From the NCBI GenBank assembly GCA_013426755.1, contig AP019861.1, positions 607,067-671,066 of the forward strand: DNA of 64,000 nucleotides. Direction: 5' to 3'. This DNA comes from Spirochaetota bacterium. Lineage in GTDB: Bacteria; Spirochaetota; UBA12135; COTS27. The notes under the pieces were generated by a model that was not told where the DNA came from, did not search any database, and saw only the letters and a program-made list of their open reading frames with translations. Each line of letters opens with the position of its first letter. Position 1 is the stretch's first letter. The translations under genes and the position numbers were made by a program. This document shows, in pieces, positions 1 to 64,000 of this stretch.

Positions 1-54
1 TATTTATCAGTGCCAAAAGAGTTCGTGTTTGTTAGCGTAAAGTAAGGTACTGTG

Positions 55-1452
55 TTAGCGTAAAGAGTCATTATGAGGAGGTAGTTTTTTGAGAAGTTCT
101 TTTGTGGGCAGTCCTTTTTGATTGTCTGCGATGTAAATAATATCATCTGTGACGATGATTGTGAGGTTATTTATGCTATTGAGGACAATGGTTTGGGGGG
201 TATTATTATTTGAACTCTGGTAAGCTAGGGTGTTTTTTGTTGCGAATTCTAGGATATGCTCTGGCGCAGTTAGGAAAGTATTATTAGAAGCATCTGTCGT
301 ACAATGAATACGTCTAAAAGCAGAAAGACTGCCCATATCATCCCAATCAAACGTACCCGGCACAGCACGAATATCACTTACCTTCTCAGCAATAGCATAA
401 TCAAATGAAACCTTATCTAGGTCATTAAAATTCTTTACGGCAGCTTGCTCGTCTCCTTTTTTCATTAGATCAAGATACTTATTGATAATGACAACGTGTT
501 CTGGGGCATGATCGTTAAAATATTCAATCAATTTCGATGTTTTAATGAAAAACATACCTGCATTCCAGAGAAAATTGCCTTGCTGCAAGTATTTTTCTGC
601 TTGTTTTATGTCGGGTTTTTCATGAAATTTGGAAACAATCTTTACGGGCAGGTCTAATTGTTCTAGTGGTTTAGTAGCTGATGGCTTACTAGAAGTTAAT
701 GAATGGTGATGAAGACGAGATGTGGTTGCATTGGACTGTGGAGAGGCGAGATTTTGTGCAATTAGGGACAATTCACGCTCTAGTTTTGCTGTGCTCTCTC
801 TGGAAAGCTCAGTTGAGTGTATGGAATGTGTTTCTAAGTACCCATACGCTACGGCTGCAGATTTGGGGGTAATGCCAATCAATGTCAAAACTTCACTGAT
901 TTCAGCCACTTTCGTAGCTAGGCGTACTGTTTTAGCGAATTCTACTTGGTCGGTGATGTAGTGATCGGCTGGAGTGAAGAAAAGAACGTTGTCTTCATTG
1001 GGAAATCTTCTAGCAATGGTAAGTGTTGCTAGTAAAATAGCGGCAGCGGTGTCTTTGCCTATGGGTTCTTCGATATAGTTGCTTTTTGGATATGGATAAG
1101 GAAGGACTTCTGCTGTTAGCTTTGCGTGAGCTTTCTGGATACTGAGGAATATATTGGCTTCTGAGGTAATATGTTGTAGGCGACTGAAGGTTTGTGCTAG
1201 GAGTGTTTGTGAAGAGGGTTGCTGCTTATTAGCGGTTTGTGTGCTTCTAATTGTAGTGTTGGTGGTGTTGGTGTTAGTGGTGGTAGCAGCATTTTTAGCA
1301 GTACTTTGAGCCGTATTTCCAGCGGTGCGCTCAGTAGAATGGGCAGTTGTGACCGGTGGGAGTGGCAGTTGGGCTAATTGTTTAGGGCATTTACGACGAC
1401 TTATCGGCCACAAGCGTTCGCCACTACCACCTGCCATGAGTATTACTTTCAT
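55..1452 (-). CDS. manC: mannose-1-phosphate guanylyltransferase (GDP-mannose pyrophosphorylase)
   Basis: Makes GDP-mannose from mannose-1-phosphate and GTP in the cytoplasm, for surface glycans. The nucleotidyltransferase signature GGSGERLWPISRRKCPKQ is at residues 8-25. Further family motifs follow: EEPIGKDTAAAI, a TPADHYI block, FHEKPD, WNAGMF, FDYAIAEK and WDDMGS. At 465 aa it has only the nucleotidyltransferase part; the cupin isomerase domain of two-domain ManC is absent. About 50 Thr/Asn/Ala-rich residues are inserted after PKQL (about 27-80), and a second Ser-rich insert precedes the FHEKPD block. I placed the start at the ATG directly before KVILMAGG rather than 43 codons upstream, because those extra residues match nothing in the family. 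No good Shine-Dalgarno sequence precedes either start. The gene stands alone on the minus strand. The function is secure; the symbol is given by similarity. Confidence 0.85.
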   Translation of the reverse strand: MKVILMAGGSGERLWPISRRKCPKQLAQLPLPPVTTAHSTERTAGNTAQSTAKNAATTTNTNTTNTTIRSTQTANKQQPSSQTLLAQTFSRLQHITSEANIFLSIQKAHAKLTAEVLPYPYPKSNYIEEPIGKDTAAAILLATLTIARRFPNEDNVLFFTPADHYITDQVEFAKTVRLATKVAEISEVLTLIGITPKSAAVAYGYLETHSIHSTELSRESTAKLERELSLIAQNLASPQSNATTSRLHHHSLTSSKPSATKPLEQLDLPVKIVSKFHEKPDIKQAEKYLQQGNFLWNAGMFFIKTSKLIEYFNDHAPEHVVIINKYLDLMKKGDEQAAVKNFNDLDKVSFDYAIAEKVSDIRAVPGTFDWDDMGSLSAFRRIHCTTDASNNTFLTAPEHILEFATKNTLAYQSSNNNTPQTIVLNSINNLTIIVTDDIIYIADNQKGLPTKELLKKLPPHNDSLR

Positions 1453-2360
1453 TGCGATTTCATGCGCCCCTGATAATAATATATCCCAATAATAGTTCCC
1501 AATGCTATAAAGGATGAGTCCAGTATTATGAATGATGAGGCTGATACTATGAATTGTTTCATTTAGCTGCTTAGATATCAAATACTGCTTAGCGGATGCT
1601 CTTTGATTGCTCTCTGATTGTGAGAATTGATGAATTTCTGTATGTAGTTGTAATAATTGTAATATAAGTATGCCCTACGTGTAGGTATATTCTTTAAAAA
1701 TGGGGCTCAGTTGGAGCAATTGCTAAAACATTGTTTTATGACTTGCATTTATGACTTACACTATTGTACGAATTCTGCTGTTATTAGAGTATTGCCAGAT
1801 TATGACTTCTACTGTTGTTGCTTCTGCTATTGTTATTAGGTATTAGGGTATTACTAGGTACAAGCAAAATAAGTTTATTTTTAAAGAAATTGTACTCATT
1901 TTTAAATTTTCATGGATTTTTTAAATTTTGGCACCTGTGAATTGACTGCACATCTCAATCGAGCTTAAATATCACAGGTCAATCGCTATCCATAATGATA
2001 AAAACGCCTATCTACTTATATTGAAAGGGTATTCAAATGGGATTGAAATTTATAAGAGATTTTATAAGAGATTTTATGAGAAACTATGGTATAATTGCAT
2101 AGCTATTAGCATTGTAAACAGAGAAATGCTAAGCAAGCTTGAGTGAGGATATTTAGGTGAGGATATTTCAATCAATATCAGATTGAGTTTCTCTTAAAGG
2201 TTTTATTTCTTATTGAGCCAAGTTCTACCCGTTACTAAACTAAAAATGGACGCTTTAGAAAATAATACTGTTATTGAGAATGGACGTATAAAAAAGCACC
2301 ACTAAAAAAAGCACCACTACTATTCAAACATCATAAAAATTACGGAAGAGGAAAATCGCA
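1453..2360. other. intergenic region upstream of first aapJ copy
   Basis: No convincing gene. The right part (about 1860-2360) is homologous to the DNA upstream of the second aapJ copy (about 3610-4500). Both contain an AT-rich block, an ATAATGATAAAAACGC string, a TTGAAA/TATAAT promoter and a conserved 3' leader ending in CATCATAAAAATTA just before the start codon. The left part (1600-1860) shows short imperfect repeats around ACTTCTACTGTTG-like words and nothing else I can name. Confidence 0.6.
2043..2095 (+). promoter_or_regulatory. promoter of aapJ copy 1 with repeat-expanded spacer
   Basis: The -35-like TTGAAA is at 2043-2048 and the -10 TATAAT at 2090-2095, 41 bp apart. The homologous promoter of copy 2 has the same hexamers 17 bp apart. 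The extra 24 bp equal two units of a 12-bp repeat (TTTATAAGAGAT) at about 2049-2075. The hexamers are seen directly; promoter activity is inferred. Confidence 0.6.
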
Positions 2361-3434
2361 ATGAAAAACGGTCTGATTGGGAACAATATCTTTAAATGGA
2401 AGTCGATCACTATTATATTGCTGTTTTTATCAGCATGGATGGTTCTGTCCTGTGGAACAGGTGGGGCAGATAGCCAGGGACAAACTCTTACTACTGTTCT
2501 TGATAGAAATGTTTTGAATTGTGGTGTGAGCCCTGGCTTAGCAGGTTTTTCTAATCCAAATACCGCTGGAGAATGGGAAGGTTTGGATGTTGATGTCTGC
2601 CGTGCGACTGCTGCTGCGGTTTTTGGTGATAATACTAAGGTCAGTTATGTTCCGCTTACCGCTAAAGAGCGGTTTACAGCTCTTCAGTCCGGTGAAATTG
2701 ATCTTCTTGTAAGAAATACGACATGGACAGCAACGCGTGATTCTTCGTTAGGACTTAATTTTACAGGGGTCAGTTATTATGACGGGCAAGGTTTCCTTGT
2801 TCGCAAATCACTCGGTGCTAAAGTAGGCAAAGACCTCGATGGAGCAACCGTCTGTATGCAGGCAGGGACGACTACAGAATTAAATCTAGCCGATTACTTC
2901 CGTAATAACAAACTCAGCTACAGTCCAGTAACGCTCGATACACCACAGCAGATCGTAGAAGGCTTTGAAAGTGCCCGCTGCGACGTTCTTACGTCCGATA
3001 AATCACAACTTATAGCCCTTCGTACAACGCTCGTAGACCCTAATTCAGCCGTGATCTTAGATGAAGTTATTTCTAAAGAGCCGCTCGGTCCTATTGTCCG
3101 TCAAGGCGATGATCAATGGTTTAATATTGTCAAATGGGTTCTATACGTCATGATCGGTGCTGAAGAGTACGGTCTCAATTCACAAAACGCAGATGCTATG
3201 CTTACCAATCCAGACGCTCCTTCCGAAGTCAAACGGATGCTATCTATTGAAGGTGAGATTTACAAAAATCTCGGGCTTAGCGAAGAATGGGGTTACAATG
3301 TCATCTCACAAGTTGGAAACTACGGAGAGGTTTATGCCCGCAATGTCGGCAAAGACTCACCGCTGCAACTAGCTAGGGGCTTTAATCGTCAATGGACTGA
3401 AGGCGGACTTCTTTATGCGATGCCATTTCGCTAG
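2361..3434 (+). CDS. aapJ: amino-acid ABC transporter substrate-binding lipoprotein, copy 1 (AapJ-like)
   Basis: Periplasmic binding protein of a polar/general L-amino-acid importer (SBP_bac_3 fold, AapJ subfamily). The N-terminus is a lipoprotein signal: basic start, hydrophobic stretch, lipobox VLSC with Cys31. The mature protein starts Ser/Gly-rich and then has the AapJ-type blocks NCGVSPGLAGFS, GEWEGLDVDVCRA, TAKERFTALQSGEIDLLVRN, TTWTATRDSS and YYDGQGFLV. Its length of 357 aa fits the family. A second copy of identical length lies exactly 2142 bp downstream. A 190-bp stretch (3130-3320) is almost identical between the two genes, while the rest has many third-position differences. The permease and ATPase genes follow copy 2. 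Expression is probably set by the promoter at 2043-2095. Confidence 0.9.
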   Translation: MKNGLIGNNIFKWKSITIILLFLSAWMVLSCGTGGADSQGQTLTTVLDRNVLNCGVSPGLAGFSNPNTAGEWEGLDVDVCRATAAAVFGDNTKVSYVPLTAKERFTALQSGEIDLLVRNTTWTATRDSSLGLNFTGVSYYDGQGFLVRKSLGAKVGKDLDGATVCMQAGTTTELNLADYFRNNKLSYSPVTLDTPQQIVEGFESARCDVLTSDKSQLIALRTTLVDPNSAVILDEVISKEPLGPIVRQGDDQWFNIVKWVLYVMIGAEEYGLNSQNADAMLTNPDAPSEVKRMLSIEGEIYKNLGLSEEWGYNVISQVGNYGEVYARNVGKDSPLQLARGFNRQWTEGGLLYAMPFR

Positions 3435-4502
3435 AATGCTCGGCTAGAATGTGCTAGCAGGCACTCAAATGCCTATATCGTAGCAGAAAATCGGATGGAA
3501 ATAAAATTGAAACAGTAAATATGGCCTTTGCGACTTGTGTTGCTGTTAGAGTATTGCGATAGAAAATCATGATAGGGTATGACAATGAAAGCATTGCAAT
3601 GTACGGTAGACGTAAAATCAGTTTGTTTTTGAAAAAAAATGCATTAATCTTTAAATTTTTATGAATTTTTTAATTTTTGTCAGCTATGTTGACGGTGAAA
3701 ACCTATCCTTAGCTCTATGAATTCTTAAAAAAATCTTAAAATTCTGTAGTTCATAACAAAAATGCAGGAAATTTTATAAGATTGCGGTCAATTTATGGCA
3801 GACAATCGATCCTTTACTAGGCTTTTTATTGACAATGTAGCCACTATTGCACTTAAATATTGCATTCATAGGGTATTTTATATGATATAATATCAGAACG
3901 TAGTTATTAATCATGGCTTAATCTTTTTCTAACAGGGGGTATAATACGCTTGAGTTGTTGCTAATTGAGGGAATGTGCTTGAGTTGTTTTCTAATTGAGA
4001 GCAATATGCTTGAGTTGGTGTTCAATTGAAAATTGAGAGTTGAGAGAAATAGGCTGCCACGCGTTAAATAACTGTAACATAGCATTAAATAATATTAAAT
4101 AGCACGGATTGGCTGCAATTGTTAGGGTAGGTTGTTGTAAAAATCGCTGCAGATAATGATAAAAACGCTATGCGATGACAAAACACTGCGATGAAAATGT
4201 CATAAAACACCATAAAATGTCTGTTAATATTGTGATATTGCAATCATATTGAAATAATATTGAAATTTATAGAAGGTTATAGTATAATTGCTTGTCCATT
4301 AACAGTGTAAATGGAGATAACATTGAGAAAGGGTGGCTAAGCAAGTTTAAATAAAGGTGTTTAAGCGGGTATCAAATCAAGTTTTTTTAAAGATTGTATT
4401 TTTTATTGAGGCAAAATCTGTCATTCATTGAAAATAAGCGCATTTAAAAAAAGTAACAACATTATTAAATCATCATAAAAATTATAGAAGAGAAAGATTA
4501 CA
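3435..4502. other. intergenic region between the two aapJ copies
   Basis: No gene seen. It holds the diverged second copy of the aapJ upstream region plus extra AT-rich DNA. Around 3950-4040 there are imperfect repeats of a GCTTGAGTTG-type word (about 35 bp apart). The promoter of copy 2 is at 4260-4288, followed by a leader of about 210 nt that is shared with copy 1. Confidence 0.6.
4260..4288 (+). promoter_or_regulatory. sigma70-type promoter of aapJ copy 2
   Basis: TTGAAA at 4260-4265, a 17-bp spacer, then TATAAT at 4283-4288. This is a near-consensus housekeeping promoter. The start codon is about 210 nt downstream, leaving a long leader conserved with copy 1. Activity is inferred from consensus and from conservation between the copies. 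Confidence 0.7.
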
Positions 4503-5576
4503 ATGAAAAATAGTCTAATCAGAAAAAATATTTTTAAATGGAACCCTATTGTTTTGCTGCTTGCATCGGCATTGATTGTTCTATCTTGTGGACAGACAGG
4601 AGGGGGGACAGATAGCCAGGGACAGACCCTTACTACTATTCTCGACAGAGGTGTTTTGAATTGTGGTGTGAGTGCTGGTCTAGCTGGTTTTTCTAATCCA
4701 AATACTTCTGGTGAATGGGAAGGTCTGGATGTTGATGTTTGCCGTGCGACTGCTGCTGCGGTCTTTGGCGATGACACTAAGGTTAATTACGTTCCACTTA
4801 CAGCTAAAGAGCGGTTTACAGCTCTCCAGTCAGGTGAGATCGATGTTCTCGTAAGAAACACGACATGGACAGCGACACGTGATTCTTCGCTAGGACTTAA
4901 CTTTACAGGGATTAACTATTATGACGGACAAGGTTTCCTCGTTCGTAAATCACTCGGCGCTAAAGTAGGTAAAGACCTCGGCGGAGCAACCGTTTGTATC
5001 CAAGCAGGGACGACTACAGAATTAAATCTAGCTGATTTCTTTCGTAATAACAAACTTAGCTATAGCCCAGTGACGTTTGATACTTCACAACAAACTGTAG
5101 AAGGCTTTGAAAGTGCACGATGCGACGTTCTTACATCCGATAGATCACAACTCGTAGCCCTTCGTACAACACTTGTAGACCCTGATTCAGCTGTGATCTT
5201 AGATGAAGTTATTTCTAAAGAACCTCTCGGCCCTGTCGTTCGCCAAGGCGATGACCAGTGGTTTAATATCATCAAATGGGTTCTATACGTCATGATCGGT
5301 GCTGAAGAGTACGGTCTCAATTCACAAAACGCAGATGCTATGCTTACCAATCCAGACGCTCCTTCCGAAGTCAAACGGATGCTATCCGTTGAAGGTGAGA
5401 TTTACAAAAATCTCGGGCTTAGCGAAGAATGGGGTTACAATGTCATCTCACAAGTTGGAAACTATGGAGAGTCTTATGATCGCAACGTCGGTAAAGATTC
5501 CCCATTGCAACTAGCTAGAGGTGTGAATAACCAATGGACTGAAGGCGGGCTTCTTTATGCAATGCCATTCCGCTAG
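4503..5576 (+). CDS. aapJ: amino-acid ABC transporter substrate-binding lipoprotein, copy 2 (AapJ-like)
   Basis: Paralogue of the preceding binding protein: same length (357 aa), same motif order, lipobox VLSC with Cys29. Differences concentrate in the signal peptide and early mature region. The 3' segment (about 5272-5462) is almost base-for-base identical to copy 1, which suggests gene conversion after duplication. This copy has the better promoter (17-bp spacer) and is nearer the permease genes, so it is probably the main partner of the transporter; that is inference. A strong hairpin at 5814-5859 follows, before the permeases, as is common where a binding protein must be made in excess over membrane subunits. 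Confidence 0.9.
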   Translation: MKNSLIRKNIFKWNPIVLLLASALIVLSCGQTGGGTDSQGQTLTTILDRGVLNCGVSAGLAGFSNPNTSGEWEGLDVDVCRATAAAVFGDDTKVNYVPLTAKERFTALQSGEIDVLVRNTTWTATRDSSLGLNFTGINYYDGQGFLVRKSLGAKVGKDLGGATVCIQAGTTTELNLADFFRNNKLSYSPVTFDTSQQTVEGFESARCDVLTSDRSQLVALRTTLVDPDSAVILDEVISKEPLGPVVRQGDDQWFNIIKWVLYVMIGAEEYGLNSQNADAMLTNPDAPSEVKRMLSVEGEIYKNLGLSEEWGYNVISQVGNYGESYDRNVGKDSPLQLARGVNNQWTEGGLLYAMPFR

Positions 5577-6392
5577 AATGCGTTAGAGTGTACTAGAATG
5601 AATATATTGTAGAACAAAAAACAATCACAATAAGTTTTCTCTTAGGTCTGCCAGTCAATGTCACATATAAGATGCAATGTTCTAAATACAATGTCTTCTG
5701 TAGCCAATTATAAGCTACTGCCGTTGTAGACGGATCATTGTATCTTATCTGTACATTTTAAGCTACCGTAGAAAATATTGTGATCTTGCTTCGATGTTTC
5801 TACTTGTTATAGCAGAGGGTTTTACGCTAATAAAGTTAATGATTAGTGTAAAACCTTCTTCTTGCTGTTGTTAATGTCAAGTATTAAATATGGATATGTT
5901 CTATTGGATTATTTGTTCTGGTGGTGGGCTTTTTAATTTTTGAGATGTAGGAAGGTTTCAGGAAGGTTTATTGGGCTCTTCGGCCGTTGCTGTTAAACAA
6001 CACGGTTGAATATAAGTTTCAAGGCTAGATGGCAAATGATAAGTGTAAATAGCAATCACACATCATCATATAACACATCACTATTACCAGCAGTCAAAAT
6101 CATTTAATATTCTAGTGTCTCATCCATCGAGTGCATGTCTTTCATAATCAAAAGTGTAGTTCTATCCAGCAAAGATATAGTTTTAGTTTTAATAATCAAA
6201 GGTGTCATTTTAATTACAATGTTTTTTAATCTTGTTAAAATCTCTAAATTTCCTAGATTTCCTAAATTTCCCAAATTACTAGGCAGCTACCCTATGAAAT
6301 TGTGCAAGAAAGGGTAGTCGGTTTCTAGCCTACCTGTCGCATCATATTTTCTGCCTTTCTAATAAATAAGAATTCCTAAGAAAATAAGAAGA
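5577..6392. other. intergenic region between aapJ copy 2 and aapQ
   Basis: Contains the hairpin at 5814-5859. It also has a GGAAGGTTTCAGGAAGGTTTA duplication near 5950-5970 and a 9-10 bp AAATTTCCTAGATTTCC-type repeat near 6244-6280. No protein gene is convincing; one short low-complexity reading frame at 6135-6317 was rejected. Confidence 0.5.
5814..5859 (+). terminator. stem-loop after aapJ copy 2 (terminator or mRNA stabiliser)
   Basis: GGTTTTACGCTAAT (5818-5831) pairs with ATTAGTGTAAAACC (5842-5855) across a 10-nt loop, with one G-U pair. The stem extends about four more pairs outward. The 3' flank TTCTTCTTG is pyrimidine-rich but not a clean U-tract. It could terminate transcription or protect the 3' end of the binding-protein message. 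Confidence 0.55.
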
Positions 6393-7568
6393 ATGAGCGA
6401 CTTTTCTAAAAGAATCAATAGTATTTATAACAACACGCGTGTGCGTGTTATCTTCTTCCAAGGAGCGACAATTGCGATTTTAGTTGTGATTTTCGCGTCT
6501 GTTATTGTCAACATGTTTGCCAATATGGAACGCCGCGGTATTCCTGTAGGGTTTGATTTTCTGAGTGAAGAGGCTAATTTCGGTATTCTGCAGACACTCA
6601 TCTATTACACAGAAACAAGCAATTACGTCCGTGTGTTTTGGGTAGGTGTGATTAACACTGCGGTGGTTGCGGTTGCGGGCATTTTTCTTGTGACGGTTAT
6701 TGGCTTTACGGTGGGCATAGCCAGGCTTTCACAGAGCTGGCTTATGGTAAAACTGACAATTGTGTACATTGAGATTTTTAGAAATATTCCTATCTTACTG
6801 CAGATCTTATTTTGGAATAGTATTCTTAGAACAGTCCTCCCTAAACCGACTGAACCGCTTAAATTGGGAAGTAATATGTACCTAAGCATTAAAAGTTTAG
6901 TCATTCCTAAACTTGCGCCGACTCCTTTGTTTTTTGTCATGCTTGGGTTATTGGTTGTATTATTCGTTGCTATCTGGTATATCAATCGTTTCAGTAAAAA
7001 TTATCTAGACCGTACAGGAAAAACAATTCCTAATATCACCATTAACTTGGGGTTAGTGGGTATTTATATTGTGGCAGTTGTTGTGTTGTTCGGTAATATT
7101 TTTGTCATTGTCGATCCTGTGCCTTCAAAATTTGGATACACGGGCGGCTCTGATATTATCTTAGAGTTTATTGCTTTAACGTTTGCATTGTCTTTTTACC
7201 ATGCCACCTACATTGCAGAGCAGGTTAGGGCTTCGATCGAAGCCGTTGACAAAGGACAAAAAGAATCAGCACTAGCACTTGGGTTAAAACCTTCATTTGT
7301 TATGCGAATTGTCGTTCTTCCACAAGCGCTACGCAGCACAATTCCACCACTTACCAATCAATATCTCAATTTGACAAAAAACTCTTCACTAGCAACGGCT
7401 ATTGGCTACCCTGATCTCGTATCCGTGTTTGCAGGAACGGCGCTCAATCAAACAGGGCGGGCTGTGGAGATTATGTTCATGACAATGGCTGTCTATCTGA
7501 TGTTTTCGCTTACTATTTCTGTTATTATGAATTGGTACAATAAACGAGTCAAGCTTGTCGAACGTTAA
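6393..7568 (+). CDS. aapQ: amino-acid ABC transporter permease (AapQ-like)
   Basis: Inner-membrane permease of the HisM/AapQ family (BPD_transp_1). Its 391 aa matches the long AapQ form with an extended N-terminal part. There are several hydrophobic helices (about 20-45, 85-115, 175-200, 225-250). The EAA loop that docks the ATPase is in the C-terminal third (SIEAVDKGQKESALALGL), followed by VLPQALRSTIPPLTNQYLN and KNSSLA. AAGAAG just upstream of the ATG can serve as ribosome binding site. It forms a transporter with the next two genes; the AapJ lipoproteins are the likely substrate donors. Confidence 0.9.
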   Translation: MSDFSKRINSIYNNTRVRVIFFQGATIAILVVIFASVIVNMFANMERRGIPVGFDFLSEEANFGILQTLIYYTETSNYVRVFWVGVINTAVVAVAGIFLVTVIGFTVGIARLSQSWLMVKLTIVYIEIFRNIPILLQILFWNSILRTVLPKPTEPLKLGSNMYLSIKSLVIPKLAPTPLFFVMLGLLVVLFVAIWYINRFSKNYLDRTGKTIPNITINLGLVGIYIVAVVVLFGNIFVIVDPVPSKFGYTGGSDIILEFIALTFALSFYHATYIAEQVRASIEAVDKGQKESALALGLKPSFVMRIVVLPQALRSTIPPLTNQYLNLTKNSSLATAIGYPDLVSVFAGTALNQTGRAVEIMFMTMAVYLMFSLTISVIMNWYNKRVKLVER

Positions 7569-7753
7569 AAAAATTCACGTCTATTATTGAAACTTCAAAG
7601 ATTTAAAGATTAATTAAAAGACTATTCTATAAAAAAGCAACTTTATTTAAAGACTATTCTATTAAAACATTATCTTAAAAGATTATCTTATGAGTTATTA
7701 TAATCGGTAATATCGTCTATTTGAGATGATCGTTTATTTTGTGATTTTGTTGA

Positions 7754-7759
7754 TATAAT
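7754..7759 (+). promoter_or_regulatory. TATAAT hexamer just before aapM start
   Basis: A perfect -10 hexamer ends 5 bp before the aapM ATG (7765). If used, transcription would begin at or inside the start codon, giving a leaderless message. No Shine-Dalgarno sequence precedes this ATG. No clear -35 sits 17 bp upstream, so the site may be fortuitous. Confidence 0.3.
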
Positions 7760-7764
7760 GCGAT

Positions 7765-8919
7765 ATGGTAGAAAGAAATTATCAAGCAGAAAATAGTGCC
7801 TTTAAAGAATTACCTGATCGGCAGTCTCCTATTAAGGAAACCTCGATAGGTTACTGGATGCGTGCCAATTTATTTTCGTCGTTCACCAGTCTTCTTTTGA
7901 CATTAATCTCACTATTTATTATAGCTGTTGTTATCTGGGGGTTATTGGATTGGACTGTTCTTAAGGCGACATGGACGGGGACTACGCAAGACGCCTGTGA
8001 TAGAGAGGGGGCGTGTTGGATATTTATTGGTGAAAAATTCCTTAATTTCATCTACGGCTACTATCCGCAGCTACTCTACTGGCGTATTAACTTAGTGGTT
8101 ATTTTATTCACACTTTTAATAATTCCTGTTACGTTAAAGCGTATTGCTTTAAGAAAGAGACTGCTTTATGGGAGTCTTCTTGTCTTTGTGTATCCTGTGA
8201 TAGGAGCAGCGCTTATTTTAGGCGTTCCTAGTATCACTTGCAATGTTTCAGACCCACATCCACTTTGTTATGTTCCAACGACTAAATGGGGTGGGCTTAT
8301 GATGACACTTATCTTATCTTATGTGGGGATCGTTGTGTCGATTCCTATTGGGATTTTGCTTGCGTTAGGGCGGATGTCGAATATGCCTGTGATTAAGATG
8401 CTGAGCATTATATTTATTGAGATTTGTCGTGGTGTGCCTCTTATTACGATTCTCTTTATGGCGTCGGTTGTGCTGCCTATATTTCTTCCTCCAGGTGTCG
8501 AATTCAATAAACTCGTTCGCGCTTTGATCGGTATTATATTCTTTCAGAGTGCCTACTACGCGGAAGTAGTGCGCGGCGGTCTCCAGGCAATCCCCAAAGG
8601 ACAACACGAAGCAGCCGATGCCGCAGGACTCAATTACACGCAGAAAACTTATTACATCACACTTCCCCAAGCACTTAAAATCGTTATTCCATCTATCGTC
8701 GGGACTTCGATATCGCTAGCTAAGGACACTTCGCTTGTTGTAATTATTGGACTTTTTGATGTACTTGCAATTGTGACCACTTCAGCCGCTGATTCTAATT
8801 GGCTAGGTTTTGACTCAGAGGGGTACGTATTTGTTGCTTTTATCTTTTGGGTCTTTTGTTACAGTATGTCGCGTTACAGTTATTATCTAGAAAGAAAGTA
8901 CGGTATTCAGAAACACTGA
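7765..8919 (+). CDS. aapM: amino-acid ABC transporter permease (AapM-like)
   Basis: Second permease subunit of the importer; 384 aa, as expected for AapM. The N-terminus has the family pattern of a short hydrophilic leader followed by YWMRANLFSS and a membrane helix. The EAA loop is GGLQAIPKGQHEAADAAGL, followed by TLPQALKIVIPSIVGTSISL and KDTSLV. It is separated from aapQ by about 195 bp of AT-rich DNA, so it may be transcribed independently. No ribosome binding site precedes the ATG, but the next Met is about 30 codons inside the conserved leader. Confidence 0.9.
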   Translation: MVERNYQAENSAFKELPDRQSPIKETSIGYWMRANLFSSFTSLLLTLISLFIIAVVIWGLLDWTVLKATWTGTTQDACDREGACWIFIGEKFLNFIYGYYPQLLYWRINLVVILFTLLIIPVTLKRIALRKRLLYGSLLVFVYPVIGAALILGVPSITCNVSDPHPLCYVPTTKWGGLMMTLILSYVGIVVSIPIGILLALGRMSNMPVIKMLSIIFIEICRGVPLITILFMASVVLPIFLPPGVEFNKLVRALIGIIFFQSAYYAEVVRGGLQAIPKGQHEAADAAGLNYTQKTYYITLPQALKIVIPSIVGTSISLAKDTSLVVIIGLFDVLAIVTTSAADSNWLGFDSEGYVFVAFIFWVFCYSMSRYSYYLERKYGIQKH

Positions 8920-9114
8920 GCGCGGAGCTTATTTTATAGAGCGTTATAAGAGTTGATAATGAGTTAGTAATCAATTTAATAAATCGGAATGGGTATAATT
9001 TTAAACCTTGTTTACACGTGTCGCTATAATATAAAAACAAATTCTTTTTATGAAGTAATCTTATTTAACAGACTTATTTTCTTCTTTAAATTTTTATGTG
9101 AGTGAGAAATAGTT

Positions 9115-9897
9115 ATGAATAAATCTAATGCCAATAAGACTAAGTCAGGTGGTGCGGGTGAGCTTATCGTTGAAATAAGCAATCTCAATAAATGGTTTGG
9201 CAGTTTTCATGTATTAAAAGATATTAATTTAGTTGTGGGTAAGGGCGAGCGGATAGTCATCTGTGGTCCTTCGGGTTCTGGTAAATCAACGCTCATTCGC
9301 TGTATCAATAAACTAGAAGAATATCAAGAAGGGCTTATTAAAGTCGATAATATTCCAGTAGATGATAATGTTAAAAATATTGCTGCGATTCGTAGTGGTA
9401 AAGTGGGTATGGTTTTCCAGCATTTCAATTTATTTCCACACCTTAAAGTTCTAGATAATCTCACGATTGCACAGAAACTTGTTCTTCATAGAGATCAAAA
9501 TGAAGCTAAGGAAGTGGCAATGAATTATTTGACACGCGTTCGCATAGCCGATCAAGCGAATAAATTCCCAGGACAACTCTCAGGCGGCCAGCAGCAGCGC
9601 GTTGCTATAGCAAGAAGTCTATGTATGAATCCGCAAGTGATGTTATTTGATGAACCCACGTCGGCGCTTGATCCTGAAATGATCTCAGAAGTACTCGATG
9701 TGATGGTCGAGTTAGCTGAGGGGGGAATGACAATGGTCTGTGTGACGCATGAAATGGGCTTTGCTAGAAAGGTTGCTGATTGTATTTGCTTTATGGATAA
9801 AGGGCAGATCGTAGAAAAGAATACGGCTAAGAAGTTCTTTGAAGAAGCACAAAACGAGCGTACCCGTTTATTTTTATCACAAATTATATCGCACTGA
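9115..9897 (+). CDS. aapP: amino-acid ABC transporter ATP-binding protein (AapP-like)
   Basis: ATPase that drives the Aap importer at the inner face of the membrane; 260 aa, normal length. Walker [10 protein letters not shown] is at residues 51-59, the Q-loop in FQHFNLFPH near 101, the ABC signature LSGGQ at 155-159, Walker B VMLFDE at 175-180, the D-loop SALD just after, and the H-loop His212 (THEMGFA). This is the HisP/GlnQ/AapP group for polar amino acids. The first 16 residues are Asn/Lys/Ser/Gly-rich and probably disordered. A TATAAT at 9025-9030 may provide its own promoter. Confidence 0.95.
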
Positions 9898-9921
9898 GGC
9901 TAGCGCAATTGTCTGTATAAG

Positions 9922-9995
9922 CACGCCCGGAAGGATTCGAACCCACGACCCTCTGATCCGAAGTCAGATGCTCTATCCAGCTGAGCTACGGGCGC
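9922..9995 (-). tRNA. tRNA-Arg (anticodon UCG)
   Basis: Read on the minus strand it folds as a full cloverleaf of 74 nt. The acceptor stem is GCGCCCG pairing with CGGGCGU (G1-U72 wobble). The D-arm contains AGCTCAGCTGGATAGAGC. The anticodon stem is TCTGA/TCAGA with loop CTTCGGA, anticodon TCG, which reads CGA and so arginine. The T-arm contains GGTTCGAATCC. The 3' CCA is not encoded (discriminator G followed by CTT). It lies opposite the end of aapP. Confidence 0.96.
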
Positions 9996-10084
9996 TTATT
10001 TAGAAATGGCCTCGTACGTATTTTCAATATAAAAATACAGAGGCTGCGTTGTAACGTGTAGAACGCTTAGATTGTACTGTATCT

Positions 10085-10194
10085 CAATTGTATCAGTCCA
10101 ATCTTGGTGGTATTACTTCAATTGTATCAGTTCAATCTTGGTGGTATTACTTCAATTGTATCAATTCAATCTTGGTAGTACCACTTCAATTGTA
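10085..10194. repeat. 34-bp minisatellite
   Basis: Three units of 34 bp starting CAATTGTATCAGT at 10085, 10119 and 10153, plus the start of a fourth at 10187. The third unit has several substitutions. It lies between the tRNA and the 3' end of mltG. Confidence 0.85.
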
Positions 10195-10273
10195 CTATGA
10201 TTGTATTATGTACTGATAAAAAAGATCAATTTTTTTACTAGATTTTTACCCGTAGTTGTGTCTGTGGACGAAT

Positions 10274-11428
10274 TTAGCGTTGGTAGGCTTCTATTTTTTC
10301 GAGGTGTTCTTCATAGCTACGGCTAAAGTCGTGTCCTTTAGCGAGGTCTGTACGTGATCGTGCGACGAAGAATAGATACGGGCTTTCTGCAGGGTTTAGG
10401 GCTGCATTTAGGGATGTTAGGGTAAATGAACTGATAGGAGTTTGTGGCAGTCCATTAACGGTGTAGGTGTTATAAGGTGATGTGAATGTAAAATGTTCTT
10501 TTTTAATATCGAAGAAGCCCTCACTTGTTAAATAATTTTCGTACAGGCCTGCTTTTTTTAAGGCGTAAATAATGGTAGGGTCATAACGAAGTTTCATGTT
10601 GATGCGGAGTCTGTTATAAAGAACGGAAGCAATGAGTGGTTTCTCGTTGGTTAGAAAGGTTTCTTTTTCGATAAGTGAGCTTATTTTCATGAGATCGATC
10701 CACTTTTCTGGGGGGGCGTGATTTATTAAGATGGGGACAAGGGTTGTTTTAAATTGGGCGAGGGCCAGTCGTGTGAGGTCTTCATTTACAGTGCTTAGGC
10801 GTACTTGATAGCTATTGGGGTAGAGGAAGCCTTCGCTACTTATGAGGGTTCCTCTGAGGGCGGGGGGAAAGTCCAATTCTTTTTCTATGATGGCAAGTGT
10901 TTTTTTTTGGTGTGAATAAGCGGCGAATTGTCCTTTGGTAGGAATAAGTCCAGCTGCGAAGAGGTTGTTGTCTATATCGTAGAGATCGTACCCTTCTACG
11001 ATTGTAAATAAAACGGATTCTTCTCTACCGGCGACGAGAAGGTTTAAGATTTGGTATGTTGAGAGGAGATTGGAAAATCTGTAGGTGCCTTTTTTGATTT
11101 TTTTTTCATATCCTAGTATTTTTGTGAGAAATAGGGCGAATGGGGCGCTTTTAATGATGCCGTCTTGTTCCATTTTGATGAAATTGCTGTGTAGGGCGCC
11201 GAATGTATACAATTCTGTTTTTAGTGGCTGGGGGTGATCGGGTTTTGTGGTAGATGATGGTTTTGTTACTGCGGTTGGGTGGGGGTTGGAAGCTAGCTGT
11301 TTTGTAGAAGTGGGCGGGCTATTGTAATGGGTGAATGATAGCGCGCTGATAAGAGCAGCTATTACTAGAAATGCTAGTAATAGTAAGCTATATTTTATGA
11401 ATGGAGAGTAATAATGACGTGAGGTCAT
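10274..11428 (-). CDS. mltG: endolytic peptidoglycan transglycosylase MltG (YceG family)
   Basis: Membrane-anchored lytic transglycosylase that cleaves nascent glycan strands and is thought to end peptidoglycan polymerisation. A single N-terminal transmembrane helix (about 12-32) is followed by a Thr/Ser/Pro linker with low-complexity character (about 37-70). The catalytic motif EGFLYPNSY contains the expected Glu at 199. Downstream are SSLIEKE, VLYNRLRINMKLRYDPT and YNTYTVNGLPQTPISS, all diagnostic. Its 384 aa is near the usual length; the linker is longer than normal. It follows the TPR protein gene by 49 bp on the same strand and is probably co-transcribed with it. Confidence 0.92.
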   Translation of the reverse strand: MTSRHYYSPFIKYSLLLLAFLVIAALISALSFTHYNSPPTSTKQLASNPHPTAVTKPSSTTKPDHPQPLKTELYTFGALHSNFIKMEQDGIIKSAPFALFLTKILGYEKKIKKGTYRFSNLLSTYQILNLLVAGREESVLFTIVEGYDLYDIDNNLFAAGLIPTKGQFAAYSHQKKTLAIIEKELDFPPALRGTLISSEGFLYPNSYQVRLSTVNEDLTRLALAQFKTTLVPILINHAPPEKWIDLMKISSLIEKETFLTNEKPLIASVLYNRLRINMKLRYDPTIIYALKKAGLYENYLTSEGFFDIKKEHFTFTSPYNTYTVNGLPQTPISSFTLTSLNAALNPAESPYLFFVARSRTDLAKGHDFSRSYEEHLEKIEAYQR

Positions 11429-11477
11429 TTGTTATTTGAGGTATTTTTTTGGGGGTATTATTCTGGGGTGTTTGAAT

Positions 11478-12833
11478 TTATTTAGGCTGGGGTGGAATTT
11501 CTTTAAATTTTCCTAAGAAAAGAAGGTTATCGTTGTCTAGATAAAGTTCTTTTATTTTATCATTGAACGTTTTTATGGTTTGTTCTTTAGCACGGATAAG
11601 AGAATTTTGTGAGAGGTTCGAGGAAGTGGAAGTGTTTTTGGGGTTATTCTTGGGTGTATTCCCTGTAATGGCTGGAGTGTTAGGGAATCTTTCTCTTGGA
11701 ATGTTAGTAGGACGTGGAAATGGTGGTGTTGATCTTAAAAAATTGGGGTTAGTGGAGGTGTTATTGTTGTTTAAATAGTTAAAATCTGCTTCACGTTGGG
11801 CTTTTATTTCATCGAGGATAACCTTACGATATTCGTAAATAACGTCAATGAATCTCATGTAGGGACGAAGTTTTGTATCAATGGCTATTTGTTCTAGGGT
11901 TGTCTCTGTTTTTACTTCGTTTGTGAAATGATTGTAATAAAAATTGAAGAGTTGTTTTTTATCGGGATCGTTTGTGGTGAGGTTGTATTTGGCGGGCAAT
12001 GTGGCTTTATGGTCTAGGGTTATTTGAGATTGTGGTGTTTGGGCGTAATAATAGGCTAGCAGTAGGTGTGCTATGGTGGTTTTATAATTATTTTGCAGCA
12101 TTGCGTTGAGATGGTAGAGACTTTTGGCTTGCTGTTCGAAGCCCCAGTAGGCGAGTGCTAGGAGGAAATGGGCTTTACTAAACATATTTTCATAAAACAT
12201 TCCTTGACTTGTGAGGTCTGTTTTAAGCAGTGTTTCTAGCGAGGCTATTTGTTCTTTAGGTTGGTTGTTTTTGTAATACGCTTCTGATAAATAGTAATAA
12301 GTGAGAAAGGCATTTTCACGAATTAGGAATGTGCCTGGCTGTGTCAATCCTTGGTTGTAGTAGGTGATGGCTAGACTGTGGAGATTGCTGTTTAGGTGGA
12401 TCGTGCCTAGGATGTAATAGGGGTCGTTAAATGTATTTGCTGGATTGCGTAGCAATTCAAAGCATATTTGTGCGGATTTATTGACACGTTCTGTCGCTAG
12501 TGCTTGATAGGCTTCAGCGACTGCTAGTGCTGGCAAGTGATTCTCTGCGTAGAAGGAATTGCGGTTGAGCGTGGAGGTGTTGGCACTGAGAATGGAGGGA
12601 TTGAGATTGAAAGTGGCTTTATTGTGTGCGGTGAGGGGATGATTTATAAAATTTGCGGCTAGTGGCGTTGTACTGATAACTAGTAATCCAATGCCTTTTG
12701 CTACCCAAATAGACAATAATCTGCAGTGGCTGAGGAGTATTTTTAATACGGTGTGTGAGTCCCCGTTTTTATGGATATGCTTATAATGATATGGGTTCAT
12801 AAGCTGAGATTTTGCTAAGATTTTAGTAGCCAT
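11478..12833 (-). CDS. TPR-like exported protein of unknown function
   Basis: 451 aa. A hydrophobic segment at about 40-60 (signal anchor or internal signal peptide) is followed by a helical region about 100-275 with TPR-like spacing: repeated blocks such as YYILGTIHLNSN, ITYYNQGL and FLLALAYWGFEQQAKSLYHL. An Asn/Thr/Pro-rich low-complexity stretch (about 345-405) separates it from a short charged C-terminal helix. I do not recognise the family. The likely operon with mltG points to an envelope role, by association only. The start could be the internal Met at residue 12; no Shine-Dalgarno sequence distinguishes them. Confidence 0.7.
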   Translation of the reverse strand: MATKILAKSQLMNPYHYKHIHKNGDSHTVLKILLSHCRLLSIWVAKGIGLLVISTTPLAANFINHPLTAHNKATFNLNPSILSANTSTLNRNSFYAENHLPALAVAEAYQALATERVNKSAQICFELLRNPANTFNDPYYILGTIHLNSNLHSLAITYYNQGLTQPGTFLIRENAFLTYYYLSEAYYKNNQPKEQIASLETLLKTDLTSQGMFYENMFSKAHFLLALAYWGFEQQAKSLYHLNAMLQNNYKTTIAHLLLAYYYAQTPQSQITLDHKATLPAKYNLTTNDPDKKQLFNFYYNHFTNEVKTETTLEQIAIDTKLRPYMRFIDVIYEYRKVILDEIKAQREADFNYLNNNNTSTNPNFLRSTPPFPRPTNIPRERFPNTPAITGNTPKNNPKNTSTSSNLSQNSLIRAKEQTIKTFNDKIKELYLDNDNLLFLGKFKEIPPQPK

Positions 12834-13265
12834 TAAAGTAGGGTTAAAAATAGAGTAGGTTTAAAGGTCTAGATCCGCTGTGGCTACAGATTAGCAATAT
12901 TTTCGGCTAGAAAATAGGTCTGCAGCTGATATTTACTTGATTTAATACGGAAGCAATGATGCAGATAGGCTTAAAAGGCTTAAAAGACTTAAAAAAGTAC
13001 ACTTTCCTTCTTTATATCAATCATCGTATGGTTTTATTAAAAATGAAGTGAAATAAGGGGGCGTCTCAAATTTATATAGCGTTATTATATATTATGGATA
13101 TGTAGCCTATATATTATGGATATGTAGCCTATATATATGCAGGGTACAGTGTATATAGGTAGTGTTATTATTTCTGCTGGTAGAAGTGGAGAGTGGAGAG
13201 TGGGAAGTGAGGAGTGGAGAGTGATGAGTGAGGAGTGAGGAGCGGAGAGTGAGGAAGAGACAAAA
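12834..13265. repeat. repeat-bearing intergenic gap
   Basis: Holds a TTAAAAGGC/TTAAAAGAC run near 12970-12995, a 20-bp repeat (ATATTATGGATATGTAGCCT, two full units and a partial, 13088-13135), and a purine-rich GAGTGAGGAGTGGA-type microsatellite (13186-13258) next to the lptF stop codon. No gene seen. Confidence 0.7.
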
Positions 13266-14375
13266 TTAATTACGTAATTTGAAGAAAGAGAGGAGGATAG
13301 CAAGGACAATAAATAGCATATTGGGGAGATAGGTACTGATAGCAGGTTCTATGAATCCCCGTTTTCCAAGTGTTTCAGCGGTTGTCATGACAAAATAGTA
13401 AACAAAGATAATGACAATGGCTACACCAAAGCTAGCGCCCTTTCCGCCGCGTCTAAATGAAATTCCAAGTGGAAGTGCTGTGAAAACAAAAATAATACAA
13501 GCTAAGGGAAGTGAGTATTTTTTATGGTATTCAATGTAAGTGATAGGTGAGACTGTTTCACCTGCATTGAGTGTTTCCGTAATGGTTTTTCTGATTTGAA
13601 AGATATTCTGTTCGTAAGGCTGGCGAACAATATTGGTGATTTCCTTGACGTCATTGAAAATATTGATAGTGATGCTATCAAAGCCAAGTTTTTGAATTTC
13701 ATTGGGATTGTGGCGGTTAATTTTGATAGTTTCGCCGTCGCTGAGTTCTAGGGAGGTGAGTTTAGAATTAATAGTATTATTGATCCAGCGTCCTTTTTTG
13801 GCATAGGTGAATGTAATTTCGTCTTTCGCCTCTTCTAATTCGTATAAAAAGACTTCTTGCATAACGTCGTTATCGCCGTCAACGTTAAGAGCGGCTATTT
13901 TTTTAGTCGTATTGGGAATTTCACTAAACGTCCTGTCTTCAATGAGAATAGAGGGATTGGAATAGACAACATGCGTGTATAAAGTTTTATAACGAACAGT
14001 GCTTTCTGGGGCAATGAAATTGATAAACAAAAATGTAAATATTGTCATGATACAGCCAAATAGTAGAGTGGGACGCAATATTGTAAAATACGATAGCCCC
14101 ATACTGCGCATAGCTGTAATTTCGTTATCACCGGAGAATCTTCCTATAGAAAAAAGCGTCCCGAACAATACTCCCATTGGAATTGTGATCGAACCGGTAA
14201 ATGGAATGGAATAGATGAATAATTGTAGGGTTATTCTAAATGGAATGCCTTTTTCAAAGGTCAATGTCAAGACGTTCTTAACTTGTGGAATAATGAAGAC
14301 AAAAGTAAAAAATGCTGTTCCAATGACAATGGGTGGAAAAAATTCTTTAAAGATATATAAGTGAATTTTTTTCAT
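13266..14375 (-). CDS. LPS-export-type permease of the LptF/LptG (YjgP/YjgQ) family
   Basis: Inner-membrane subunit of the Lpt lipid exporter family, which pulls lipopolysaccharide or an equivalent glycolipid from the membrane and passes it to a periplasmic bridge. Six hydrophobic segments are in the classic arrangement: about 15-35, 50-80 and 98-120 at the N-terminus, then about 275-295, 305-325 and 335-360 at the C-terminus. Between them lies a periplasmic beta-jellyroll-like domain (about 125-265). The family motif after helix 2, GDNEITAMRSMGLS, is intact. Its 369 aa is typical. I cannot decide between LptF and LptG. Its partner is not in the window, so a homologue is expected elsewhere. 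Confidence 0.9.
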   Translation of the reverse strand: MKKIHLYIFKEFFPPIVIGTAFFTFVFIIPQVKNVLTLTFEKGIPFRITLQLFIYSIPFTGSITIPMGVLFGTLFSIGRFSGDNEITAMRSMGLSYFTILRPTLLFGCIMTIFTFLFINFIAPESTVRYKTLYTHVVYSNPSILIEDRTFSEIPNTTKKIAALNVDGDNDVMQEVFLYELEEAKDEITFTYAKKGRWINNTINSKLTSLELSDGETIKINRHNPNEIQKLGFDSITINIFNDVKEITNIVRQPYEQNIFQIRKTITETLNAGETVSPITYIEYHKKYSLPLACIIFVFTALPLGISFRRGGKGASFGVAIVIIFVYYFVMTTAETLGKRGFIEPAISTYLPNMLFIVLAILLSFFKLRN

Positions 14376-14600
14376 AACTTTGCATTGATTTTCCTACTTG
14401 TTAGTTGGTGGTGTCATATCATATCAGTATCTGCAATTCTTAACCTACGTGTCTAGATAATTTCAATGTCTGCAGTTCTTAAAATATATAATCTAGATCA
14501 ATTCTTGATCTGCTGTGGTATAGTGTAAATAGGAGCAATAGACCAGATAGGAGGTGCTAACAATGTTATAACAAAAATAAATGAGAAGTTAGGCTTAGTT

Positions 14601-15167
14601 TTAGGTGGTTGCGAATGTTGTGATGAGATGGATAGTAAGGAAAACAAGGGGTAGAAATGATACGATTGCTGTAATAAAGAAGCTACGTGCGACTAAGTAG
14701 AAACTTCTTCCCATGGACAGGTGAAATTTAAATGCCAATCTTCTAATAATGGTGATGAGCACGTAGATCATGATGAAAAGAACGATTAAGCTTTTAAAGA
14801 AAGATTGGTTTAGAAAAAGCAGTGAAACGCCAGGAAGGACGACAAACCAGAACGATGCTAAAAGATGTGTGAGTAAGACGGTTCTCTGAATGGATGCTTT
14901 TTTTATTGTATGGTGGAGATGATTTTTTGCTAGTGGCGCGGCAGCATAAAGTTCTAAATAGCTTCGTTTATAATGTTCGATACTTTTCGTGAGTAATATC
15001 AGATATACCTTTAAAAAAATGAAAAAGGTCGCAAGAAAGACACTGAAATTAAAATACAAAGCCCAGTTCCACAGCCTCAGATCGGCGAATGCTGTAAAAA
15101 AGATGAAGCCTATCAATAAACTGTACAGTTTAGGATAAGCAAGTATTTTTCTGTAAAATATATTCAT
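14601..15167 (-). CDS. multi-pass membrane protein of unknown function
   Basis: 188 aa with about five hydrophobic helices (about 15-32, 36-58, 98-118, 123-142, 160-185) and basic loops. No motif recognised. It follows sppA by 53 bp on the same strand, so the pair is probably one transcript. No ribosome binding site is obvious. It is kept because of the clear, regularly spaced hydrophobic segments and the operon position. Confidence 0.6.
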   Translation of the reverse strand: MNIFYRKILAYPKLYSLLIGFIFFTAFADLRLWNWALYFNFSVFLATFFIFLKVYLILLTKSIEHYKRSYLELYAAAPLAKNHLHHTIKKASIQRTVLLTHLLASFWFVVLPGVSLLFLNQSFFKSLIVLFIMIYVLITIIRRLAFKFHLSMGRSFYLVARSFFITAIVSFLPLVFLTIHLITTFATT

Positions 15168-15220
15168 TTATTAATAGGTGGCACTAATAGATGGCGGTAG
15201 GTGGTGGTTTAGAGAGATTT

Positions 15221-16189
15221 TTATATGGTATTAAGCGTAGAAATTGATTTTAGCAGTTTGATGAGATTTTCAAGTTCGTAGAAGAGTTTGATATTGGGGA
15301 AGAAGGCGTTCTCCCACCAGGGCAGCAATGTAGGTTTGCGGAAGGTCAGTTTCTCGTAAGGAATACCTATTTCTTCAGCAATAAGTCTCTTCGCCTCTTC
15401 AAAATTACCAATGTTATCAATCAATCCTTTTTCAAGAGCTTCTTTACTGAGATAAAGGAGTCCATTAGCAGATTGTCTTAGGAGTTCGGGGTTACTTTTT
15501 TCACCACGCCACGTGATGACGTCTGCGACAAATTGTTCGTGCATGTCGTCGACGAGGCCTTGAATGTGGGTGCGTTCTGCTGGCGTCATGTTTCTAGTTG
15601 CTGAGAGAATGTCTTTGAAGGGAACGGATTTTATTTCATCGCTAGCAATGCCTACTTTTTCTAGGAGTTTGCTGATATTAGTATGGGAGATGCGTACGCC
15701 GATTGAGCCGATGAGTGAGCCGCGATTGGCAATGATCTTCGTAGCGGGAAGACTGATATAATACCCACCTGAGGCGCAGATATCGGCTATGGAAACGACG
15801 ATGGGTTTTTCGGTGGCGCGAAAGCGTTTCATGGCGTCAAACAGTTCTTGGCTGGCGACAATGGACCCGCCAGGTGAATTCATACGGACTAGCAATCCTT
15901 TAATATTGTCGTCTTTGCTAGCAGCGTCTAGTTGTGAGATCCAGCGTCTAGCACCTACAATGTTGTTAAAACCACTTCCGCTAGGCTCAAAAAAAATAGC
16001 CGATGTGATGTCCAGTACTAGAACAGCACTAGAAAAATTTTGAGTGATTGCTTTGTCGATATTGATGTCAAAACTCTGATGGGGCGTTTCTTTACTTGCA
16101 GTACCACGTGTTAGGGAGACAATGATTGCAAGTACAATAAAGGCAAGCAGTAAAAAGAAACGAAATTGCTGTGATTTCATGATTTTCAT
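15221..16189 (-). CDS. sppA: signal peptide peptidase SppA (short form, S49 family)
   Basis: Membrane-anchored serine protease that degrades cleaved signal peptides. An N-terminal helix (about 10-26) anchors a single S49 domain of 322 aa, the length of the short (Bacillus-type) form rather than the double-domain E. coli enzyme. Visible motifs: VRMNSPGGSIVAS (about 101-113), the nucleophile Ser140 in CASGGYY, SLIGSIGV near 158-165, and the general-base Lys192 in VPFKDILSATRNMT. The start is ATG followed by KIMKSQQF; the Met four codons in is an equal alternative. Confidence 0.93.
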   Translation of the reverse strand: MKIMKSQQFRFFLLLAFIVLAIIVSLTRGTASKETPHQSFDINIDKAITQNFSSAVLVLDITSAIFFEPSGSGFNNIVGARRWISQLDAASKDDNIKGLLVRMNSPGGSIVASQELFDAMKRFRATEKPIVVSIADICASGGYYISLPATKIIANRGSLIGSIGVRISHTNISKLLEKVGIASDEIKSVPFKDILSATRNMTPAERTHIQGLVDDMHEQFVADVITWRGEKSNPELLRQSANGLLYLSKEALEKGLIDNIGNFEEAKRLIAEEIGIPYEKLTFRKPTLLPWWENAFFPNIKLFYELENLIKLLKSISTLNTI

Positions 16190-16535
16190 AATAATAGACT
16201 CAATTGCAGATAGGTTTTCTTACACCGGGTGATTTAATAATTCAGTACAATGTTTATTACGGGTTACTTGCTTGATAGCAAGGATTATTTTTCTAATTAT
16301 AACATTATTTCTGTCATCATTGTTAGTGTCTTACGGTCAATTATTTCAATGTCCCTATTTCAATATCCCTATTTCAATGTCCTTTTATCACATCAGTATA
16401 AATAACCGAAGGGTGTCCTATATATGCGTCTATTAATACAATGTTAATACAATATTTTAAGTAAAAGTCATGTATTAAATGGACACTGCGTGATTGCTAT
16501 TGAATAATGAACATTATTTTCGTGAGTTTATTCAC
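16190..16535. other. intergenic gap with 14-bp repeat
   Basis: Between the upstream unknown gene and sppA. A 14-bp unit (ATTTCAATGTCCCT) occurs three times near 16344-16385. The remainder is AT-rich with duplicated TTAATACAATGTTAATACAATATT near 16434. No gene seen. Confidence 0.55.
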
Positions 16536-17576
16536 TTAGTGATGACGAAATTTATTCAATGAGAACATTAAATGGTCAATGTTATAACGAAGGCCTAATC
16601 GTTGGATGACGTATTCTAGTTCAGCGTGTTCGTTGGAGTTATAATTTTGTTTGAGATTGGCAATGGTTGTTTTTAGATGGAGTTCTTTTTGGGGGTCTAG
16701 GTTAGTTTTTTGGAGTTTGATGCCGGATTTTGCGTCGAAGTAATCTGCGTAATACAAGGTTTGAATGCGTTGATAGAGAGATTGCGAGGTTTCGTGTTTC
16801 AATGCGTCAATCTCTAATATTTTAGCGAGAGGGTCGCGGCGTTTGAGATGGACGTAGAGAGATTTAGTTTTGTGTGATTCGCCACTGTACGTTAAAATGC
16901 AAAGACGTGGGCGCATCGTTGTAAAAGTGGGCATAAATGCGGTTGTTTTTGTAATAACGGCGTAAGGCAAATTGGCTTGTTTTAGCATGGTGATAAGGTC
17001 TGTGAACATGGCGAAGTTTGTACTGTTTTCTTCATTGAAGACGAGGACGCCCTTTTCTTTGTAAGCGAGAGATAGGGGCAAGGTTGGATGGGCGGCAAGG
17101 TTTTTTTGTAGCAATGGTAAGTTATTTAGCGTAAGTTCTTCATGACTGGCGGCGTGAAGAATAACAGGTGTTTTTACGAGGAGGGCTGCTTCGGTTTCGG
17201 TTGGTTTTAAGACATTTTCTGCAAAGACTAGCTTGCGTTGATAGTCGTGTGGTACTAAGGTATTAAGGAAATCGACTTTTTTAAGCAGGTCTTCGGCTTT
17301 ACTTAGGGCGATAGTAAAATCAATTGGAAAAAACAAATGCGGCAATCGTCGTTTCAATAGCTTCTTTTCCTTAGCGGTTATAAAAACATAGAAACAATCA
17401 TGTTTTAAAAGGTTTGTGTCATTGAGATCGCTGCGTGACAGGTCTTTTTTAAATACAAGTTTATTATCAGCAATCGATGAAAACAGGGGCCCTTGCAATT
17501 TTGATATTGCAATAGGAATTTTACCCACACCTAGGGTGTCTAATAAGAGGTTGAGATCGGTACGAACAATTTTCAT
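16536..17576 (-). CDS. conserved-looking protein of unknown function downstream of prmC
   Basis: 346 aa, no signal peptide and no membrane helix. It is mixed alpha/beta in appearance, with a Lys/Leu-rich C-terminal helical part and a short basic end. The ATG lies one base after the prmC stop codon, so translation is very probably coupled. I recognise no motif and do not assign a function. Operon placement with a translation-related methyltransferase is the only hint. Codon choice and composition resemble the neighbours. Confidence 0.65.
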   Translation of the reverse strand: MKIVRTDLNLLLDTLGVGKIPIAISKLQGPLFSSIADNKLVFKKDLSRSDLNDTNLLKHDCFYVFITAKEKKLLKRRLPHLFFPIDFTIALSKAEDLLKKVDFLNTLVPHDYQRKLVFAENVLKPTETEAALLVKTPVILHAASHEELTLNNLPLLQKNLAAHPTLPLSLAYKEKGVLVFNEENSTNFAMFTDLITMLKQANLPYAVITKTTAFMPTFTTMRPRLCILTYSGESHKTKSLYVHLKRRDPLAKILEIDALKHETSQSLYQRIQTLYYADYFDAKSGIKLQKTNLDPQKELHLKTTIANLKQNYNSNEHAELEYVIQRLGLRYNIDHLMFSLNKFRHH

Positions 17577-17577
17577 A

Positions 17578-18582
17578 TTAAGGGCACTGCCCGCTGATAA
17601 AGCGATGTTTACTGAACATATCTTTATGGAAGGTCAAATTCTGATAAGATTGAAATAGCTCGCTTAGTGGCTGGGTTTGGTTGTGTCCGCATTCTAGGTA
17701 GAAATAGCCTTGTCTGCTTAGGATCTGTGGTAGATGTTCTGCGAGTGCTCTGAGGAAATTAAGACCATCTGCACCGCTGTAAAGCGCTGCGGCTGGTTCA
17801 TAATGTTGGACTGTGGGGGCTAAATCAGGGTCATTCTCACCGATGTAGGGTGGATTGCTGACAATGATGTCGTACCGATCTAATACGGGGTTTGAATTTA
17901 TAAAAAAAAGTTTATTTAGTAGCGTTTTGATACGCTCTTTAAAAGGGGCATGGGTTTTATTACTGGCTTGTGTCTGCTTAGCTAAGGGGGCGAATGCTCT
18001 AAATTCTCTAAAAATATCGCAATGATAAAATTCAATGCGGTTGTTAGCAGTGTTAGGGAGTAGGCGCTTGGCATTAGTCTGTGCTGTGCGTAAGGCAAGC
18101 GTTGACGTGTCGATTGCTGTCACGTTCAAGGTCGGGAAATGCTTCTTCAATGTGATTGCAAGAACGCCTGTTCCCGTTCCGATGTCTAGTAAAGAGGGGT
18201 GGTGAGTGGATGTGCGGCTAGCTTTTTCAAGTTTTTTCAGTAATGACGGGAGAGTAGCGATGAGATGGCTGGCGAGTTCTTCGGTTTCGACGCGTGGCAG
18301 AAAAACGCCTCGTGGGGTGAGGAATTTTAATTTACAAAATTCGGTTGTTCCCAAGACATATCCTACGGGAACACCGCGGTTTAATGCGTGTAGGTAGCGG
18401 TCAATGCGCAAGCGCTGTGTTAAAGAGAATGACTTAGCGCGGTCTGTGAATAAGACTTTATGCGGGGGGAGTGTTAAGACTTCTGCGATCAAATTAAGGG
18501 CTAGCATGTGTCTAGTTTGCTTGGAATAGGTTTTAGGATGCAGTGTATGATAGATTTTATTGTAAATTTCAAGGGAAGTCAT
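17578..18582 (-). CDS. prmC: peptide chain release factor N5-glutamine methyltransferase PrmC (HemK)
   Basis: Methylates the Gln of the GGQ motif in RF1/RF2 using S-adenosylmethionine. An N-terminal helical release-factor-binding domain (about 1-75) includes GVPVGYVLGTTEF, followed by the Rossmann methyltransferase. SAM-binding motif LLDIGTGTGVLA is at 131-142, an acidic loop at Asp158, and the catalytic motif NPPYIGENDPDL at 243-254. Its 334 aa exceeds the usual 280. The excess is an insertion at about 193-232 (residues between the CDIFREF and DIIVSNPPY strands), in line with insertions in other genes here. The substrate gene prfB is at the far right of the window. Confidence 0.92.
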   Translation of the reverse strand: MTSLEIYNKIYHTLHPKTYSKQTRHMLALNLIAEVLTLPPHKVLFTDRAKSFSLTQRLRIDRYLHALNRGVPVGYVLGTTEFCKLKFLTPRGVFLPRVETEELASHLIATLPSLLKKLEKASRTSTHHPSLLDIGTGTGVLAITLKKHFPTLNVTAIDTSTLALRTAQTNAKRLLPNTANNRIEFYHCDIFREFRAFAPLAKQTQASNKTHAPFKERIKTLLNKLFFINSNPVLDRYDIIVSNPPYIGENDPDLAPTVQHYEPAAALYSGADGLNFLRALAEHLPQILSRQGYFYLECGHNQTQPLSELFQSYQNLTFHKDMFSKHRFISGQCP

Positions 18583-18750
18583 GGAATGAGCGCTGAGATT
18601 TTGTGGTAAACTGCTGGGTACTAGTTTGTTATATGAGAAGTCCTTGATTTATTTATCGTTAAACGTGAAGGTTTTTTTTATTTTATAAGGAGATTAAAGG
18701 ATTAAAGGATTGAAGGACTGCTTTTTGGGGTAGGAATTTCAATAATATAT

Positions 18751-18756
18751 TATAAT
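18751..18756 (+). promoter_or_regulatory. possible -10 box for pepA
   Basis: TATAAT at 18751-18756 in the 233-bp divergent gap between prmC and pepA, about 60 bp upstream of the pepA start. No convincing -35 hexamer at standard spacing, so only tentative. Confidence 0.3.
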
Positions 18757-18815
18757 CTATAAGTGTATGTGCGTATATGACGTATTAAAAATCTGTATTT
18801 AAAGGCTGCTTGATC

Positions 18816-20486
18816 ATGAAGATAATCTCACGTCCCCAATTTTCAGAAAATCCCGATCTTACGGTTATTTTTACCAATGCTATTAAAGAAGAGGCGTATG
18901 AAGATATAGCGTCTGCTCATAAAGGAAGTCGTGGTAAAAGTGGAGCGAGTTATCGCGCTAAAGGACAGCCATCCGCTGCTCGAACGTACTTTGATGAACA
19001 AGTGCATATTTATTCGAGCGATAGTTTTTTTTACAATGCAATTGTCAGCTATATAAAAAATAGATTTTTCTGTGTTACGGAGAATGCGACTTTTTCTTTG
19101 TACGAACAGGGCAAATTTCATGAACTTCGTTATGTTACGGTGCCGCTATACAGTCAAAGCGAGGGGAGGTCGTCATCACGTTCGATGTCTTCTCAGCAAG
19201 CTAATTTAGGAGAGAAGTCGGCTAAATATACATTAACGCCCTCCGAATTTATTGATAAAGTGCGACATTTGATGGCCAATCTCATCAGTAGAGAGCGGTC
19301 GGCTAGAAAATGGGAATTTGATCTCAGTGCGGTGTCTAATATCGTCAGTGCGTTTAATCTACATGAAAGTGATTTTATTGAGGCGCTGATAGAAGGACTT
19401 TCTTTGGGGCTGTATCAATTCTCCTACCAGACGGGGAAGAAACCAGAACTTGATCATACGGTTGTTCTGGTAGGAAGTTCGTTAGAGCGATCTGACCTTA
19501 CATATGTGATTAGACGTGGTGTGCACATTGCTGAGGCTATTAAGTTTGCGCGCACGCTTGCTAATGCTGCGCCCAATTATTTAACGATCAGTCGTTTTGT
19601 TAAAGAAGCGCACCACGTCGCTAAGGAAAATAAACTTAAATTTACAGAGATCAATTACCAACGGCTGCTTAAAGAAGGGTTTGGCGGGTTACTAGCGGTC
19701 AATAGCGGTTCAGCCGAGCGGGCGCGGTTACTTACGCTTGAGTACGCTCCTGCTAAAGCGACGCAGACAATTCTCCTCGTCGGCAAGGGTGTTCTCTTCG
19801 ATAGCGGTGGTTTATCTATCAAACCTTCTGCTGGGATGGCGGAGATGAAGATGGATATGTCGGGTGCTGCGGTTGTGCTTGCCGTTATGAAAGCCGTACG
19901 GCAATTGGCACTCAATGTACGTGTGATTGCGGCGCTTCCCCTTACAGATAATGTTATCAGTTCTAATGCGTTTCGTGTGGGTGATGTGCTTACGTTATAC
20001 AATGGCAAACGTGTTGAAGTTCTCAATACAGATGCTGAGGGCAGGCTTATTTTAGCCGATGCGCTCAGTTATGCGATAAAGAAGTACCGTCCTAATTATA
20101 CGATTGATTTTGCTACGCTTACGGGTGCTTGTATGGTGGCGTTAGGACAGCATTATGCGGGGCTGTGGTCTAATAGTCGTGATCTTGCTGAGGCACTGCT
20201 CCACGCTGGTGAAGAGACGAGCGAGTTACTGTGGCAGATGCCACTTCACCGTGCGTATTTGAATGATCTCAATTCACCGATAGCAGACCTTAAAAACATA
20301 GGGGGTTCTTACGGCGGTGCTAATACAGCGGCTAAATTCCTAGAACAGTTCGTTGCCAATGCCAATTGGGCGCATATCGATATGGCTGGCACGATGTCCT
20401 ATCAAACGAATGCTGGCTATAAAAAGAAAGGTGCTAGTGGGTTCGGTGTTCGCTTAGCGTTACGGTTCTTAACGGGGAAAGATTAA
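18816..20486 (+). CDS. pepA: leucyl aminopeptidase (M17 family)
   Basis: Cytosolic di-metal aminopeptidase that removes N-terminal residues in peptide turnover. The M17 catalytic half is unmistakable: VGKGVLFDSGGLSIKP with metal-ligand Lys324 and the following Asp, EMKMDMSGAA, and the family signature NTDAEGRLILADAL beginning at residue 404. The N-terminal half (1-230) is less conserved and contains a Ser/Gly-rich stretch. Its 556 aa is slightly longer than the usual 490-500. I start at the ATG (18816) rather than the in-frame TTG six bases upstream, because AAAGG at 18801-18805 is better spaced for the ATG. Confidence 0.93.
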   Translation: MKIISRPQFSENPDLTVIFTNAIKEEAYEDIASAHKGSRGKSGASYRAKGQPSAARTYFDEQVHIYSSDSFFYNAIVSYIKNRFFCVTENATFSLYEQGKFHELRYVTVPLYSQSEGRSSSRSMSSQQANLGEKSAKYTLTPSEFIDKVRHLMANLISRERSARKWEFDLSAVSNIVSAFNLHESDFIEALIEGLSLGLYQFSYQTGKKPELDHTVVLVGSSLERSDLTYVIRRGVHIAEAIKFARTLANAAPNYLTISRFVKEAHHVAKENKLKFTEINYQRLLKEGFGGLLAVNSGSAERARLLTLEYAPAKATQTILLVGKGVLFDSGGLSIKPSAGMAEMKMDMSGAAVVLAVMKAVRQLALNVRVIAALPLTDNVISSNAFRVGDVLTLYNGKRVEVLNTDAEGRLILADALSYAIKKYRPNYTIDFATLTGACMVALGQHYAGLWSNSRDLAEALLHAGEETSELLWQMPLHRAYLNDLNSPIADLKNIGGSYGGANTAAKFLEQFVANANWAHIDMAGTMSYQTNAGYKKKGASGFGVRLALRFLTGKD

Positions 20487-20522
20487 TCGTTCTTACCTGC
20501 TCTAATGATGTTTTAATTTTAC

Positions 20523-22445
20523 ATGCATGCGTTAGAAATGCCTGCAGCAAAGACAATAGAACACGCTTACCAGCCTAGCTATACTTTATTACAAGAAGCG
20601 ATCAAAAAAGTAGGTGTAGGTCGCCGTGGGAGTACACGGCTCTCTGCTGTGGAATTAGACCGTCTTAAAAATAAGACGTTGCTAAATAATTGCTCGGCTA
20701 TCTCTAAGGGGGCATTTCTAGCTGCTCTTCTTAACCAGGGCTTAGAACATGGCGAAGAGAGGCTAGTTAGAGTTATGACGCGTAGTGCTACTGATTATAA
20801 TAACAATACGATCCCTCCTACCCCCAAAAAAACAGCCCCGATCCTTGCTAAGGCTTTTCCTTCCTACCCTGCTAAATATGTTCTAGACTGGCTTTTATAT
20901 GAAGACAATGCTTACGAGGTGTGTTTTACGGAGTGGAAGTCGCAGACTTCTTTGTTATCATTAGATGACGCAGCAGTGATTTTTGAGCGCTGGGCCTTGT
21001 CTGAAAATAACCCCAGTCACGCACCAACGAAACTTGGCTGTGACGAACAACTCCGTAAAGCTCTCTATATAGTCCTTACCTTAGTACACACCCTCAGTAA
21101 AAAAGAAACGCTCACTGAAAAAGAGGCGTACGTCTTAGGACAATTTCTCCTTCTCTCAAAGCCCGCTACCACTTCGGCGAGCTCTGCTATTCCTGTAAGG
21201 AATGCAGTAAATACGGTAGCACCCCTTCTTTATTCATGGGGGGCAGAATTTATTAGAGGCTTTTGTATGTCAATGTTACGTGTCCGCTATGAAACACGCA
21301 GCGAATGGAATGGACTTTATAAAGCACTCACAGCAACAGTACGTCCGCTCCTCGTTAAGAATAACTTCTCCGCACGTAAAACTAAGGAAGCATCACAAAA
21401 ATGGCTACCCAGTAAAATTCGAAGCGATCACCCCATACTCATTTTATCAGAACCGATGAATGGCTATACAAAGCACGCGTTTATAACGCCCTTGTTAGCG
21501 TGGTGGAGTACGGAGTACTTGCGGATGAAGGCAGTTCATCTTACGGGGAGCAATCCTGGTCCTAAGTTTGGTTTTACTTTTAAGGACTTAGCGACTAGCC
21601 TTAACTTGCCGCTGCTCTCAGAACAGGCGCTAGCGGCTGCTAGGGTAAGAAATTGTGGTGTGATCGCTGACCAATCCGTATTTGTCCCTGCAATGCACGC
21701 CTGGGTAAGACGGCGGCGTGAGATCGTCAAACGTCCTGCTTGGGCTACTTTAGAAAAGGTTGTCAATCCAATCACTCCAATTACTCCAATCACTCCAATT
21801 ACACTACTAGACGAGAACGTAGCTACTTCTAAGAAGGTAGAGGCAGCTTATACTGGTCATATGGCAATGCCAGATTTGAAACGAGTCATACTGATCACAT
21901 CAGCCTTCCATGGACCTTATTTTGAGAAAATGTGTGATCTTGCTAGAACGGCGGGGTATGTTGGGTATATTATCGTCCAGTGGGGTACTGAAGGCGGACT
22001 GGGAGCGACGCTTTCACGTCCCTTGAAATTACGTGCTGGCGTGAAGGTGAATGCTTTTTATCCAGCAGAGCGTACAGCAAAACTCACTTCAGCTAGGAGC
22101 AGTACGCAAGCAGCGTATTTAGAGCAAGATTTCACTATGTCTTATAAAGACATTGACTACCCGCGTGTTCGTGAAGTTTATGCTCATATCAATGCTGATG
22201 AGAATGCAAGGTTTGTCGATCATTGGCTGGAGCGTTGTTATACGCGGCTTTCTAATGAAAGGTTACGATTACCTCATATGAGTGAGAGTGCTCGTCTTTA
22301 TAAGTATGTCTGTGCGGGTGATTTGTTGTATGCTGGTCTTAGGGACGATGCGGAGCGAAATTTTGCTGCTTGTGTTAGAATAGCGCTGCTGGGTTATACA
22401 GCGGCGTTATCGTGGATTGAGCATAAGTGGGCGGTGGGTTCATAA
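20523..22445 (+). CDS. glycosyltransferase family 3 / TrpD-fold protein (anthranilate phosphoribosyltransferase-like)
   Basis: 640 aa. The central part resembles the TrpD / nucleoside phosphorylase fold: HLTGSNPGPKFGFTFKDL (phosphoribosyl-binding-like loop), then a LG-type helix and PAMHAWVRRRREI KRPAWATLEKVVNPI, matching the TrpD stretch that ends in a conserved NP. The N-terminal part has GCDEQLRKALYIVLTL. A 9-bp repeat encodes ITPITPITPIT directly after VVNP (about residues 419-429). The C-terminal domain contains ITSAFHGPYFEKM and IIVQWGTEGGLGATLSRP. No other tryptophan gene is nearby, so it is more likely a TrpD2/YbiB-like protein of unknown substrate than the trp enzyme. It lies 37 bp after pepA and is probably co-transcribed. 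Confidence 0.55.
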   Translation: MHALEMPAAKTIEHAYQPSYTLLQEAIKKVGVGRRGSTRLSAVELDRLKNKTLLNNCSAISKGAFLAALLNQGLEHGEERLVRVMTRSATDYNNNTIPPTPKKTAPILAKAFPSYPAKYVLDWLLYEDNAYEVCFTEWKSQTSLLSLDDAAVIFERWALSENNPSHAPTKLGCDEQLRKALYIVLTLVHTLSKKETLTEKEAYVLGQFLLLSKPATTSASSAIPVRNAVNTVAPLLYSWGAEFIRGFCMSMLRVRYETRSEWNGLYKALTATVRPLLVKNNFSARKTKEASQKWLPSKIRSDHPILILSEPMNGYTKHAFITPLLAWWSTEYLRMKAVHLTGSNPGPKFGFTFKDLATSLNLPLLSEQALAAARVRNCGVIADQSVFVPAMHAWVRRRREIVKRPAWATLEKVVNPITPITPITPITLLDENVATSKKVEAAYTGHMAMPDLKRVILITSAFHGPYFEKMCDLARTAGYVGYIIVQWGTEGGLGATLSRPLKLRAGVKVNAFYPAERTAKLTSARSSTQAAYLEQDFTMSYKDIDYPRVREVYAHINADENARFVDHWLERCYTRLSNERLRLPHMSESARLYKYVCAGDLLYAGLRDDAERNFAACVRIALLGYTAALSWIEHKWAVGS

Positions 22446-22474
22446 TCACAATTTTTTTAAACCTTAATGTGACC

Positions 22475-23494
22475 TTACGGCTCTTTATTAAAAAAGATAT
22501 TATAGCCAAGGGTCGCTACGGGAATTTTCTTAGGTGTTTTCATCTGTGGCGTCTTAAAGGCAAGTTTTTCATGGTCTGTGATGATAAGGGTCCCTTGTTG
22601 GTTGAGGGTGATATTACCGCGCGTGCGTTTGATGTGGGTTGGGATGGTGATTGGGAGGGGGGATATTTGAGTGGGCGCGGTGGTGTTTTTAGGTGTGCGG
22701 CTACGGGGTTCAATTATCTTTCTAAGCGTGGATTCCCATTTGCTGGCAATGTAAAAGCGGTAATGTGGAGGTGATAAGTGGTTAGGGGGTAGGTGGGTTA
22801 TCTTGGGCTGTTTTGCGGAATACTTTTTTTTAGAGTTGTTTTTTTGATGTGAATGATTTACTGGGAAAGTGTTTTTGAGTACGGTTTTAGCAGAAGAGGT
22901 GGCAGCAGGGGTTTTGGCGGGGGTTTCATTAAGAGGATGGATAATCAATGTGATACCCGTTCCTATGATGTGCTTAGCGCTTAGGGGGATATTGAGGGTT
23001 TCAAATGTACTTAGGAGCTCTTCTTTAGAATAGTAGTGCTCCTTGTAAAGACTTTTTTTGCTACTGCTACTATTTTGATGGTCGTATTCAAGGGTCACGG
23101 GGAGTGGAATAGGTCTGCCTGAGAGAACTTCTTCAAAGAGGTTGTCTAAGTAAATAGGCAGTAAATAGGTGTGTTTTGTGGGTAGGGTCTTTTCAAAAGG
23201 AACTTCTATGACGAGGTGTGATTTGAGCGTTAGGGTGCGGTGGGTAGCTGGGGTGCTAGCTGTTATTAAGACGGGTATTTTATTAGCAGCATTAGTATTA
23301 GTGGTGGTAGTCGTAGTGCTATGAATAGAATTGGGTTTAGTGTGCGGTCTATTTAACCTATCTACTCCGTATAAAGCAGTTAGGCTATGTGTAAAAATAA
23401 GTAAGAGGCCTAGTTGTAATAACAAACTTAGCAAACTCAGCAAACTCAGCAAACTCAGCAAACTCAGCAAACTTAGGTTACTCGGCAATATCAA
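22475..23494 (-). CDS. exported protein downstream of flgG, possibly FlgA-like
   Basis: 339 aa, starting 22 bp after flgG ends and therefore probably in the same operon. The signal peptide core is built from five LLS units encoded by a 9-bp repeat (AAACTCAGC on the plus strand, about 23425-23475); an ALYG motif near residue 42 is a plausible cleavage point. The middle (about 85-180) has beta-rich blocks such as LVIEVPFEKTLP and RPIPLPVTLEYD. Lys/Asn/Pro-rich low complexity follows (about 195-245). FlgA, the P-ring chaperone, commonly follows flgG, and the size and export signal allow it, but I see no firm FlgA motif. A reading frame on the opposite strand at 22427-22774 was judged a shadow. 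Confidence 0.5.
   Translation of the reverse strand: MILPSNLSLLSLLSLLSLLSLLSLLLQLGLLLIFTHSLTALYGVDRLNRPHTKPNSIHSTTTTTTNTNAANKIPVLITASTPATHRTLTLKSHLVIEVPFEKTLPTKHTYLLPIYLDNLFEEVLSGRPIPLPVTLEYDHQNSSSSKKSLYKEHYYSKEELLSTFETLNIPLSAKHIIGTGITLIIHPLNETPAKTPAATSSAKTVLKNTFPVNHSHQKNNSKKKYSAKQPKITHLPPNHLSPPHYRFYIASKWESTLRKIIEPRSRTPKNTTAPTQISPLPITIPTHIKRTRGNITLNQQGTLIITDHEKLAFKTPQMKTPKKIPVATLGYNIFFNKEP
23424..23478. repeat. 9-bp repeat coding the LLS signal-peptide core
   Basis: AAACTTAGC/AAACTCAGC repeated six times with small variation. On the minus strand it encodes (Leu-Leu-Ser)n in the signal peptide of the flgG-linked gene. Unit number changes would lengthen or shorten the hydrophobic core by 3 residues without breaking frame. 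Confidence 0.85.
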
Positions 23495-23515
23495 TATAAT
23501 TCAATCATTAAATGA

Positions 23516-24310
23516 CTACTGTTTGAGTGTGATAGCGGTCTGCAACATACTGTCTGAGGTTTGGATTGATTTAGAATTCATTTCGTATGCGCGTTGGGCT
23601 GTGATCATATTAACCATTTCATCGACGACGCGGACGTTAGAGAGTTCTAAGAAGCCTTGGATAAGTTTAGGTTGTCCTTCCAGTGAAGGGGTGCCCTCGA
23701 TAGCATCACCTGAGGCTTCGGTAACGCGGTAGAGGTTATCGCCTAAGCTGAGAAGTCCTGCTGGGTTGATAAAGCGGTACGTATTGACCTGTCCGATGTC
23801 TTCGATTTCGCGTGTGATGAGGTCTTCACCAGTAACGCGTCCGAGCGTATCAATAGTAATGGTCTCAATACGAATATTGTCTGGAATGATGAGTTCTGGA
23901 TCGAGGCGGAGGCCATTACTGTTTAAGATTTGCCTATTGGAGTCAATTTTGAAACTTCCATCGCGTGTGTATCCTTCTGTTCCGTCAATCATGATGACAC
24001 GAAAGAAGCCGGGGCCTTCTAAGGCGAGGTCTAGGTTATTTCCTGTATTTTGGAGGGAGCCTTGTTCGAATAGGCGTTGGGTGGCGGCGGTACGAACGCC
24101 TAGTCCTACTTGAATACCTGTTGGCATGACGGTTTCTTCGGTGGCGGGTGTTCCTGCTGTTCTGAAGGTCTGGTAGAGTAGGTCTTCAAATTCGGCTCTA
24201 TTTTTCTTGAAGCCTGTTGTGTTGACGTTAGATAAATTGTGAGCAATGGTATCAATGTTAAATTGTTGGGCGTGCATTCCACTTGCCCCTGTCCATAATG
24301 AGCGTACCAT
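23516..24310 (-). CDS. flgG: flagellar distal rod protein FlgG
   Basis: Builds the distal rod of the flagellar basal body. The N-terminal rod motif SLWTGASGMHAQQFNIDTIA (residues 4-23) and HNLSNVNTTGFKK are present. The centre has GIQVGLGVRTAATQR, ALEGPGFFRV and YTRDGSFKID. The C-terminus has the coiled-coil motif SNVRVVDEMVNMITAQRAYE and ends in LQTAITLKQ. Its 264 aa is exactly family size. The N-terminal phrasing (MVRSLWT, NNTTGFKK-like, TPATEE) is close to spirochaete FlgG as I recall it, the best phylogenetic hint in the window. AGGA about 10 bases before the ATG is a fair ribosome binding site. Upstream lies the 3.5-kb repeat region. Confidence 0.97.
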   Translation of the reverse strand: MVRSLWTGASGMHAQQFNIDTIAHNLSNVNTTGFKKNRAEFEDLLYQTFRTAGTPATEETVMPTGIQVGLGVRTAATQRLFEQGSLQNTGNNLDLALEGPGFFRVIMIDGTEGYTRDGSFKIDSNRQILNSNGLRLDPELIIPDNIRIETITIDTLGRVTGEDLITREIEDIGQVNTYRFINPAGLLSLGDNLYRVTEASGDAIEGTPSLEGQPKLIQGFLELSNVRVVDEMVNMITAQRAYEMNSKSIQTSDSMLQTAITLKQ

Positions 24311-24480
24311 AAATAAGTCCTATATTAAGTGAGTTCTGTATTAAGTGAGTTCTGTATTAAATAAATGCACTATTAAACAAATGCCCTATTAAACAAACAA
24401 ATAAATGCACTATTAAACAAATGTACTATTAAACAAATGTACTATTAAATAAATATACTATTAATTAAAAGATGATATTT
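24311..24480. repeat. CTATTAAACAAATG-type short tandem repeats
   Basis: Upstream of flgG: TATTAAGTGAGTTCTG appears twice, then ACTATTAAACAAATG-like 14-18 bp units at least six times (24356-24470). The array lies where the flgG promoter would be expected. Confidence 0.75.
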
Positions 24481-24819
24481 TTTTATTTTAAGACAATATT
24501 GTATTGCTATGTTGCTATGTTTTTAAGAATGTGATATTTTGATGTGTTAGCGTTATTTTGTTAGATAAACTAATTGGGTATGTTAGATAAACAATTGGAT
24601 ACAATGGTAATAATATGTGAAACAGTAATAATACGTGACGTGTGGTGATGGGGGGATAAGTATTTATGAATGGGGGCTATTAATTCAATAAAATTCACGA
24701 TTTAGCAACTTAAAATGGATAACTAGGTGTCTAAATTTCGTTTGAATAGCTATTTTGTTAAGCAAATTTGAGTTCAATTTCTTATTATTTTCTTAGAAGT
24801 TCAGATTTATTTACGGAAT

Positions 24820-26212
24820 AAGTGGATTGCAAGTCAATGTTTTACCGAGTGAGTGCATAGCAGATACATATTTTATGGAATTTTTTTTTATAGATTGGAA
24901 GTGAAATGGAAGAGGATTACGGGTCAATTTTTAGAGGGAATGAAATTTTTTGTGCAGTAATTTAAATTTTTGAATTGATAAACTGAGTTGTTGCTAGCGA
25001 GCGGCAAGTCAATTTTTTAGAGGGAATGAAATTTTTAGGGCAGTAATTTAAATTTTTGAATTGATAAACTGAGTTATCGCTAGTGAGCGGCAAGTCAATG
25101 ATTTACCGAGTGAGTGCATAGCAGATACATTTTTTATGGAATTTTTTTTTATAGATTGGAAGCGAAATGGAAGAGGACTGCAGGTCAATGTTTTAGAGGA
25201 AATGAAATTTTCTGGGCAATGCATTTAAATTTTTGAATTGATAAACTCAGTTATCGCTAGCGAGCGGCAAGTCAATGTTTTACCGAGTGAGTGCATAGCA
25301 GATACATTTTCTATGGAATTTTTTTTTATAGATTGGAAGTGAAATGGAAGAGGACTGCAGGTCAATGTTTTAGAGGGAATAAAATTTTTTGGGCGATAAA
25401 TTTAAATTTTTGAATTGATAAACTGAGTTGTTGCTAGCGAGCGGCAGGTCAATGTTTTACTGGGTGAATGCATAGCAGATACATTTTTTATGGAATTTTT
25501 TTTTATAGATTGGAAGTGAAATGGAAGAGGACTGCAGGTCAATGTTTTAGAGGGAATGAAATTTTTTTGGCAATGCATTTAAATTTTTGAATTGATAAAC
25601 TGAGTTGTTGCTAGCGAGCGGCAAGTCAATTTTTTAGAGGGAATAAAATTTTTAGGCAATGTATTTAAATTTTTGGATTGATAAACTGAGTTGTTGCTAG
25701 CGAGCGGCAGGTCAATGTTTTACCGAGTGAGTGCATAGCAGATACATATTTTATGGAATTTTTTTTTATAGATTGGAAGTGAAATGGAAGAGGACTGCAG
25801 GTCAATGTTTTAGAGGGAATGAAATTTTTTAGGCAATGCATTTAAATTTTTGAATTGATAAACTGAGTTATCGCTAGCGAGCGGCAAGTCAATGTTTTAC
25901 CGAGTGAGTGCATAGCAGATACATTTTTTATGGAATTTTTTTTTATAGATTGGAAGTGAAATGGAAGAGGACTGCAGGTCAATTTTTTAGAGGGAATAAA
26001 ATTTTTTGGGCAGTAAATTTAAATTTTTGAATTGATAAACTGAGTTGTTGCTAGCGAGCGGCAAGTCAATGTTTTACCGAGTGAGTGCATAGCAGATACA
26101 TTTTTTATGGAATTTTTTTTTATAGATTGGAAGTGAAATGGAAGAGGACTGCAGGTCAATATTTTAGAGGGAATAAAATTTTTAGGCAATGCATTTAAAT
26201 TTTTGGGTTAAT
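24820..26212. repeat. large two-module satellite array (177-bp period)
   Basis: Two modules alternate. Module A (90 bp) begins GTTTTACCGAGTGAGTGCAT and ends GACTGCAGGTCAAT. Module B (87 bp) begins GTTTTAGAGGGAATGAAATT and ends GAGCGGCAAGTCAAT. Module A occurs seven times, with its GCATAGCAGATACA core near 24855, 25117, 25293, 25470, 25733, 25910 and 26087. Spacing is 177 bp except for two gaps of about 263 bp where an extra B module is inserted. The copies are highly similar. No reading frame runs through them and no unique spacers occur. Confidence 0.95.
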
Positions 26213-26600
26213 TCATGCAATTATTTCGGATGGGTGGCATGGTAACTGTTGTTTTAAATAAAGAGAAAGGTAGTAAAAATAGCAAAAATTAAAGGAAAAT
26301 TGCGGGGCGGACATTAAAATTTTCTATAAAAATAAAAAAGATTCAATAAAAAAACAATTGTTTTTCATAATTTATTTGTATGTAGTGGACGTGATGGTGT
26401 AAGCGTGAGAGCGGAGAGCGTATATGGCTGGGTGGCGTAAAGCCCTTGTGTTGTATGGTTCTTGGCTTTTGGATTATTTTTATAATCGTGCTTATACCTT
26501 CCTTAGCCCAAAAAAGCCCACACTTTCAGCGAGAATATGGTTACCTAGTGAGCATATTCTCGCTGTTTGTTTCGGTATACGGTTAATGAATGATGAAGGT
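26213..26600. other. unique segment between satellite arrays
   Basis: A non-repetitive stretch inside the 3.5-kb repeat region. It carries the hairpin at 26527-26565 and an AAAGCC/GGCTTT pair near 26440-26475. A 65-codon reading frame (26424-26621) spans the hairpin and is not believed. The segment may hold a small RNA ending at the hairpin. Confidence 0.35.
26527..26565 (+). terminator. perfect 13-bp stem-loop followed by T-rich tract
   Basis: CAGCGAGAATATG (26527-26539) is the exact reverse complement of CATATTCTCGCTG (26553-26565), with a 13-nt loop. TTTGTTT follows at once. It has the form of an intrinsic terminator, though no gene ends just before it. It may end a small RNA or be a protein-binding palindrome. 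Confidence 0.5.
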
Positions 26601-26639
26601 GAGTCCTGGTTGGTTAATTGATTCAATGCATACTTCGGT

Positions 26640-27266
26640 TAGTGAATGTTATGAATATCAATTCTCATTGCTTAGTTAATTCAATATATACAATGCGTAT
26701 TTGAGTGATTGAATAAATATGTGAATATATGTTGGTTGGTTAATTAATGCAATGGATACTTCGGTTAGTGAATGTTATGAATATCAATTCTCGTTGGTTA
26801 ATTAGTTCAATGTGTGACTCGATGAGTGAGTATTAATTCTTGTTTGAATTCTTGTTTGTTAATGCAATGAATACTTCGGTTAGTGAATATTGATTCTCGT
26901 TGGTTAGCAAAGTGTATCTCAATAAATGAATATCAATTCTCGTTTGTTGGCAAAGTATATTTTAATGAGTGAATATTAATTCTGGTGAGTCAATTAATGC
27001 AATGCATACTTCGGTTAGTGAATGTTATGAATATCAATTCTCGTTGGTTAATTAGTTTAATGTGTGACTCGATGAGTGAGTATTCAATGTGTGACTCGAT
27101 GAGTGAGTATTAATTCTTGTTTGAATTCTTGTTTGTTAATGCAATGGATACTTCGGTTAGTGAATATTGATTCTCGTTGGTTAGCAAAGTGTATCTCAAT
27201 AAATGAATATCAATTCTCGTTTGTTAGCAAAGTATATCTTAATGAGTGAATATTAATTCTGGTGAG
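26640..27266. repeat. about 250-bp direct repeats built of 26-40 bp words
   Basis: Recurring words are ATACTTCGGTTAGTGAAT, AATATCAATTCTCGTTGG and GTGTGACTCGATGAGTGAG. Two long near-identical units run from about 26745 to 26998 and about 26999 to 27266. The second contains an extra internal duplication of the 26-bp GTGTGACTCGATGAGTGAGT block. A partial earlier unit starts near 26625. Confidence 0.85.
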
Positions 27267-27349
27267 TTGGTCTAGGGGTGCTTTTCTGTGGTTAAGTCTA
27301 TTTTTGTAGCTTTTTTTAAGAATGCAATTGAGTATGGGAGGATTGATAC

Positions 27350-27410
27350 AATAGAAGCCTGAGCAAATTCATAGAAGCTTGAGCAGATTCATAGAAGCCT
27401 GAGTGCATTG
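27350..27410. repeat. 20-bp repeat
   Basis: ATAGAAGCCTGAGCAAATTC and two variants in direct succession, immediately before the 70-bp array. Confidence 0.75.
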
Positions 27411-27419
27411 ATAATTTTA

Positions 27420-27715
27420 GAAAATGATTGATGAGTGAAGCGTAGGTTAATGGGACCTGAGAATGCTTGAACGAATGGATGGTTTTTTAGAAAATGATTG
27501 ATAAGTGAAGCGTAGGTTAATGGGACCTGAGAATGCTTGAACGAATGGATGGTTTTTTAGAAAATGATTGATGAGTGAAGCGTAGGTTAATGGGACCTGA
27601 GAATGCTTGAACGAATTAATGGTTTTTTAGAAAATGATTGATGAGTGAAGCGTAGGTTAATGGGACCTAAGAATGCTTGAACGAATTAATGGTTTTTTAG
27701 AAAATAATCAATGAA
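27420..27715. repeat. 70-bp minisatellite
   Basis: Units start at 27420, 27490, 27560 and 27630 with GAAAATGATTGATGAGTGAA, plus a degenerate start at 27700. Copies differ by one to three bases. The array ends about 110 bp before the adenine methyltransferase start codon, in its promoter region. Confidence 0.92.
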
Positions 27716-27823
27716 GTGAAAAGTTGCTTAAGTAAGGCATTCATTATATTTTGAAGTGGCGTAAAAAAAATAAGGGCAATTTGTTTTCATAAAAACTTTT
27801 GCGGATTTTCCGTAAAAGAGGTT

Positions 27824-30800
27824 ATGAAAGCGACCTTAAAAACGCGGACTTCTAGGCAAGCAGGCACGAAATCAGCACGGCGTACGCGTGGTGATGAATG
27901 TAGTCCGTTAGATGTAAGAAATAGAACGGCGAGTGCTGGTATTGCGACTATTACTGCTGGGCTGGACGTTGGTTTAGCTGGCATTGATGAAGTCAGGTGT
28001 GATCTGGCTGCGACTGCGAATGGCGGCAAGAATGGGATCAATTTTGATTCGACGCCTGCTACCAGTAGGGACGAGTCCGACCCAATCGCTACAACCCCTA
28101 AAAACAAACCTGATCCAATCGCTACTACCCGTAGGAGCAAGCCTGATCCAATTACCATCACCCATAGAAGCAATTCTGATTCGATTGCTGCTATTCACCA
28201 GCAATCGCAACAGCAATCACAACATCAACAGCAATCGCAACATCAATATCAATTTCAACACAAACAGCAATCTCAACATAATCATCAATCGCAATATCAA
28301 AATCAATCTCAACATAATCATCAACCGCAATATCAAAATCAATCGCAACATAATCATCAATCGCAACACCAACAGCAATCGCAACATCAATGTAAAGATA
28401 AACAGCAATCTCAGTATCAATATGATAAGGCTTATGTTGAGAAGAATCTTATCGCCTATATAGGCAATAAAAGAAGATTGTTGCCGCTTATCGTGAAAGC
28501 ATTGGAGGAGGTGCGATGTATAGGAGAAAATGGGGGAGCAAAATTGGTGCGTAGTGGTGTATTTATTGATTATTTTAGTGGTACGGGAGTTGTGGCGCGG
28601 CTTGCTAAATCATTGGGATTTAGGGTGATTGCTAATGATTGGGAGCCGTATGCGCACGTACTTGCACGTGGGTTTTTGGAAACGTCATCTGAAACATTGG
28701 CGGCTTTTGCTACCGAAGGTGGTATTAAAAAAGTCTTAAATAAACTCAATAAGCTACGCCGTTACAATAAAAAACAAAGTTACATTGCAAAATACTATTG
28801 TCCGCGTAATACAAAGAAAGCAGACCCCCATTTGGAACGGCTATTTTATACCCGTGAAAATGGAATTCTCATCGATAATATTCGCTCCGCTATCGATGCC
28901 GCTTATCCAGAGACAGATCATAGCAGTCGCATGACACAACAAAAACGACAATTATTGCTCGCGTTACTACTAGTCCAAGCATCGAAACGATCGAATACGT
29001 CAGGAATTTTTAAAGCCTATCATCACGGGTTTGGTGGGCGCAATCAGGACGCCCTAAGTCGCATTTTGACAACAATTGCCCTAGAAGTTCCCGTGCTCAC
29101 AGAAAAAGCAACGCCCGTGCACGTCTTCAAAAGTAACGCCCTGCGGCTAGCACGTAAACTCAGTCGGACAAAACTTCAAGCAGAAGTCGTGTACTTAGAC
29201 CCGCCGTACAACCAACACCAATACGGGTCCAATTATCACCTGCTCAATACAATTGCCTTAGGCGACCAGCCTACCATAGACCCAAAATTCTGGCACAATG
29301 GTAAAAAAATCCGTAAAGCCGCTATTCGTGAAGATTGGACGCAGACACGCTCCTCATTTTGTTACCGTAAAAGTGCCCTGCAGGAATTCACAAACCTAAC
29401 CCAGCAAATCAAAGCTAAATACATCTTAGTCAGCTATTCTACAGAAGGTATTATTGATTTTAACGATATGCTCGAGGTGTTAGCTGCGAAGGGCAAGGTC
29501 TCGGTTGTCACGCAAAATTACGTCCGGTTTAGAGGCGGCAGACAAACCAATGTGACTAAAAAACTCAACGTGGAGTTTGTATTGATTGTGGAAACGGGAG
29601 CACAGACAACCCCAGCAGACATTGCGCACGTTAAAATGAAGGTAGGGCACGCTGATTTTATCAATTGTTTCAATGATTTCTTTCCCATTCACCAGCGCTC
29701 TGATCGCTATAAGGTGATCGCCCATAGGTTTGGCTACGAATTACTTTTTATTGAAGAACGCAAACGGCTATTTCTAGATAAAAAACTTAGGCTCTGTCGT
29801 GAGAAAGATTTTCCGCTTCCTACTCGTCGTGAGAAGGAATTTACCTCTTCACCCCAACGCCAGAAAAGATCTACTTCTCCTACTACTCAGCATCAAAAAG
29901 AATTTCCGCTTCCTACTCGTCGTGAGAAAGAATTTACTTCTTCACCCCATCACCAGAAAAGTTTCTCTGCTTCACCTCAGCATCAGAAAAGTTCTGCTCC
30001 TACTACTCAGCATCAAAAAGAATGGATTGCTATCCATTCTACGTGTTCTGCAGAAAATATTTCTCCCAGCAAAACAATGATGAGTGCCTCTCCTGATAAA
30101 ACAATTATTGATGAGCAGTCACTTAGAAATGGAGTTTTAGATCATAAAGACCTTCCCGCTTCTATTGTCAGTACGATCTTACAAGTGATGCCTAAGACAA
30201 ACGAAGAGCGCATTGCTGGTATTGCTTGTCTATTGGAGCAAAATTACGTGATCGATAAACCGTATTTTCTGGGCGAATTGCTCCGTCTATACAGGAAATT
30301 GCTAGGCGACACGAACCATCGAACAGCCCTTATTCGATCACGTCATCGAATCCAGAGAGCATTGCAGTCTATTCTAAAATCTGAAACTTCCGTCCTGCAA
30401 TCCAATCAACCCGTCTCGAAACCTGGACATTCCGTCCTAAAATCTAAGGAGTCTACTTTAAAATATAAGCAATCTATTCTAAAATCTGGACAGTCTATTT
30501 CAAAGTCTAAGAAAGCTATTCTAAAATCTAAGGAGTCTATTTCAAAATCTAAGGAAGCTATCCTAAAATCTTCTGGACAATCCGTCCTAAAATCTAAGCA
30601 GTCTGTCTCGAAGTCTGGACAGTCTATTTTAAAATTTAAGCAGCCCGTTCTAAAATCTTCTGGGCAATCCGTTCTAAAATCTAAGCAGTCTGTCTCGAAG
30701 TCTGGACAGTCTATTTCAAAATCTAAGGAAGCTATTCTAAAATATTCTAGACAGTCTATTTTGAAATCTGCAGAAAAAGAGATATTAACAATCAAAAATA

Positions 30801-30949
30801 GAGACGTCCTCGCTTCAATAGACCTGGCTCAAAAATACGCACAATCTATATCAGCCATTCAGCAATCAAGCCCCAATTCTATTTCTATGCACCAAAAGAC
30901 ACATGAAAAAATAAGTGAATTGTCGCTTATCCTAGCAAAGTCAGCTTAG
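27824..30949 (+). CDS. orphan adenine-specific DNA methyltransferase (D12/COG3392-like) with giant repeat tails
   Basis: Predicted N6-adenine methyltransferase acting on DNA. The catalytic core is at about 200-650: YIGNKRRLLPLI, SAM-binding FIDYFSGTGVV (about 247-257), ANDWEPY, and catalytic motif IV YLDPPYNQHQYGSNYHLL with Asp459. The core is flanked by repeats. A Gln/His/Ser-rich head (about 125-198) includes 36-bp units coding QSQHNHQSQYQN. A middle tract (about 660-745) repeats RREKEFTSSP and TTQHQKE. The tail (about 855-985) consists of heptads like SVLKSKQ (21-bp units). A predicted helical domain lies at about 780-850. No restriction endonuclease is adjacent, so it is an orphan enzyme, perhaps regulatory. 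At 1041 aa it is about three times family size. The true start could be downstream of the Gln tract. Confidence 0.8.
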   Translation: MKATLKTRTSRQAGTKSARRTRGDECSPLDVRNRTASAGIATITAGLDVGLAGIDEVRCDLAATANGGKNGINFDSTPATSRDESDPIATTPKNKPDPIATTRRSKPDPITITHRSNSDSIAAIHQQSQQQSQHQQQSQHQYQFQHKQQSQHNHQSQYQNQSQHNHQPQYQNQSQHNHQSQHQQQSQHQCKDKQQSQYQYDKAYVEKNLIAYIGNKRRLLPLIVKALEEVRCIGENGGAKLVRSGVFIDYFSGTGVVARLAKSLGFRVIANDWEPYAHVLARGFLETSSETLAAFATEGGIKKVLNKLNKLRRYNKKQSYIAKYYCPRNTKKADPHLERLFYTRENGILIDNIRSAIDAAYPETDHSSRMTQQKRQLLLALLLVQASKRSNTSGIFKAYHHGFGGRNQDALSRILTTIALEVPVLTEKATPVHVFKSNALRLARKLSRTKLQAEVVYLDPPYNQHQYGSNYHLLNTIALGDQPTIDPKFWHNGKKIRKAAIREDWTQTRSSFCYRKSALQEFTNLTQQIKAKYILVSYSTEGIIDFNDMLEVLAAKGKVSVVTQNYVRFRGGRQTNVTKKLNVEFVLIVETGAQTTPADIAHVKMKVGHADFINCFNDFFPIHQRSDRYKVIAHRFGYELLFIEERKRLFLDKKLRLCREKDFPLPTRREKEFTSSPQRQKRSTSPTTQHQKEFPLPTRREKEFTSSPHHQKSFSASPQHQKSSAPTTQHQKEWIAIHSTCSAENISPSKTMMSASPDKTIIDEQSLRNGVLDHKDLPASIVSTILQVMPKTNEERIAGIACLLEQNYVIDKPYFLGELLRLYRKLLGDTNHRTALIRSRHRIQRALQSILKSETSVLQSNQPVSKPGHSVLKSKESTLKYKQSILKSGQSISKSKKAILKSKESISKSKEAILKSSGQSVLKSKQSVSKSGQSILKFKQPVLKSSGQSVLKSKQSVSKSGQSISKSKEAILKYSRQSILKSAEKEILTIKNRDVLASIDLAQKYAQSISAIQQSSPNSISMHQKTHEKISELSLILAKSA

Positions 30950-30954
30950 AAATG

Positions 30955-31440
30955 ACATTCAGAAACTAGTTTTAGAAATTAGCCTCAGAAACCAGTCTCA
31001 GAAATTAGCTAGCCTTAGAAATTGGGCTCAGAAATGAGTTTTAGAAATTGGCATTAGAAATTAATTTTAGCAACTAGTTTTAGAAGCTAGCATTAGAAAT
31101 TAGTTTTAGCAACTAGTTTTAGAAGTTAGCCTTAGAAATTGGACTCAGCAACTAGTTTTAGAAATTGGCATTAGAAATTAGTTTTAGCAACTAGTTTTAG
31201 AAGCTAGTCTTAGAAATTAGACTTAGTAACTAGTTTTAGAACCTAGCCTTAGAAATTGGGATCAGAAATGAGTTTTAGAACCTAGCATTAGAAATTAATT
31301 TTAGTAACTAGTTTTAGAAGCTAGCCTTAGAAATTGGACTTAGCAACTAGTTTTAGAACCTAGCCTTAGAAATTGGACTTAGCAACTAGTTTTAGAAGCT
31401 AGCCTTAGAAATTGGGATCAGAAATGAGTTTTAGAAATTA
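30955..31440. repeat. 39-bp minisatellite after the methyltransferase gene
   Basis: Degenerate array of TTAGAAATTGG / AGTTTTAGAAGCTAGCC words, clearest period 39 bp (for example 31305-31425). It begins directly after the stop codon. No gene is seen in 30950-31751. The last part (31440-31545) is AT-rich with a TATAAT near 31507. Confidence 0.8.
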
Positions 31441-31619
31441 GATTTTTCCCCATTTCAAACTTTCTATGATTTCAAATTTTCTTATAAGATAATACATCTT
31501 TTTATAGTATAATTGGTAATAAAATACTGTACGATTAGATTATTATCACATGCAATTATTATCACATGCTTTTTGTCAATTAAACTCACCGATGCAAATT
31601 GCAGACATCATTGTAAAGA

Positions 31620-31710
31620 TCATCGCAAATATGACTGCAGATAGCACTGCAAGTATCATTGCAGGTATCACCGCAGATATTACTGCAAGTATCACTGCAG
31701 ATATAAGAGT
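31620..31710. repeat. short ATCACTGCAGATAT-type repeats upstream of pyrF
   Basis: Units like GGTATCACCGCAGATATTAC and AGTATCACTGCAGATAT repeat about five times with 15-24 bp spacing. They are open in one frame for 61 codons, but this looks like a by-product of the repeat. Confidence 0.6.
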
Positions 31711-31751
31711 CAGAGATAGGAATCCAATACAGTAATCATAGGTTGTGCTAG

Positions 31752-33254
31752 GTGGAAACGGTCTCAGCGAATATGTTCATTAGACGCCTTATAGATAGCG
31801 TCAATGCTAAAAAAACACCACTCGTTGTAGGATTAGACCCCAATCTTCACTATATCCCCGATTTTTTACTCAGAGAATTTGACCTGCTAAAAAATAGTAG
31901 CTTAAAAATCAATCATTCAAAAAGCTTTTGCTCCCCTAGTTCAAATAATAATATTTCAAAAAACAATATTTCAGGCGGTATTTTTAAAAGCAATCATTCT
32001 ATTATTGATAGGAATGTTCGTGAATTGATAGCAGGGTGCTTAGAAAAGTACGTCAAGGCTGTTATTGATATTGTTAAGGAAGCTGTGGCGGTTGTCAAAT
32101 TTCAGACGGCTTGTTACGAACAATTCGGCGGACTTGGAATGGTTGCCCTTGAAAATCTTATCCATTACGCTAGAAAGCAAGGTCTCATTGTCATTGTAGA
32201 TGGGAAACGGGCGGACGTGCCGCATACGGCAGCAATCTATGGCGCCGCTTACTTGAAAAAATACGCTCCCTTTGAAAGCGACGCACTAACAGTACAACCC
32301 TATATGGGAATGGACTGTCTGCAAGAATTTTTTAACCTAGCCGCTCTGCATGACAAAGGAATCTTCGTTTGTATCAAAACTTCAAACCATGGTGCCAAAG
32401 ACTTTCAAGATTTAGTGACCGGGCATTCTCAAGACTCAGTAATAGGGCATTCTCAAGACTCAGTAATAGGGCATTCTCAAGATTCAGTGATGGGACATTC
32501 TCAAGATTCAGTGATGGGACATTCCCAAGACTCAGTAATAGGGCATTCTCAAGACTCAGTGACGGGATATTCTCAAAACTCAATGACGGAACATTCCAAT
32601 CGTCAACTTCGCCTTTATGAACACATCGCTAAAACGCTAAACAATGAAGTCAGTACAGCTAACCCATCCACCACTTACAAAGGCTATCAAGCCGTAGGAA
32701 TAGTTGCTGGGGCTACCCATCCTAAGGAGGCTAGCGCATTGCGAAATCATTTCAAATCGGCATGTTTCCTCGTCCCCGGTCTCGGCGCTCAGGGAGGTGA
32801 CATCAATACCTTGCAATCATTCTTAGGACATTCCGTAGGCGATTATTTCAGTGGGGCATTATTTAATGTTTCACGAGGTATCCTGATGCCAACTCTGGCT
32901 AGCATTGAGGCTAATACTAAGGCTAGTATTGAGGCTAATACTAAGGCTAGCATTGAGGCTAGTACTGAGGCTAATACGGAGGCTAGCATTGAGGCTAGTA
33001 CTGAGGCTAATACGGAGGCTAGGATTGGGGCTAATACGGAGGCTAGTACTACGCAGCTAGGAGTTTCTATGCAATCTACCAAAAACCCTGTTCCCGTCCT
33101 AGCAATGGTGAATAAAAACAATCCTACTTCTAGCGAAGCTTGGGCTGAGATGATCGGAAGTCAAACACAGCATTATAAGAAAATATTGACTCACCACATA
33201 CATTGCCCGAAACACACTGCGCCCCAAAATATCACAGCCACAGCGACTGTTTAA
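31752..33254 (+). CDS. pyrF: orotidine 5'-phosphate decarboxylase (PyrF, type 2) with two repeat insertions
   Basis: Last step of UMP synthesis. The core is intact: PLVVGLDPNL near 25, VVKFQTACYEQFGGLG, catalytic VDGKRADVPHTAA with Asp150/Lys152/Asp155, LTVQPYMGMD, FVCIKTSNHGAKDF, GIVAGATHPKEA and VPGLGAQGGD. Type-2 PyrF is normally about 270-300 aa; this is 500. The excess comes from a spacer after residue 45, a 21-bp repeat coding GHSQDSV eight times (about 222-278), and a 12-bp-based Ala/Ser/Glu/Thr repeat (about 381-433). Both sit in loops between conserved blocks. The GTG at 31752 has ATAGG 10 bases upstream; the ATG at 31773 fits the family N-terminus better but has no ribosome binding site close by. 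Confidence 0.9.
   Translation: METVSANMFIRRLIDSVNAKKTPLVVGLDPNLHYIPDFLLREFDLLKNSSLKINHSKSFCSPSSNNNISKNNISGGIFKSNHSIIDRNVRELIAGCLEKYVKAVIDIVKEAVAVVKFQTACYEQFGGLGMVALENLIHYARKQGLIVIVDGKRADVPHTAAIYGAAYLKKYAPFESDALTVQPYMGMDCLQEFFNLAALHDKGIFVCIKTSNHGAKDFQDLVTGHSQDSVIGHSQDSVIGHSQDSVMGHSQDSVMGHSQDSVIGHSQDSVTGYSQNSMTEHSNRQLRLYEHIAKTLNNEVSTANPSTTYKGYQAVGIVAGATHPKEASALRNHFKSACFLVPGLGAQGGDINTLQSFLGHSVGDYFSGALFNVSRGILMPTLASIEANTKASIEANTKASIEASTEANTEASIEASTEANTEARIGANTEASTTQLGVSMQSTKNPVPVLAMVNKNNPTSSEAWAEMIGSQTQHYKKILTHHIHCPKHTAPQNITATATV
32412..32588. repeat. 21-bp coding minisatellite in pyrF
   Basis: Eight units of GGGCATTCTCAAGACTCAGTA type, in frame, coding GHSQDSV. Synonymous and conservative differences separate the units. 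Confidence 0.93.
32893..33052. repeat. 12-bp-based coding minisatellite in pyrF
   Basis: Alternating GCTAGTATTGAG and GCTAATACTAAG/GAG units in higher-order groups of 24 and 36 bp, all in frame. Confidence 0.92.
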
Positions 33255-33378
33255 GTATTGGACTCTTAAATCGTACCCTGTTATTACAATGATATTCTAC
33301 ACTCAAAAATATCACAGCCACAGCGACTGTTTAAGCTAAACACAGGCTAAATACAAGCTAAATACAAGTGATAGTGGG

Positions 33379-33639
33379 TTAGGTGGGTTCTAAGAACAGA
33401 ATCTTTAAAATACTAACAAAAAAGAAGATAACAAATGCTCCGAGAATACAAATAGCCGCATATCTTTTACGAGGGTTCTGTTCTTCCATCTTTTTTAAGA
33501 CATAGTAAATCATATAAAATGGAATAAAAATATTGGCAAGTAGCCGAAGCCACGTCTTAGCGCGAATATTGTCGTAGAGCACAATGCCAATGCCTATCAG
33601 CATGATATAAAAAGTAAGATTATAAAGAAGATTGATCAA
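33379..33639 (-). CDS. small membrane protein of unknown function
   Basis: 86 aa with three hydrophobic segments (about 5-22, 31-46, 62-82) and a basic cytoplasmic loop (KKMEEQNPRKR). The only minus-strand gene in the right half. The start is TTG, preceded by AGGAG 11 bases upstream. Family not recognised. It is kept because of the ribosome binding site and the regular membrane topology, but it could be a chance frame. Confidence 0.5.
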   Translation of the reverse strand: MINLLYNLTFYIMLIGIGIVLYDNIRAKTWLRLLANIFIPFYMIYYVLKKMEEQNPRKRYAAICILGAFVIFFFVSILKILFLEPT

Positions 33640-34384
33640 TTTACGATTGACTCCTGGGTTATAAAAACATTGATTTTTTTAAGATAAATTTTTTTAAGAT
33701 AAGTACGAATACGCAGTATAGAGACATGTTTGGGCTAATACGGATAAAATGAATTGTAAAAGTCAATTATACAATAATTTATCGTTATTTATCAAGGATA
33801 TTATATAATCGAATGCATAGGTTGTCATTGTTGGTAAAATTGTCATTGTTGGTGAAGTTTGTACTGCAGTTTAAATGCGGACTTTGGTTAGAGACAATTT
33901 TTAGAGACAATTTTTAGAGGCAATAGTTAGCAGCCGATTAAAATATAATGGATAGGATAGCAGCCAATTAAGGTGTGATTTCAATTAAGGTGTGATTTCA
34001 ATTAAGGTGTGATTTTAGAGATAATTGTTAGCAGACGGTTAAAGTGCAATTGATAGGGTAATAGCCAATTAAAGTGCATATGTCTATGTATTATTACATA
34101 TAACGAATACACATAACGAATGCGGATAATCAATAGAAATATTAGCTAGAAAATAGCAAATCATTATATCAATCCATCCATTAGAAAACGGTAAATAAAT
34201 CATTATATCAATCAATTTATCAATCAATCCATCCATCTATCTATTAGAAAATAGCAGATCACTTTGTCAATTAATTAATCCATCCATCCATTAGAAAACA
34301 GTAAAGCAACTCGTAAAACAATTAGAAAATGGTTCATTAAATAGTCTATTAAAGGGTCTATCCATAAAGAAATAAATAACAGCA
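33640..34384. repeat. repeat-filled gap upstream of ispG
   Basis: Contains TTTTTAAGATAA duplicates (33675-33705), TAGAGACAATTTT duplicates (33890-33918), a GGTGTGATTTCAATTAA repeat of 17 bp three times (33970-34018), GTTAGCAG-type words, and ATCAATCCATCCATTAGAAAA-type units four times (34150-34300). TATAAT occurs at 33805. No gene seen. Confidence 0.7.
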
Positions 34385-37294
34385 ATGACCGCCCCATCAA
34401 ATAATACCCCGCCCCAGCAATCGCTCACGCAAGCTAAAAAGACGCATCGTCATAAGCGCACCGACAATGATAACCCGCAAGACACAAGTCCACCGCTAAA
34501 TTCAGCTGCTACCGATCAAACCTTTACCGAGCAAATGCAAGCTCTTCCTAAGGACTGGATAGGTGATTTAACAGCTTATCAGCGAATAAAGACAATCCCC
34601 GTACCAGTGGGGAATATTGTTATCGGGGGCGGACATCCATTACGCATTCAATCTATGACGACTGCGCAGCCAGACGATATTGATGGATTGGTTGCTGAGA
34701 TAGAAGGCCTTTGTGAAGCCGGCGCCGAATTGGTACGACTTACAGTCCCTTCTATCAATGCTGTGCACAGCTTAGAAAAGGTTAAAACTCGATTGGAACG
34801 GTTAAAATTGACAGTGCCGCTCGTTGCCGATGTGCACTTCACACCCAATGCCGCACTAGCTGCTGCAGAAATTGTCGAAAAAGTTCGTATCAACCCCGGT
34901 AATTACGTCGATAAAAAACGTTTCGCTACAACAGTGCTCAGCGAGACAGCGTACCGCGATGAACTCAATCGGTTAGCAGAAAAATTCATTCCACTTCTAG
35001 AAGTTTGTAAAAAACACCATACTGCATTGAGAATCGGTGTCAACCACGGCTCACTTTCTGATCGCATTGTCAATAAATACGGCGATAGCCCCTACGGAAT
35101 GGTGCAGTCGGCTCTCGAATTTTTAACCCTAGCCGAAGCACACGGCTTTTCTGCACTGGTGCTATCTATGAAATCATCTAATCCTGTTGTTATGGTGCAT
35201 GCGTATCGGTTATTGGTCTATGAAATGAAGCGGCGCGGCGCCGTCTATCCACTTCACTTAGGTGTGACCGAAGCAGGAGACGGACAATTAGGACGTGTCA
35301 AATCAGCAACCGGGATGGCAACATTACTGTGCGATGGTATCGGAGATACGATTCGTGTCTCGTTAACCGAAGACGCTATTTATGAAATTTCCGTCTGTCA
35401 TAAAATTCGTGCCCTAACACACCTCCTGCAGTCTCATCCTACGGAATCTGCTCATAATACTCATAATATTCATAAGGTAGGTTCATTTCATTATTATGAC
35501 TTTTCCCGCAGAAAAAGTCTATCCATAGACCAAGTAGGCAACGCAACAATTCCCAAAGTCTTCGCAGCACTGCCCACCCAATTACAGCAGCCGCTTACTG
35601 AAAACAATCGTGAGGCATTGTACCAATTAGGATTGCTCCAACAACAAAAACGCAGTGAATGGCACTACAGCGATCACGCCCCAGATGGCTTATTCATTAA
35701 AAATTTGCCTGAAACACAAGTCCTCCCCCCAGCTTTCCATAAAATCATTCCTTATAAAGAGACCACTTCACTGGCAGCAGTAACACAACAAGTAACCGCA
35801 CCTCCATTATCCGCACCTCCATTATCCCCACTTTCACTGAATAAAACATTGAAGTCTACATTGAAATCTACGTCTACATTGAAGGCTACGTCTACATTGA
35901 AGGCTAGTTCTACATTGAATTCTACGCTGGCATCGAACTCTACCTTAGAGAAAGCTACGCTGGAATCAATTCCCGAATCTACATTGAACCCCATGTCGAA
36001 TTCCACAGTAAAATCATCGCCAAAACCCGCTACAATACCCGTTACAATAATAGCCCGCACTCCCAATCAAACGCAATATGCATACACCAACCCCTATCCA
36101 TCGGTGGTTCACGACACTTTCCAAGCCTACTTGAAACAGCAGCAGCAAGCAGCAAGCCCATCATCTCCCCCCCAAGCATTTAAGCAAACATCTAATCAAA
36201 CATCTAAGCAAACATCTAATCAAGCAGCAAGCCTATCATCTCTCTCCGAAGCATCTAACCCAAAAACCCAAGAAAAACAAGTACAATCTCCTCTATCTCA
36301 CTATATACGTATAGGATTGAAAGATATTGAGGATTTGAGAGCAGCATTTAAGGTGCATGCAGATTATTTTCACAATATTGTCTGGATTGTGACTGCAGAA
36401 ACGAGCCATTTTGCCTTAGAGTGCCGAACTATTATTCTAGCATTGCAGCAAATAACACGAGATAATCCTTCCCCCTCTAAATCTCAATTCACAGCAACCA
36501 GACAAGACAGCAATACGGGACAAGACAGTAATACTGGACAAGACAGTAATACGGGACAAGACAGTAATACGGGACAAAATGATAATATTCGTTTTGAAAA
36601 TTCACAAAAAGCCGATAAACAACTAAGAACGTACGCAGGAGAAAACACAGATCCACGCCGCCTAGGAGAACATGCTGCTAACCATATTGTCTCATTGGGA
36701 GATTTTCCTGTTATAGTTCATTGGGATAGGAAATTGTATTTGGAGAGGTATTTATCTGAAAATAAAGAGGTTTTTGTAAATTCTACTTTGCAGTCGCCGT
36801 TAATCACCGCTTGTGAAGAATTGAATGTCGTCGTCACTTCCTTTGCCCTGGGACCTTTACTGATAGATGGACTTATTGATGGTGTCGATATAGGAGTATG
36901 TGAATTAGCGGATTTGGAACGTATTTATGCCATTCTTCAGGCAACACGGCGCCGTATTTCGCGCGTGGACTATATTTCCTGTCCGTCATGCGGCCGCACG
37001 CTATTTGATTTACAGGAAGTGACCGCTAAAATTAAACAACGCACCGCACATTTAAAGCATATTAAAATCGGTATTATGGGATGTATTGTCAATGGACCAG
37101 GTGAAATGGCAGATGCCGATTACGGTTATGTCGGCTCTGGTATCGGTAAAATTTCTCTTTATAAGGGTAAAAAGATTGTCAAACGCTCTGTTCCTGAAGA
37201 AAAAGCCGTTGCTGCGCTTATTGACCTCATTCGTGACCACGGCCAATGGATCGATCCGCCGCCTCTTACTCCTACTTCTTCTACTTCATCATAA
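34385..37294 (+). CDS. ispG: 4-hydroxy-3-methylbut-2-enyl diphosphate synthase IspG (GcpE), large form with repeat-rich insertion
   Basis: Iron-sulfur enzyme of the MEP isoprenoid pathway. N-terminal TIM barrel (about 60-350): GGGHPLRIQSMTT, VRLTVPS, LVADVHFTPNAAL, KVRINPGNYVD, RIGVNHGSLSDR, HLGVTEAG, GIGDTIRVSLT. The C-terminal cluster domain has CPSCGR (Cys866, Cys869) and GCIVNGPGE (Cys900), the three expected 4Fe-4S ligands. The extra middle domain is that of the large form (as in Leptospira, chlamydiae and plants, usually 600-740 aa). This protein is 969 aa. About 50 hydrophilic residues are added at the N-terminus. The middle domain carries repeats: STLKAT-type (about 490-545), TSNQTSKQ (about 600-612) and four GQDSNT units of 18 bp (about 705-728). 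Confidence 0.93.
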   Translation: MTAPSNNTPPQQSLTQAKKTHRHKRTDNDNPQDTSPPLNSAATDQTFTEQMQALPKDWIGDLTAYQRIKTIPVPVGNIVIGGGHPLRIQSMTTAQPDDIDGLVAEIEGLCEAGAELVRLTVPSINAVHSLEKVKTRLERLKLTVPLVADVHFTPNAALAAAEIVEKVRINPGNYVDKKRFATTVLSETAYRDELNRLAEKFIPLLEVCKKHHTALRIGVNHGSLSDRIVNKYGDSPYGMVQSALEFLTLAEAHGFSALVLSMKSSNPVVMVHAYRLLVYEMKRRGAVYPLHLGVTEAGDGQLGRVKSATGMATLLCDGIGDTIRVSLTEDAIYEISVCHKIRALTHLLQSHPTESAHNTHNIHKVGSFHYYDFSRRKSLSIDQVGNATIPKVFAALPTQLQQPLTENNREALYQLGLLQQQKRSEWHYSDHAPDGLFIKNLPETQVLPPAFHKIIPYKETTSLAAVTQQVTAPPLSAPPLSPLSLNKTLKSTLKSTSTLKATSTLKASSTLNSTLASNSTLEKATLESIPESTLNPMSNSTVKSSPKPATIPVTIIARTPNQTQYAYTNPYPSVVHDTFQAYLKQQQQAASPSSPPQAFKQTSNQTSKQTSNQAASLSSLSEASNPKTQEKQVQSPLSHYIRIGLKDIEDLRAAFKVHADYFHNIVWIVTAETSHFALECRTIILALQQITRDNPSPSKSQFTATRQDSNTGQDSNTGQDSNTGQDSNTGQNDNIRFENSQKADKQLRTYAGENTDPRRLGEHAANHIVSLGDFPVIVHWDRKLYLERYLSENKEVFVNSTLQSPLITACEELNVVVTSFALGPLLIDGLIDGVDIGVCELADLERIYAILQATRRRISRVDYISCPSCGRTLFDLQEVTAKIKQRTAHLKHIKIGIMGCIVNGPGEMADADYGYVGSGIGKISLYKGKKIVKRSVPEEKAVAALIDLIRDHGQWIDPPPLTPTSSTSS
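36504..36580. repeat. 18-bp coding minisatellite in ispG
   Basis: GGACAAGACAGTAATACG repeated four times in frame, coding GQDSNT. The copies are nearly identical, suggesting a recent expansion. Confidence 0.92.
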
Positions 37295-37329
37295 AATACG
37301 CCTTTTTATGCCCAAGCAAACTAGCAATT

Positions 37330-37482
37330 AATCATTAGCAGTTAATCATTAATAGCCATTGACGAATTTTAACAGAATTGAAAGAATTCTAACAGAATTG
37401 AAACTTAACGGAATTGAAAGGATTTTAACAGAATTGAAACTTAACAGAATTGAAAGGATTGTAACAGAATTGAAGCAATTTG
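37330..37482. repeat. AACAGAATTGAAA repeats upstream of the TPR gene
   Basis: GGATTTTAACAGAATTGAAACTTAACAGAATTGAAA-type units of 13-31 bp repeat about six times between ispG and the next gene. Confidence 0.75.
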
Positions 37483-37503
37483 ATAAGATAAGGAAGAGGC
37501 CGC

Positions 37504-38286
37504 ATGAACAATAAAATAGAAGACCTATTTAAAATCAGTCCCAAATACCGTTCTAGACAAAAACGCCAAGGAACAATGATGGATAATGATGGCAGACGAA
37601 TGTCTCCTCTAGCACGTGTTGTGTATGAAAAGGCAGTGATTGCTTATAAAAAGAAACACTACGAGCAAGCAGGTAATTTATTCAAAATGCTGCTCGATAA
37701 AAAAATTCCAAGCTCCGTCTGTGCCTATTTTGGAGCTATCTGTTTTATGAAATTAGGACAACTCAGTACCGCACGGACGTACTTTGAGAAGACGATTGCT
37801 TTGAAAAAAAATTACTACCACGCCATGTATGCGCACATATTCTTAGGCTACTTGGCGATAAAAGACAATAACTTGCCAGAAGCCCTAGAATGGCTAGAAC
37901 TTCCAGTCAAAAATGACTTCGAAAGCCCACTTCCCTATTCATTTATGGGTTATATTATGGAAAAACAAAAAAACTACACCCTAGCACAGAAATATTACAA
38001 ACAATCCTTAGCACGCGACCCTGAGAATCCCTCGTTTAAAAACAATCTCGCTTTTACCTATCTCGCAGCCAATGAAAATCTAGACGAAGCAGAAACACTC
38101 ATCAAACAAGCCGTCAAAAAAGACAGTCATAATCCAGCCTATCTGCACAGCTGGGGCTGGTTCTTCTTCATCAAACGTAAATTTAAAGAAGCACTTAAAG
38201 CACTTTCCTACGCCGCCTCTTTCACAAAAGACTATGTCATTGTTCGTGATTTAAACATTGTCAAGCAAAAATTAAAAGATTCTTAA
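37504..38286 (+). CDS. TPR-repeat protein
   Basis: 260 aa, no signal peptide, probably cytoplasmic. After a basic leader (KYRSRQKRQG) there are about five tetratricopeptide repeats: VYEKAVIAYKKKHYEQAGN, CAYFGAICFMKLGQLSTAR, MYAHIFLGYLAIKDNNLPEA, YSFMGYIMEKQKNYTLAQKY, and a last unit with FKNNLAFTYLAANENLDEAE. The GGAAGAGG ribosome binding site is well placed before the ATG. TPR arrays mediate protein contacts; the partner is unknown. The next gene is a TPR lipoprotein 64 bp downstream. Confidence 0.8.
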   Translation: MNNKIEDLFKISPKYRSRQKRQGTMMDNDGRRMSPLARVVYEKAVIAYKKKHYEQAGNLFKMLLDKKIPSSVCAYFGAICFMKLGQLSTARTYFEKTIALKKNYYHAMYAHIFLGYLAIKDNNLPEALEWLELPVKNDFESPLPYSFMGYIMEKQKNYTLAQKYYKQSLARDPENPSFKNNLAFTYLAANENLDEAETLIKQAVKKDSHNPAYLHSWGWFFFIKRKFKEALKALSYAASFTKDYVIVRDLNIVKQKLKDS

Positions 38287-38319
38287 CCGTAGCTTCACAC
38301 GCTTATACATGTATTATTA

Positions 38320-38325
38320 TATAAT
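38320..38325 (+). promoter_or_regulatory. possible -10 box before TPR lipoprotein
   Basis: TATAAT at 38320-38325, 26 bp before the ATG; no clear -35. Confidence 0.25.
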
Positions 38326-38350
38326 AGAGAAAGCATATAGCTAATTTTCT

Positions 38351-39085
38351 ATGGTTTTTTTTACGCTCATGCGCCTTCCATTCCGGTTACAAATCCAGCA
38401 TGCCATAAGCTACGTAGTCCTTATGCTAACTATCGCTGGTGTTTTAAGCTCCTGTGCTAAAGATACTACATTCTCAGAAGCACGCAAACTTCAATCCAAA
38501 GGCGACCAATCCTCACTAGAAACCGCCATCACTAAATATGACGAAATCTATTATAACGCCGTCACAGCGCTAGCAGGGAAATATGACGCCCAAGTCCACC
38601 TCGCTATCAAATTCGCCGAAGCAGGTCATTTCAATGCCTGTATCGAGCAACTTAACGCCGCTGCTGAGATTAAGAACACGGATCCTAATCTTTATTATTA
38701 CCTCGGACTTTGTTACACCAATCTTGCTAAAGCCAGTGATGATGACCAGCGGCGCCAGTGGAGCACACAAGCCGACGCTGCATTCAGTAAAGGCCTCGCC
38801 TACGAAAGTAATTCAAGTCGCCACCTCCTTTATTACGGCCAGGGAATCCTTTACGGTTTTATCATGGATAAGAGTAGCGAAGCGATAGCCGCACTTGAAA
38901 AATCCTACGCAATCGAACCTTATGACCTCAACGTGCTATTTGCACTCGGTAACCTTTATTACAAGACGCAAAACCACGAGCGATCACGCTATTTTTATCA
39001 AGAGATCATGAATAAAACCCCCAAAAATTCGCCTAAGTGGAAGAAAGCACAGGAGAACATTGCACGTATCCAAGCAAGCTCCTAA
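38351..39085 (+). CDS. TPR-containing lipoprotein
   Basis: 244 aa. A basic N-terminus and hydrophobic core are followed by lipobox VLSSC with Cys35, so it is probably an outer- or inner-membrane lipoprotein facing the periplasm. About four TPR units follow, for example AQVHLAIKFAEAGHFNACIEQL, LYYYLGLCYTNLAKAS and VLFALGNLYYKTQNHERSRYF. The size and TPR pattern resemble BamD-like or spirochaetal TPR lipoproteins, but no specific motif allows a name. The internal Met at residue 7 is an alternative start. Next is dprA, 14 bp downstream. Confidence 0.8.
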   Translation: MVFFTLMRLPFRLQIQHAISYVVLMLTIAGVLSSCAKDTTFSEARKLQSKGDQSSLETAITKYDEIYYNAVTALAGKYDAQVHLAIKFAEAGHFNACIEQLNAAAEIKNTDPNLYYYLGLCYTNLAKASDDDQRRQWSTQADAAFSKGLAYESNSSRHLLYYGQGILYGFIMDKSSEAIAALEKSYAIEPYDLNVLFALGNLYYKTQNHERSRYFYQEIMNKTPKNSPKWKKAQENIARIQASS

Positions 39086-39099
39086 AAGATTAAACCCCA

Positions 39100-40395
39100 A
39101 TGGTGCACTCTTCATTTACCGCAGAAGAACAATCCGTGCTCGCTTGTTATCTAGCACAATCATTCACACCCCATAGATTATTCAGATATATACGCAATTT
39201 TACGGAGTTTACAAAGTCCAGTCATTCGCTTACCGAGGCAACCACCACTTTTTCCTGGTGCGATCTGTTACAACTCTCTGAATACGAACTCAAACGCCGT
39301 AACCTCGTCCGTCCCAATCATCGTTATGAAGGTAGACAGCACCTTCTTACTCAAGCTAAAATCGAATATCAAACCGCCATCAAACATAAAGTTCAAATCA
39401 TCACATACGCAAGCCAAGCTTACCCTCAGATTTTAAAAAAAATTCCGCTTCCCCCCCTAGTGCTTTATTGCAAAGGCGCTATGCCCAGATTAGATTACGA
39501 ACGTGACCACGTCGTCGCCATTGTCGGGTCGCGCAAATCAGAAGCCTTTATCAATGATTTCGTCACGCGTTTTGCAAAAGCTATCGTCACCGCAGGTGGC
39601 ATAGTCGTATCAGGACTAGCACTCGGAGTGGATGGCAGTGCCCATTTAGGTGCATTGCAAGGTGCTAGCAAGCAAAAAATACAATCACAATCACCACCGC
39701 CTACCATAGCAGTTGTCGCCTCAGGCGTCGATTATATTTATCCGTATGCCAATCGCAATATTTATGATGATATCTTAAAACACAATGGGTGCATTCTTTC
39801 TGAGTATCCACTCGGAACAAAACCACTCGGTTACCATTTCCCTTTACGTAATCGCATCATAGCAGGGCTAGCACGCGAAGTATTCGTCGCCCAAGCAGGC
39901 ATTAAGAGTGGGGCGCTTATCACCGCCCAGTACGCCCTAGATTATGGCCGCTCTATATACACATATGGCGTAGAGACGATTGATCCATTGCCTGAGTCTT
40001 ATGCAGGCAATCTTAAACTCGTTAAAGAAGGAGCGCATGCTGTTCGCTTGATCGATACCTTTCTAACCCACACAGGATTCAAGCACCCTAATAATGCCCT
40101 AACACCTGATCATATCACCGATCCCTACACCACCCCGCAAGCACTTACAAATAAACAACTATCCGAAAGCGCCACCCGCCCTACAATAATTCCCACCGCT
40201 CCTAATAAACAGCATGACGAAACCACGCTCACTGAAAATATCCTCCTACTTCTTAAAGATTTCCCAGCTTCTTTGCAAGAATTGGCTGAGCAATTAGGCG
40301 TGAAACCTACCCTTCTCACCCCCCTTCTGATGGAACTTGTCCTCGATAATAAAATCCATGAAGTTACGCCCAACCGCTACATGTTAAAAAAGTAA
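39100..40395 (+). CDS. dprA: DNA processing protein DprA (Smf)
   Basis: Single-strand DNA-binding protein that loads RecA in natural transformation and is also widespread in non-competent bacteria. The Rossmann core (about 125-315) has the family blocks LPPLVLYCKGAM, VAIVGSRKSE, IVVSGLALGVDGSAHLGAL, VVASGVDYIYPYANRNIY, LSEYPLGTKP, FPLRNRIIAGLA and GSGALITA-like KSGALITAQYALDYGR. A winged-helix C-terminus follows (about 370-431, SLQELAEQLGVKPTLLTPLL). The N-terminal helical region is divergent. Its 431 aa is about 60 longer than usual, with a polar linker (about 325-370). It starts 14 bp after the TPR lipoprotein gene. Confidence 0.93.
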   Translation: MVHSSFTAEEQSVLACYLAQSFTPHRLFRYIRNFTEFTKSSHSLTEATTTFSWCDLLQLSEYELKRRNLVRPNHRYEGRQHLLTQAKIEYQTAIKHKVQIITYASQAYPQILKKIPLPPLVLYCKGAMPRLDYERDHVVAIVGSRKSEAFINDFVTRFAKAIVTAGGIVVSGLALGVDGSAHLGALQGASKQKIQSQSPPPTIAVVASGVDYIYPYANRNIYDDILKHNGCILSEYPLGTKPLGYHFPLRNRIIAGLAREVFVAQAGIKSGALITAQYALDYGRSIYTYGVETIDPLPESYAGNLKLVKEGAHAVRLIDTFLTHTGFKHPNNALTPDHITDPYTTPQALTNKQLSESATRPTIIPTAPNKQHDETTLTENILLLLKDFPASLQELAEQLGVKPTLLTPLLMELVLDNKIHEVTPNRYMLKK

Positions 40396-40473
40396 TCAAA
40401 TCAACTCTCATACTCCAGTTATGAAGATATTTTTATTGCTTCAAACCTATTAATATCCCGCTCGAAAAACACG

Positions 40474-40504
40474 ATATTGTAAAGACATACTGTCTTTACA
40501 ATAT
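40474..40504. promoter_or_regulatory. 31-bp perfect palindrome upstream of the Xer-type recombinase
   Basis: ATATTGTAAAGACA (40474-40487), loop TAC, TGTCTTTACAATAT (40491-40504): 14 bp of perfect dyad. It ends 8 bp before the recombinase GTG. There is no U-tract, so it is not a classic terminator. It could be an operator, a recombinase site (though the spacing differs from the 11-6-11 dif plan) or a hairpin hiding the ribosome binding region. Confidence 0.6.
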
Positions 40505-40512
40505 TAAATGGA

Positions 40513-41991
40513 GTGTACCTGGCCTTCCAGTACAAAAAAACACATAGCATGCAAGAACATTCCACCTTTCCACCTTCGCCAGTTAAGGCTTCTCTAAAAG
40601 ATTCCCCCAAAAACCCACTCTCCGTGGTAGACCTTGTATTGAATTTGATCTTCGAGATCGATGATACCGCATTTGAACGTGAGGTCAAGACGTATTTAAT
40701 ATATTTAAAGAATTTTAAACATTACTCCGAACATACCATTCGTGCTTATAGACGATGGCTCCAAACGTTAAGAGACTTTGCTAGGACGCACGTATCCATT
40801 GAACCCACCACTTCAATGTCAACCGCCAAGCAATATACATTCTCTATTGACCCAAAACACGTCCCGTCGCCTTCTACTAATCCCATTATTTCTCAAGCAG
40901 CAACCTCTTCTAACCCTAAGTACGTAGCTACTAGAGTAGGAGCAGATGCAGCGGGCAAATTTCATGACAACGAACGCATGCTTATAAAAAAATTGTTCCG
41001 TTATTATATACAAGCCCTCAGACAAGCCCATCTTTCTGCAGCGAGTGTTATTCAAGCTAAAGCTGCTGTGACGACGTGGTTACGCTACCTCAGCCGTTAT
41101 TTTAACCAGCGCACTGGCGCAGACGAAGCTCAATTCGGCGCTGCTAGCTTCAATCCAGCAATGTGGTTTCCTATGGTTGTACATAAACGGTCTCTTCCTT
41201 ATTTTTTTTATAAAGAAGAAGTAAGGGAGGTATTGAGATTGTTAGAGGCATTGTTAACCACTTATCTTAAAGAAAATAATACGCCTTATCCAACCTATAT
41301 AGAAACATCTAATTCCAATCCACATCGTAGCCAGCAATCACAGAAAGCCATTTCAAGCAAAGTAACTTCTTCACTGCAGCAGTCTTATTTAACAGTACGC
41401 AATGTCTTCATCGTCAGGGCACTTTATTTACTTGGTTGTCGCATCAGTGAGCTTGGTAACCTACGTGTTAGAGATATCAATGCCAGCACACAGTTTGTAT
41501 TATTACGCGGCAAAGGAAGAAAAGAAAGGTGGATTCCATTGACAAGTTATTTGACACGAAGCCTCCCGTTATATCTGAAGATAAGAGAACAATTTTTAAC
41601 CACTATCCACACGCGCGCTAACCCCACCCGTAAACAATTAGCACCAGCGACAGAAGCCTTATTATTAAATCATCGCGGTCATCCAATCACAACTCGTGGC
41701 ATTCGCAATGCTTTTTATAAAATTATGAACTGGTGCAGTGACCATACAAGCGCCGAAGTCAAACAACGTTTTCATGCAGCACATCCCCATATGTTACGTC
41801 ATTCATTAGCAACACATCTGATGGAAGCAGGCTTAGATTTACGCCTGATTCAAGACTGGTTAGGACATACTTCACTAGCTACCGTTGAACGCTACACACA
41901 TGTTACGAAAGAACACCTTAAACGGAAATTTGCTCGCTTTCATCCTTATGAAAGAAAGAGTGATAGCCCACTCAGTGAACCTCAAATCTAA
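40513..41991 (+). CDS. tyrosine recombinase, XerC/XerD-like
   Basis: Site-specific recombinase of the Xer type, normally resolving chromosome dimers at dif. N-terminal SAM-like core-binding domain at about 50-80 and 150-195 (FEREVKTYLIYLKNFKHYSEHTIRAYRRWL). Catalytic residues are present: Arg310 in GCRISELGNL, Lys in RGKGRKERWIPL, His426 and Arg429 in HMLRHSLATHL, His in LGHTSLATVERY and Tyr461. Its 492 aa compares with about 300 in the family; the excess is in polar insertions at about 85-150, within the core-binding domain, and about 255-285. The start is GTG here; ATG at 40549 is an alternative. Housekeeping Xer is more likely than a phage integrase because there is no mobile-element context. 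Confidence 0.85.
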   Translation: MYLAFQYKKTHSMQEHSTFPPSPVKASLKDSPKNPLSVVDLVLNLIFEIDDTAFEREVKTYLIYLKNFKHYSEHTIRAYRRWLQTLRDFARTHVSIEPTTSMSTAKQYTFSIDPKHVPSPSTNPIISQAATSSNPKYVATRVGADAAGKFHDNERMLIKKLFRYYIQALRQAHLSAASVIQAKAAVTTWLRYLSRYFNQRTGADEAQFGAASFNPAMWFPMVVHKRSLPYFFYKEEVREVLRLLEALLTTYLKENNTPYPTYIETSNSNPHRSQQSQKAISSKVTSSLQQSYLTVRNVFIVRALYLLGCRISELGNLRVRDINASTQFVLLRGKGRKERWIPLTSYLTRSLPLYLKIREQFLTTIHTRANPTRKQLAPATEALLLNHRGHPITTRGIRNAFYKIMNWCSDHTSAEVKQRFHAAHPHMLRHSLATHLMEAGLDLRLIQDWLGHTSLATVERYTHVTKEHLKRKFARFHPYERKSDSPLSEPQI

Positions 41992-42035
41992 CGTGCGTTT
42001 TTATATTTATACGGACTGCTGCTATTTTAAGATGG

Positions 42036-42041
42036 TATAAT
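42036..42041 (+). promoter_or_regulatory. possible -10 box for glmS
   Basis: TATAAT at 42036-42041 about 110 bp upstream of the start, followed by AAGGAG. No clear -35; no glmS-ribozyme-like core recognised in the leader. Confidence 0.3.
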
Positions 42042-42148
42042 AAGGAGACGTAGTATTTTGCATTGGAGTTATTAAATCTATGTAGGGATCTGTATTTTTT
42101 ATGAATTCTTCTTAAATAATATTATTTTTTATAGGTGTTTTGATATAT

Positions 42149-43999
42149 ATGTGTGGTATTATAGGATATGTCGGCAAGCGCGATCTGGCGTCTGTACTCG
42201 TAGCGGGACTTGAACGTCTTAGTTATCGTGGTTACGATTCGAGTGGAATAGCTGTCATCAGTAAGGGAGAGCTTAGCGCTTGGAAAAGCGAAGGAAAAGT
42301 GCAACGCCTCATCGATCGCTATATCAAGTCCATTAAGATCTCAAACGCAACGGTAGGTATCGGGCATACACGCTGGGCAACACACGGTGAACCTACCGAT
42401 ATAAATGCGCATCCACAACTAAGTAGCGATCAAAAAATAGGTCTTGTGCATAACGGTATCATTGAAAATTTTGCATTTCTTAAAAAAAACTTGCAACCGC
42501 GTTATTTATTTAAATCTGAAACCGATAGCGAAGTCGCAGCCCACCTTATCGAAGCAGAATTTCACAGAACCCACTCTTTTTTACAAGCATTTCAAAAAAC
42601 GCTAAGCCAATTAGAAGGCACTTATGCGCTGGCGATCATTTCTGAACATGACCCCCAGACATTGTTTGCAGCACGCCTCGGCAGTCCGCTCATCATTGGG
42701 CTAGGTGAAGATGAAAATTTTATCGCCTCAGACCTCGTTGCACTTATTCCACACACTAGAAATTTTATTTATCTAGCTGATAACGAATGGGCTATTATTT
42801 CTGCCAGTGAAGTACAAGTCTACGATCAAGCAGGCAATCGTGTTAAAAAAGCTATCAAACATCTTAAAATAAACGACTCCGATCTACACCAGCCTGCTAA
42901 AGGGCATTTCCCGCATTACATGCTTAAAGAGATCTTCGACCAGCCTGAGATCTTAAAACGAATCTTGAGCACTTATACTTCTGATGAAGTAGAACTTCGC
43001 TTTAAAAGTCTAGCAGCACATACCGATCCACTCAAAAAATGTGAAAAATTTCTTATCCAGGCGTGTGGTACTTCATGGCATGCCGGCCTAGTGGCTAAAT
43101 ACTGGTTAGAAGAATTCGCACACATTTCAACCGAAGTCGATATTTCATCCGAATTTCGCTACCGTAAAATCCTAGCACGCAATCATGACATCCTCCTTGC
43201 CCTATCCCAATCAGGTGAAACTGCCGATACGCTAGCAGGTATTCGTGAAGTACGTAAACTTTACAATAAACTTCCCGTCATTTCATTTATCAATCGCTCT
43301 GAAACGACTATGGAACACGAATCCGATGCGATCATTCCCTCTTTAGCAGGAACTGAAATAGGTGTTGCTTCTACTAAAAATTACATTGCTCAGTTAGGCA
43401 CGTTATTTCTCTTTGCCTTATATTTAGGACAACTTAAAGGAATTCTCACCGCGGCTAAGATCGCCGAGTATTTACGTGCTTTTGCCATGCTTCCTGCCCT
43501 TATCAATAAAATACTTGCTTATCGTAAAACCATTAAAGCTATTTCAAGTCGTTACGCTACCGATAAAGGTTTTTTATTCATTGGTCGGGGTATGAATTAC
43601 CCTAATGCACTCGAAGGGGCTTTGAAATTAAAAGAAATCTCCTATCTTTACGCAGCAGGATATGCTGCTGGTGAACTCAAACACGGACCTATTGCGCTTA
43701 TTGACGAGAATATGCCTGTTATTGCCTTGATTCCTCACACGAGCAATTATTCTAAAATGATGAATAATTTAGAAGAAGTACGCTCACGTAAGGGAAGAAT
43801 CATTGCTATTGTGACTGAAGGCGATAAGGATGTGACGGCGATTGCCGACACGGTTATTCCAATTCCTGCTATCATTGAAGAGCTTTCGCCGCTTCTTACT
43901 ATTATTCCACTTCAATTATTCGCTTATGATATAGCTGTTGCCTTAGACCGTGATGTCGATCAACCTAAGAATCTTGCTAAAAGTGTTACCGTCGAGTGA
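42149..43999 (+). CDS. glmS: glutamine-fructose-6-phosphate aminotransferase (isomerizing)
   Basis: Makes glucosamine-6-phosphate from fructose-6-phosphate and glutamine, the entry to peptidoglycan and amino-sugar synthesis. The start must be the ATG of MCGIIGYVG, because Cys2 becomes the N-terminal nucleophile; an in-frame TTG nine bases upstream is not the start. The glutaminase domain has RLSYRGYDSSGIA, GHTRWATHGEPTD, NAHPQ, LVHNGIIENF and ETDSEVAAHLI. Two SIS isomerase domains follow (ACGTSWHAGL, LSQSGETADTLA, GRGMNYPNALEGALKLKEISY, GELKHGPIALI), ending in LAKSVTVE. Its 616 aa is normal, with no repeat insertion, unlike many neighbours. Confidence 0.97.
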   Translation: MCGIIGYVGKRDLASVLVAGLERLSYRGYDSSGIAVISKGELSAWKSEGKVQRLIDRYIKSIKISNATVGIGHTRWATHGEPTDINAHPQLSSDQKIGLVHNGIIENFAFLKKNLQPRYLFKSETDSEVAAHLIEAEFHRTHSFLQAFQKTLSQLEGTYALAIISEHDPQTLFAARLGSPLIIGLGEDENFIASDLVALIPHTRNFIYLADNEWAIISASEVQVYDQAGNRVKKAIKHLKINDSDLHQPAKGHFPHYMLKEIFDQPEILKRILSTYTSDEVELRFKSLAAHTDPLKKCEKFLIQACGTSWHAGLVAKYWLEEFAHISTEVDISSEFRYRKILARNHDILLALSQSGETADTLAGIREVRKLYNKLPVISFINRSETTMEHESDAIIPSLAGTEIGVASTKNYIAQLGTLFLFALYLGQLKGILTAAKIAEYLRAFAMLPALINKILAYRKTIKAISSRYATDKGFLFIGRGMNYPNALEGALKLKEISYLYAAGYAAGELKHGPIALIDENMPVIALIPHTSNYSKMMNNLEEVRSRKGRIIAIVTEGDKDVTAIADTVIPIPAIIEELSPLLTIIPLQLFAYDIAVALDRDVDQPKNLAKSVTVE

Positions 44000-44319
44000 A
44001 ATTTCACAACAATTTTTATATGAATCGCCGTTTTTTCGTGAGTTGTGTATAAAAAATTGTTTTTTTAAATCTGAAGGCTCTTTATCGTAGACAATCACCT
44101 CCCAGTTAGCGATTTATTTTAATAAAGTAACTCAATGATTTTGTATACGACTCTAAACTCAATGATAAGAAATATTTGCATCAATCTTTAAAAATAGTGA
44201 TTGAATCACATTGTTATCATAATAGAGTACGAAGACGAGACTTTGTTCAGTATTTTGAAATCTTGTTTAAAGCACATAAAAATACATAATAATATACAAA
44301 AATATATAAAGGTTCAGCA
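44000..44319. other. intergenic gap after glmS
   Basis: AACAATTTTTATA near 44009 and TATAAAAAATTGTT near 44050 form an inverted repeat with a long loop, followed by a T-run; it may be a weak terminator. The rest is AT-rich with no further feature recognised. Confidence 0.35.
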
Positions 44320-45192
44320 ATGAAACATCATCACGATACAAAATTCAGTAGAATTTTTCAAAGCCATACAAAATTTTCATCCGTAGTTGTGGTCTTAGTA
44401 GGATTATTATTGATATTACCTGCGTTAGGATTGGAATTTTTATGGGGTGAAGACCGCCGTCAAGTTCTATATCGCGTCAACAGTCAAATAGATATTCAAG
44501 ATAACATTGAAGAATGGCAATATCTTGCGAAAAGAGGCGACGTTCGTGCCAAAATAGAGCTATGCCAGTACCATTTCTCTAATAAATTTTACAAACAGGC
44601 CTTGCGTTCATGCAAAAAAGCCGCTCGCTTTCGTGACAGCTCCGCTCAATACACCCTAGGTACCATGTACTTAAACGGCTACGGGGTTACCGTAAATGCC
44701 AATAAAGCTATCAAGTGGTTTAAAAAATCTGCTAACCGTGGCAACACAGAAACACAGATAAGACTTGCTAGGATGTACTCCAAAGGAGAGAACGTGCAGC
44801 TCAGTCACAAAAAAGCCGCCAAATGGTACAAACGCGCTGCCAAGCAGAACAATGCCACCGCACAGAATAACCTTGCTATCCAGTACCTCAAAGGTCAAGG
44901 CATTAGAAAAAACACTCAAAAAGCCAGAACTCTGCTCGAACAAGCCGCCTCCAATGGCGACTCGCTAGCTCAATACAACCTCAGTATCTTCTATTTCAAT
45001 GGGCAAAATGGCAAGCAGAACAACACCGAAGCTTACAAATGGCTTTTTATCAGTAGAAAAACCGGCCCTGTTTATAACATTGATAAGAGAAACGAACTGT
45101 ACAATCAACTTCAGCAGTCCCTTACTCTAACTGAGCGTGAAGATGCCCAGATGCAGGCTAAACTCTGGATGCGAAGCCGCGGCTACCAATAA
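44320..45192 (+). CDS. exported Sel1-repeat protein, paralogue 1
   Basis: 290 aa. A long N-terminal region with a hydrophobic helix (about 24-45) is probably a signal peptide or anchor. A capping helix pair with a Cys pair (C-x15-C: LCQYHF...SCKKAA) comes next, then four Sel1 units of about 36 residues (SAQYTLGTMYLNGYGV, QIRLARMYSKGENV, AQNNLAIQYLKGQGI, AQYNLSIFYFNGQN). The C-terminal tail, EAYKWLFISRK plus a helix ending in LWMRSRG, is shared with the next three genes. Sel1 arrays form protein-binding solenoids. First member of a four-gene tandem family. Confidence 0.85.
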   Translation: MKHHHDTKFSRIFQSHTKFSSVVVVLVGLLLILPALGLEFLWGEDRRQVLYRVNSQIDIQDNIEEWQYLAKRGDVRAKIELCQYHFSNKFYKQALRSCKKAARFRDSSAQYTLGTMYLNGYGVTVNANKAIKWFKKSANRGNTETQIRLARMYSKGENVQLSHKKAAKWYKRAAKQNNATAQNNLAIQYLKGQGIRKNTQKARTLLEQAASNGDSLAQYNLSIFYFNGQNGKQNNTEAYKWLFISRKTGPVYNIDKRNELYNQLQQSLTLTEREDAQMQAKLWMRSRGYQ

Positions 45193-45198
45193 AATTCT

Positions 45199-45223
45199 AA
45201 CCTGCCATTCAAACTGGCAGGTT
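45199..45223 (+). terminator. stem-loop after Sel1 paralogue 1
   Basis: AACCTGCCA (45199-45207), loop TTCAAAC, TGGCAGGTT (45215-45223): a 9-bp perfect stem six bases after the stop codon, followed by TAACGTTGTT. Shape fits a rho-independent terminator with a weak T-tract. Confidence 0.65.
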
Positions 45224-45349
45224 TAACGTTGTTACTCGACTAAGAGGACGAGTTCTGGCTGAAGATGAGTTCTGGTGGGTTGTGATCAGGGGGCATTGTT
45301 GCCCTTTTTTAAGTGATTGTTAAATTGCTATATTGAGTTTAGCGATGTA

Positions 45350-45715
45350 GATAGAATTTTTCAATTGAATTTATTAGCGTCAATAGAATTTTTCTGTGTG
45401 TTTTAGTGGTGTGAAATAAATTTTTCAATTGAATTTATTAGCGTTAATAGAATTTTTCTGTGTGTTTTGGTGGTATGAAATAAATTTTTCAATTGAATTT
45501 ATTAGCGTCAATAGAATTTTTCTGTGTGTTTTGGTGGTATGAAATAAATTTTTCAATTGAATTTATTAGCGTCAATAGAATTTTTCTGTGTGTTTTGGTG
45601 GTGTGAAATAAATTTTTCAATTGAATTTATTAGCGTCAATAGAATTTTTCTGTGTGTTTTGGTGGTGTGAAATAAATTTTTCAATTGAATTTATTAGCGT
45701 TAATATAATTTTTCA
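45350..45715. repeat. 64-bp minisatellite between Sel1 paralogues 1 and 2
   Basis: GAAATAAATTTTTCAATTGA starts at 45413, 45477, 45541, 45605 and 45669, exactly 64 bp apart, with partial units at both ends. Copies differ at only a few positions. The AT-rich remainder (45716-46027) shows no further structure. Confidence 0.95.
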
Positions 45716-46027
45716 TCAGTGAATTATTGAATTTTATCTCAATAGTTATTGAATTGAGCGTTAAAATTCGTAATTTTATAGGGTGTCATCTATTTTTTAA
45801 TGTAAAAATAATTTCTGCTGCGACATTATAGAAAAAAAATTGTAGCCGCGCGATTTTTATGGTCAGTTAATATTCTAACCTTTTGCTGGTTTTGTATAGC
45901 TTCTAGGATATTACCGTGTTAATTTTTATGTTAGAATACGTCAGGGGATTTTTGTGGAGTTAAAAATATTGGAATAATAATTTGTTAAAAATGATAATTA
46001 TTTTAAATATTTTGGGGGCACACCACA

Positions 46028-47158
46028 ATGATTATGCGACTGTACATTGTTATGGTACTCTTGGGCGGAGTAGTCACACATTTGCCAGAAAGACTCTATG
46101 GAGAGAAGGGCAATGAAGATATCGTTCGGTTAGAACGTCTGAGTAGCCAAGACAGTACTTCTGTTCAGGCTAAGCTATGTACTTATCATTATTATAATGA
46201 AAATTACCATTCTGCGCGGACTTGGTGCAAGAAGTACGCTCAAGAAGGTTCTCCGAAGGCTTCGTTTTATCTCGGAATGATGTATGACTACGGAAGTGGT
46301 GTCGTCAAAAACACGAGGCAAGCAGACGTGTGGTGGAAGAAAGCCCTTGTGGGATTTCAAAAATTAGCCAACGAAGGTGATGCGTACGCTCAAGCTTACT
46401 TAGGAAGGATGTATGATTACGGAAGGGGGGTAATGAAAGACAGTATGTACGCAGATACGCTTTATAGGAAAGCATTTATGAAGTTTCAAGAAGCAGCAAG
46501 TCATGGACATGCTGAAGCTTCGTATCGGCTAGGAGAGATGTATGATTATGGTAGAGGCGTCAAAGCAAATGATTATCAAGCGGCGGTCTGGTATCGCAGG
46601 GCAGCCGATCAAAGTCACCACGCCCAGGCACAGTTTCGCTTAGGCGAGATGTATAAAAATGGAAGGGGTGTTGCCAAAAGTGACCGCGAAGCCTATGTGT
46701 GGATCCGTAAAGCAGCACTGCAAGGCGATGCACGGGCGCAGCTTAACTTAGGATGGATGTATAAGCACGGACGAGGCGTCATGAAAAACTACAACGAAGC
46801 CTTCATATGGATCGAGAAAGCGGCAAAACAAGGCAATGCACGGGCACAGCTTAACTTAGGATGGATGTATAAGTACGGACGAGGTGTCATCAAAAATGCT
46901 AAAAAAGCATTTGTCTTAATCCGTAAAGCAGCCGAACAAGGCCACGCCAATGCACAGCATTACTTAGGATGGATGTACTACTCTGGAGAAAGTATAGACA
47001 AAGACATCGTAGAAGCCTATAAGTGGCTGCTCATCTATGAAACTAATGAAGGAAGAGGTTATGAAGCGGACAGATTTGAGGATCAGCTATCTCTAGAAGA
47101 AATATCAAAAGGACAGGAAAAAGCAAGTGAGTGGTGGAACATTCACAGAAATAACTGA
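46028..47158 (+). CDS. exported Sel1-repeat protein, paralogue 2
   Basis: 376 aa. Signal peptide at about 1-25 (MRLYIVMVLLGGVVTHLP). Capping helices with the Cys pair (LCTYHYYNENY...TWCKKYA). Seven Sel1 units follow, with the typical LGxMYxxGxGV turn. Units five and six are almost identical at DNA level, 108 bp apart (46730 and 46838), so one unit was duplicated recently. The tail EAYKWLLIYETN and GQEKASEWW is shared with the family. GGGGGCA before CACCACAATG may act as ribosome binding site; paralogue 3 has a similar GGGCACAC leader. Function unknown; secreted solenoid. Confidence 0.88.
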   Translation: MIMRLYIVMVLLGGVVTHLPERLYGEKGNEDIVRLERLSSQDSTSVQAKLCTYHYYNENYHSARTWCKKYAQEGSPKASFYLGMMYDYGSGVVKNTRQADVWWKKALVGFQKLANEGDAYAQAYLGRMYDYGRGVMKDSMYADTLYRKAFMKFQEAASHGHAEASYRLGEMYDYGRGVKANDYQAAVWYRRAADQSHHAQAQFRLGEMYKNGRGVAKSDREAYVWIRKAALQGDARAQLNLGWMYKHGRGVMKNYNEAFIWIEKAAKQGNARAQLNLGWMYKYGRGVIKNAKKAFVLIRKAAEQGHANAQHYLGWMYYSGESIDKDIVEAYKWLLIYETNEGRGYEADRFEDQLSLEEISKGQEKASEWWNIHRNN

Positions 47159-47309
47159 CATATTTCTAACGAACACATTCTAACTTCCTTTATTGTTTCC
47201 TATTGGTTTTAGCTTACCGTGGTGACGTTGTTACATGTGCAGGTTGCCACGGATAGGTGGGAACGGGTGAAATAATGGGCTACTTAAATATTTACGGGCA
47301 CACACTCCT

Positions 47310-48179
47310 ATGAACACGTTGTGTTATTACTTTTGGGTACTTCTAGGCGGAGTCCTATTTCTAGCAGAAATGCTAGTTGGCGCAGAAGTCGATAAAAACA
47401 TTGCTGCGTTAGAACAATTGGCCGATCAGAACGACATTTCCGCTCAGGTCAAATTATGCGATTATCATTATCACGATGAAAATTACACTTCTGCTTTGCT
47501 TTGGTGTAAGAAAGCTGCTGAAAGAGGTTCTACAGAGGCTTCTTATAACTTAGGGTGGATATATAGAAATGCGGAAAATGTCGAGAAAGACATTCAGCAG
47601 GCTGTTTTCTGGTATCGGAAAGCAGCAGAACTAGGGCATGCAGGCGCCCAGAATAATTTAGGCGTCATGTATTTACAGGGAAACGGCGTTGCTCAAGATA
47701 AAAAACAAGCCGCCAAGTGGTATGAAAAAGCAGCAACACAAGGCAACGTAGTCGCCCAGAATAACTTAGGCGTCATGTATGCTAGTGGCGAAGGCGTCAC
47801 AAAAGATATTCAGCAGGCAATCGTGTGGTACCGCAAAGCTGCAGGACAGGGTTCTGTGCAGGCCTCGTATAATTTAGGCAAAATATATGAAGTCGAAGAT
47901 AGGGTACGCGATTATAAGCAAGCAATGGTCTGGTACCAAAAAGCTGTAAAAAAGGGACACGCACGGGCGGCATACCGATTGGGAAAGATGTATGAAGACG
48001 GTAAAGGTGTCAAAAAAGACCCTGTTGAAGCTTATAAATGGATGGTCATCTACGATGCGAATAGCAGAAAAAATTGGGCCTACGAGCTAGAAAAGCGTCT
48101 CTCCTCAGAAGAAATACTCAAAGGACAAAATGAAGCAGGCCAGTGGTGGGAGGAACGCAAAAAACAACCCGATAAATAA
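47310..48179 (+). CDS. exported Sel1-repeat protein, paralogue 3
   Basis: 289 aa, signal peptide about 1-24 ending near VGAEVDKN. The cap carries the same Cys pair (LCDYHYHDENY...LWCKKAA). Five Sel1 units: EASYNLGWIYRNAENV, AQNNLGVMYLQGNGV, AQNNLGVMYASGEGV, ASYNLGKIYEVEDRV, AAYRLGKMYEDGKGV. The tail EAYKWMVIYDANS and GQNEAGQWWEE follows. It is the closest relative of paralogue 2. The gap before it (151 bp) has a short CCGTGG...CCACGG dyad and no clear terminator, so the two may be co-transcribed. Confidence 0.88.
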   Translation: MNTLCYYFWVLLGGVLFLAEMLVGAEVDKNIAALEQLADQNDISAQVKLCDYHYHDENYTSALLWCKKAAERGSTEASYNLGWIYRNAENVEKDIQQAVFWYRKAAELGHAGAQNNLGVMYLQGNGVAQDKKQAAKWYEKAATQGNVVAQNNLGVMYASGEGVTKDIQQAIVWYRKAAGQGSVQASYNLGKIYEVEDRVRDYKQAMVWYQKAVKKGHARAAYRLGKMYEDGKGVKKDPVEAYKWMVIYDANSRKNWAYELEKRLSSEEILKGQNEAGQWWEERKKQPDK

Positions 48180-48357
48180 TCCCTTCCTTGGTAAGATACA
48201 CTAAGATATGCTAAAATATACCTCAATATACTAAGGTGCACTAAGATGACTTGAAAAAAAATCTAACTTCTCAAAGTAGATACGTATATTATTATTAATA
48301 TAGGGTAGAGAGAGATCGTATGATTGGGAGCGTATTTTACAACGGAAGTGAGAGCAG

Positions 48358-49281
48358 ATGAAAAGGCACTGGACTTGGGTTAGAATGGGTTTAGTATGGG
48401 CTTCTGTATTGGGGGGAAGTTTGTATGTCTGTTTGGGCGAACGTGGCGCGGCTGATAAAGGCAATTTGCTGCATTTAGTGGCTGCTTCTACTCCTTCTCT
48501 TCCTTCTACGGAGAAAGAAACTGGGGCTACTATTGAGAGTGGCGTTGAGGCGGTACGGTGGTGTGAGAATTATTATATCAAGCAAGTGTATCGGTTTGCG
48601 ATGCCTTGGTGTCGTGAAGCGGCGTTAACTGGTGACGCGGCTTCGCAATATCGATTGGGACGGATGTTTGCTGAGGGAAAAAGTGTCCCGCGTGATGATG
48701 AACGTGCTTTTATGTGGATCGAACGTGCCGCCAAGCAGAAATACGCAAAAGCACAATATCACTTAGGCAAATTTTATGAAATGGGGACAGGTACGACGCA
48801 AAGCATTAAACAAGCGTACGAATGGTATCTCCTAGCAGCTTATCAAGGGAATGCAGCCGCCCAATATCACCTCGGCGAATTATATGGAACTGGCGTAACC
48901 ATTCCGCTTGATTTTAAAAAAGCAATCTCCTGGTATGAAAAAGCTGCTAACCAAGGCTACGCTGCTGCAGAATACAAATTGGGACTGAAATATGAAAATG
49001 GCGATGGATTGCCACAAGACGACACTAAAGCTACATTCTGGTATGAGAAAGCCGCAGAACACGGTCACCCTACCGCTCAGTACAAATTGGGTAAAATTCA
49101 CTTCACAGGCCAAGGCGTCGAACAAAGCGACATCGAAGCTTATAAATGGGTGCTGATCTATAAAGCTAATGTCGGTTTATATCCAGATTACAAACGTCGT
49201 GTGAAAGCAAAATTCAGTCCGCGTGAATTGATTGAACCACAGAAACGAGCACAGGCGTGGCTCAAAAAATACGCACGGTAA
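48358..49281 (+). CDS. exported Sel1-repeat protein, paralogue 4
   Basis: 307 aa. Signal peptide at about 1-30 (basic start, WVRMGLVWASVLGGSLYVCL). A Ser/Thr-rich linker is followed by a cap with the same 16-residue Cys spacing (WCENYYIKQVY...PWCREAA). Five Sel1 units follow (ASQYRLGRMFAEGKSV, AQYHLGKFYEMGTGT, AQYHLGELYGTGVTI, AEYKLGLKYENGDGL, AQYKLGKIHFTGQGV). The tail EAYKWVLIYKAN and PQKRAQAWLKKYA is of the family type. AAGTGAGAG precedes the ATG. This is the most diverged of the four. Confidence 0.88.
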   Translation: MKRHWTWVRMGLVWASVLGGSLYVCLGERGAADKGNLLHLVAASTPSLPSTEKETGATIESGVEAVRWCENYYIKQVYRFAMPWCREAALTGDAASQYRLGRMFAEGKSVPRDDERAFMWIERAAKQKYAKAQYHLGKFYEMGTGTTQSIKQAYEWYLLAAYQGNAAAQYHLGELYGTGVTIPLDFKKAISWYEKAANQGYAAAEYKLGLKYENGDGLPQDDTKATFWYEKAAEHGHPTAQYKLGKIHFTGQGVEQSDIEAYKWVLIYKANVGLYPDYKRRVKAKFSPRELIEPQKRAQAWLKKYAR

Positions 49282-49310
49282 CATTATAAGTAAATACACC
49301 GCAGCCTTAT

Positions 49311-49342
49311 AGATTAAGATTAAGATTAAGGTTAGGGTTAAG
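49311..49342 (+). repeat. hexamer repeat in the leader of the LysE-type gene
   Basis: (AGATTA/GATTAA)x3 then GGTTAG and GGTTAA, ending 6 bases before the ATG at 49349. The AGGG inside the repeat is the only candidate ribosome binding sequence, so unit number could alter translation. Confidence 0.7.
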
Positions 49343-49348
49343 TTCTAA

Positions 49349-49963
49349 ATGGAAGCGTACTTAGCACTGCTATTATTTGTATGTATTTTGGTGATGACTC
49401 CTGGTCCTGCCAATTTACTATTACTAGTAGTGGGCTCACAATATGGAATGCGAAATTGTATTCCATTTATAAGTGGATTGATTGTGGGAAAGTTGGTATT
49501 AAATCTAACTGTGGGTATGGGAATTGGAACGGTAGGCGCTCAGTACCCGCACCTTAATTTACTTATGAAAATAGCCAGTGGAGGGTTCATTGTTTATCTG
49601 GCATTTCGTTCTTGGAATGGAAGAATGGGGAGAGTAGGTGAAAGTAAACAAAGTGAAAACAAGCAAGATAAAAAATCATACTTTTCATTTCTAAGCGGTG
49701 TGGTCGTCCATCCGCTCAATCCTAAAGCCTGGGCAATGGTGACTCTAGCGTGGTCTAATTTTGGTCCTAGTTTAGGGACTTTGCGTACGCAGACGGTACT
49801 TATTGTGCTTACGTTTGCTATTGTGCAGGGTATTTTTCATACTGTGTGGGCGGGCGCTGGAGCTGTATTGAGATACCAATTCAATGAACATACGCTTATA
49901 ATAAGCCGAATCTTCATTACTGCAACGGTAGGCATTGTGGTCGGTTCCCTGATTATTTTGTAA
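49349..49963 (+). CDS. LysE/RhtB-family amino-acid exporter
   Basis: 204 aa inner-membrane protein with about six hydrophobic segments. The family motif TPGPANLLLL is at about 18-27, with a GLIVGKLV helix after it. Loop YLAFRSWNGR precedes a short polar insert (about 93-110, Lys/Gln/Asn-rich). HPLNPKAW, the second family motif, begins at about 121. Substrate cannot be told from sequence. Its reversal of the amino-acid importer at the left end is only a thematic link. The start lies directly downstream of a hexamer repeat. Confidence 0.88.
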   Translation: MEAYLALLLFVCILVMTPGPANLLLLVVGSQYGMRNCIPFISGLIVGKLVLNLTVGMGIGTVGAQYPHLNLLMKIASGGFIVYLAFRSWNGRMGRVGESKQSENKQDKKSYFSFLSGVVVHPLNPKAWAMVTLAWSNFGPSLGTLRTQTVLIVLTFAIVQGIFHTVWAGAGAVLRYQFNEHTLIISRIFITATVGIVVGSLIIL

Positions 49964-50529
49964 TTTTATAACAATATGCGCCGTTATTTTTAATGATCCG
50001 TTGTATTTAATAAGCGGTTATTTCTAATCTAAGGCGGTCTAAGGCAGTCTAAGGCGTTAATTGGTACTTGAGCTGTAATTGGCACTTGAACTGGTATTTG
50101 AATTGGCGTTTGAATTAGCATTTGAATTGGCATTTGAACTGGCATTTGATTTCAATTTTTAAAGGAGAATTAGCCTAAATACATGGAATCTAAATACATA
50201 GCACAAGGAGTCTAAATACATGGACTGATAAATAAATTGAAATTTCGAGTCAAGTAAATTTTTTTAAATGAGCAGCACTAAATATTATTCGTGATACTCA
50301 TGATTTTGATTGTATGATATGTGTATAGAGTGAATTTGTACACTCTATTTGGAGTAAAATTACGCATTCTACTTCAATAGAGTCTGGTGTGACGAGGTTT
50401 CAATGTGCCAATATTTCTTTAAGAATAAACGAGTGCAGGTACATTGATGCGAGAACTAGTTCGATTGAGAGGCATGATTTTAGTTGAGAACGAAATAAAA
50501 ACAAATAAAAAATCAAGTCAAAATAAAAT
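49964..50529. repeat. intergenic gap with 12-bp minisatellite
   Basis: A 12-bp unit (GGCATTTGAATT and variants) repeats about eight times at 50059-50151. CTAAATACATGGA/CTAAATACATAGC duplicates lie at 50175-50225. No gene seen; the rest is AT-rich. Confidence 0.8.
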
Positions 50530-51726
50530 ATGAAGTGGTTATTAAGTTATTGGTTATGGAAACGACTTTGGGTGTGCGTTTCTAATGTGGGCACGAAGCG
50601 TTATTATTTGGTGGCGGTGATGCTCTTTCTTTTTATTGAAAGTTTGCCGTTTGGAATAGATCGCAAGGCTGTGGGGAGTTTATATGGAAGAACAAGCCAC
50701 GTAATTTTACCGGGTCATCTCAGGACAGAACTTGGAATTACTCGTTTGGCTCGTTTAAACGGCAGTACTGAATTTTTTACGAGAGTTGCGGTCACTGGGA
50801 ATGATTTTCAATGGGTGCAGGCAGATGACGAAAATTCTGATTTTAATGACGAAGCAAAATCACTTCCAGATGCGCTCCCAGAAGTGCCCCCACAAGGAGA
50901 AACACCACCACAATTAGACGAAAAGCCAGAACCCAATTTACCACCACCAGCACCAGAAATTCCACCAGATATTCCACCAGAAATTAACTCACCACCAGTC
51001 CCCAATTCACTAGACGAACAAGCATCAGAGCCGCCGCCAGCAAAGGCAGATGAAGTCAATGAAAATATTGAAAATACCGAAAATGCTGAAAATACTGAGA
51101 ATGCTGAAGACACGTCAGCAAAGGATGACGTGAGCACAGAAATTAAAAAAACCGGTGCGGAGAAAGAAGCAGTGCAAGCAGGCACGGCGCGTCAAGAAAC
51201 AGAATTAGAACGGATAGCACGTGAAAATGCTCGTGAAGCAGCAGAAACAGAACAGCTTGGCACGAGTCCTAGTGAAGTTGGAGTGACAGTAGGTGGTGGC
51301 GTGACTAATGTAGAATTATTTGATGCGTTATTAGATACGCCGCTTAAAAGATACAATGCAAGAACAAAAGGACATATATTTTGGCGAACGGATGCGTTGG
51401 TGTTTATATCGATACCGTTTAGTTTTCTGTGGTCGACAATACTCAAATCGTTGTTAAGGAATTTTTCTGTATTGGGTGGTTATTTTGAAGGGGCGCGTAC
51501 GCCTACGCTCAATGCGATCAATTTTACATATTCGAGTGATAATTATCCTGCAGGAACGGCAGACCCATTAGATATTTTTACATGGGTCAATCTAGCGTTA
51601 TGGCCTATTGCGGTTGCTGCTAATGATGTTATTGATAGAACGAGCGTACCTAAACGTTATGAACGGACGAAAGAGCGTATGCGGGCTAATCGGTTTTATC
51701 GTGACATTTTGCTGCAGAATTTTTAA
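50530..51726 (+). CDS. membrane protein with Pro/Glu-rich linker, unknown function
   Basis: 398 aa. An N-terminal hydrophobic segment (about 27-42) is probably a signal peptide or anchor. A small domain follows (about 45-98), then a long Pro/Glu/Asn linker (about 100-235) with PPEIPPDIPPEI-like and ENTENAENTENAE repeats. A C-terminal part (about 255-370) has two hydrophobic stretches near VFISIPFSFLWSTILKS and FTWVNLALWPIAVAAN. The end is basic. No family recognised. A Pro-rich linker that spans the periplasm, as in TonB, is one possibility but there is no TonB motif. Confidence 0.7.
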   Translation: MKWLLSYWLWKRLWVCVSNVGTKRYYLVAVMLFLFIESLPFGIDRKAVGSLYGRTSHVILPGHLRTELGITRLARLNGSTEFFTRVAVTGNDFQWVQADDENSDFNDEAKSLPDALPEVPPQGETPPQLDEKPEPNLPPPAPEIPPDIPPEINSPPVPNSLDEQASEPPPAKADEVNENIENTENAENTENAEDTSAKDDVSTEIKKTGAEKEAVQAGTARQETELERIARENAREAAETEQLGTSPSEVGVTVGGGVTNVELFDALLDTPLKRYNARTKGHIFWRTDALVFISIPFSFLWSTILKSLLRNFSVLGGYFEGARTPTLNAINFTYSSDNYPAGTADPLDIFTWVNLALWPIAVAANDVIDRTSVPKRYERTKERMRANRFYRDILLQNF

Positions 51727-51840
51727 TATAAAAATAGTCAATAGCTGTGGGATTGGTTCTGCTATAAAATTTTCAATGTAAAAATGGTCAGTGGCTGTAG
51801 AATTGGTTTTGTTACAAAATTTTCAATATAAAAATAAACC

Positions 51841-52569
51841 ATGAATGGCTGTGGGCTTAGGTACGAAGTGGAGTTGTTCGATGCGCTGAGAGATATAGTT
51901 TATGAAGATGAATATTTCTTTGTCATCAATAAAGCAGCGGGTCTTTACACACATCGCAATCATGAAACGCATGATGTTTATGCGGTGGCGGATGTTATTG
52001 CAGATAAGGTTGATTTTGCTTATGATGATTTGAAACGTGGAATTGTCCATCGGCTCGATAAAGACACGAGTGGGCTCCTTATTTGTGCTAAACGTGAAGA
52101 GGTTAAAACTGCGTTGCAGTCGTTATTTAAGAAAAGAAAAATTAAAAAAATTTACTGGGCGTTAGTGGTGGGAACAATGTATGAAGGGACGGGTGAAGTG
52201 ATCACTGGAATCGATCGCGATAAAAAAAATCGCATCAAACGGCGCGTGGTCGAACGTGGCAGCGGGAAGAAAGCACACACGCGCTACCGTGTTTTAGAGC
52301 TTTATAAGGAGCACACCCTAGTAGAGGTCAATATTTTAACAGGACGGATGCATCAGATAAGACTGCATCTCAATTATTTAGGACACCCAGTCTTAGGCGA
52401 TAAACTCTACGGACGTAGTCACCAGAAAAAAATGAGTGAGAATAAATTGTTTTTGCTTGCTAAACAACTCGTATTCAAGCATCCGTTTACGAATGCCGAG
52501 TTAGATTTAGCGATAGACCCTCCGTTATTCTTCGAACAAAAGTTAGCCGAATTGACTAAAAATGGCTAA
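51841..52569 (+). CDS. RNA pseudouridine synthase, RluA/RluD family
   Basis: Converts specific uridines in rRNA or tRNA to pseudouridine. At 242 aa it has only the catalytic domain, without the S4 domain of RluC/RluD, so it is of RluA-like size. The catalytic motif GIVHRLDKDTSGLL has Asp73. ARG-type motif YWALVVG and the C-terminal GRMHQIRLHLNYLGHPVLGDKLYG are complete. Target position cannot be predicted. It is preceded by a duplicated AAAATTTTCAATATAAAAAT sequence (51720-51835) without a clear ribosome binding site. Confidence 0.9.
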   Translation: MNGCGLRYEVELFDALRDIVYEDEYFFVINKAAGLYTHRNHETHDVYAVADVIADKVDFAYDDLKRGIVHRLDKDTSGLLICAKREEVKTALQSLFKKRKIKKIYWALVVGTMYEGTGEVITGIDRDKKNRIKRRVVERGSGKKAHTRYRVLELYKEHTLVEVNILTGRMHQIRLHLNYLGHPVLGDKLYGRSHQKKMSENKLFLLAKQLVFKHPFTNAELDLAIDPPLFFEQKLAELTKNG

Positions 52570-52690
52570 AAATGGCTGGGGATGGCTAAAAATAGTTAAG
52601 TGTGGCTAAAAATGGCTTAGTATAGCTAATCATGATTAAGCATGATTAGGCACGGTTAAGCATGATTAGGTACGGTTAATGAAGTATGTA
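52570..52690. repeat. GGCTAAAAAT / ATGATTAGGCACGGTTA short repeats
   Basis: AAATGGCTAAAAATGGCTGGGGATGGCT is followed by AAGCATGATTAGGCACGGTT repeats of about 20 bp, between rlu and aroE. Degenerate but clear by eye. Confidence 0.65.
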
Positions 52691-52819
52691 GTGGAGACTG
52701 TGTACGGAGTTATTTATAAGATAAAATTGTGATGACGATAAATGTGATATGAGGATAAATAAACTACAAAGGAGACGATAGCCGCTACTTTCTTATAGCA
52801 AAAACAACGCATCGTGATA

Positions 52820-54202
52820 ATGGCAATGACAAATATAAAAGATCGTATTTCTCCAGCAACAGCCCTTTATGGTGTAATAGGGTTTCCTGTCAAGCATTCG
52901 TTATCGCCGTTCCTTTTTAACTATCTTTTTACTAGATTGAATGTTGATGCGGTCTATTTAGCATTTGAAAGTGCTGATACAGAAGGACTTATAAAAGCAA
53001 TGCGAACATTGAATATTCGCGGTTTATCGATTACATTGCCGCATAAACGTAGGGCGTGTCTGGCTGTGGATGTTTTGACTGAAAGTGCTAGCGCACTAGG
53101 CGCGATCAATACAGCCGTTAAGATGACCGATAGGCAAGCAAAAAAAATTGCTGGTCAGACTACCACCCAGAATGTCTCTTTGTACGAAACTAAGTCTCAG
53201 CCAGTAGCCACTCATTTAGCAGCGACTGATAATAGATTGCCCGCCATGAATAAATTACCCGCTACGAATGAATTGTCCCCTATGAATGAATTGTCTGCTA
53301 CGAATAAATTGTCTGTCATGAATGAATTGCCCGCTACGAATGGATTAGCTAGCACGCAACATAGCCATGAAGAACTTCGTATGAAGCATAATGTTATAGT
53401 GGGGTATAACTTTGATGGAATTGCCGCTGTGCAGGCGTTAGAACGTGCTTTACCGAATTGGCGTAAGCAAAATGTGATGATTGTCGGTGCGGGAGGAAGT
53501 GCGCGTAGTATTGCTTATACGATTGTCCGTGATGCGACGTTTAGTAAAAAGCTGTGTATTGCTGCAAGAGATCCAGAAAAAGCAAAAATCCTTATTTCAG
53601 AGCTAGCAGCCAATAAAAAAAATCCACAAGCACGTCTTACCTGGAAAGCACTTGACACTATCCAATCTTTTAATAAAGAGCAACAACCGACTTCTCTACC
53701 CCCAGAATTGTCACCAGAATTACCACCAGAATATCAAACTGAGACAGATAATGGTCTGCATACCTATGGCATTGTGATTCAAACCACTCCCGTTGGAATG
53801 ACGGGAATGTCCGCTGCTCCGCCCACTCATTCTCTGTCCACTCATTCTCTGCCTACTCAAAGTATAGTGAAATTTGCTAATAAGATGGATGTTAGTAAGA
53901 TGGGTGCCAGTAAGATTGATATTAGTAAGATGGATGCCAGCGTCAATGTTGGGAAGTTAAATATTCCGATTGCAGTAGAAAAACTAGCTCCAGAAACATT
54001 TGTTTATGATATTATCTATACGCCCTTAGAAACACCACTTATTAAAGCAGCGAAAGCACGCGGCATGCCGACATTGTGTGGGCTTGATATGTTTATTAAT
54101 CAGGCGGTTATGCAGTTTGAAGTATTCACTCAGCTAACATTGTCTTCGGCGCTACGAGCAGACCTTACCGCTAAACTAGTAACCGAGCTCCGAACGATCT
54201 AG
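52820..54202 (+). CDS. aroE: shikimate dehydrogenase with repeat insertions
   Basis: NADPH-dependent step 4 of the shikimate pathway. Substrate domain: YGVIGFPVKHSLSP, SITLPHKRR with catalytic Lys76, GAINTAV, and GYNFDGIA with catalytic Asp199. Nucleotide domain: MIVGAGGSARSIAYTI, IAARDPEKA, QTTPVGM, and FVYDIIYTPLETPLI, then the C-terminal CGLDMFINQAVMQFE. Its 461 aa compares with about 275. The Lys-Asp pair, about 37 residues apart in E. coli, is 123 apart here because of an insert at about 108-190. That insert is largely an 18-bp repeat coding xNxLxx (NKLPATNELSPMNELSATNK). A second insert lies near 285-310 and a third near 335-380 (KMDVSKMGASKIDISKM). The start is ATG at 52820 (GTG six bases upstream and ATG at 52826 also possible). 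Confidence 0.92.
   Translation: MAMTNIKDRISPATALYGVIGFPVKHSLSPFLFNYLFTRLNVDAVYLAFESADTEGLIKAMRTLNIRGLSITLPHKRRACLAVDVLTESASALGAINTAVKMTDRQAKKIAGQTTTQNVSLYETKSQPVATHLAATDNRLPAMNKLPATNELSPMNELSATNKLSVMNELPATNGLASTQHSHEELRMKHNVIVGYNFDGIAAVQALERALPNWRKQNVMIVGAGGSARSIAYTIVRDATFSKKLCIAARDPEKAKILISELAANKKNPQARLTWKALDTIQSFNKEQQPTSLPPELSPELPPEYQTETDNGLHTYGIVIQTTPVGMTGMSAAPPTHSLSTHSLPTQSIVKFANKMDVSKMGASKIDISKMDASVNVGKLNIPIAVEKLAPETFVYDIIYTPLETPLIKAAKARGMPTLCGLDMFINQAVMQFEVFTQLTLSSALRADLTAKLVTELRTI
53235..53345. repeat. 18-bp coding minisatellite in aroE
   Basis: In-frame units ATGAATGAATTGTCTGCT / ACGAATAAATTGTCTGTC, about six to seven copies, between the two catalytic halves of the substrate domain. 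Confidence 0.9.
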
Positions 54203-54350
54203 TCTCTATTTAGATCAATTTAGATCAATTTAAATCAATTAAAAAATAAGGTATTGGTAGAAAATAAAAAAGAGTTATTAGCAAGAGATTTTGACTGGTA
54301 AAAGTAGAAGACAATCGTACTCACAATCGTACTCACAAGCCGATAATCAT

Positions 54351-55505
54351 ATGGATAAAAAGCATAGCAGTGGAGCAGACAATAGTAGACGTGAAGAAAC
54401 AGCAGCTACTAGACTAGATGACCGATTGTCTTATCACGTAGGTGTGTTTGATTCGGGTGTTGGAGGGCTCACAGTAGCGAAAGCAATAACGAATATGCTT
54501 CCTGGGGTCAGACTTACATATTTTGCAGATTCTATTCATCTTCCCTATGGGAATAAGAGCAGTGAGAATATTATTGCTTACAGCATTGAAAATGCAAAAT
54601 TTTTAAAGGATAAAGGAGCTCAATTTTTAGTGATTGCTTGCAATACGGCCTCAGCGGTGGCATTGCCTGAGTTAAAGAAGAGTGGTGTTGGATTGCCGCT
54701 AATGGGCGTGATCGAACCTGGTGTCCGCGCAGCTCTAGCAATGACGGAAACTAAGAAAATAGGTGTGATCGGCACGTTACGGACAATCAATTCTAATGCG
54801 TATAAAGATACATTGTTGTCTTTAGCGCAAGGTCTTACGGTGTATCAAAAGGCCTGTCCGTTACTTGTTCCTATTATTGAGGAGGGTTCTATTAAGCAGG
54901 AGATATTGAAATTGGTTCTGCGGGAGTATTTGGCTGAATTTATCTATGAAGTCGATGTTCTTATATTGGGATGTACGCATTATCCACTTATTAGTGGTGT
55001 GATTGGGGAAATGTACCCGCATTTGAAGATTGTTGATTCGGCAATGGCTATTGCTTCGGAGCTTGTGAAAAAGACTGCAGGGCATGTTCGTTTAGATTGT
55101 GAAAATAAAGATGAACTCACGTATAACAACAATGCGGTGCACGTAGAAGAACATAAAATCAAGCATGGAACCGACGTAGCGTATGGAGAGAAGAATACAC
55201 AGACAAATACGCATGTAAACATGCAGCAGCATCCACTATCAGAAGTAATATCAACAGATAAGCATGTTCTAACAACACTTTCAATAAATGAGCATAAGGT
55301 CAGTCTAGAAGCTGACAATATGGGGCGATCTGCTGAAAAAGTAGGTGCGCTGTCGCAGGAAAACAAGTATAAAAACCTTGAAACCCAGTCGCCAGGTAAC
55401 AATGCCTACCAAGGAGAAGTCATGCTTTATACGAATGACGTCAATGAAACGTTGTTAAAATTGGCGCAGCAATTTTTTGCCACGCCTAATATTACTCTTG
55501 TTTAG
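54351..55505 (+). CDS. murI: glutamate racemase with repeat-like insertion
   Basis: Makes D-glutamate for peptidoglycan. Motifs: VFDSGVGGLTV with Asp34, YFADSIHLPYGNK, catalytic ACNTASA with Cys97, GVIEPG, and second catalytic GCTHYPLI with Cys208. A polar insertion of about 95 residues (about 250-345; Asn/His/Glu/Thr-rich) precedes the final EVMLYTNDVNETLLKLAQQF helix. Its 384 aa compares with about 265. The in-frame TTG at 54291 would add 20 residues that include a SYSQ repeat from two 12-bp units; I prefer ATG at 54351, but neither has a strong ribosome binding site. It follows aroE by about 150 bp on the same strand. Confidence 0.9.
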   Translation: MDKKHSSGADNSRREETAATRLDDRLSYHVGVFDSGVGGLTVAKAITNMLPGVRLTYFADSIHLPYGNKSSENIIAYSIENAKFLKDKGAQFLVIACNTASAVALPELKKSGVGLPLMGVIEPGVRAALAMTETKKIGVIGTLRTINSNAYKDTLLSLAQGLTVYQKACPLLVPIIEEGSIKQEILKLVLREYLAEFIYEVDVLILGCTHYPLISGVIGEMYPHLKIVDSAMAIASELVKKTAGHVRLDCENKDELTYNNNAVHVEEHKIKHGTDVAYGEKNTQTNTHVNMQQHPLSEVISTDKHVLTTLSINEHKVSLEADNMGRSAEKVGALSQENKYKNLETQSPGNNAYQGEVMLYTNDVNETLLKLAQQFFATPNITLV

Positions 55506-55506
55506 A

Positions 55507-55704
55507 TCAATTGCCTTATTTTAATCAATTGCCGTGTTTCAATTAATTACCTTGCTTCAATCAGCTACATTATTTCAATCAATTGCCACCTTTCCATCAA
55601 TTGTCTTACTTCAATTAATTACCTTATTTTAATCAATTACCGTATTTTAATTAATTGCCTTGCTTCAATCAGTTACAATATTTCAATTAATTGCCCTATT
55701 TCAA
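55507..55704. repeat. 18-bp minisatellite after murI, 11 units
   Basis: Eleven consecutive 18-bp units of TCAATTGCCTTATTTTAA type, starting one base after the murI stop codon. The third, sixth and ninth units differ in characteristic ways, giving a higher-order pattern. A run of 16-bp units (GTAGAAAACAATGATA) follows at 55757-55820. The remainder to 56029 has a TATAAT near 55846 and no gene. Confidence 0.92.
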
Positions 55705-56029
55705 TCGATTTAATTGAGTGAATCGGGGTAGGATTGACTTTAGCACGGACTTTGCCGTAGAAAACAATGATAGTAGAAAACAATGATAGTAGGAAATAAT
55801 GACAGTAGGAAACAATGATTTATGTCGTATTCTGTGTAAACAATGCTATAATTTGATAATTTTTCATGATAAAATGTCGCCGAGTATGTCGCAGAGCAGT
55901 CGTTTCAATGACAATAAAGAGTAAGATAAGCCTATTATTTGAAAAAATATTGAAAAGATTGTAAAAAGCTAAGAGCGATAGAGTTGAATTTCAATTTATT
56001 AAAGTTGAGAAGGATTGATTGAGGTTGAA

Positions 56030-57040
56030 ATGGAAGTGATAATGGCAAAATTAAGAATGGGTATCATTATTTTAAGGTTAGCATTGGTTATTTTGGTGCT
56101 TCCGTTATGGGCAGCAGAAGTTTTGCTCGAGAAGATCTATTATTATGTTAACGATGACGTGATTACGAAATTGGACTTTGAAGAGACGTATGCGATTGTG
56201 AAAAACGATCCCGCGTTAAAAGATGCGGATAGCAAAACTATTTCTAATAAAGCAATGTCCGATCTTATCACAGAGCGCATCATCAATTATTATGCTAAGA
56301 GCGAAGGTATTCGCATTCGTCCTGAGGATGTAGAAAGTGAGATCAATCGCATTATGATAGCCAATAATATTACAGATAATCAGCAATTCGATGCTATGGT
56401 TGCCGCTCAGGGTGTCGATCGATCGACATTTGAAAAGCAGCTCAAGCGAAATTTGCTTATCCAGCGGTATATTTCAGGCAAAATCAATCTGACACCTCCC
56501 AGTGATGCAGAGATTCGCGAATATTATAATGAAAATAAAGAATTCCGATATAAAATAACGACGCCTGTATATGACCTTGCGTGGGTCTTATTTAAAAATA
56601 CCGATCAAGCAAGTTTCTCAGCGCGACGAAAAGTTCAAAATCGTGCTGAAAAAGTATTTCAGCAGGTGCAAATGGGAGAATTGACATTTCTAGAGGCCGT
56701 TGAAAAGTACAGTGAGGATGAAGTCAGTAAAGTCAATGAAGGCTCAATTGGTCTTAAAAAGAGTGAAGAATTGTCTTTGACAGCAGAAGCGCTGAGTGAA
56801 TTGCATAAACTTGAGATCGGGGCAATCACGCCTGTATATTCATCAAAGAAGGGATTGTTTTTTTATAAAATAAAAGATCGTTTCAATACGGGATACATTC
56901 CGTTTGATATTGAGGCTGAGAATATTCGTCGTTTACTGGCTTTGCAGCGCCGTGAAAAATCTTTCGGTCAAGCTATGCAGCGTTTGTATGAAAGTTCTTA
57001 TATTAAAGAAAATGTTGATATTTTTGATATTAAATTTTAA
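56030..57040 (+). CDS. periplasmic SurA/PpiC-type peptidyl-prolyl isomerase (foldase)
   Basis: 337 aa. Signal peptide at about 8-30 (GIIILRLALVILVLPLWAAE). SurA-type N-terminal domain at about 35-150: YYVNDDVITKLDFEE, MSDLITERIINYYAKSEGI, STFEKQLKRNLLIQRYIS. One parvulin domain at about 165-275: the segment TTPVYDLAWVLFKN, then FLEAVEKYSED, NEGSIGLKKSEEL and FFYKIKDR. Likely chaperones outer-membrane proteins. The start is ATG 56030, preceded by GAGG six bases upstream; a TTG further up gives five extra residues. It stands between two repeat arrays. Confidence 0.88.
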   Translation: MEVIMAKLRMGIIILRLALVILVLPLWAAEVLLEKIYYYVNDDVITKLDFEETYAIVKNDPALKDADSKTISNKAMSDLITERIINYYAKSEGIRIRPEDVESEINRIMIANNITDNQQFDAMVAAQGVDRSTFEKQLKRNLLIQRYISGKINLTPPSDAEIREYYNENKEFRYKITTPVYDLAWVLFKNTDQASFSARRKVQNRAEKVFQQVQMGELTFLEAVEKYSEDEVSKVNEGSIGLKKSEELSLTAEALSELHKLEIGAITPVYSSKKGLFFYKIKDRFNTGYIPFDIEAENIRRLLALQRREKSFGQAMQRLYESSYIKENVDIFDIKF

Positions 57041-57059
57041 TACGCTGTCGCGATCTAAG

Positions 57060-57275
57060 GTCAATATAGAGCTAATATAGAGTTAATACATGTTTAGTAT
57101 GGGTGATATGAAGTTAGTACATATTCAGTATGGGTGATATGGAGTTAATACATGTTTAGTATGGGCAGTATGGAGTTAGTGCATATTCAGTATGGGCAGT
57201 ATGGGGTTAATACATATTCAGTATGGGCAATATGAAGTTAATACATATTCAGTATGGGTGATATAGAGTTGGTGC
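57060..57275. repeat. about 31-bp minisatellite upstream of lepA
   Basis: GAGTTAATACATGTTTAGTATGGGCAGTAT and variants repeat about seven times. AATAGAAATC-type 11-bp words follow to 57350. It fills the lepA promoter region; no gene seen. Confidence 0.88.
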
Positions 57276-57375
57276 ATTCAGAATAGAGTCAGTGTAAATC
57301 AATGTGTAGTCAATAAGAATCAATAGAAATTAATAGAAATCAATAGACATTTGTAGAGCGTTGTTATTTAAGTTA

Positions 57376-59391
57376 ATGGGTGAAAATTTTGTGAAATCGT
57401 CGGAGGGTAAACGTGTTGCGTTAGCGAATATTCGCAATTTCTGTATTATTGCGCACATTGACCATGGGAAATCGACGCTTTCAGATCGTATCTTAGAATG
57501 TGCTAACGTGCTAGACCGCAATGCCCAGCATGGCTCCCAGGTTTTAGACAGCTTAGAAATAGAAAAAGAACGCGGTATAACTGTAAAAAGTGCTGCTATC
57601 ACATTTTTTTTTCAAGCGGCTGATGGGACGGATTACTTGCTTAATTTGATTGATACGCCTGGTCATGTGGATTTTTCTTATGAAGTCAAACGGTCGTTAG
57701 CTTCTTGTGAGGGCGCTGTATTGATTGTCGATGCCAGTCAAGGTGTTGAGGCGCAGACGTTATCAAATTTCTATCTAGCATTGGAATCAGAGCTAGAAGT
57801 GGTGCCCGTGATCAATAAAATAGACCTTCCTTCGGCGGATGTTCCGTCCGTTCGCCGTGAAATGGCTAAGGAATTCGCTTTTTTAGAAGAGTCTATTATT
57901 CCTGTCTCGGCTAAGACGGGAGTGAATATTAAGTCATTGCTTGAACAGATTGTCTTAAAGATCCCGCCCCCCTATCAAAGCCATCAAACCAACGTAAAGC
58001 ATAAATCCACTGTAAAAGAAGACCCCAAGCGTCTATCAAACCATCTCAATTCAAATGATCTCAATTCAAATGATCTCAATTCAAATGGTCTCAATTCCTC
58101 CTATGCTAATGCGCCAGCAGCGCCGTCAGTCAATGCTGCTAAGGTGGCACGACATGCAGATGAAATGCTACGTGCTCTTATTTTTGATTCTTTTTATGAT
58201 ACGTATAGGGGTGTTATTGTTTGTGTTCGTGTATTTAGTGGAGTTTTGGCTAAGGGGTGTGCTGTTCAGTTTGTTTTGACAAAGAAACGGTACACGGTTG
58301 AAGAAGTGGGATGGTTGGGATTGACACGCAAGATTCGTGACCGTTTGACTAAGGGTGAAGTGGGTTATGTTATATTATCCATTCGTTCTGTTAGGGAATT
58401 TCAGATGGGCGATACGCTTGCATTAGCCGAAGACCCAGCGCCACAGCCCCTTCCTGGTTATCGTGAAGTCAAACCAATGATCTTTGCTGGAATTTTTCCA
58501 ATAGAAAGCGATAAATTTAATGAACTCAAGGCAAATATTGAAAAGCTTAGTTTAAATGATGCTGCGCTTGTTTTTCAGGCGGACAATTCCCTTGCATTGG
58601 GGTTTGGATTTCGTTGTGGTTTTTTGGGGTTACTGCATATGGAGATCGTTCAGGAGCGTCTTAGTCGTGAATTTAAGACAGAAGTGATCGTCACAGCTCC
58701 ATCTGTGAATTATCGCATCAAATTAAAACACCACGCAGACCCTATTATGGTTGACAATCCAGCCAAATTCCCGTCCCTTGCATTGATCGAAGAGGTATTA
58801 GAGCCTTATATTAAAGCAACGCTTATATTTCCAAGTATTTACTTAGGCGGAGTGCTGCAATTACTTCGAGACAGACGTGGTATTCAAAATTCACTTCATT
58901 ATCTCAATGAAAAACGCGTTGAGACAGTTTTTGCTATTCCATTGGGTGAATTTATCTTTGATTTCCACGATTTATTCAAGTCTATTACACGTGGGTACGG
59001 TTCGTTAGACTATGATTTTGACAATTACCGTCCTGGCAATATTATTAAAGTAGATATTTTAATTAATAAAGAAGTGACCGATGCGCTTAGTTTTATGGTG
59101 CATCGCGATAAAGCACGGGCGCGTGCCAAGACGATTCTTGAAAAATTACGCAATGAAATCCCACGCCAATTGTTCAAAATACCCCTTCAAGCTGCCGTTG
59201 GTTCTAATATTCTAGCTCGTGAGAATATTTCTGCGCTTAGAAAAGATGTGACTTCTAAATGTTATGGAGGAGATATCACACGCAAGCGAAAATTGTTAGA
59301 AAAACAAAAAACCGGTAAAAAGAAAATGAAAGCTATTGGTAGTGTTGAGATTCCGCAGAAAGCCTTTCTCAATATCTTAAAAACCTCTTAA
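57376..59391 (+). CDS. lepA: elongation factor 4 (LepA) with repeat insertion
   Basis: Ribosome back-translocase/assembly GTPase. G domain: G1 AHIDHGKST (26-34), ERGITVKS, DTPGHVDF, NKIDLPSAD, SAKTGVNI. Domain II, then RCGFLGLLHMEI, APSVNYRI, the LepA C-terminal block (HRDKARARAKTILEKLRNEIPRQLFKIPLQAAVGSN; only parts cited) with ISALRKDVTSKCYGGDI and KRKLLEKQKTGKKKMK. Its 671 aa compares with about 600. The excess is at about 205-255, between the G domain and domain II, and includes four 15-bp units coding LNSND. I use ATG 57376; an upstream TTG adds five residues. Confidence 0.95.
   Translation: MGENFVKSSEGKRVALANIRNFCIIAHIDHGKSTLSDRILECANVLDRNAQHGSQVLDSLEIEKERGITVKSAAITFFFQAADGTDYLLNLIDTPGHVDFSYEVKRSLASCEGAVLIVDASQGVEAQTLSNFYLALESELEVVPVINKIDLPSADVPSVRREMAKEFAFLEESIIPVSAKTGVNIKSLLEQIVLKIPPPYQSHQTNVKHKSTVKEDPKRLSNHLNSNDLNSNDLNSNGLNSSYANAPAAPSVNAAKVARHADEMLRALIFDSFYDTYRGVIVCVRVFSGVLAKGCAVQFVLTKKRYTVEEVGWLGLTRKIRDRLTKGEVGYVILSIRSVREFQMGDTLALAEDPAPQPLPGYREVKPMIFAGIFPIESDKFNELKANIEKLSLNDAALVFQADNSLALGFGFRCGFLGLLHMEIVQERLSREFKTEVIVTAPSVNYRIKLKHHADPIMVDNPAKFPSLALIEEVLEPYIKATLIFPSIYLGGVLQLLRDRRGIQNSLHYLNEKRVETVFAIPLGEFIFDFHDLFKSITRGYGSLDYDFDNYRPGNIIKVDILINKEVTDALSFMVHRDKARARAKTILEKLRNEIPRQLFKIPLQAAVGSNILARENISALRKDVTSKCYGGDITRKRKLLEKQKTGKKKMKAIGSVEIPQKAFLNILKTS
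58041..58100. repeat. 15-bp coding minisatellite in lepA
   Basis: AATTCAAATGATCTC repeated three to four times in frame (coding NSNDL), in the linker between G domain and domain II. Confidence 0.9.
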
Positions 59392-59834
59392 AATAAAACC
59401 TTCTTAAAACTTCTTAACAACCCTCTTAACAATCTCTTAAAACCTTTTAACAGCTTTTTAAATGTATAAACTAGCGGCTAGTAGAGTAGAATAGAATACG
59501 AATAAAAATAGCAATTGTTTTTCTCAGTTTTTAGCTAAGGATAAAGTCATAATTCTTTGAATTAAGATAATGATTGTTTGTGATTGTTTGTTGGGGGAAA
59601 GTGGAGTGGATTTGAGCATGGTTTTTTTGTAGTGTTTTTTAGCAGAATGGTTGTTTACGGGGATTATTTATGGTGGGTTATTAAGTGGCTTATTAACGGT
59701 GGCTTATTAACAGTGGGTTATTGATAGTGGCTTGGGGGCTATCAATCACGGTTGGTGAATGGGTATGGTATAGTTAGTAAATGCGTACAATGTAGTATAA
59801 TAGGTGCGGTATATATATAAGTAATGATAAAAAT
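59392..59834. repeat. intergenic gap with TTATTAACGGTGGC-type repeats
   Basis: TCTTAAAACTTCTTAACAACC-type words at 59395-59460 and GGTGGCTTATTAACAGTGGGTTATT-type 18-bp words at 59670-59745. TATAAT at 59796-59801 is 33 bp before the next ATG. No gene seen. Confidence 0.65.
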
Positions 59835-62099
59835 ATGAAAGATATTATGTTTTTTATAAAGGGGCTTAATCAAGGGGTTATTAACGTGTTTTCACGGGTA
59901 GTTTGGATTATTTTAGCTAGACTGCGGCTGGTAGGAGTGATTTTCTTAGGCGTCCTTATGATCACACAGCCTTTGTACGGGTTGTTACGTGGAAAGGTTG
60001 CTAAAGTTGATGAAACAGATAATATATGGATTTATGCTAACGATAAAGGTGAGCGGTCGCTTAGTTTTATTGCTTTTGAAAACGTCAGTAAAGATGAAAA
60101 TTTTGATTCATTTCGTTCATCTATTCCTAAGGCTATTGCTGAGGTTTTGCGTAATTATGAGACGCTACGACTTCCTGAGGAAGACTATATTCCAACACTA
60201 GTCGCTACGGATAAGTATCAATTGTTTAAATACTCCTATGCAGACCTCGGAACTAGTTTTTCTTATGAAGAATACGAGCAGGACCCTGCTTTATTTCGTG
60301 AAACGTTAAGAAAAAATCTCGAACAAGCTAAAAAAGAGAGCGCAATTCTAGCAGACGAAACACCACAAGCAACCACCACTGCTAAAGAAGGTGAAGAACT
60401 GGGGAGTAAAACACCATCTGCTAAAACGACTTCGAACAATGAGACTCCAGCGCAGTCGGCAGCAGGAAGTAAAACAAATGAAACAAATGAAACAAGTAAA
60501 ACAAATGAAACAAGTGAAATACAGCCCGCGACTACCAATGCCGCTACCACCAGCCCCAATCAAACAGAAAAAAACACCACGCCAGAGACTGCCCCTACAA
60601 ATAATACAACCCAGCAGCAATCACCACCCCCCCCTTCGCAACAAGAATCACAATCCCCACAGCCAGCAAATCAAGGAAAAGAGGACTCCACCGCCAGAAC
60701 AGATCAAGTCCCACAACCCCCTAATAATACCAGCGGTGAGCCAAGTCAATCAGAGCCCGCTAAAAAAGAACTCACCGAAGCAGAGAAATTTCAAACCAAT
60801 CTCATCAGTTCCAAGTTTGCTTATCTCGTAAGAGATGACAATACTAGCGAATACGTTATTTATCACTTTAAGGAAAACCCTTCTCAATATATAGACGCTC
60901 ACCTTTTATCTGAACAGAGCTTAGCAGAAATATCTATTCCCACAGGAACTTTTCCAAATGGTATCACGTATTTTGCCCTAGATACATATAGTGAGAAAAA
61001 ACTTAAAATCGAGAACAGTCTCTACTATTTACAAGGAATACCACTGCTTACAGCAGTTGAGAGCATTCCTTCAGATTATATAGTCTATGGAACGTATAAG
61101 GCGGTTGGCACCAAAATCGATGTGAGCATGTATCTTATTTTCAAACAAGAAAAGAAAGTGGCTCATATCTTCTTAGAAACTTTCCCCAGTTTTAGAATAG
61201 GTGAAGAATTAAAAAAATTGGCTGTTTATGTCATTGGTTATTTAGAACAGCGTGACGTGATAGAGGATATTCGTATCGAAGCCAATGAAAAAGATGTTTT
61301 ATTTACATTGGGCGATCAGATCTTAGGTAGACTTCCCCTTAATATCGGGCATCTCGTTGAGAATACTTACGATTATGAAGTATCTAAACCAGGCTACCGC
61401 GTTAAAAATATTACGAGCGAACTTCCCATTGGAAAGAAGGGCTTCACTGCTAACCAATCAAGTAAGACAATTGCATTCGAGTTTGAAAAAGACACTCGCG
61501 TAGGCGACCTCAGTCTAAGCACGGGCACAGATATACCCGTTTCGTTTTATATCAATGAACAACTGAAAGCAGTCAATAGCACGAGCTTTGTTGAGAAGAA
61601 TTTGCTCCCTGGCAGCTATTTTGTTAAACTAGAAAGTGATGAACTAGGCACGCGCAATTTCAAACTTGATGTCTTCCCCAATACAACGACAGAACTCACC
61701 CTAGCCAGTCTTAAAAAATCATCAAGAAAAAAACGTAAAGTCAATTACGGCTTAGGCGCGCGTATCTCAGCAGCTATCGGTCTCACATTGCTAGGTGCTT
61801 TCTTTATCAATCGCGCTAGAACTGTAGAATTAGAGGATACGAGAGAAGCCGTACGGCTTGATCTAGCACAAAATAACAATGATGAAGTGTTGTTAGAAGA
61901 GTACTTAGGCACACTTAATAGCAGGATAAGCGATTCGCAAGCTATAGATGTAGGACTCCTCACGACTTCAATCAGTGCCCTGCTTGCAATGATGTTTTTG
62001 TATAGCTTCGATGTCTGGAAGAACAAAGCGCCCATTGAAACGAAAATCTCTACTAAGGGTGATGTGACTATTTTATACAAAAAGCGTGTTAGTTTTTAA
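59835..62099 (+). CDS. exported PEGA-like membrane protein of unknown function
   Basis: 754 aa. An N-terminal hydrophobic region (about 20-52) serves as signal or anchor. A first domain (about 55-155) is followed by a long Thr/Asn/Gln/Pro-rich disordered tract (about 175-315), which includes a 9-bp-based repeat (TNETNETSKTNETSE). A second globular part (about 325-470) precedes two PEGA-like beta modules (about 470-640: ILGRLPLNIGHLVENTYDYE and ISFYINEQLKAVNSTS-type VSFYINEQL, LLPGSYFVKLES). Two C-terminal membrane helices lie at about 650-670 and 712-730. Such proteins are common in spirochaetes; function unknown, probably a periplasmic sensor or scaffold. Confidence 0.75.
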   Translation: MKDIMFFIKGLNQGVINVFSRVVWIILARLRLVGVIFLGVLMITQPLYGLLRGKVAKVDETDNIWIYANDKGERSLSFIAFENVSKDENFDSFRSSIPKAIAEVLRNYETLRLPEEDYIPTLVATDKYQLFKYSYADLGTSFSYEEYEQDPALFRETLRKNLEQAKKESAILADETPQATTTAKEGEELGSKTPSAKTTSNNETPAQSAAGSKTNETNETSKTNETSEIQPATTNAATTSPNQTEKNTTPETAPTNNTTQQQSPPPPSQQESQSPQPANQGKEDSTARTDQVPQPPNNTSGEPSQSEPAKKELTEAEKFQTNLISSKFAYLVRDDNTSEYVIYHFKENPSQYIDAHLLSEQSLAEISIPTGTFPNGITYFALDTYSEKKLKIENSLYYLQGIPLLTAVESIPSDYIVYGTYKAVGTKIDVSMYLIFKQEKKVAHIFLETFPSFRIGEELKKLAVYVIGYLEQRDVIEDIRIEANEKDVLFTLGDQILGRLPLNIGHLVENTYDYEVSKPGYRVKNITSELPIGKKGFTANQSSKTIAFEFEKDTRVGDLSLSTGTDIPVSFYINEQLKAVNSTSFVEKNLLPGSYFVKLESDELGTRNFKLDVFPNTTTELTLASLKKSSRKKRKVNYGLGARISAAIGLTLLGAFFINRARTVELEDTREAVRLDLAQNNNDEVLLEEYLGTLNSRISDSQAIDVGLLTTSISALLAMMFLYSFDVWKNKAPIETKISTKGDVTILYKKRVSF

Positions 62100-62224
62100 G
62101 TTTCCTGTTTGTTTTTAATAGCAGTTCACCTATTTTTATCTACATTTTACCTACTTTTCTCTAATATTATCTCCTTGAAATATAAACACATATCGTAGGG
62201 GCTTCTTTAAAAAGTATAAATTGT

Positions 62225-63280
62225 ATGATTTTCTTTAAAAAACATAAACGGCTGCCGCCACCTTCAAAGACTCCTGCAACTTCTAAGCACGAAGTCACCA
62301 CAACCACTCCTCCAATATCTAGTAAAGAAGACAATGTACTTGCCTCCAAGCAACCCGTCACAACAGCTAAGCAAGACCACCGATTGCAATTTAAAAAATT
62401 TGCATTCAAATGGAAGCGTAAATTCAGCACAAAAGCAAGCTACGAACAGGCTAACTTTTATGATAATCTAGAAGAACTTCTTATAGAAGCCGATGTAGGC
62501 GGCAAGGAAACATTGAAACTCATTGAACGCCTCCGTACTGTAGTCACCGCTACAGAGCGCGATAGAAATGAATTTTTATCAGAAACTGAGAAAATAGCGT
62601 TATTTAAAACATTGCTCTCAGAATGTGTGAAAACAGGGCAATTGAAGCTGGCTTTTCACGAAGCTAGAACACCTGTCATCGTGCTACTCGGCGTCAATGG
62701 CGCTGGGAAGACGACAACACTTGCTAAATTAGCTGCTCTCTTTAAAGACGATTATAAGATTGTCATAGGTGCTTGTGACACATTTCGTGCGGCTGCAATC
62801 GAGCAATTGACACATTGGGCTGATTTATTAGGTGTGTCTATTGTTAAAAAGAATGAAGGGGCAGACAGTGCTGCTGTTGCTTATGATACAATCGAATCTA
62901 CGCTGGCTCAGAAAAAGGGTTTTGCCTTTATCGATACTGCAGGAAGACTGCATAACAAGGAAACACTGATGAATGAATTGCAGAAGTTATTTAGGGTTTT
63001 AGCCAAATTTGGTGATCGCGTCAGTGTTTTAAAGCTACTTGTCGTTGATGTGACGCTTGGGCAGAACGTTTTAGCTCAGATCAGCACCTTTCATGAAAAA
63101 ATCCATATCGATGGCATGATCCTCACTAAATTAGACACACAAGCACGGGGGGGAAGTATTTTAGCGCTCTCACAGGCATTGGCGATACCTATTTATTATT
63201 ATACGTTTGGTGAAGACCTTACCGCGTTAGAACCGTTTGATAAAGCCAGTTACATAGATGCCCTTTTTTCTGATCTTTGA
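62225..63280 (+). CDS. ftsY: signal recognition particle receptor FtsY
   Basis: SRP receptor GTPase for co-translational membrane insertion. A short basic N-terminus with a Thr/Pro-rich linker (about 8-55) replaces the long acidic A domain. NG domain: N helices DNLEELLIEADVGGKETLKL, P-loop GVNGAGKTTT from 156, GACDTFRAAAIEQL, DTAGRLHNKETLM, DVTLGQNVL and TKLDTQARGGSILAL, ending GEDLTALEPFDKASYIDALF. Its 351 aa is normal. In canonical FtsY the DTAGR loop and TKLDGTAKGG are close; here TKLDTQARGG shows a small change without loss of the Asp. FtsY rather than Ffh, because there is no Met-rich M domain. prfB follows. Confidence 0.95.
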   Translation: MIFFKKHKRLPPPSKTPATSKHEVTTTTPPISSKEDNVLASKQPVTTAKQDHRLQFKKFAFKWKRKFSTKASYEQANFYDNLEELLIEADVGGKETLKLIERLRTVVTATERDRNEFLSETEKIALFKTLLSECVKTGQLKLAFHEARTPVIVLLGVNGAGKTTTLAKLAALFKDDYKIVIGACDTFRAAAIEQLTHWADLLGVSIVKKNEGADSAAVAYDTIESTLAQKKGFAFIDTAGRLHNKETLMNELQKLFRVLAKFGDRVSVLKLLVVDVTLGQNVLAQISTFHEKIHIDGMILTKLDTQARGGSILALSQALAIPIYYYTFGEDLTALEPFDKASYIDALFSDL

Positions 63281-63339
63281 TGAGAAGATTGCCTGCGGCG
63301 GCTAGTTTTTTTGTTCTCCATAATTAAATGTAGTTTGAT

Positions 63340-63465
63340 TTTATCAATTGATCCTAGTAAGTAGTCTGTGCTTGCTGAGTATAAGTGGAGTAGACTACGC
63401 TCGCTGATTAGCTACTGGTCCTAGTAGGTAAGGTGGGCTCGCTAATTTTAGTCACGGTCTATGTG
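63340..63465. repeat. degenerate about 40-bp repeat between ftsY and prfB
   Basis: CTAGTAAGTAGTCTGTGCTTGCTGAG, then GAGTAGACTACGCTCGCTGATTAG, then CTAGTAGGTAAGGTGGGCTCGCTAAT: three diverged versions of one word. TATAAT-like sequence near 63483 may promote prfB. Confidence 0.5.
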
Positions 63466-63549
63466 TTATGATAAAAACAATGATATAATAATACTTATCG
63501 TATTAATACGGATAATAACGACTTAATGTTAATGATTGATAAGTGATTA

Positions 63550-64000
63550 ATGACTCTTGATTTAGAAACCTTAGCTGAAAAAACAGATGTTCTAGCGGAG
63601 AATGTCAAAGCGGGGTTAGCTTTAGTTAATGTACCTCACAAGCAGGCTGCTTTGGAGGATTTAAAACAAAGGCAGCAGGAAGCTATCACTAAGCAAGATT
63701 TTAAAAAACTGCAGTCTATTGGGGGGGACATAAAGAAAATCGAGCAGAAGTTTATGCCCTGGCAAGAACTCCACGCAGCGAGCTTGGAGTTATGTAGTTT
63801 GCTTGCTCTTATTCGCACTGAAAGTAAACGTGAAGAATTGCTGAGTGCTGCGGAGCTAGAATTTAAAAAATTGCAAGAACGTTATCATTCTTTACACGTG
63901 ATGAGTTTGTTTACAGCCGATGATGATGAAGCGAGTGCTTATATGAGTATTCATGCGGGAGCAGGCGGAGCGGAGGCCTGCGACTGGGCGGGTATGCTGC
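63550..64000 (+). CDS. prfB: peptide chain release factor 2, 5' part (runs off the window)
   Basis: 150 codons are visible, open to the end of the window. Helical domain 1 (LAEKTDVLAENVKAGLALVN and later heptads) leads to SIHAGAGGAEACDWAGML, the RF2 form of the motif (RF1 has AGTGGDEA). It recognises UAA/UGA stops. Unlike E. coli and many other bacteria there is no in-frame UGA with a CUU slip site near codon 25; the reading frame from ATG 63550 is continuous, so autoregulatory frameshifting is absent from this 5' region. An in-frame TGA at 63544 fixes the start as 63550. It is the substrate of PrmC, encoded at 17.6-18.6 kb. Confidence 0.93.
   Translation, partial: MTLDLETLAEKTDVLAENVKAGLALVNVPHKQAALEDLKQRQQEAITKQDFKKLQSIGGDIKKIEQKFMPWQELHAASLELCSLLALIRTESKREELLSAAELEFKKLQERYHSLHVMSLFTADDDEASAYMSIHAGAGGAEACDWAGML

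Follow-up and report, generated by a model that had tools for sequence, protein, structure and literature searches.

A compound two-module minisatellite in a spirochaete chromosome rich in tandem repeats

The window, the whole stretch of DNA analysed here, comprises 64,000 nucleotides (positions 607067-671066) of a 2,684,921-bp single-contig spirochaete genome. Within it, the divergent genes encoding the flagellar basal-body rod protein FlgG and a D12-class N6-adenine DNA methyltransferase are separated by a non-coding gap of 3.5 kb, in which a tandem array of two modules, A and B, is located where the earlier note had placed it (Table 1). Four further repeat tracts lie in the same gap. The nearest relatives of FlgG are proteins of spirochaete MAGs, which places the host in the Spirochaetota. 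TRF also detected repeats inside the methyltransferase gene (28208-28390 and 30438-30769), and the N- and C-terminal tracts of the protein are repeat-derived. The protein has a long Q/H/S-rich N-terminal region and SKSGQSILK-type C-terminal repeats, and these terminal repeats apparently expanded through in-frame tandem duplication. The window as a whole yields 108 TRF rows, including a 64-bp unit repeated 5.6 times at 45355-45714 (97% match) and a 39/117-bp unit with 12.2/3.5 copies at 30961-31441 (80-88% match).

Table 1. Coordinates, in window positions, of the A/B array, its modules and its surroundings.
Feature	Position	Strand	Basis or remark
flgG, flagellar basal-body rod protein, left flank	23516..24310	-	Pfam Flg_bbr_C 2.1e-22; 62-64% identity to spirochaete MAG proteins (closest)
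Other repeat tracts in the flgG-methyltransferase gap	24323-24469, 26609-26812, 26884-27260, 27415-27720		TRF
First shared junction of about 16 bp, GCARGTCAATGTTTTA; left array boundary	24829..24844	no strand	
Two-module tandem array	24833..26205	no strand	GTCAAT split; single locus in genome
Module starts, first half	A1 24833, B1 24923, B2 25008, A2 25094, B3 25184, A3 25271, B4 25361, A4 25448		GTCAAT split
Module starts, second half	B5 25538, B6 25625, A5 25711, B7 25801, A6 25888, B8 25978, A7 26065, B9' 26155		GTCAAT split
First B-B doublet (B1 85 bp, B2 86 bp)	24923..25093	no strand	GTCAAT split
Second B-B doublet (B5 87 bp, B6 86 bp)	25538..25710	no strand	GTCAAT split
Last B module, B9', truncated; right array boundary	26155..26205	no strand	Similarity ends at about 26205, the TRF end
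Unrelated, more degenerate arrays of 58-bp and 43-bp units, same gap	26609..27260	no strand	TRF
70-bp array, 4.4 copies, 96% matches, same gap	27415..27720	no strand	TRF
D12-class N6-adenine DNA methyltransferase, right flank	27824..30949	+	Pfam MethyltransfD12 3.3e-22, residues 212-485

The array is real. Splitting at GTCAAT, the junction that the note had described as common to A and B, yields 16 modules, seven A and nine B, in the order A B B A B A B A B B A B A B A B'. The array scores up to 1650 in TRF, far beyond chance, and the rows with a 177-bp period (A plus B) show 92-94% matches and 0% indels. With 177-bp units repeated head to tail and an internally regular structure, it falls within the definition of a prokaryotic satellite or minisatellite (at least four head-to-tail units of 10-200 nt). 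The alternation of a 90-base A with an 87-base B, as originally reported, holds for the order and for A, since all seven copies are 90 bp, but only five of the eight full B copies have 87 bp (in order 85, 86, 87, 87, 87, 86, 87 and 87 bp, followed by the truncated B9'). Regularity is broken solely at the two places where an extra B had been noticed, the doublets B1-B2 and B5-B6, and three of the four copies in these doublets (B1, B2 and B6) are shortened to 85-86 bp. Similarly, GTTTTA had been said to follow each GTCAAT; it does so in 10 of 16 modules, but the remaining six carry TTTTTA (three), a T run shorter by 1 bp, GATTTA or ATTTTA (one each). The copies had also been called highly alike, which is true of A (0-7 differences per 90) but less so of B (3-12 differences per copy). 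Recent amplification or homogenisation is therefore only partly supported, as B copies lie up to about 13% apart.

The A and B consensus sequences both begin with GTCAATGTTTTA and end in GCAR, so that every junction is spanned by a direct repeat of about 16 bp. Although the alignment score of the whole modules was reached by only 4 of 2000 dinucleotide shuffles, 429 of 2000 shuffles reached the score once the first 12 bp were removed, and similarity between A and B past the junction was not significant. This agrees with the proposed architecture of two modules with a common junction. Because A and B are unrelated past the junction, exchange there would be the simplest account of the A-B-B order. 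The suggestion that modules recombine as units thus stands in part: the exchanges were not perfectly unit-wise, given that the doublet B copies are mostly 85-86 bp. A higher-order block of 617 bp (ABBABAB, twice) was suggested by the module order, and divergence at lag 7 (0.0615) was indeed the lowest of all lags, but monomers were not significantly closer at this period (permutation p = 0.23) and the variants lend the block no support. Neighbouring copies were no more alike than others (permutation p = 0.35). Variants are instead intermixed along the array, as is expected under repeated exchange or conversion. The flank upstream of the array showed no similarity to A or B above that of shuffles. 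A candidate degenerate copy downstream consisted of one short A/T-rich match to A (6/500 shuffles) and was not trusted.

No second A/B locus was found in the 2.68-Mb genome at E <= 1e-3, where a search for further modules had been proposed, and at E up to 1 both this genome and a genome of the same family gave merely very short matches. This bears on whether the array is what remains of a MITE-like mobile element or of a family of transposed satellites; Leptospira interrogans, also a spirochaete, carries such families of non-coding satellites (PMC6749651). Neither dispersed copies nor related arrays at several loci exist for A/B; terminal inverted repeats around the array are absent, with A/T-rich chance arms only; and the adjacent ORFs encode no transposase. 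In addition, the modules matched no phage or plasmid record, an A-specific 19-mer had no exact match in IMG/VR, and the single IMG/VR match found with a 16-mer of B is such as chance would produce. A mobile origin, which would have overturned the note's description, is mostly refuted already by the uniqueness of the array, and we give it very little credence.

The array might also represent coding repeats on the minus strand. The A+B unit of 177 bp is a multiple of three and corresponds to 59 codons, and the minus strand accordingly shows four near-identical ORFs of 56-58 aa that recur with a 59-codon period. However, a stop is present in each dimer, the frame is broken by those B modules that have only 85-86 bp, and third positions are not enriched for variable sites (codon positions 1, 2 and 3: 5, 3 and 2 in A; 7, 3 and 9 in B). 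Minus-strand coding was rejected on these grounds and is scarcely credible.

A more serious alternative is that the array is functional non-coding DNA, either an iteron-like or nucleoid-protein binding array, with a T9 tract and GTCAAT about every 88 bp, or a regulatory region of flgG and the methyltransferase gene. The regular spacing, the conservation of the T9 tract in all seven A modules and the location upstream of two divergent genes all speak for such a role. Nevertheless, the genome is full of unrelated arrays with diverse periods, so that being organised as an array does not by itself point to a function, and relatives have no conserved counterpart. Folds of the array as RNA or DNA, on either strand, were no better than those of shuffles (z 0.97, 0.93 and 0.29) and an Rfam search of the array returned no family, which led us to reject RNA structure as its role. 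No evidence of a junction-binding system or a mobile element was found. Overall, a functional array appears unlikely, while the lack of a detectable function is not proof of none. Separately, B carries a small hairpin with a T run directly after it, which is flagged as terminator-like in two copies and points into the gap between the divergent genes.

We then consider the array against its own genome, sampled as 20 spaced 20-kb stretches (L108-L127; 400 kb in all) and searched with TRF. Tandem repeats make up 9.2% of the sampled bases, with about 7.4 loci per 10 kb; the poorest stretch (20-40 kb) has 0.2% and the richest (410-430 kb) 22%. For six single-contig relatives within the phylum, also sampled as stretches, the share is 0-0.6%, and it is 0.31% in a genome of the same order (G002) and 0.18% in one of the same class (G003). 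The sole genome of the same family compared (G001) has 2.05%, in a fragmented assembly of the kind that may under-report long arrays. In 464 kb, four arrays exceed 1 kb in length, and the A/B array is one of them. Among 131 arrays with a period of at least 25 nt there are just 21 related pairs, those listed all within one 20-kb stretch, which indicates that arrays are born locally. The period histogram is broad, and clustering of the 52-nt Bacillus kind was not seen. About 79% of the array bases that fall cleanly in or out of ORFs of at least 150 aa lie outside. Therefore, although bacterial satellites are rare in general, as the note had stated (PMC6749651), tandem arrays cover about 9% of this genome; the array is ordinary for its own genome, and what is unusual is how heavily the genome is loaded with repeats, something that the note, confined to the window, could not have revealed. 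Stretches L125, L111, L122 and L120 hold further compound arrays whose modules are irregularly spaced. Those at L111:15295-17821 are large (periods 90/99/270, units such as ATCTGCGTTCATCTGTGTT), lie together within 2.5 kb, and are interrelated and apparently in inverted orientation. Arrays with periods 60/90/120 in at least two places (L117:7358-7766 and 17282-19323) resemble pentapeptide-repeat coding sequence, as judged from their units.

Reading frames provide a check on whether these arrays are genuine. Of the 81 arrays inside ORFs of at least 150 aa, 76 have a period that is a multiple of three, as against 83 of 262 outside, where the residues modulo three are even (83, 93 and 86); the contrast is partly mechanical, since calling an ORF needs an open frame and this biases the count. 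Preservation of frame inside ORFs nonetheless indicates that the arrays are mostly genuine. This is relevant to the A/B array because assemblers commonly mis-handle such regions, as described for Borgs (PMC9879509), and the array could be an assembly artefact, that is, a false array or one with a mis-resolved copy number. Substitutions separate all of its copies except A6 and A7, which argues against simple stutter, as does, within the bias just described, the genome-wide frame preservation. We thus regard an artefact as very improbable.

Loss of a repair function could account for the repeat load. RecA, MutS1, MutL, the ExoVII large subunit (xseA) and the 5'-exonuclease domain of PolA are all present, and loss of any of MutS, MutL, RecA, the ExoVII large subunit or PolA 5'-exonuclease was accordingly rejected as the cause. 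MutS1 (G000:C1:134500-139000; L170:701-3751, minus strand) has 1016 aa, scores above the NCBIfam cut-off, and carries a Pro/Gln-rich low-complexity insertion at about residues 465-540 with an intact Walker A motif. RecJ was not detected in the source genome or in the same-family and same-order genomes, while 15 of the 21 genomes searched pass the RecJ cut-off; the one DHH protein in the source genome is short, and its size points to the NrnA kind. MutS2 was likewise not detected in the source genome or in the same-family, same-order and same-class genomes, each of which has one MutS-type protein. In E. coli, tandem repeats are stabilised by single-strand exonucleases, RecJ among them. MutS2 suppresses recombination in H. 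pylori (PMC4739419). However, the same-order genome (93% complete) is repeat-poor although it gave no match to RecJ or MutS2, and those losses are therefore not sufficient. They may be permissive for the repeat load, and the link between the two is only suggestive.

Taken together, we consider it likely that the A/B array is a non-coding compound minisatellite without a dedicated function, produced by a tandem-duplication process that operates across the genome of this spirochaete lineage. It probably arose in place, through a duplication between short direct repeats, and slippage or unequal recombination probably reshuffled it. Short direct repeats are a classic substrate for slippage or short-homology recombination. 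Since A and B are unrelated but framed by a repeat of about 16 bp, the ancestor probably consisted of two unrelated segments with short direct repeats. At such a site, three copies of GCARGTCAATGTTTTA would have framed two segments of about 75 bp, and the A+B unit of 177 bp would have been duplicated by strand slippage or unequal homologous exchange. On two later occasions an A may have been lost, or a B gained, through exchange between junctions, and conversion may have mixed variants among copies. Most speculatively, weakened suppression of repeat rearrangement, with RecJ and MutS2 undetected, might let many arrays arise and persist. A broader version, which we put forward tentatively and consider possible rather than probable, is that this spirochaete family has a chromosome-wide regime of tandem duplication caused by loss of RecJ and MutS2 with mismatch repair kept, that about 9% of the chromosome would lie in some two thousand (extrapolated) locally born arrays, and that the A/B array is a fossil of compound satellite formation by exchange at 16-bp junctions.

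The array is a good example of how a compound minisatellite may be born from two unrelated segments and a short repeat. The genome, for its part, offers a natural system in which to ask which repair functions keep compact bacterial genomes clear of tandem repeats, and it advises caution, as single arrays in such repeat-rich genomes should not be taken as functional elements.

Several known systems resemble the array in part. Alpha satellite higher-order repeats of eukaryotes likewise alternate distinct monomers in one array, whereas here the monomers are unrelated, the higher-order register is not significant and the scale is only kilobases. The intergenic satellites of Leptospira interrogans are also non-coding, long-unit arrays of a spirochaete, but they form transposed families (PMC6749651), while the A/B array has no sister copy and nearly all sampled arrays are unrelated. 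Closer are the prokaryotic satellites of Methanobrevibacter ruminantium and Clostridioides difficile (Subirana and Messeguer 2019, PMC6749651), which are similarly unique, local, non-coding, mutually unrelated and scattered, with units above 30 nt; here, in contrast, two unrelated modules alternate. The highest densities in that survey of 261 prokaryotes were 89/Mb, for Methanosarcina vacuolata, and, for a bacterial chromosome, 23/Mb (PMC6749651), compared with about 275/Mb here (TRF; at least four units of 10-200 nt), 175 at >=80% match and 82 at >=90%, the detection algorithms being different. Tandem repeats are thus much more abundant in this chromosome than in its relatives, and apparently more so than the published survey values. 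Borg tandem repeats also occur within and between genes across the replicon, with in-gene units divisible by three (PMC9879509), and the frame contrast reported above follows the same rule genome-wide. Yet Borg units are perfect and recent, unlike the A and B copies, and cover 0.62% of the genome on average (PMC9879509); exact arrays (at least three identical units, at least 50 nt) number 3.0 per 100 kb here as against a Borg average of 46 per 829 kb (PMC9879509), and the repeats of this bacterial chromosome are mostly imperfect and occupy about 9% of it.
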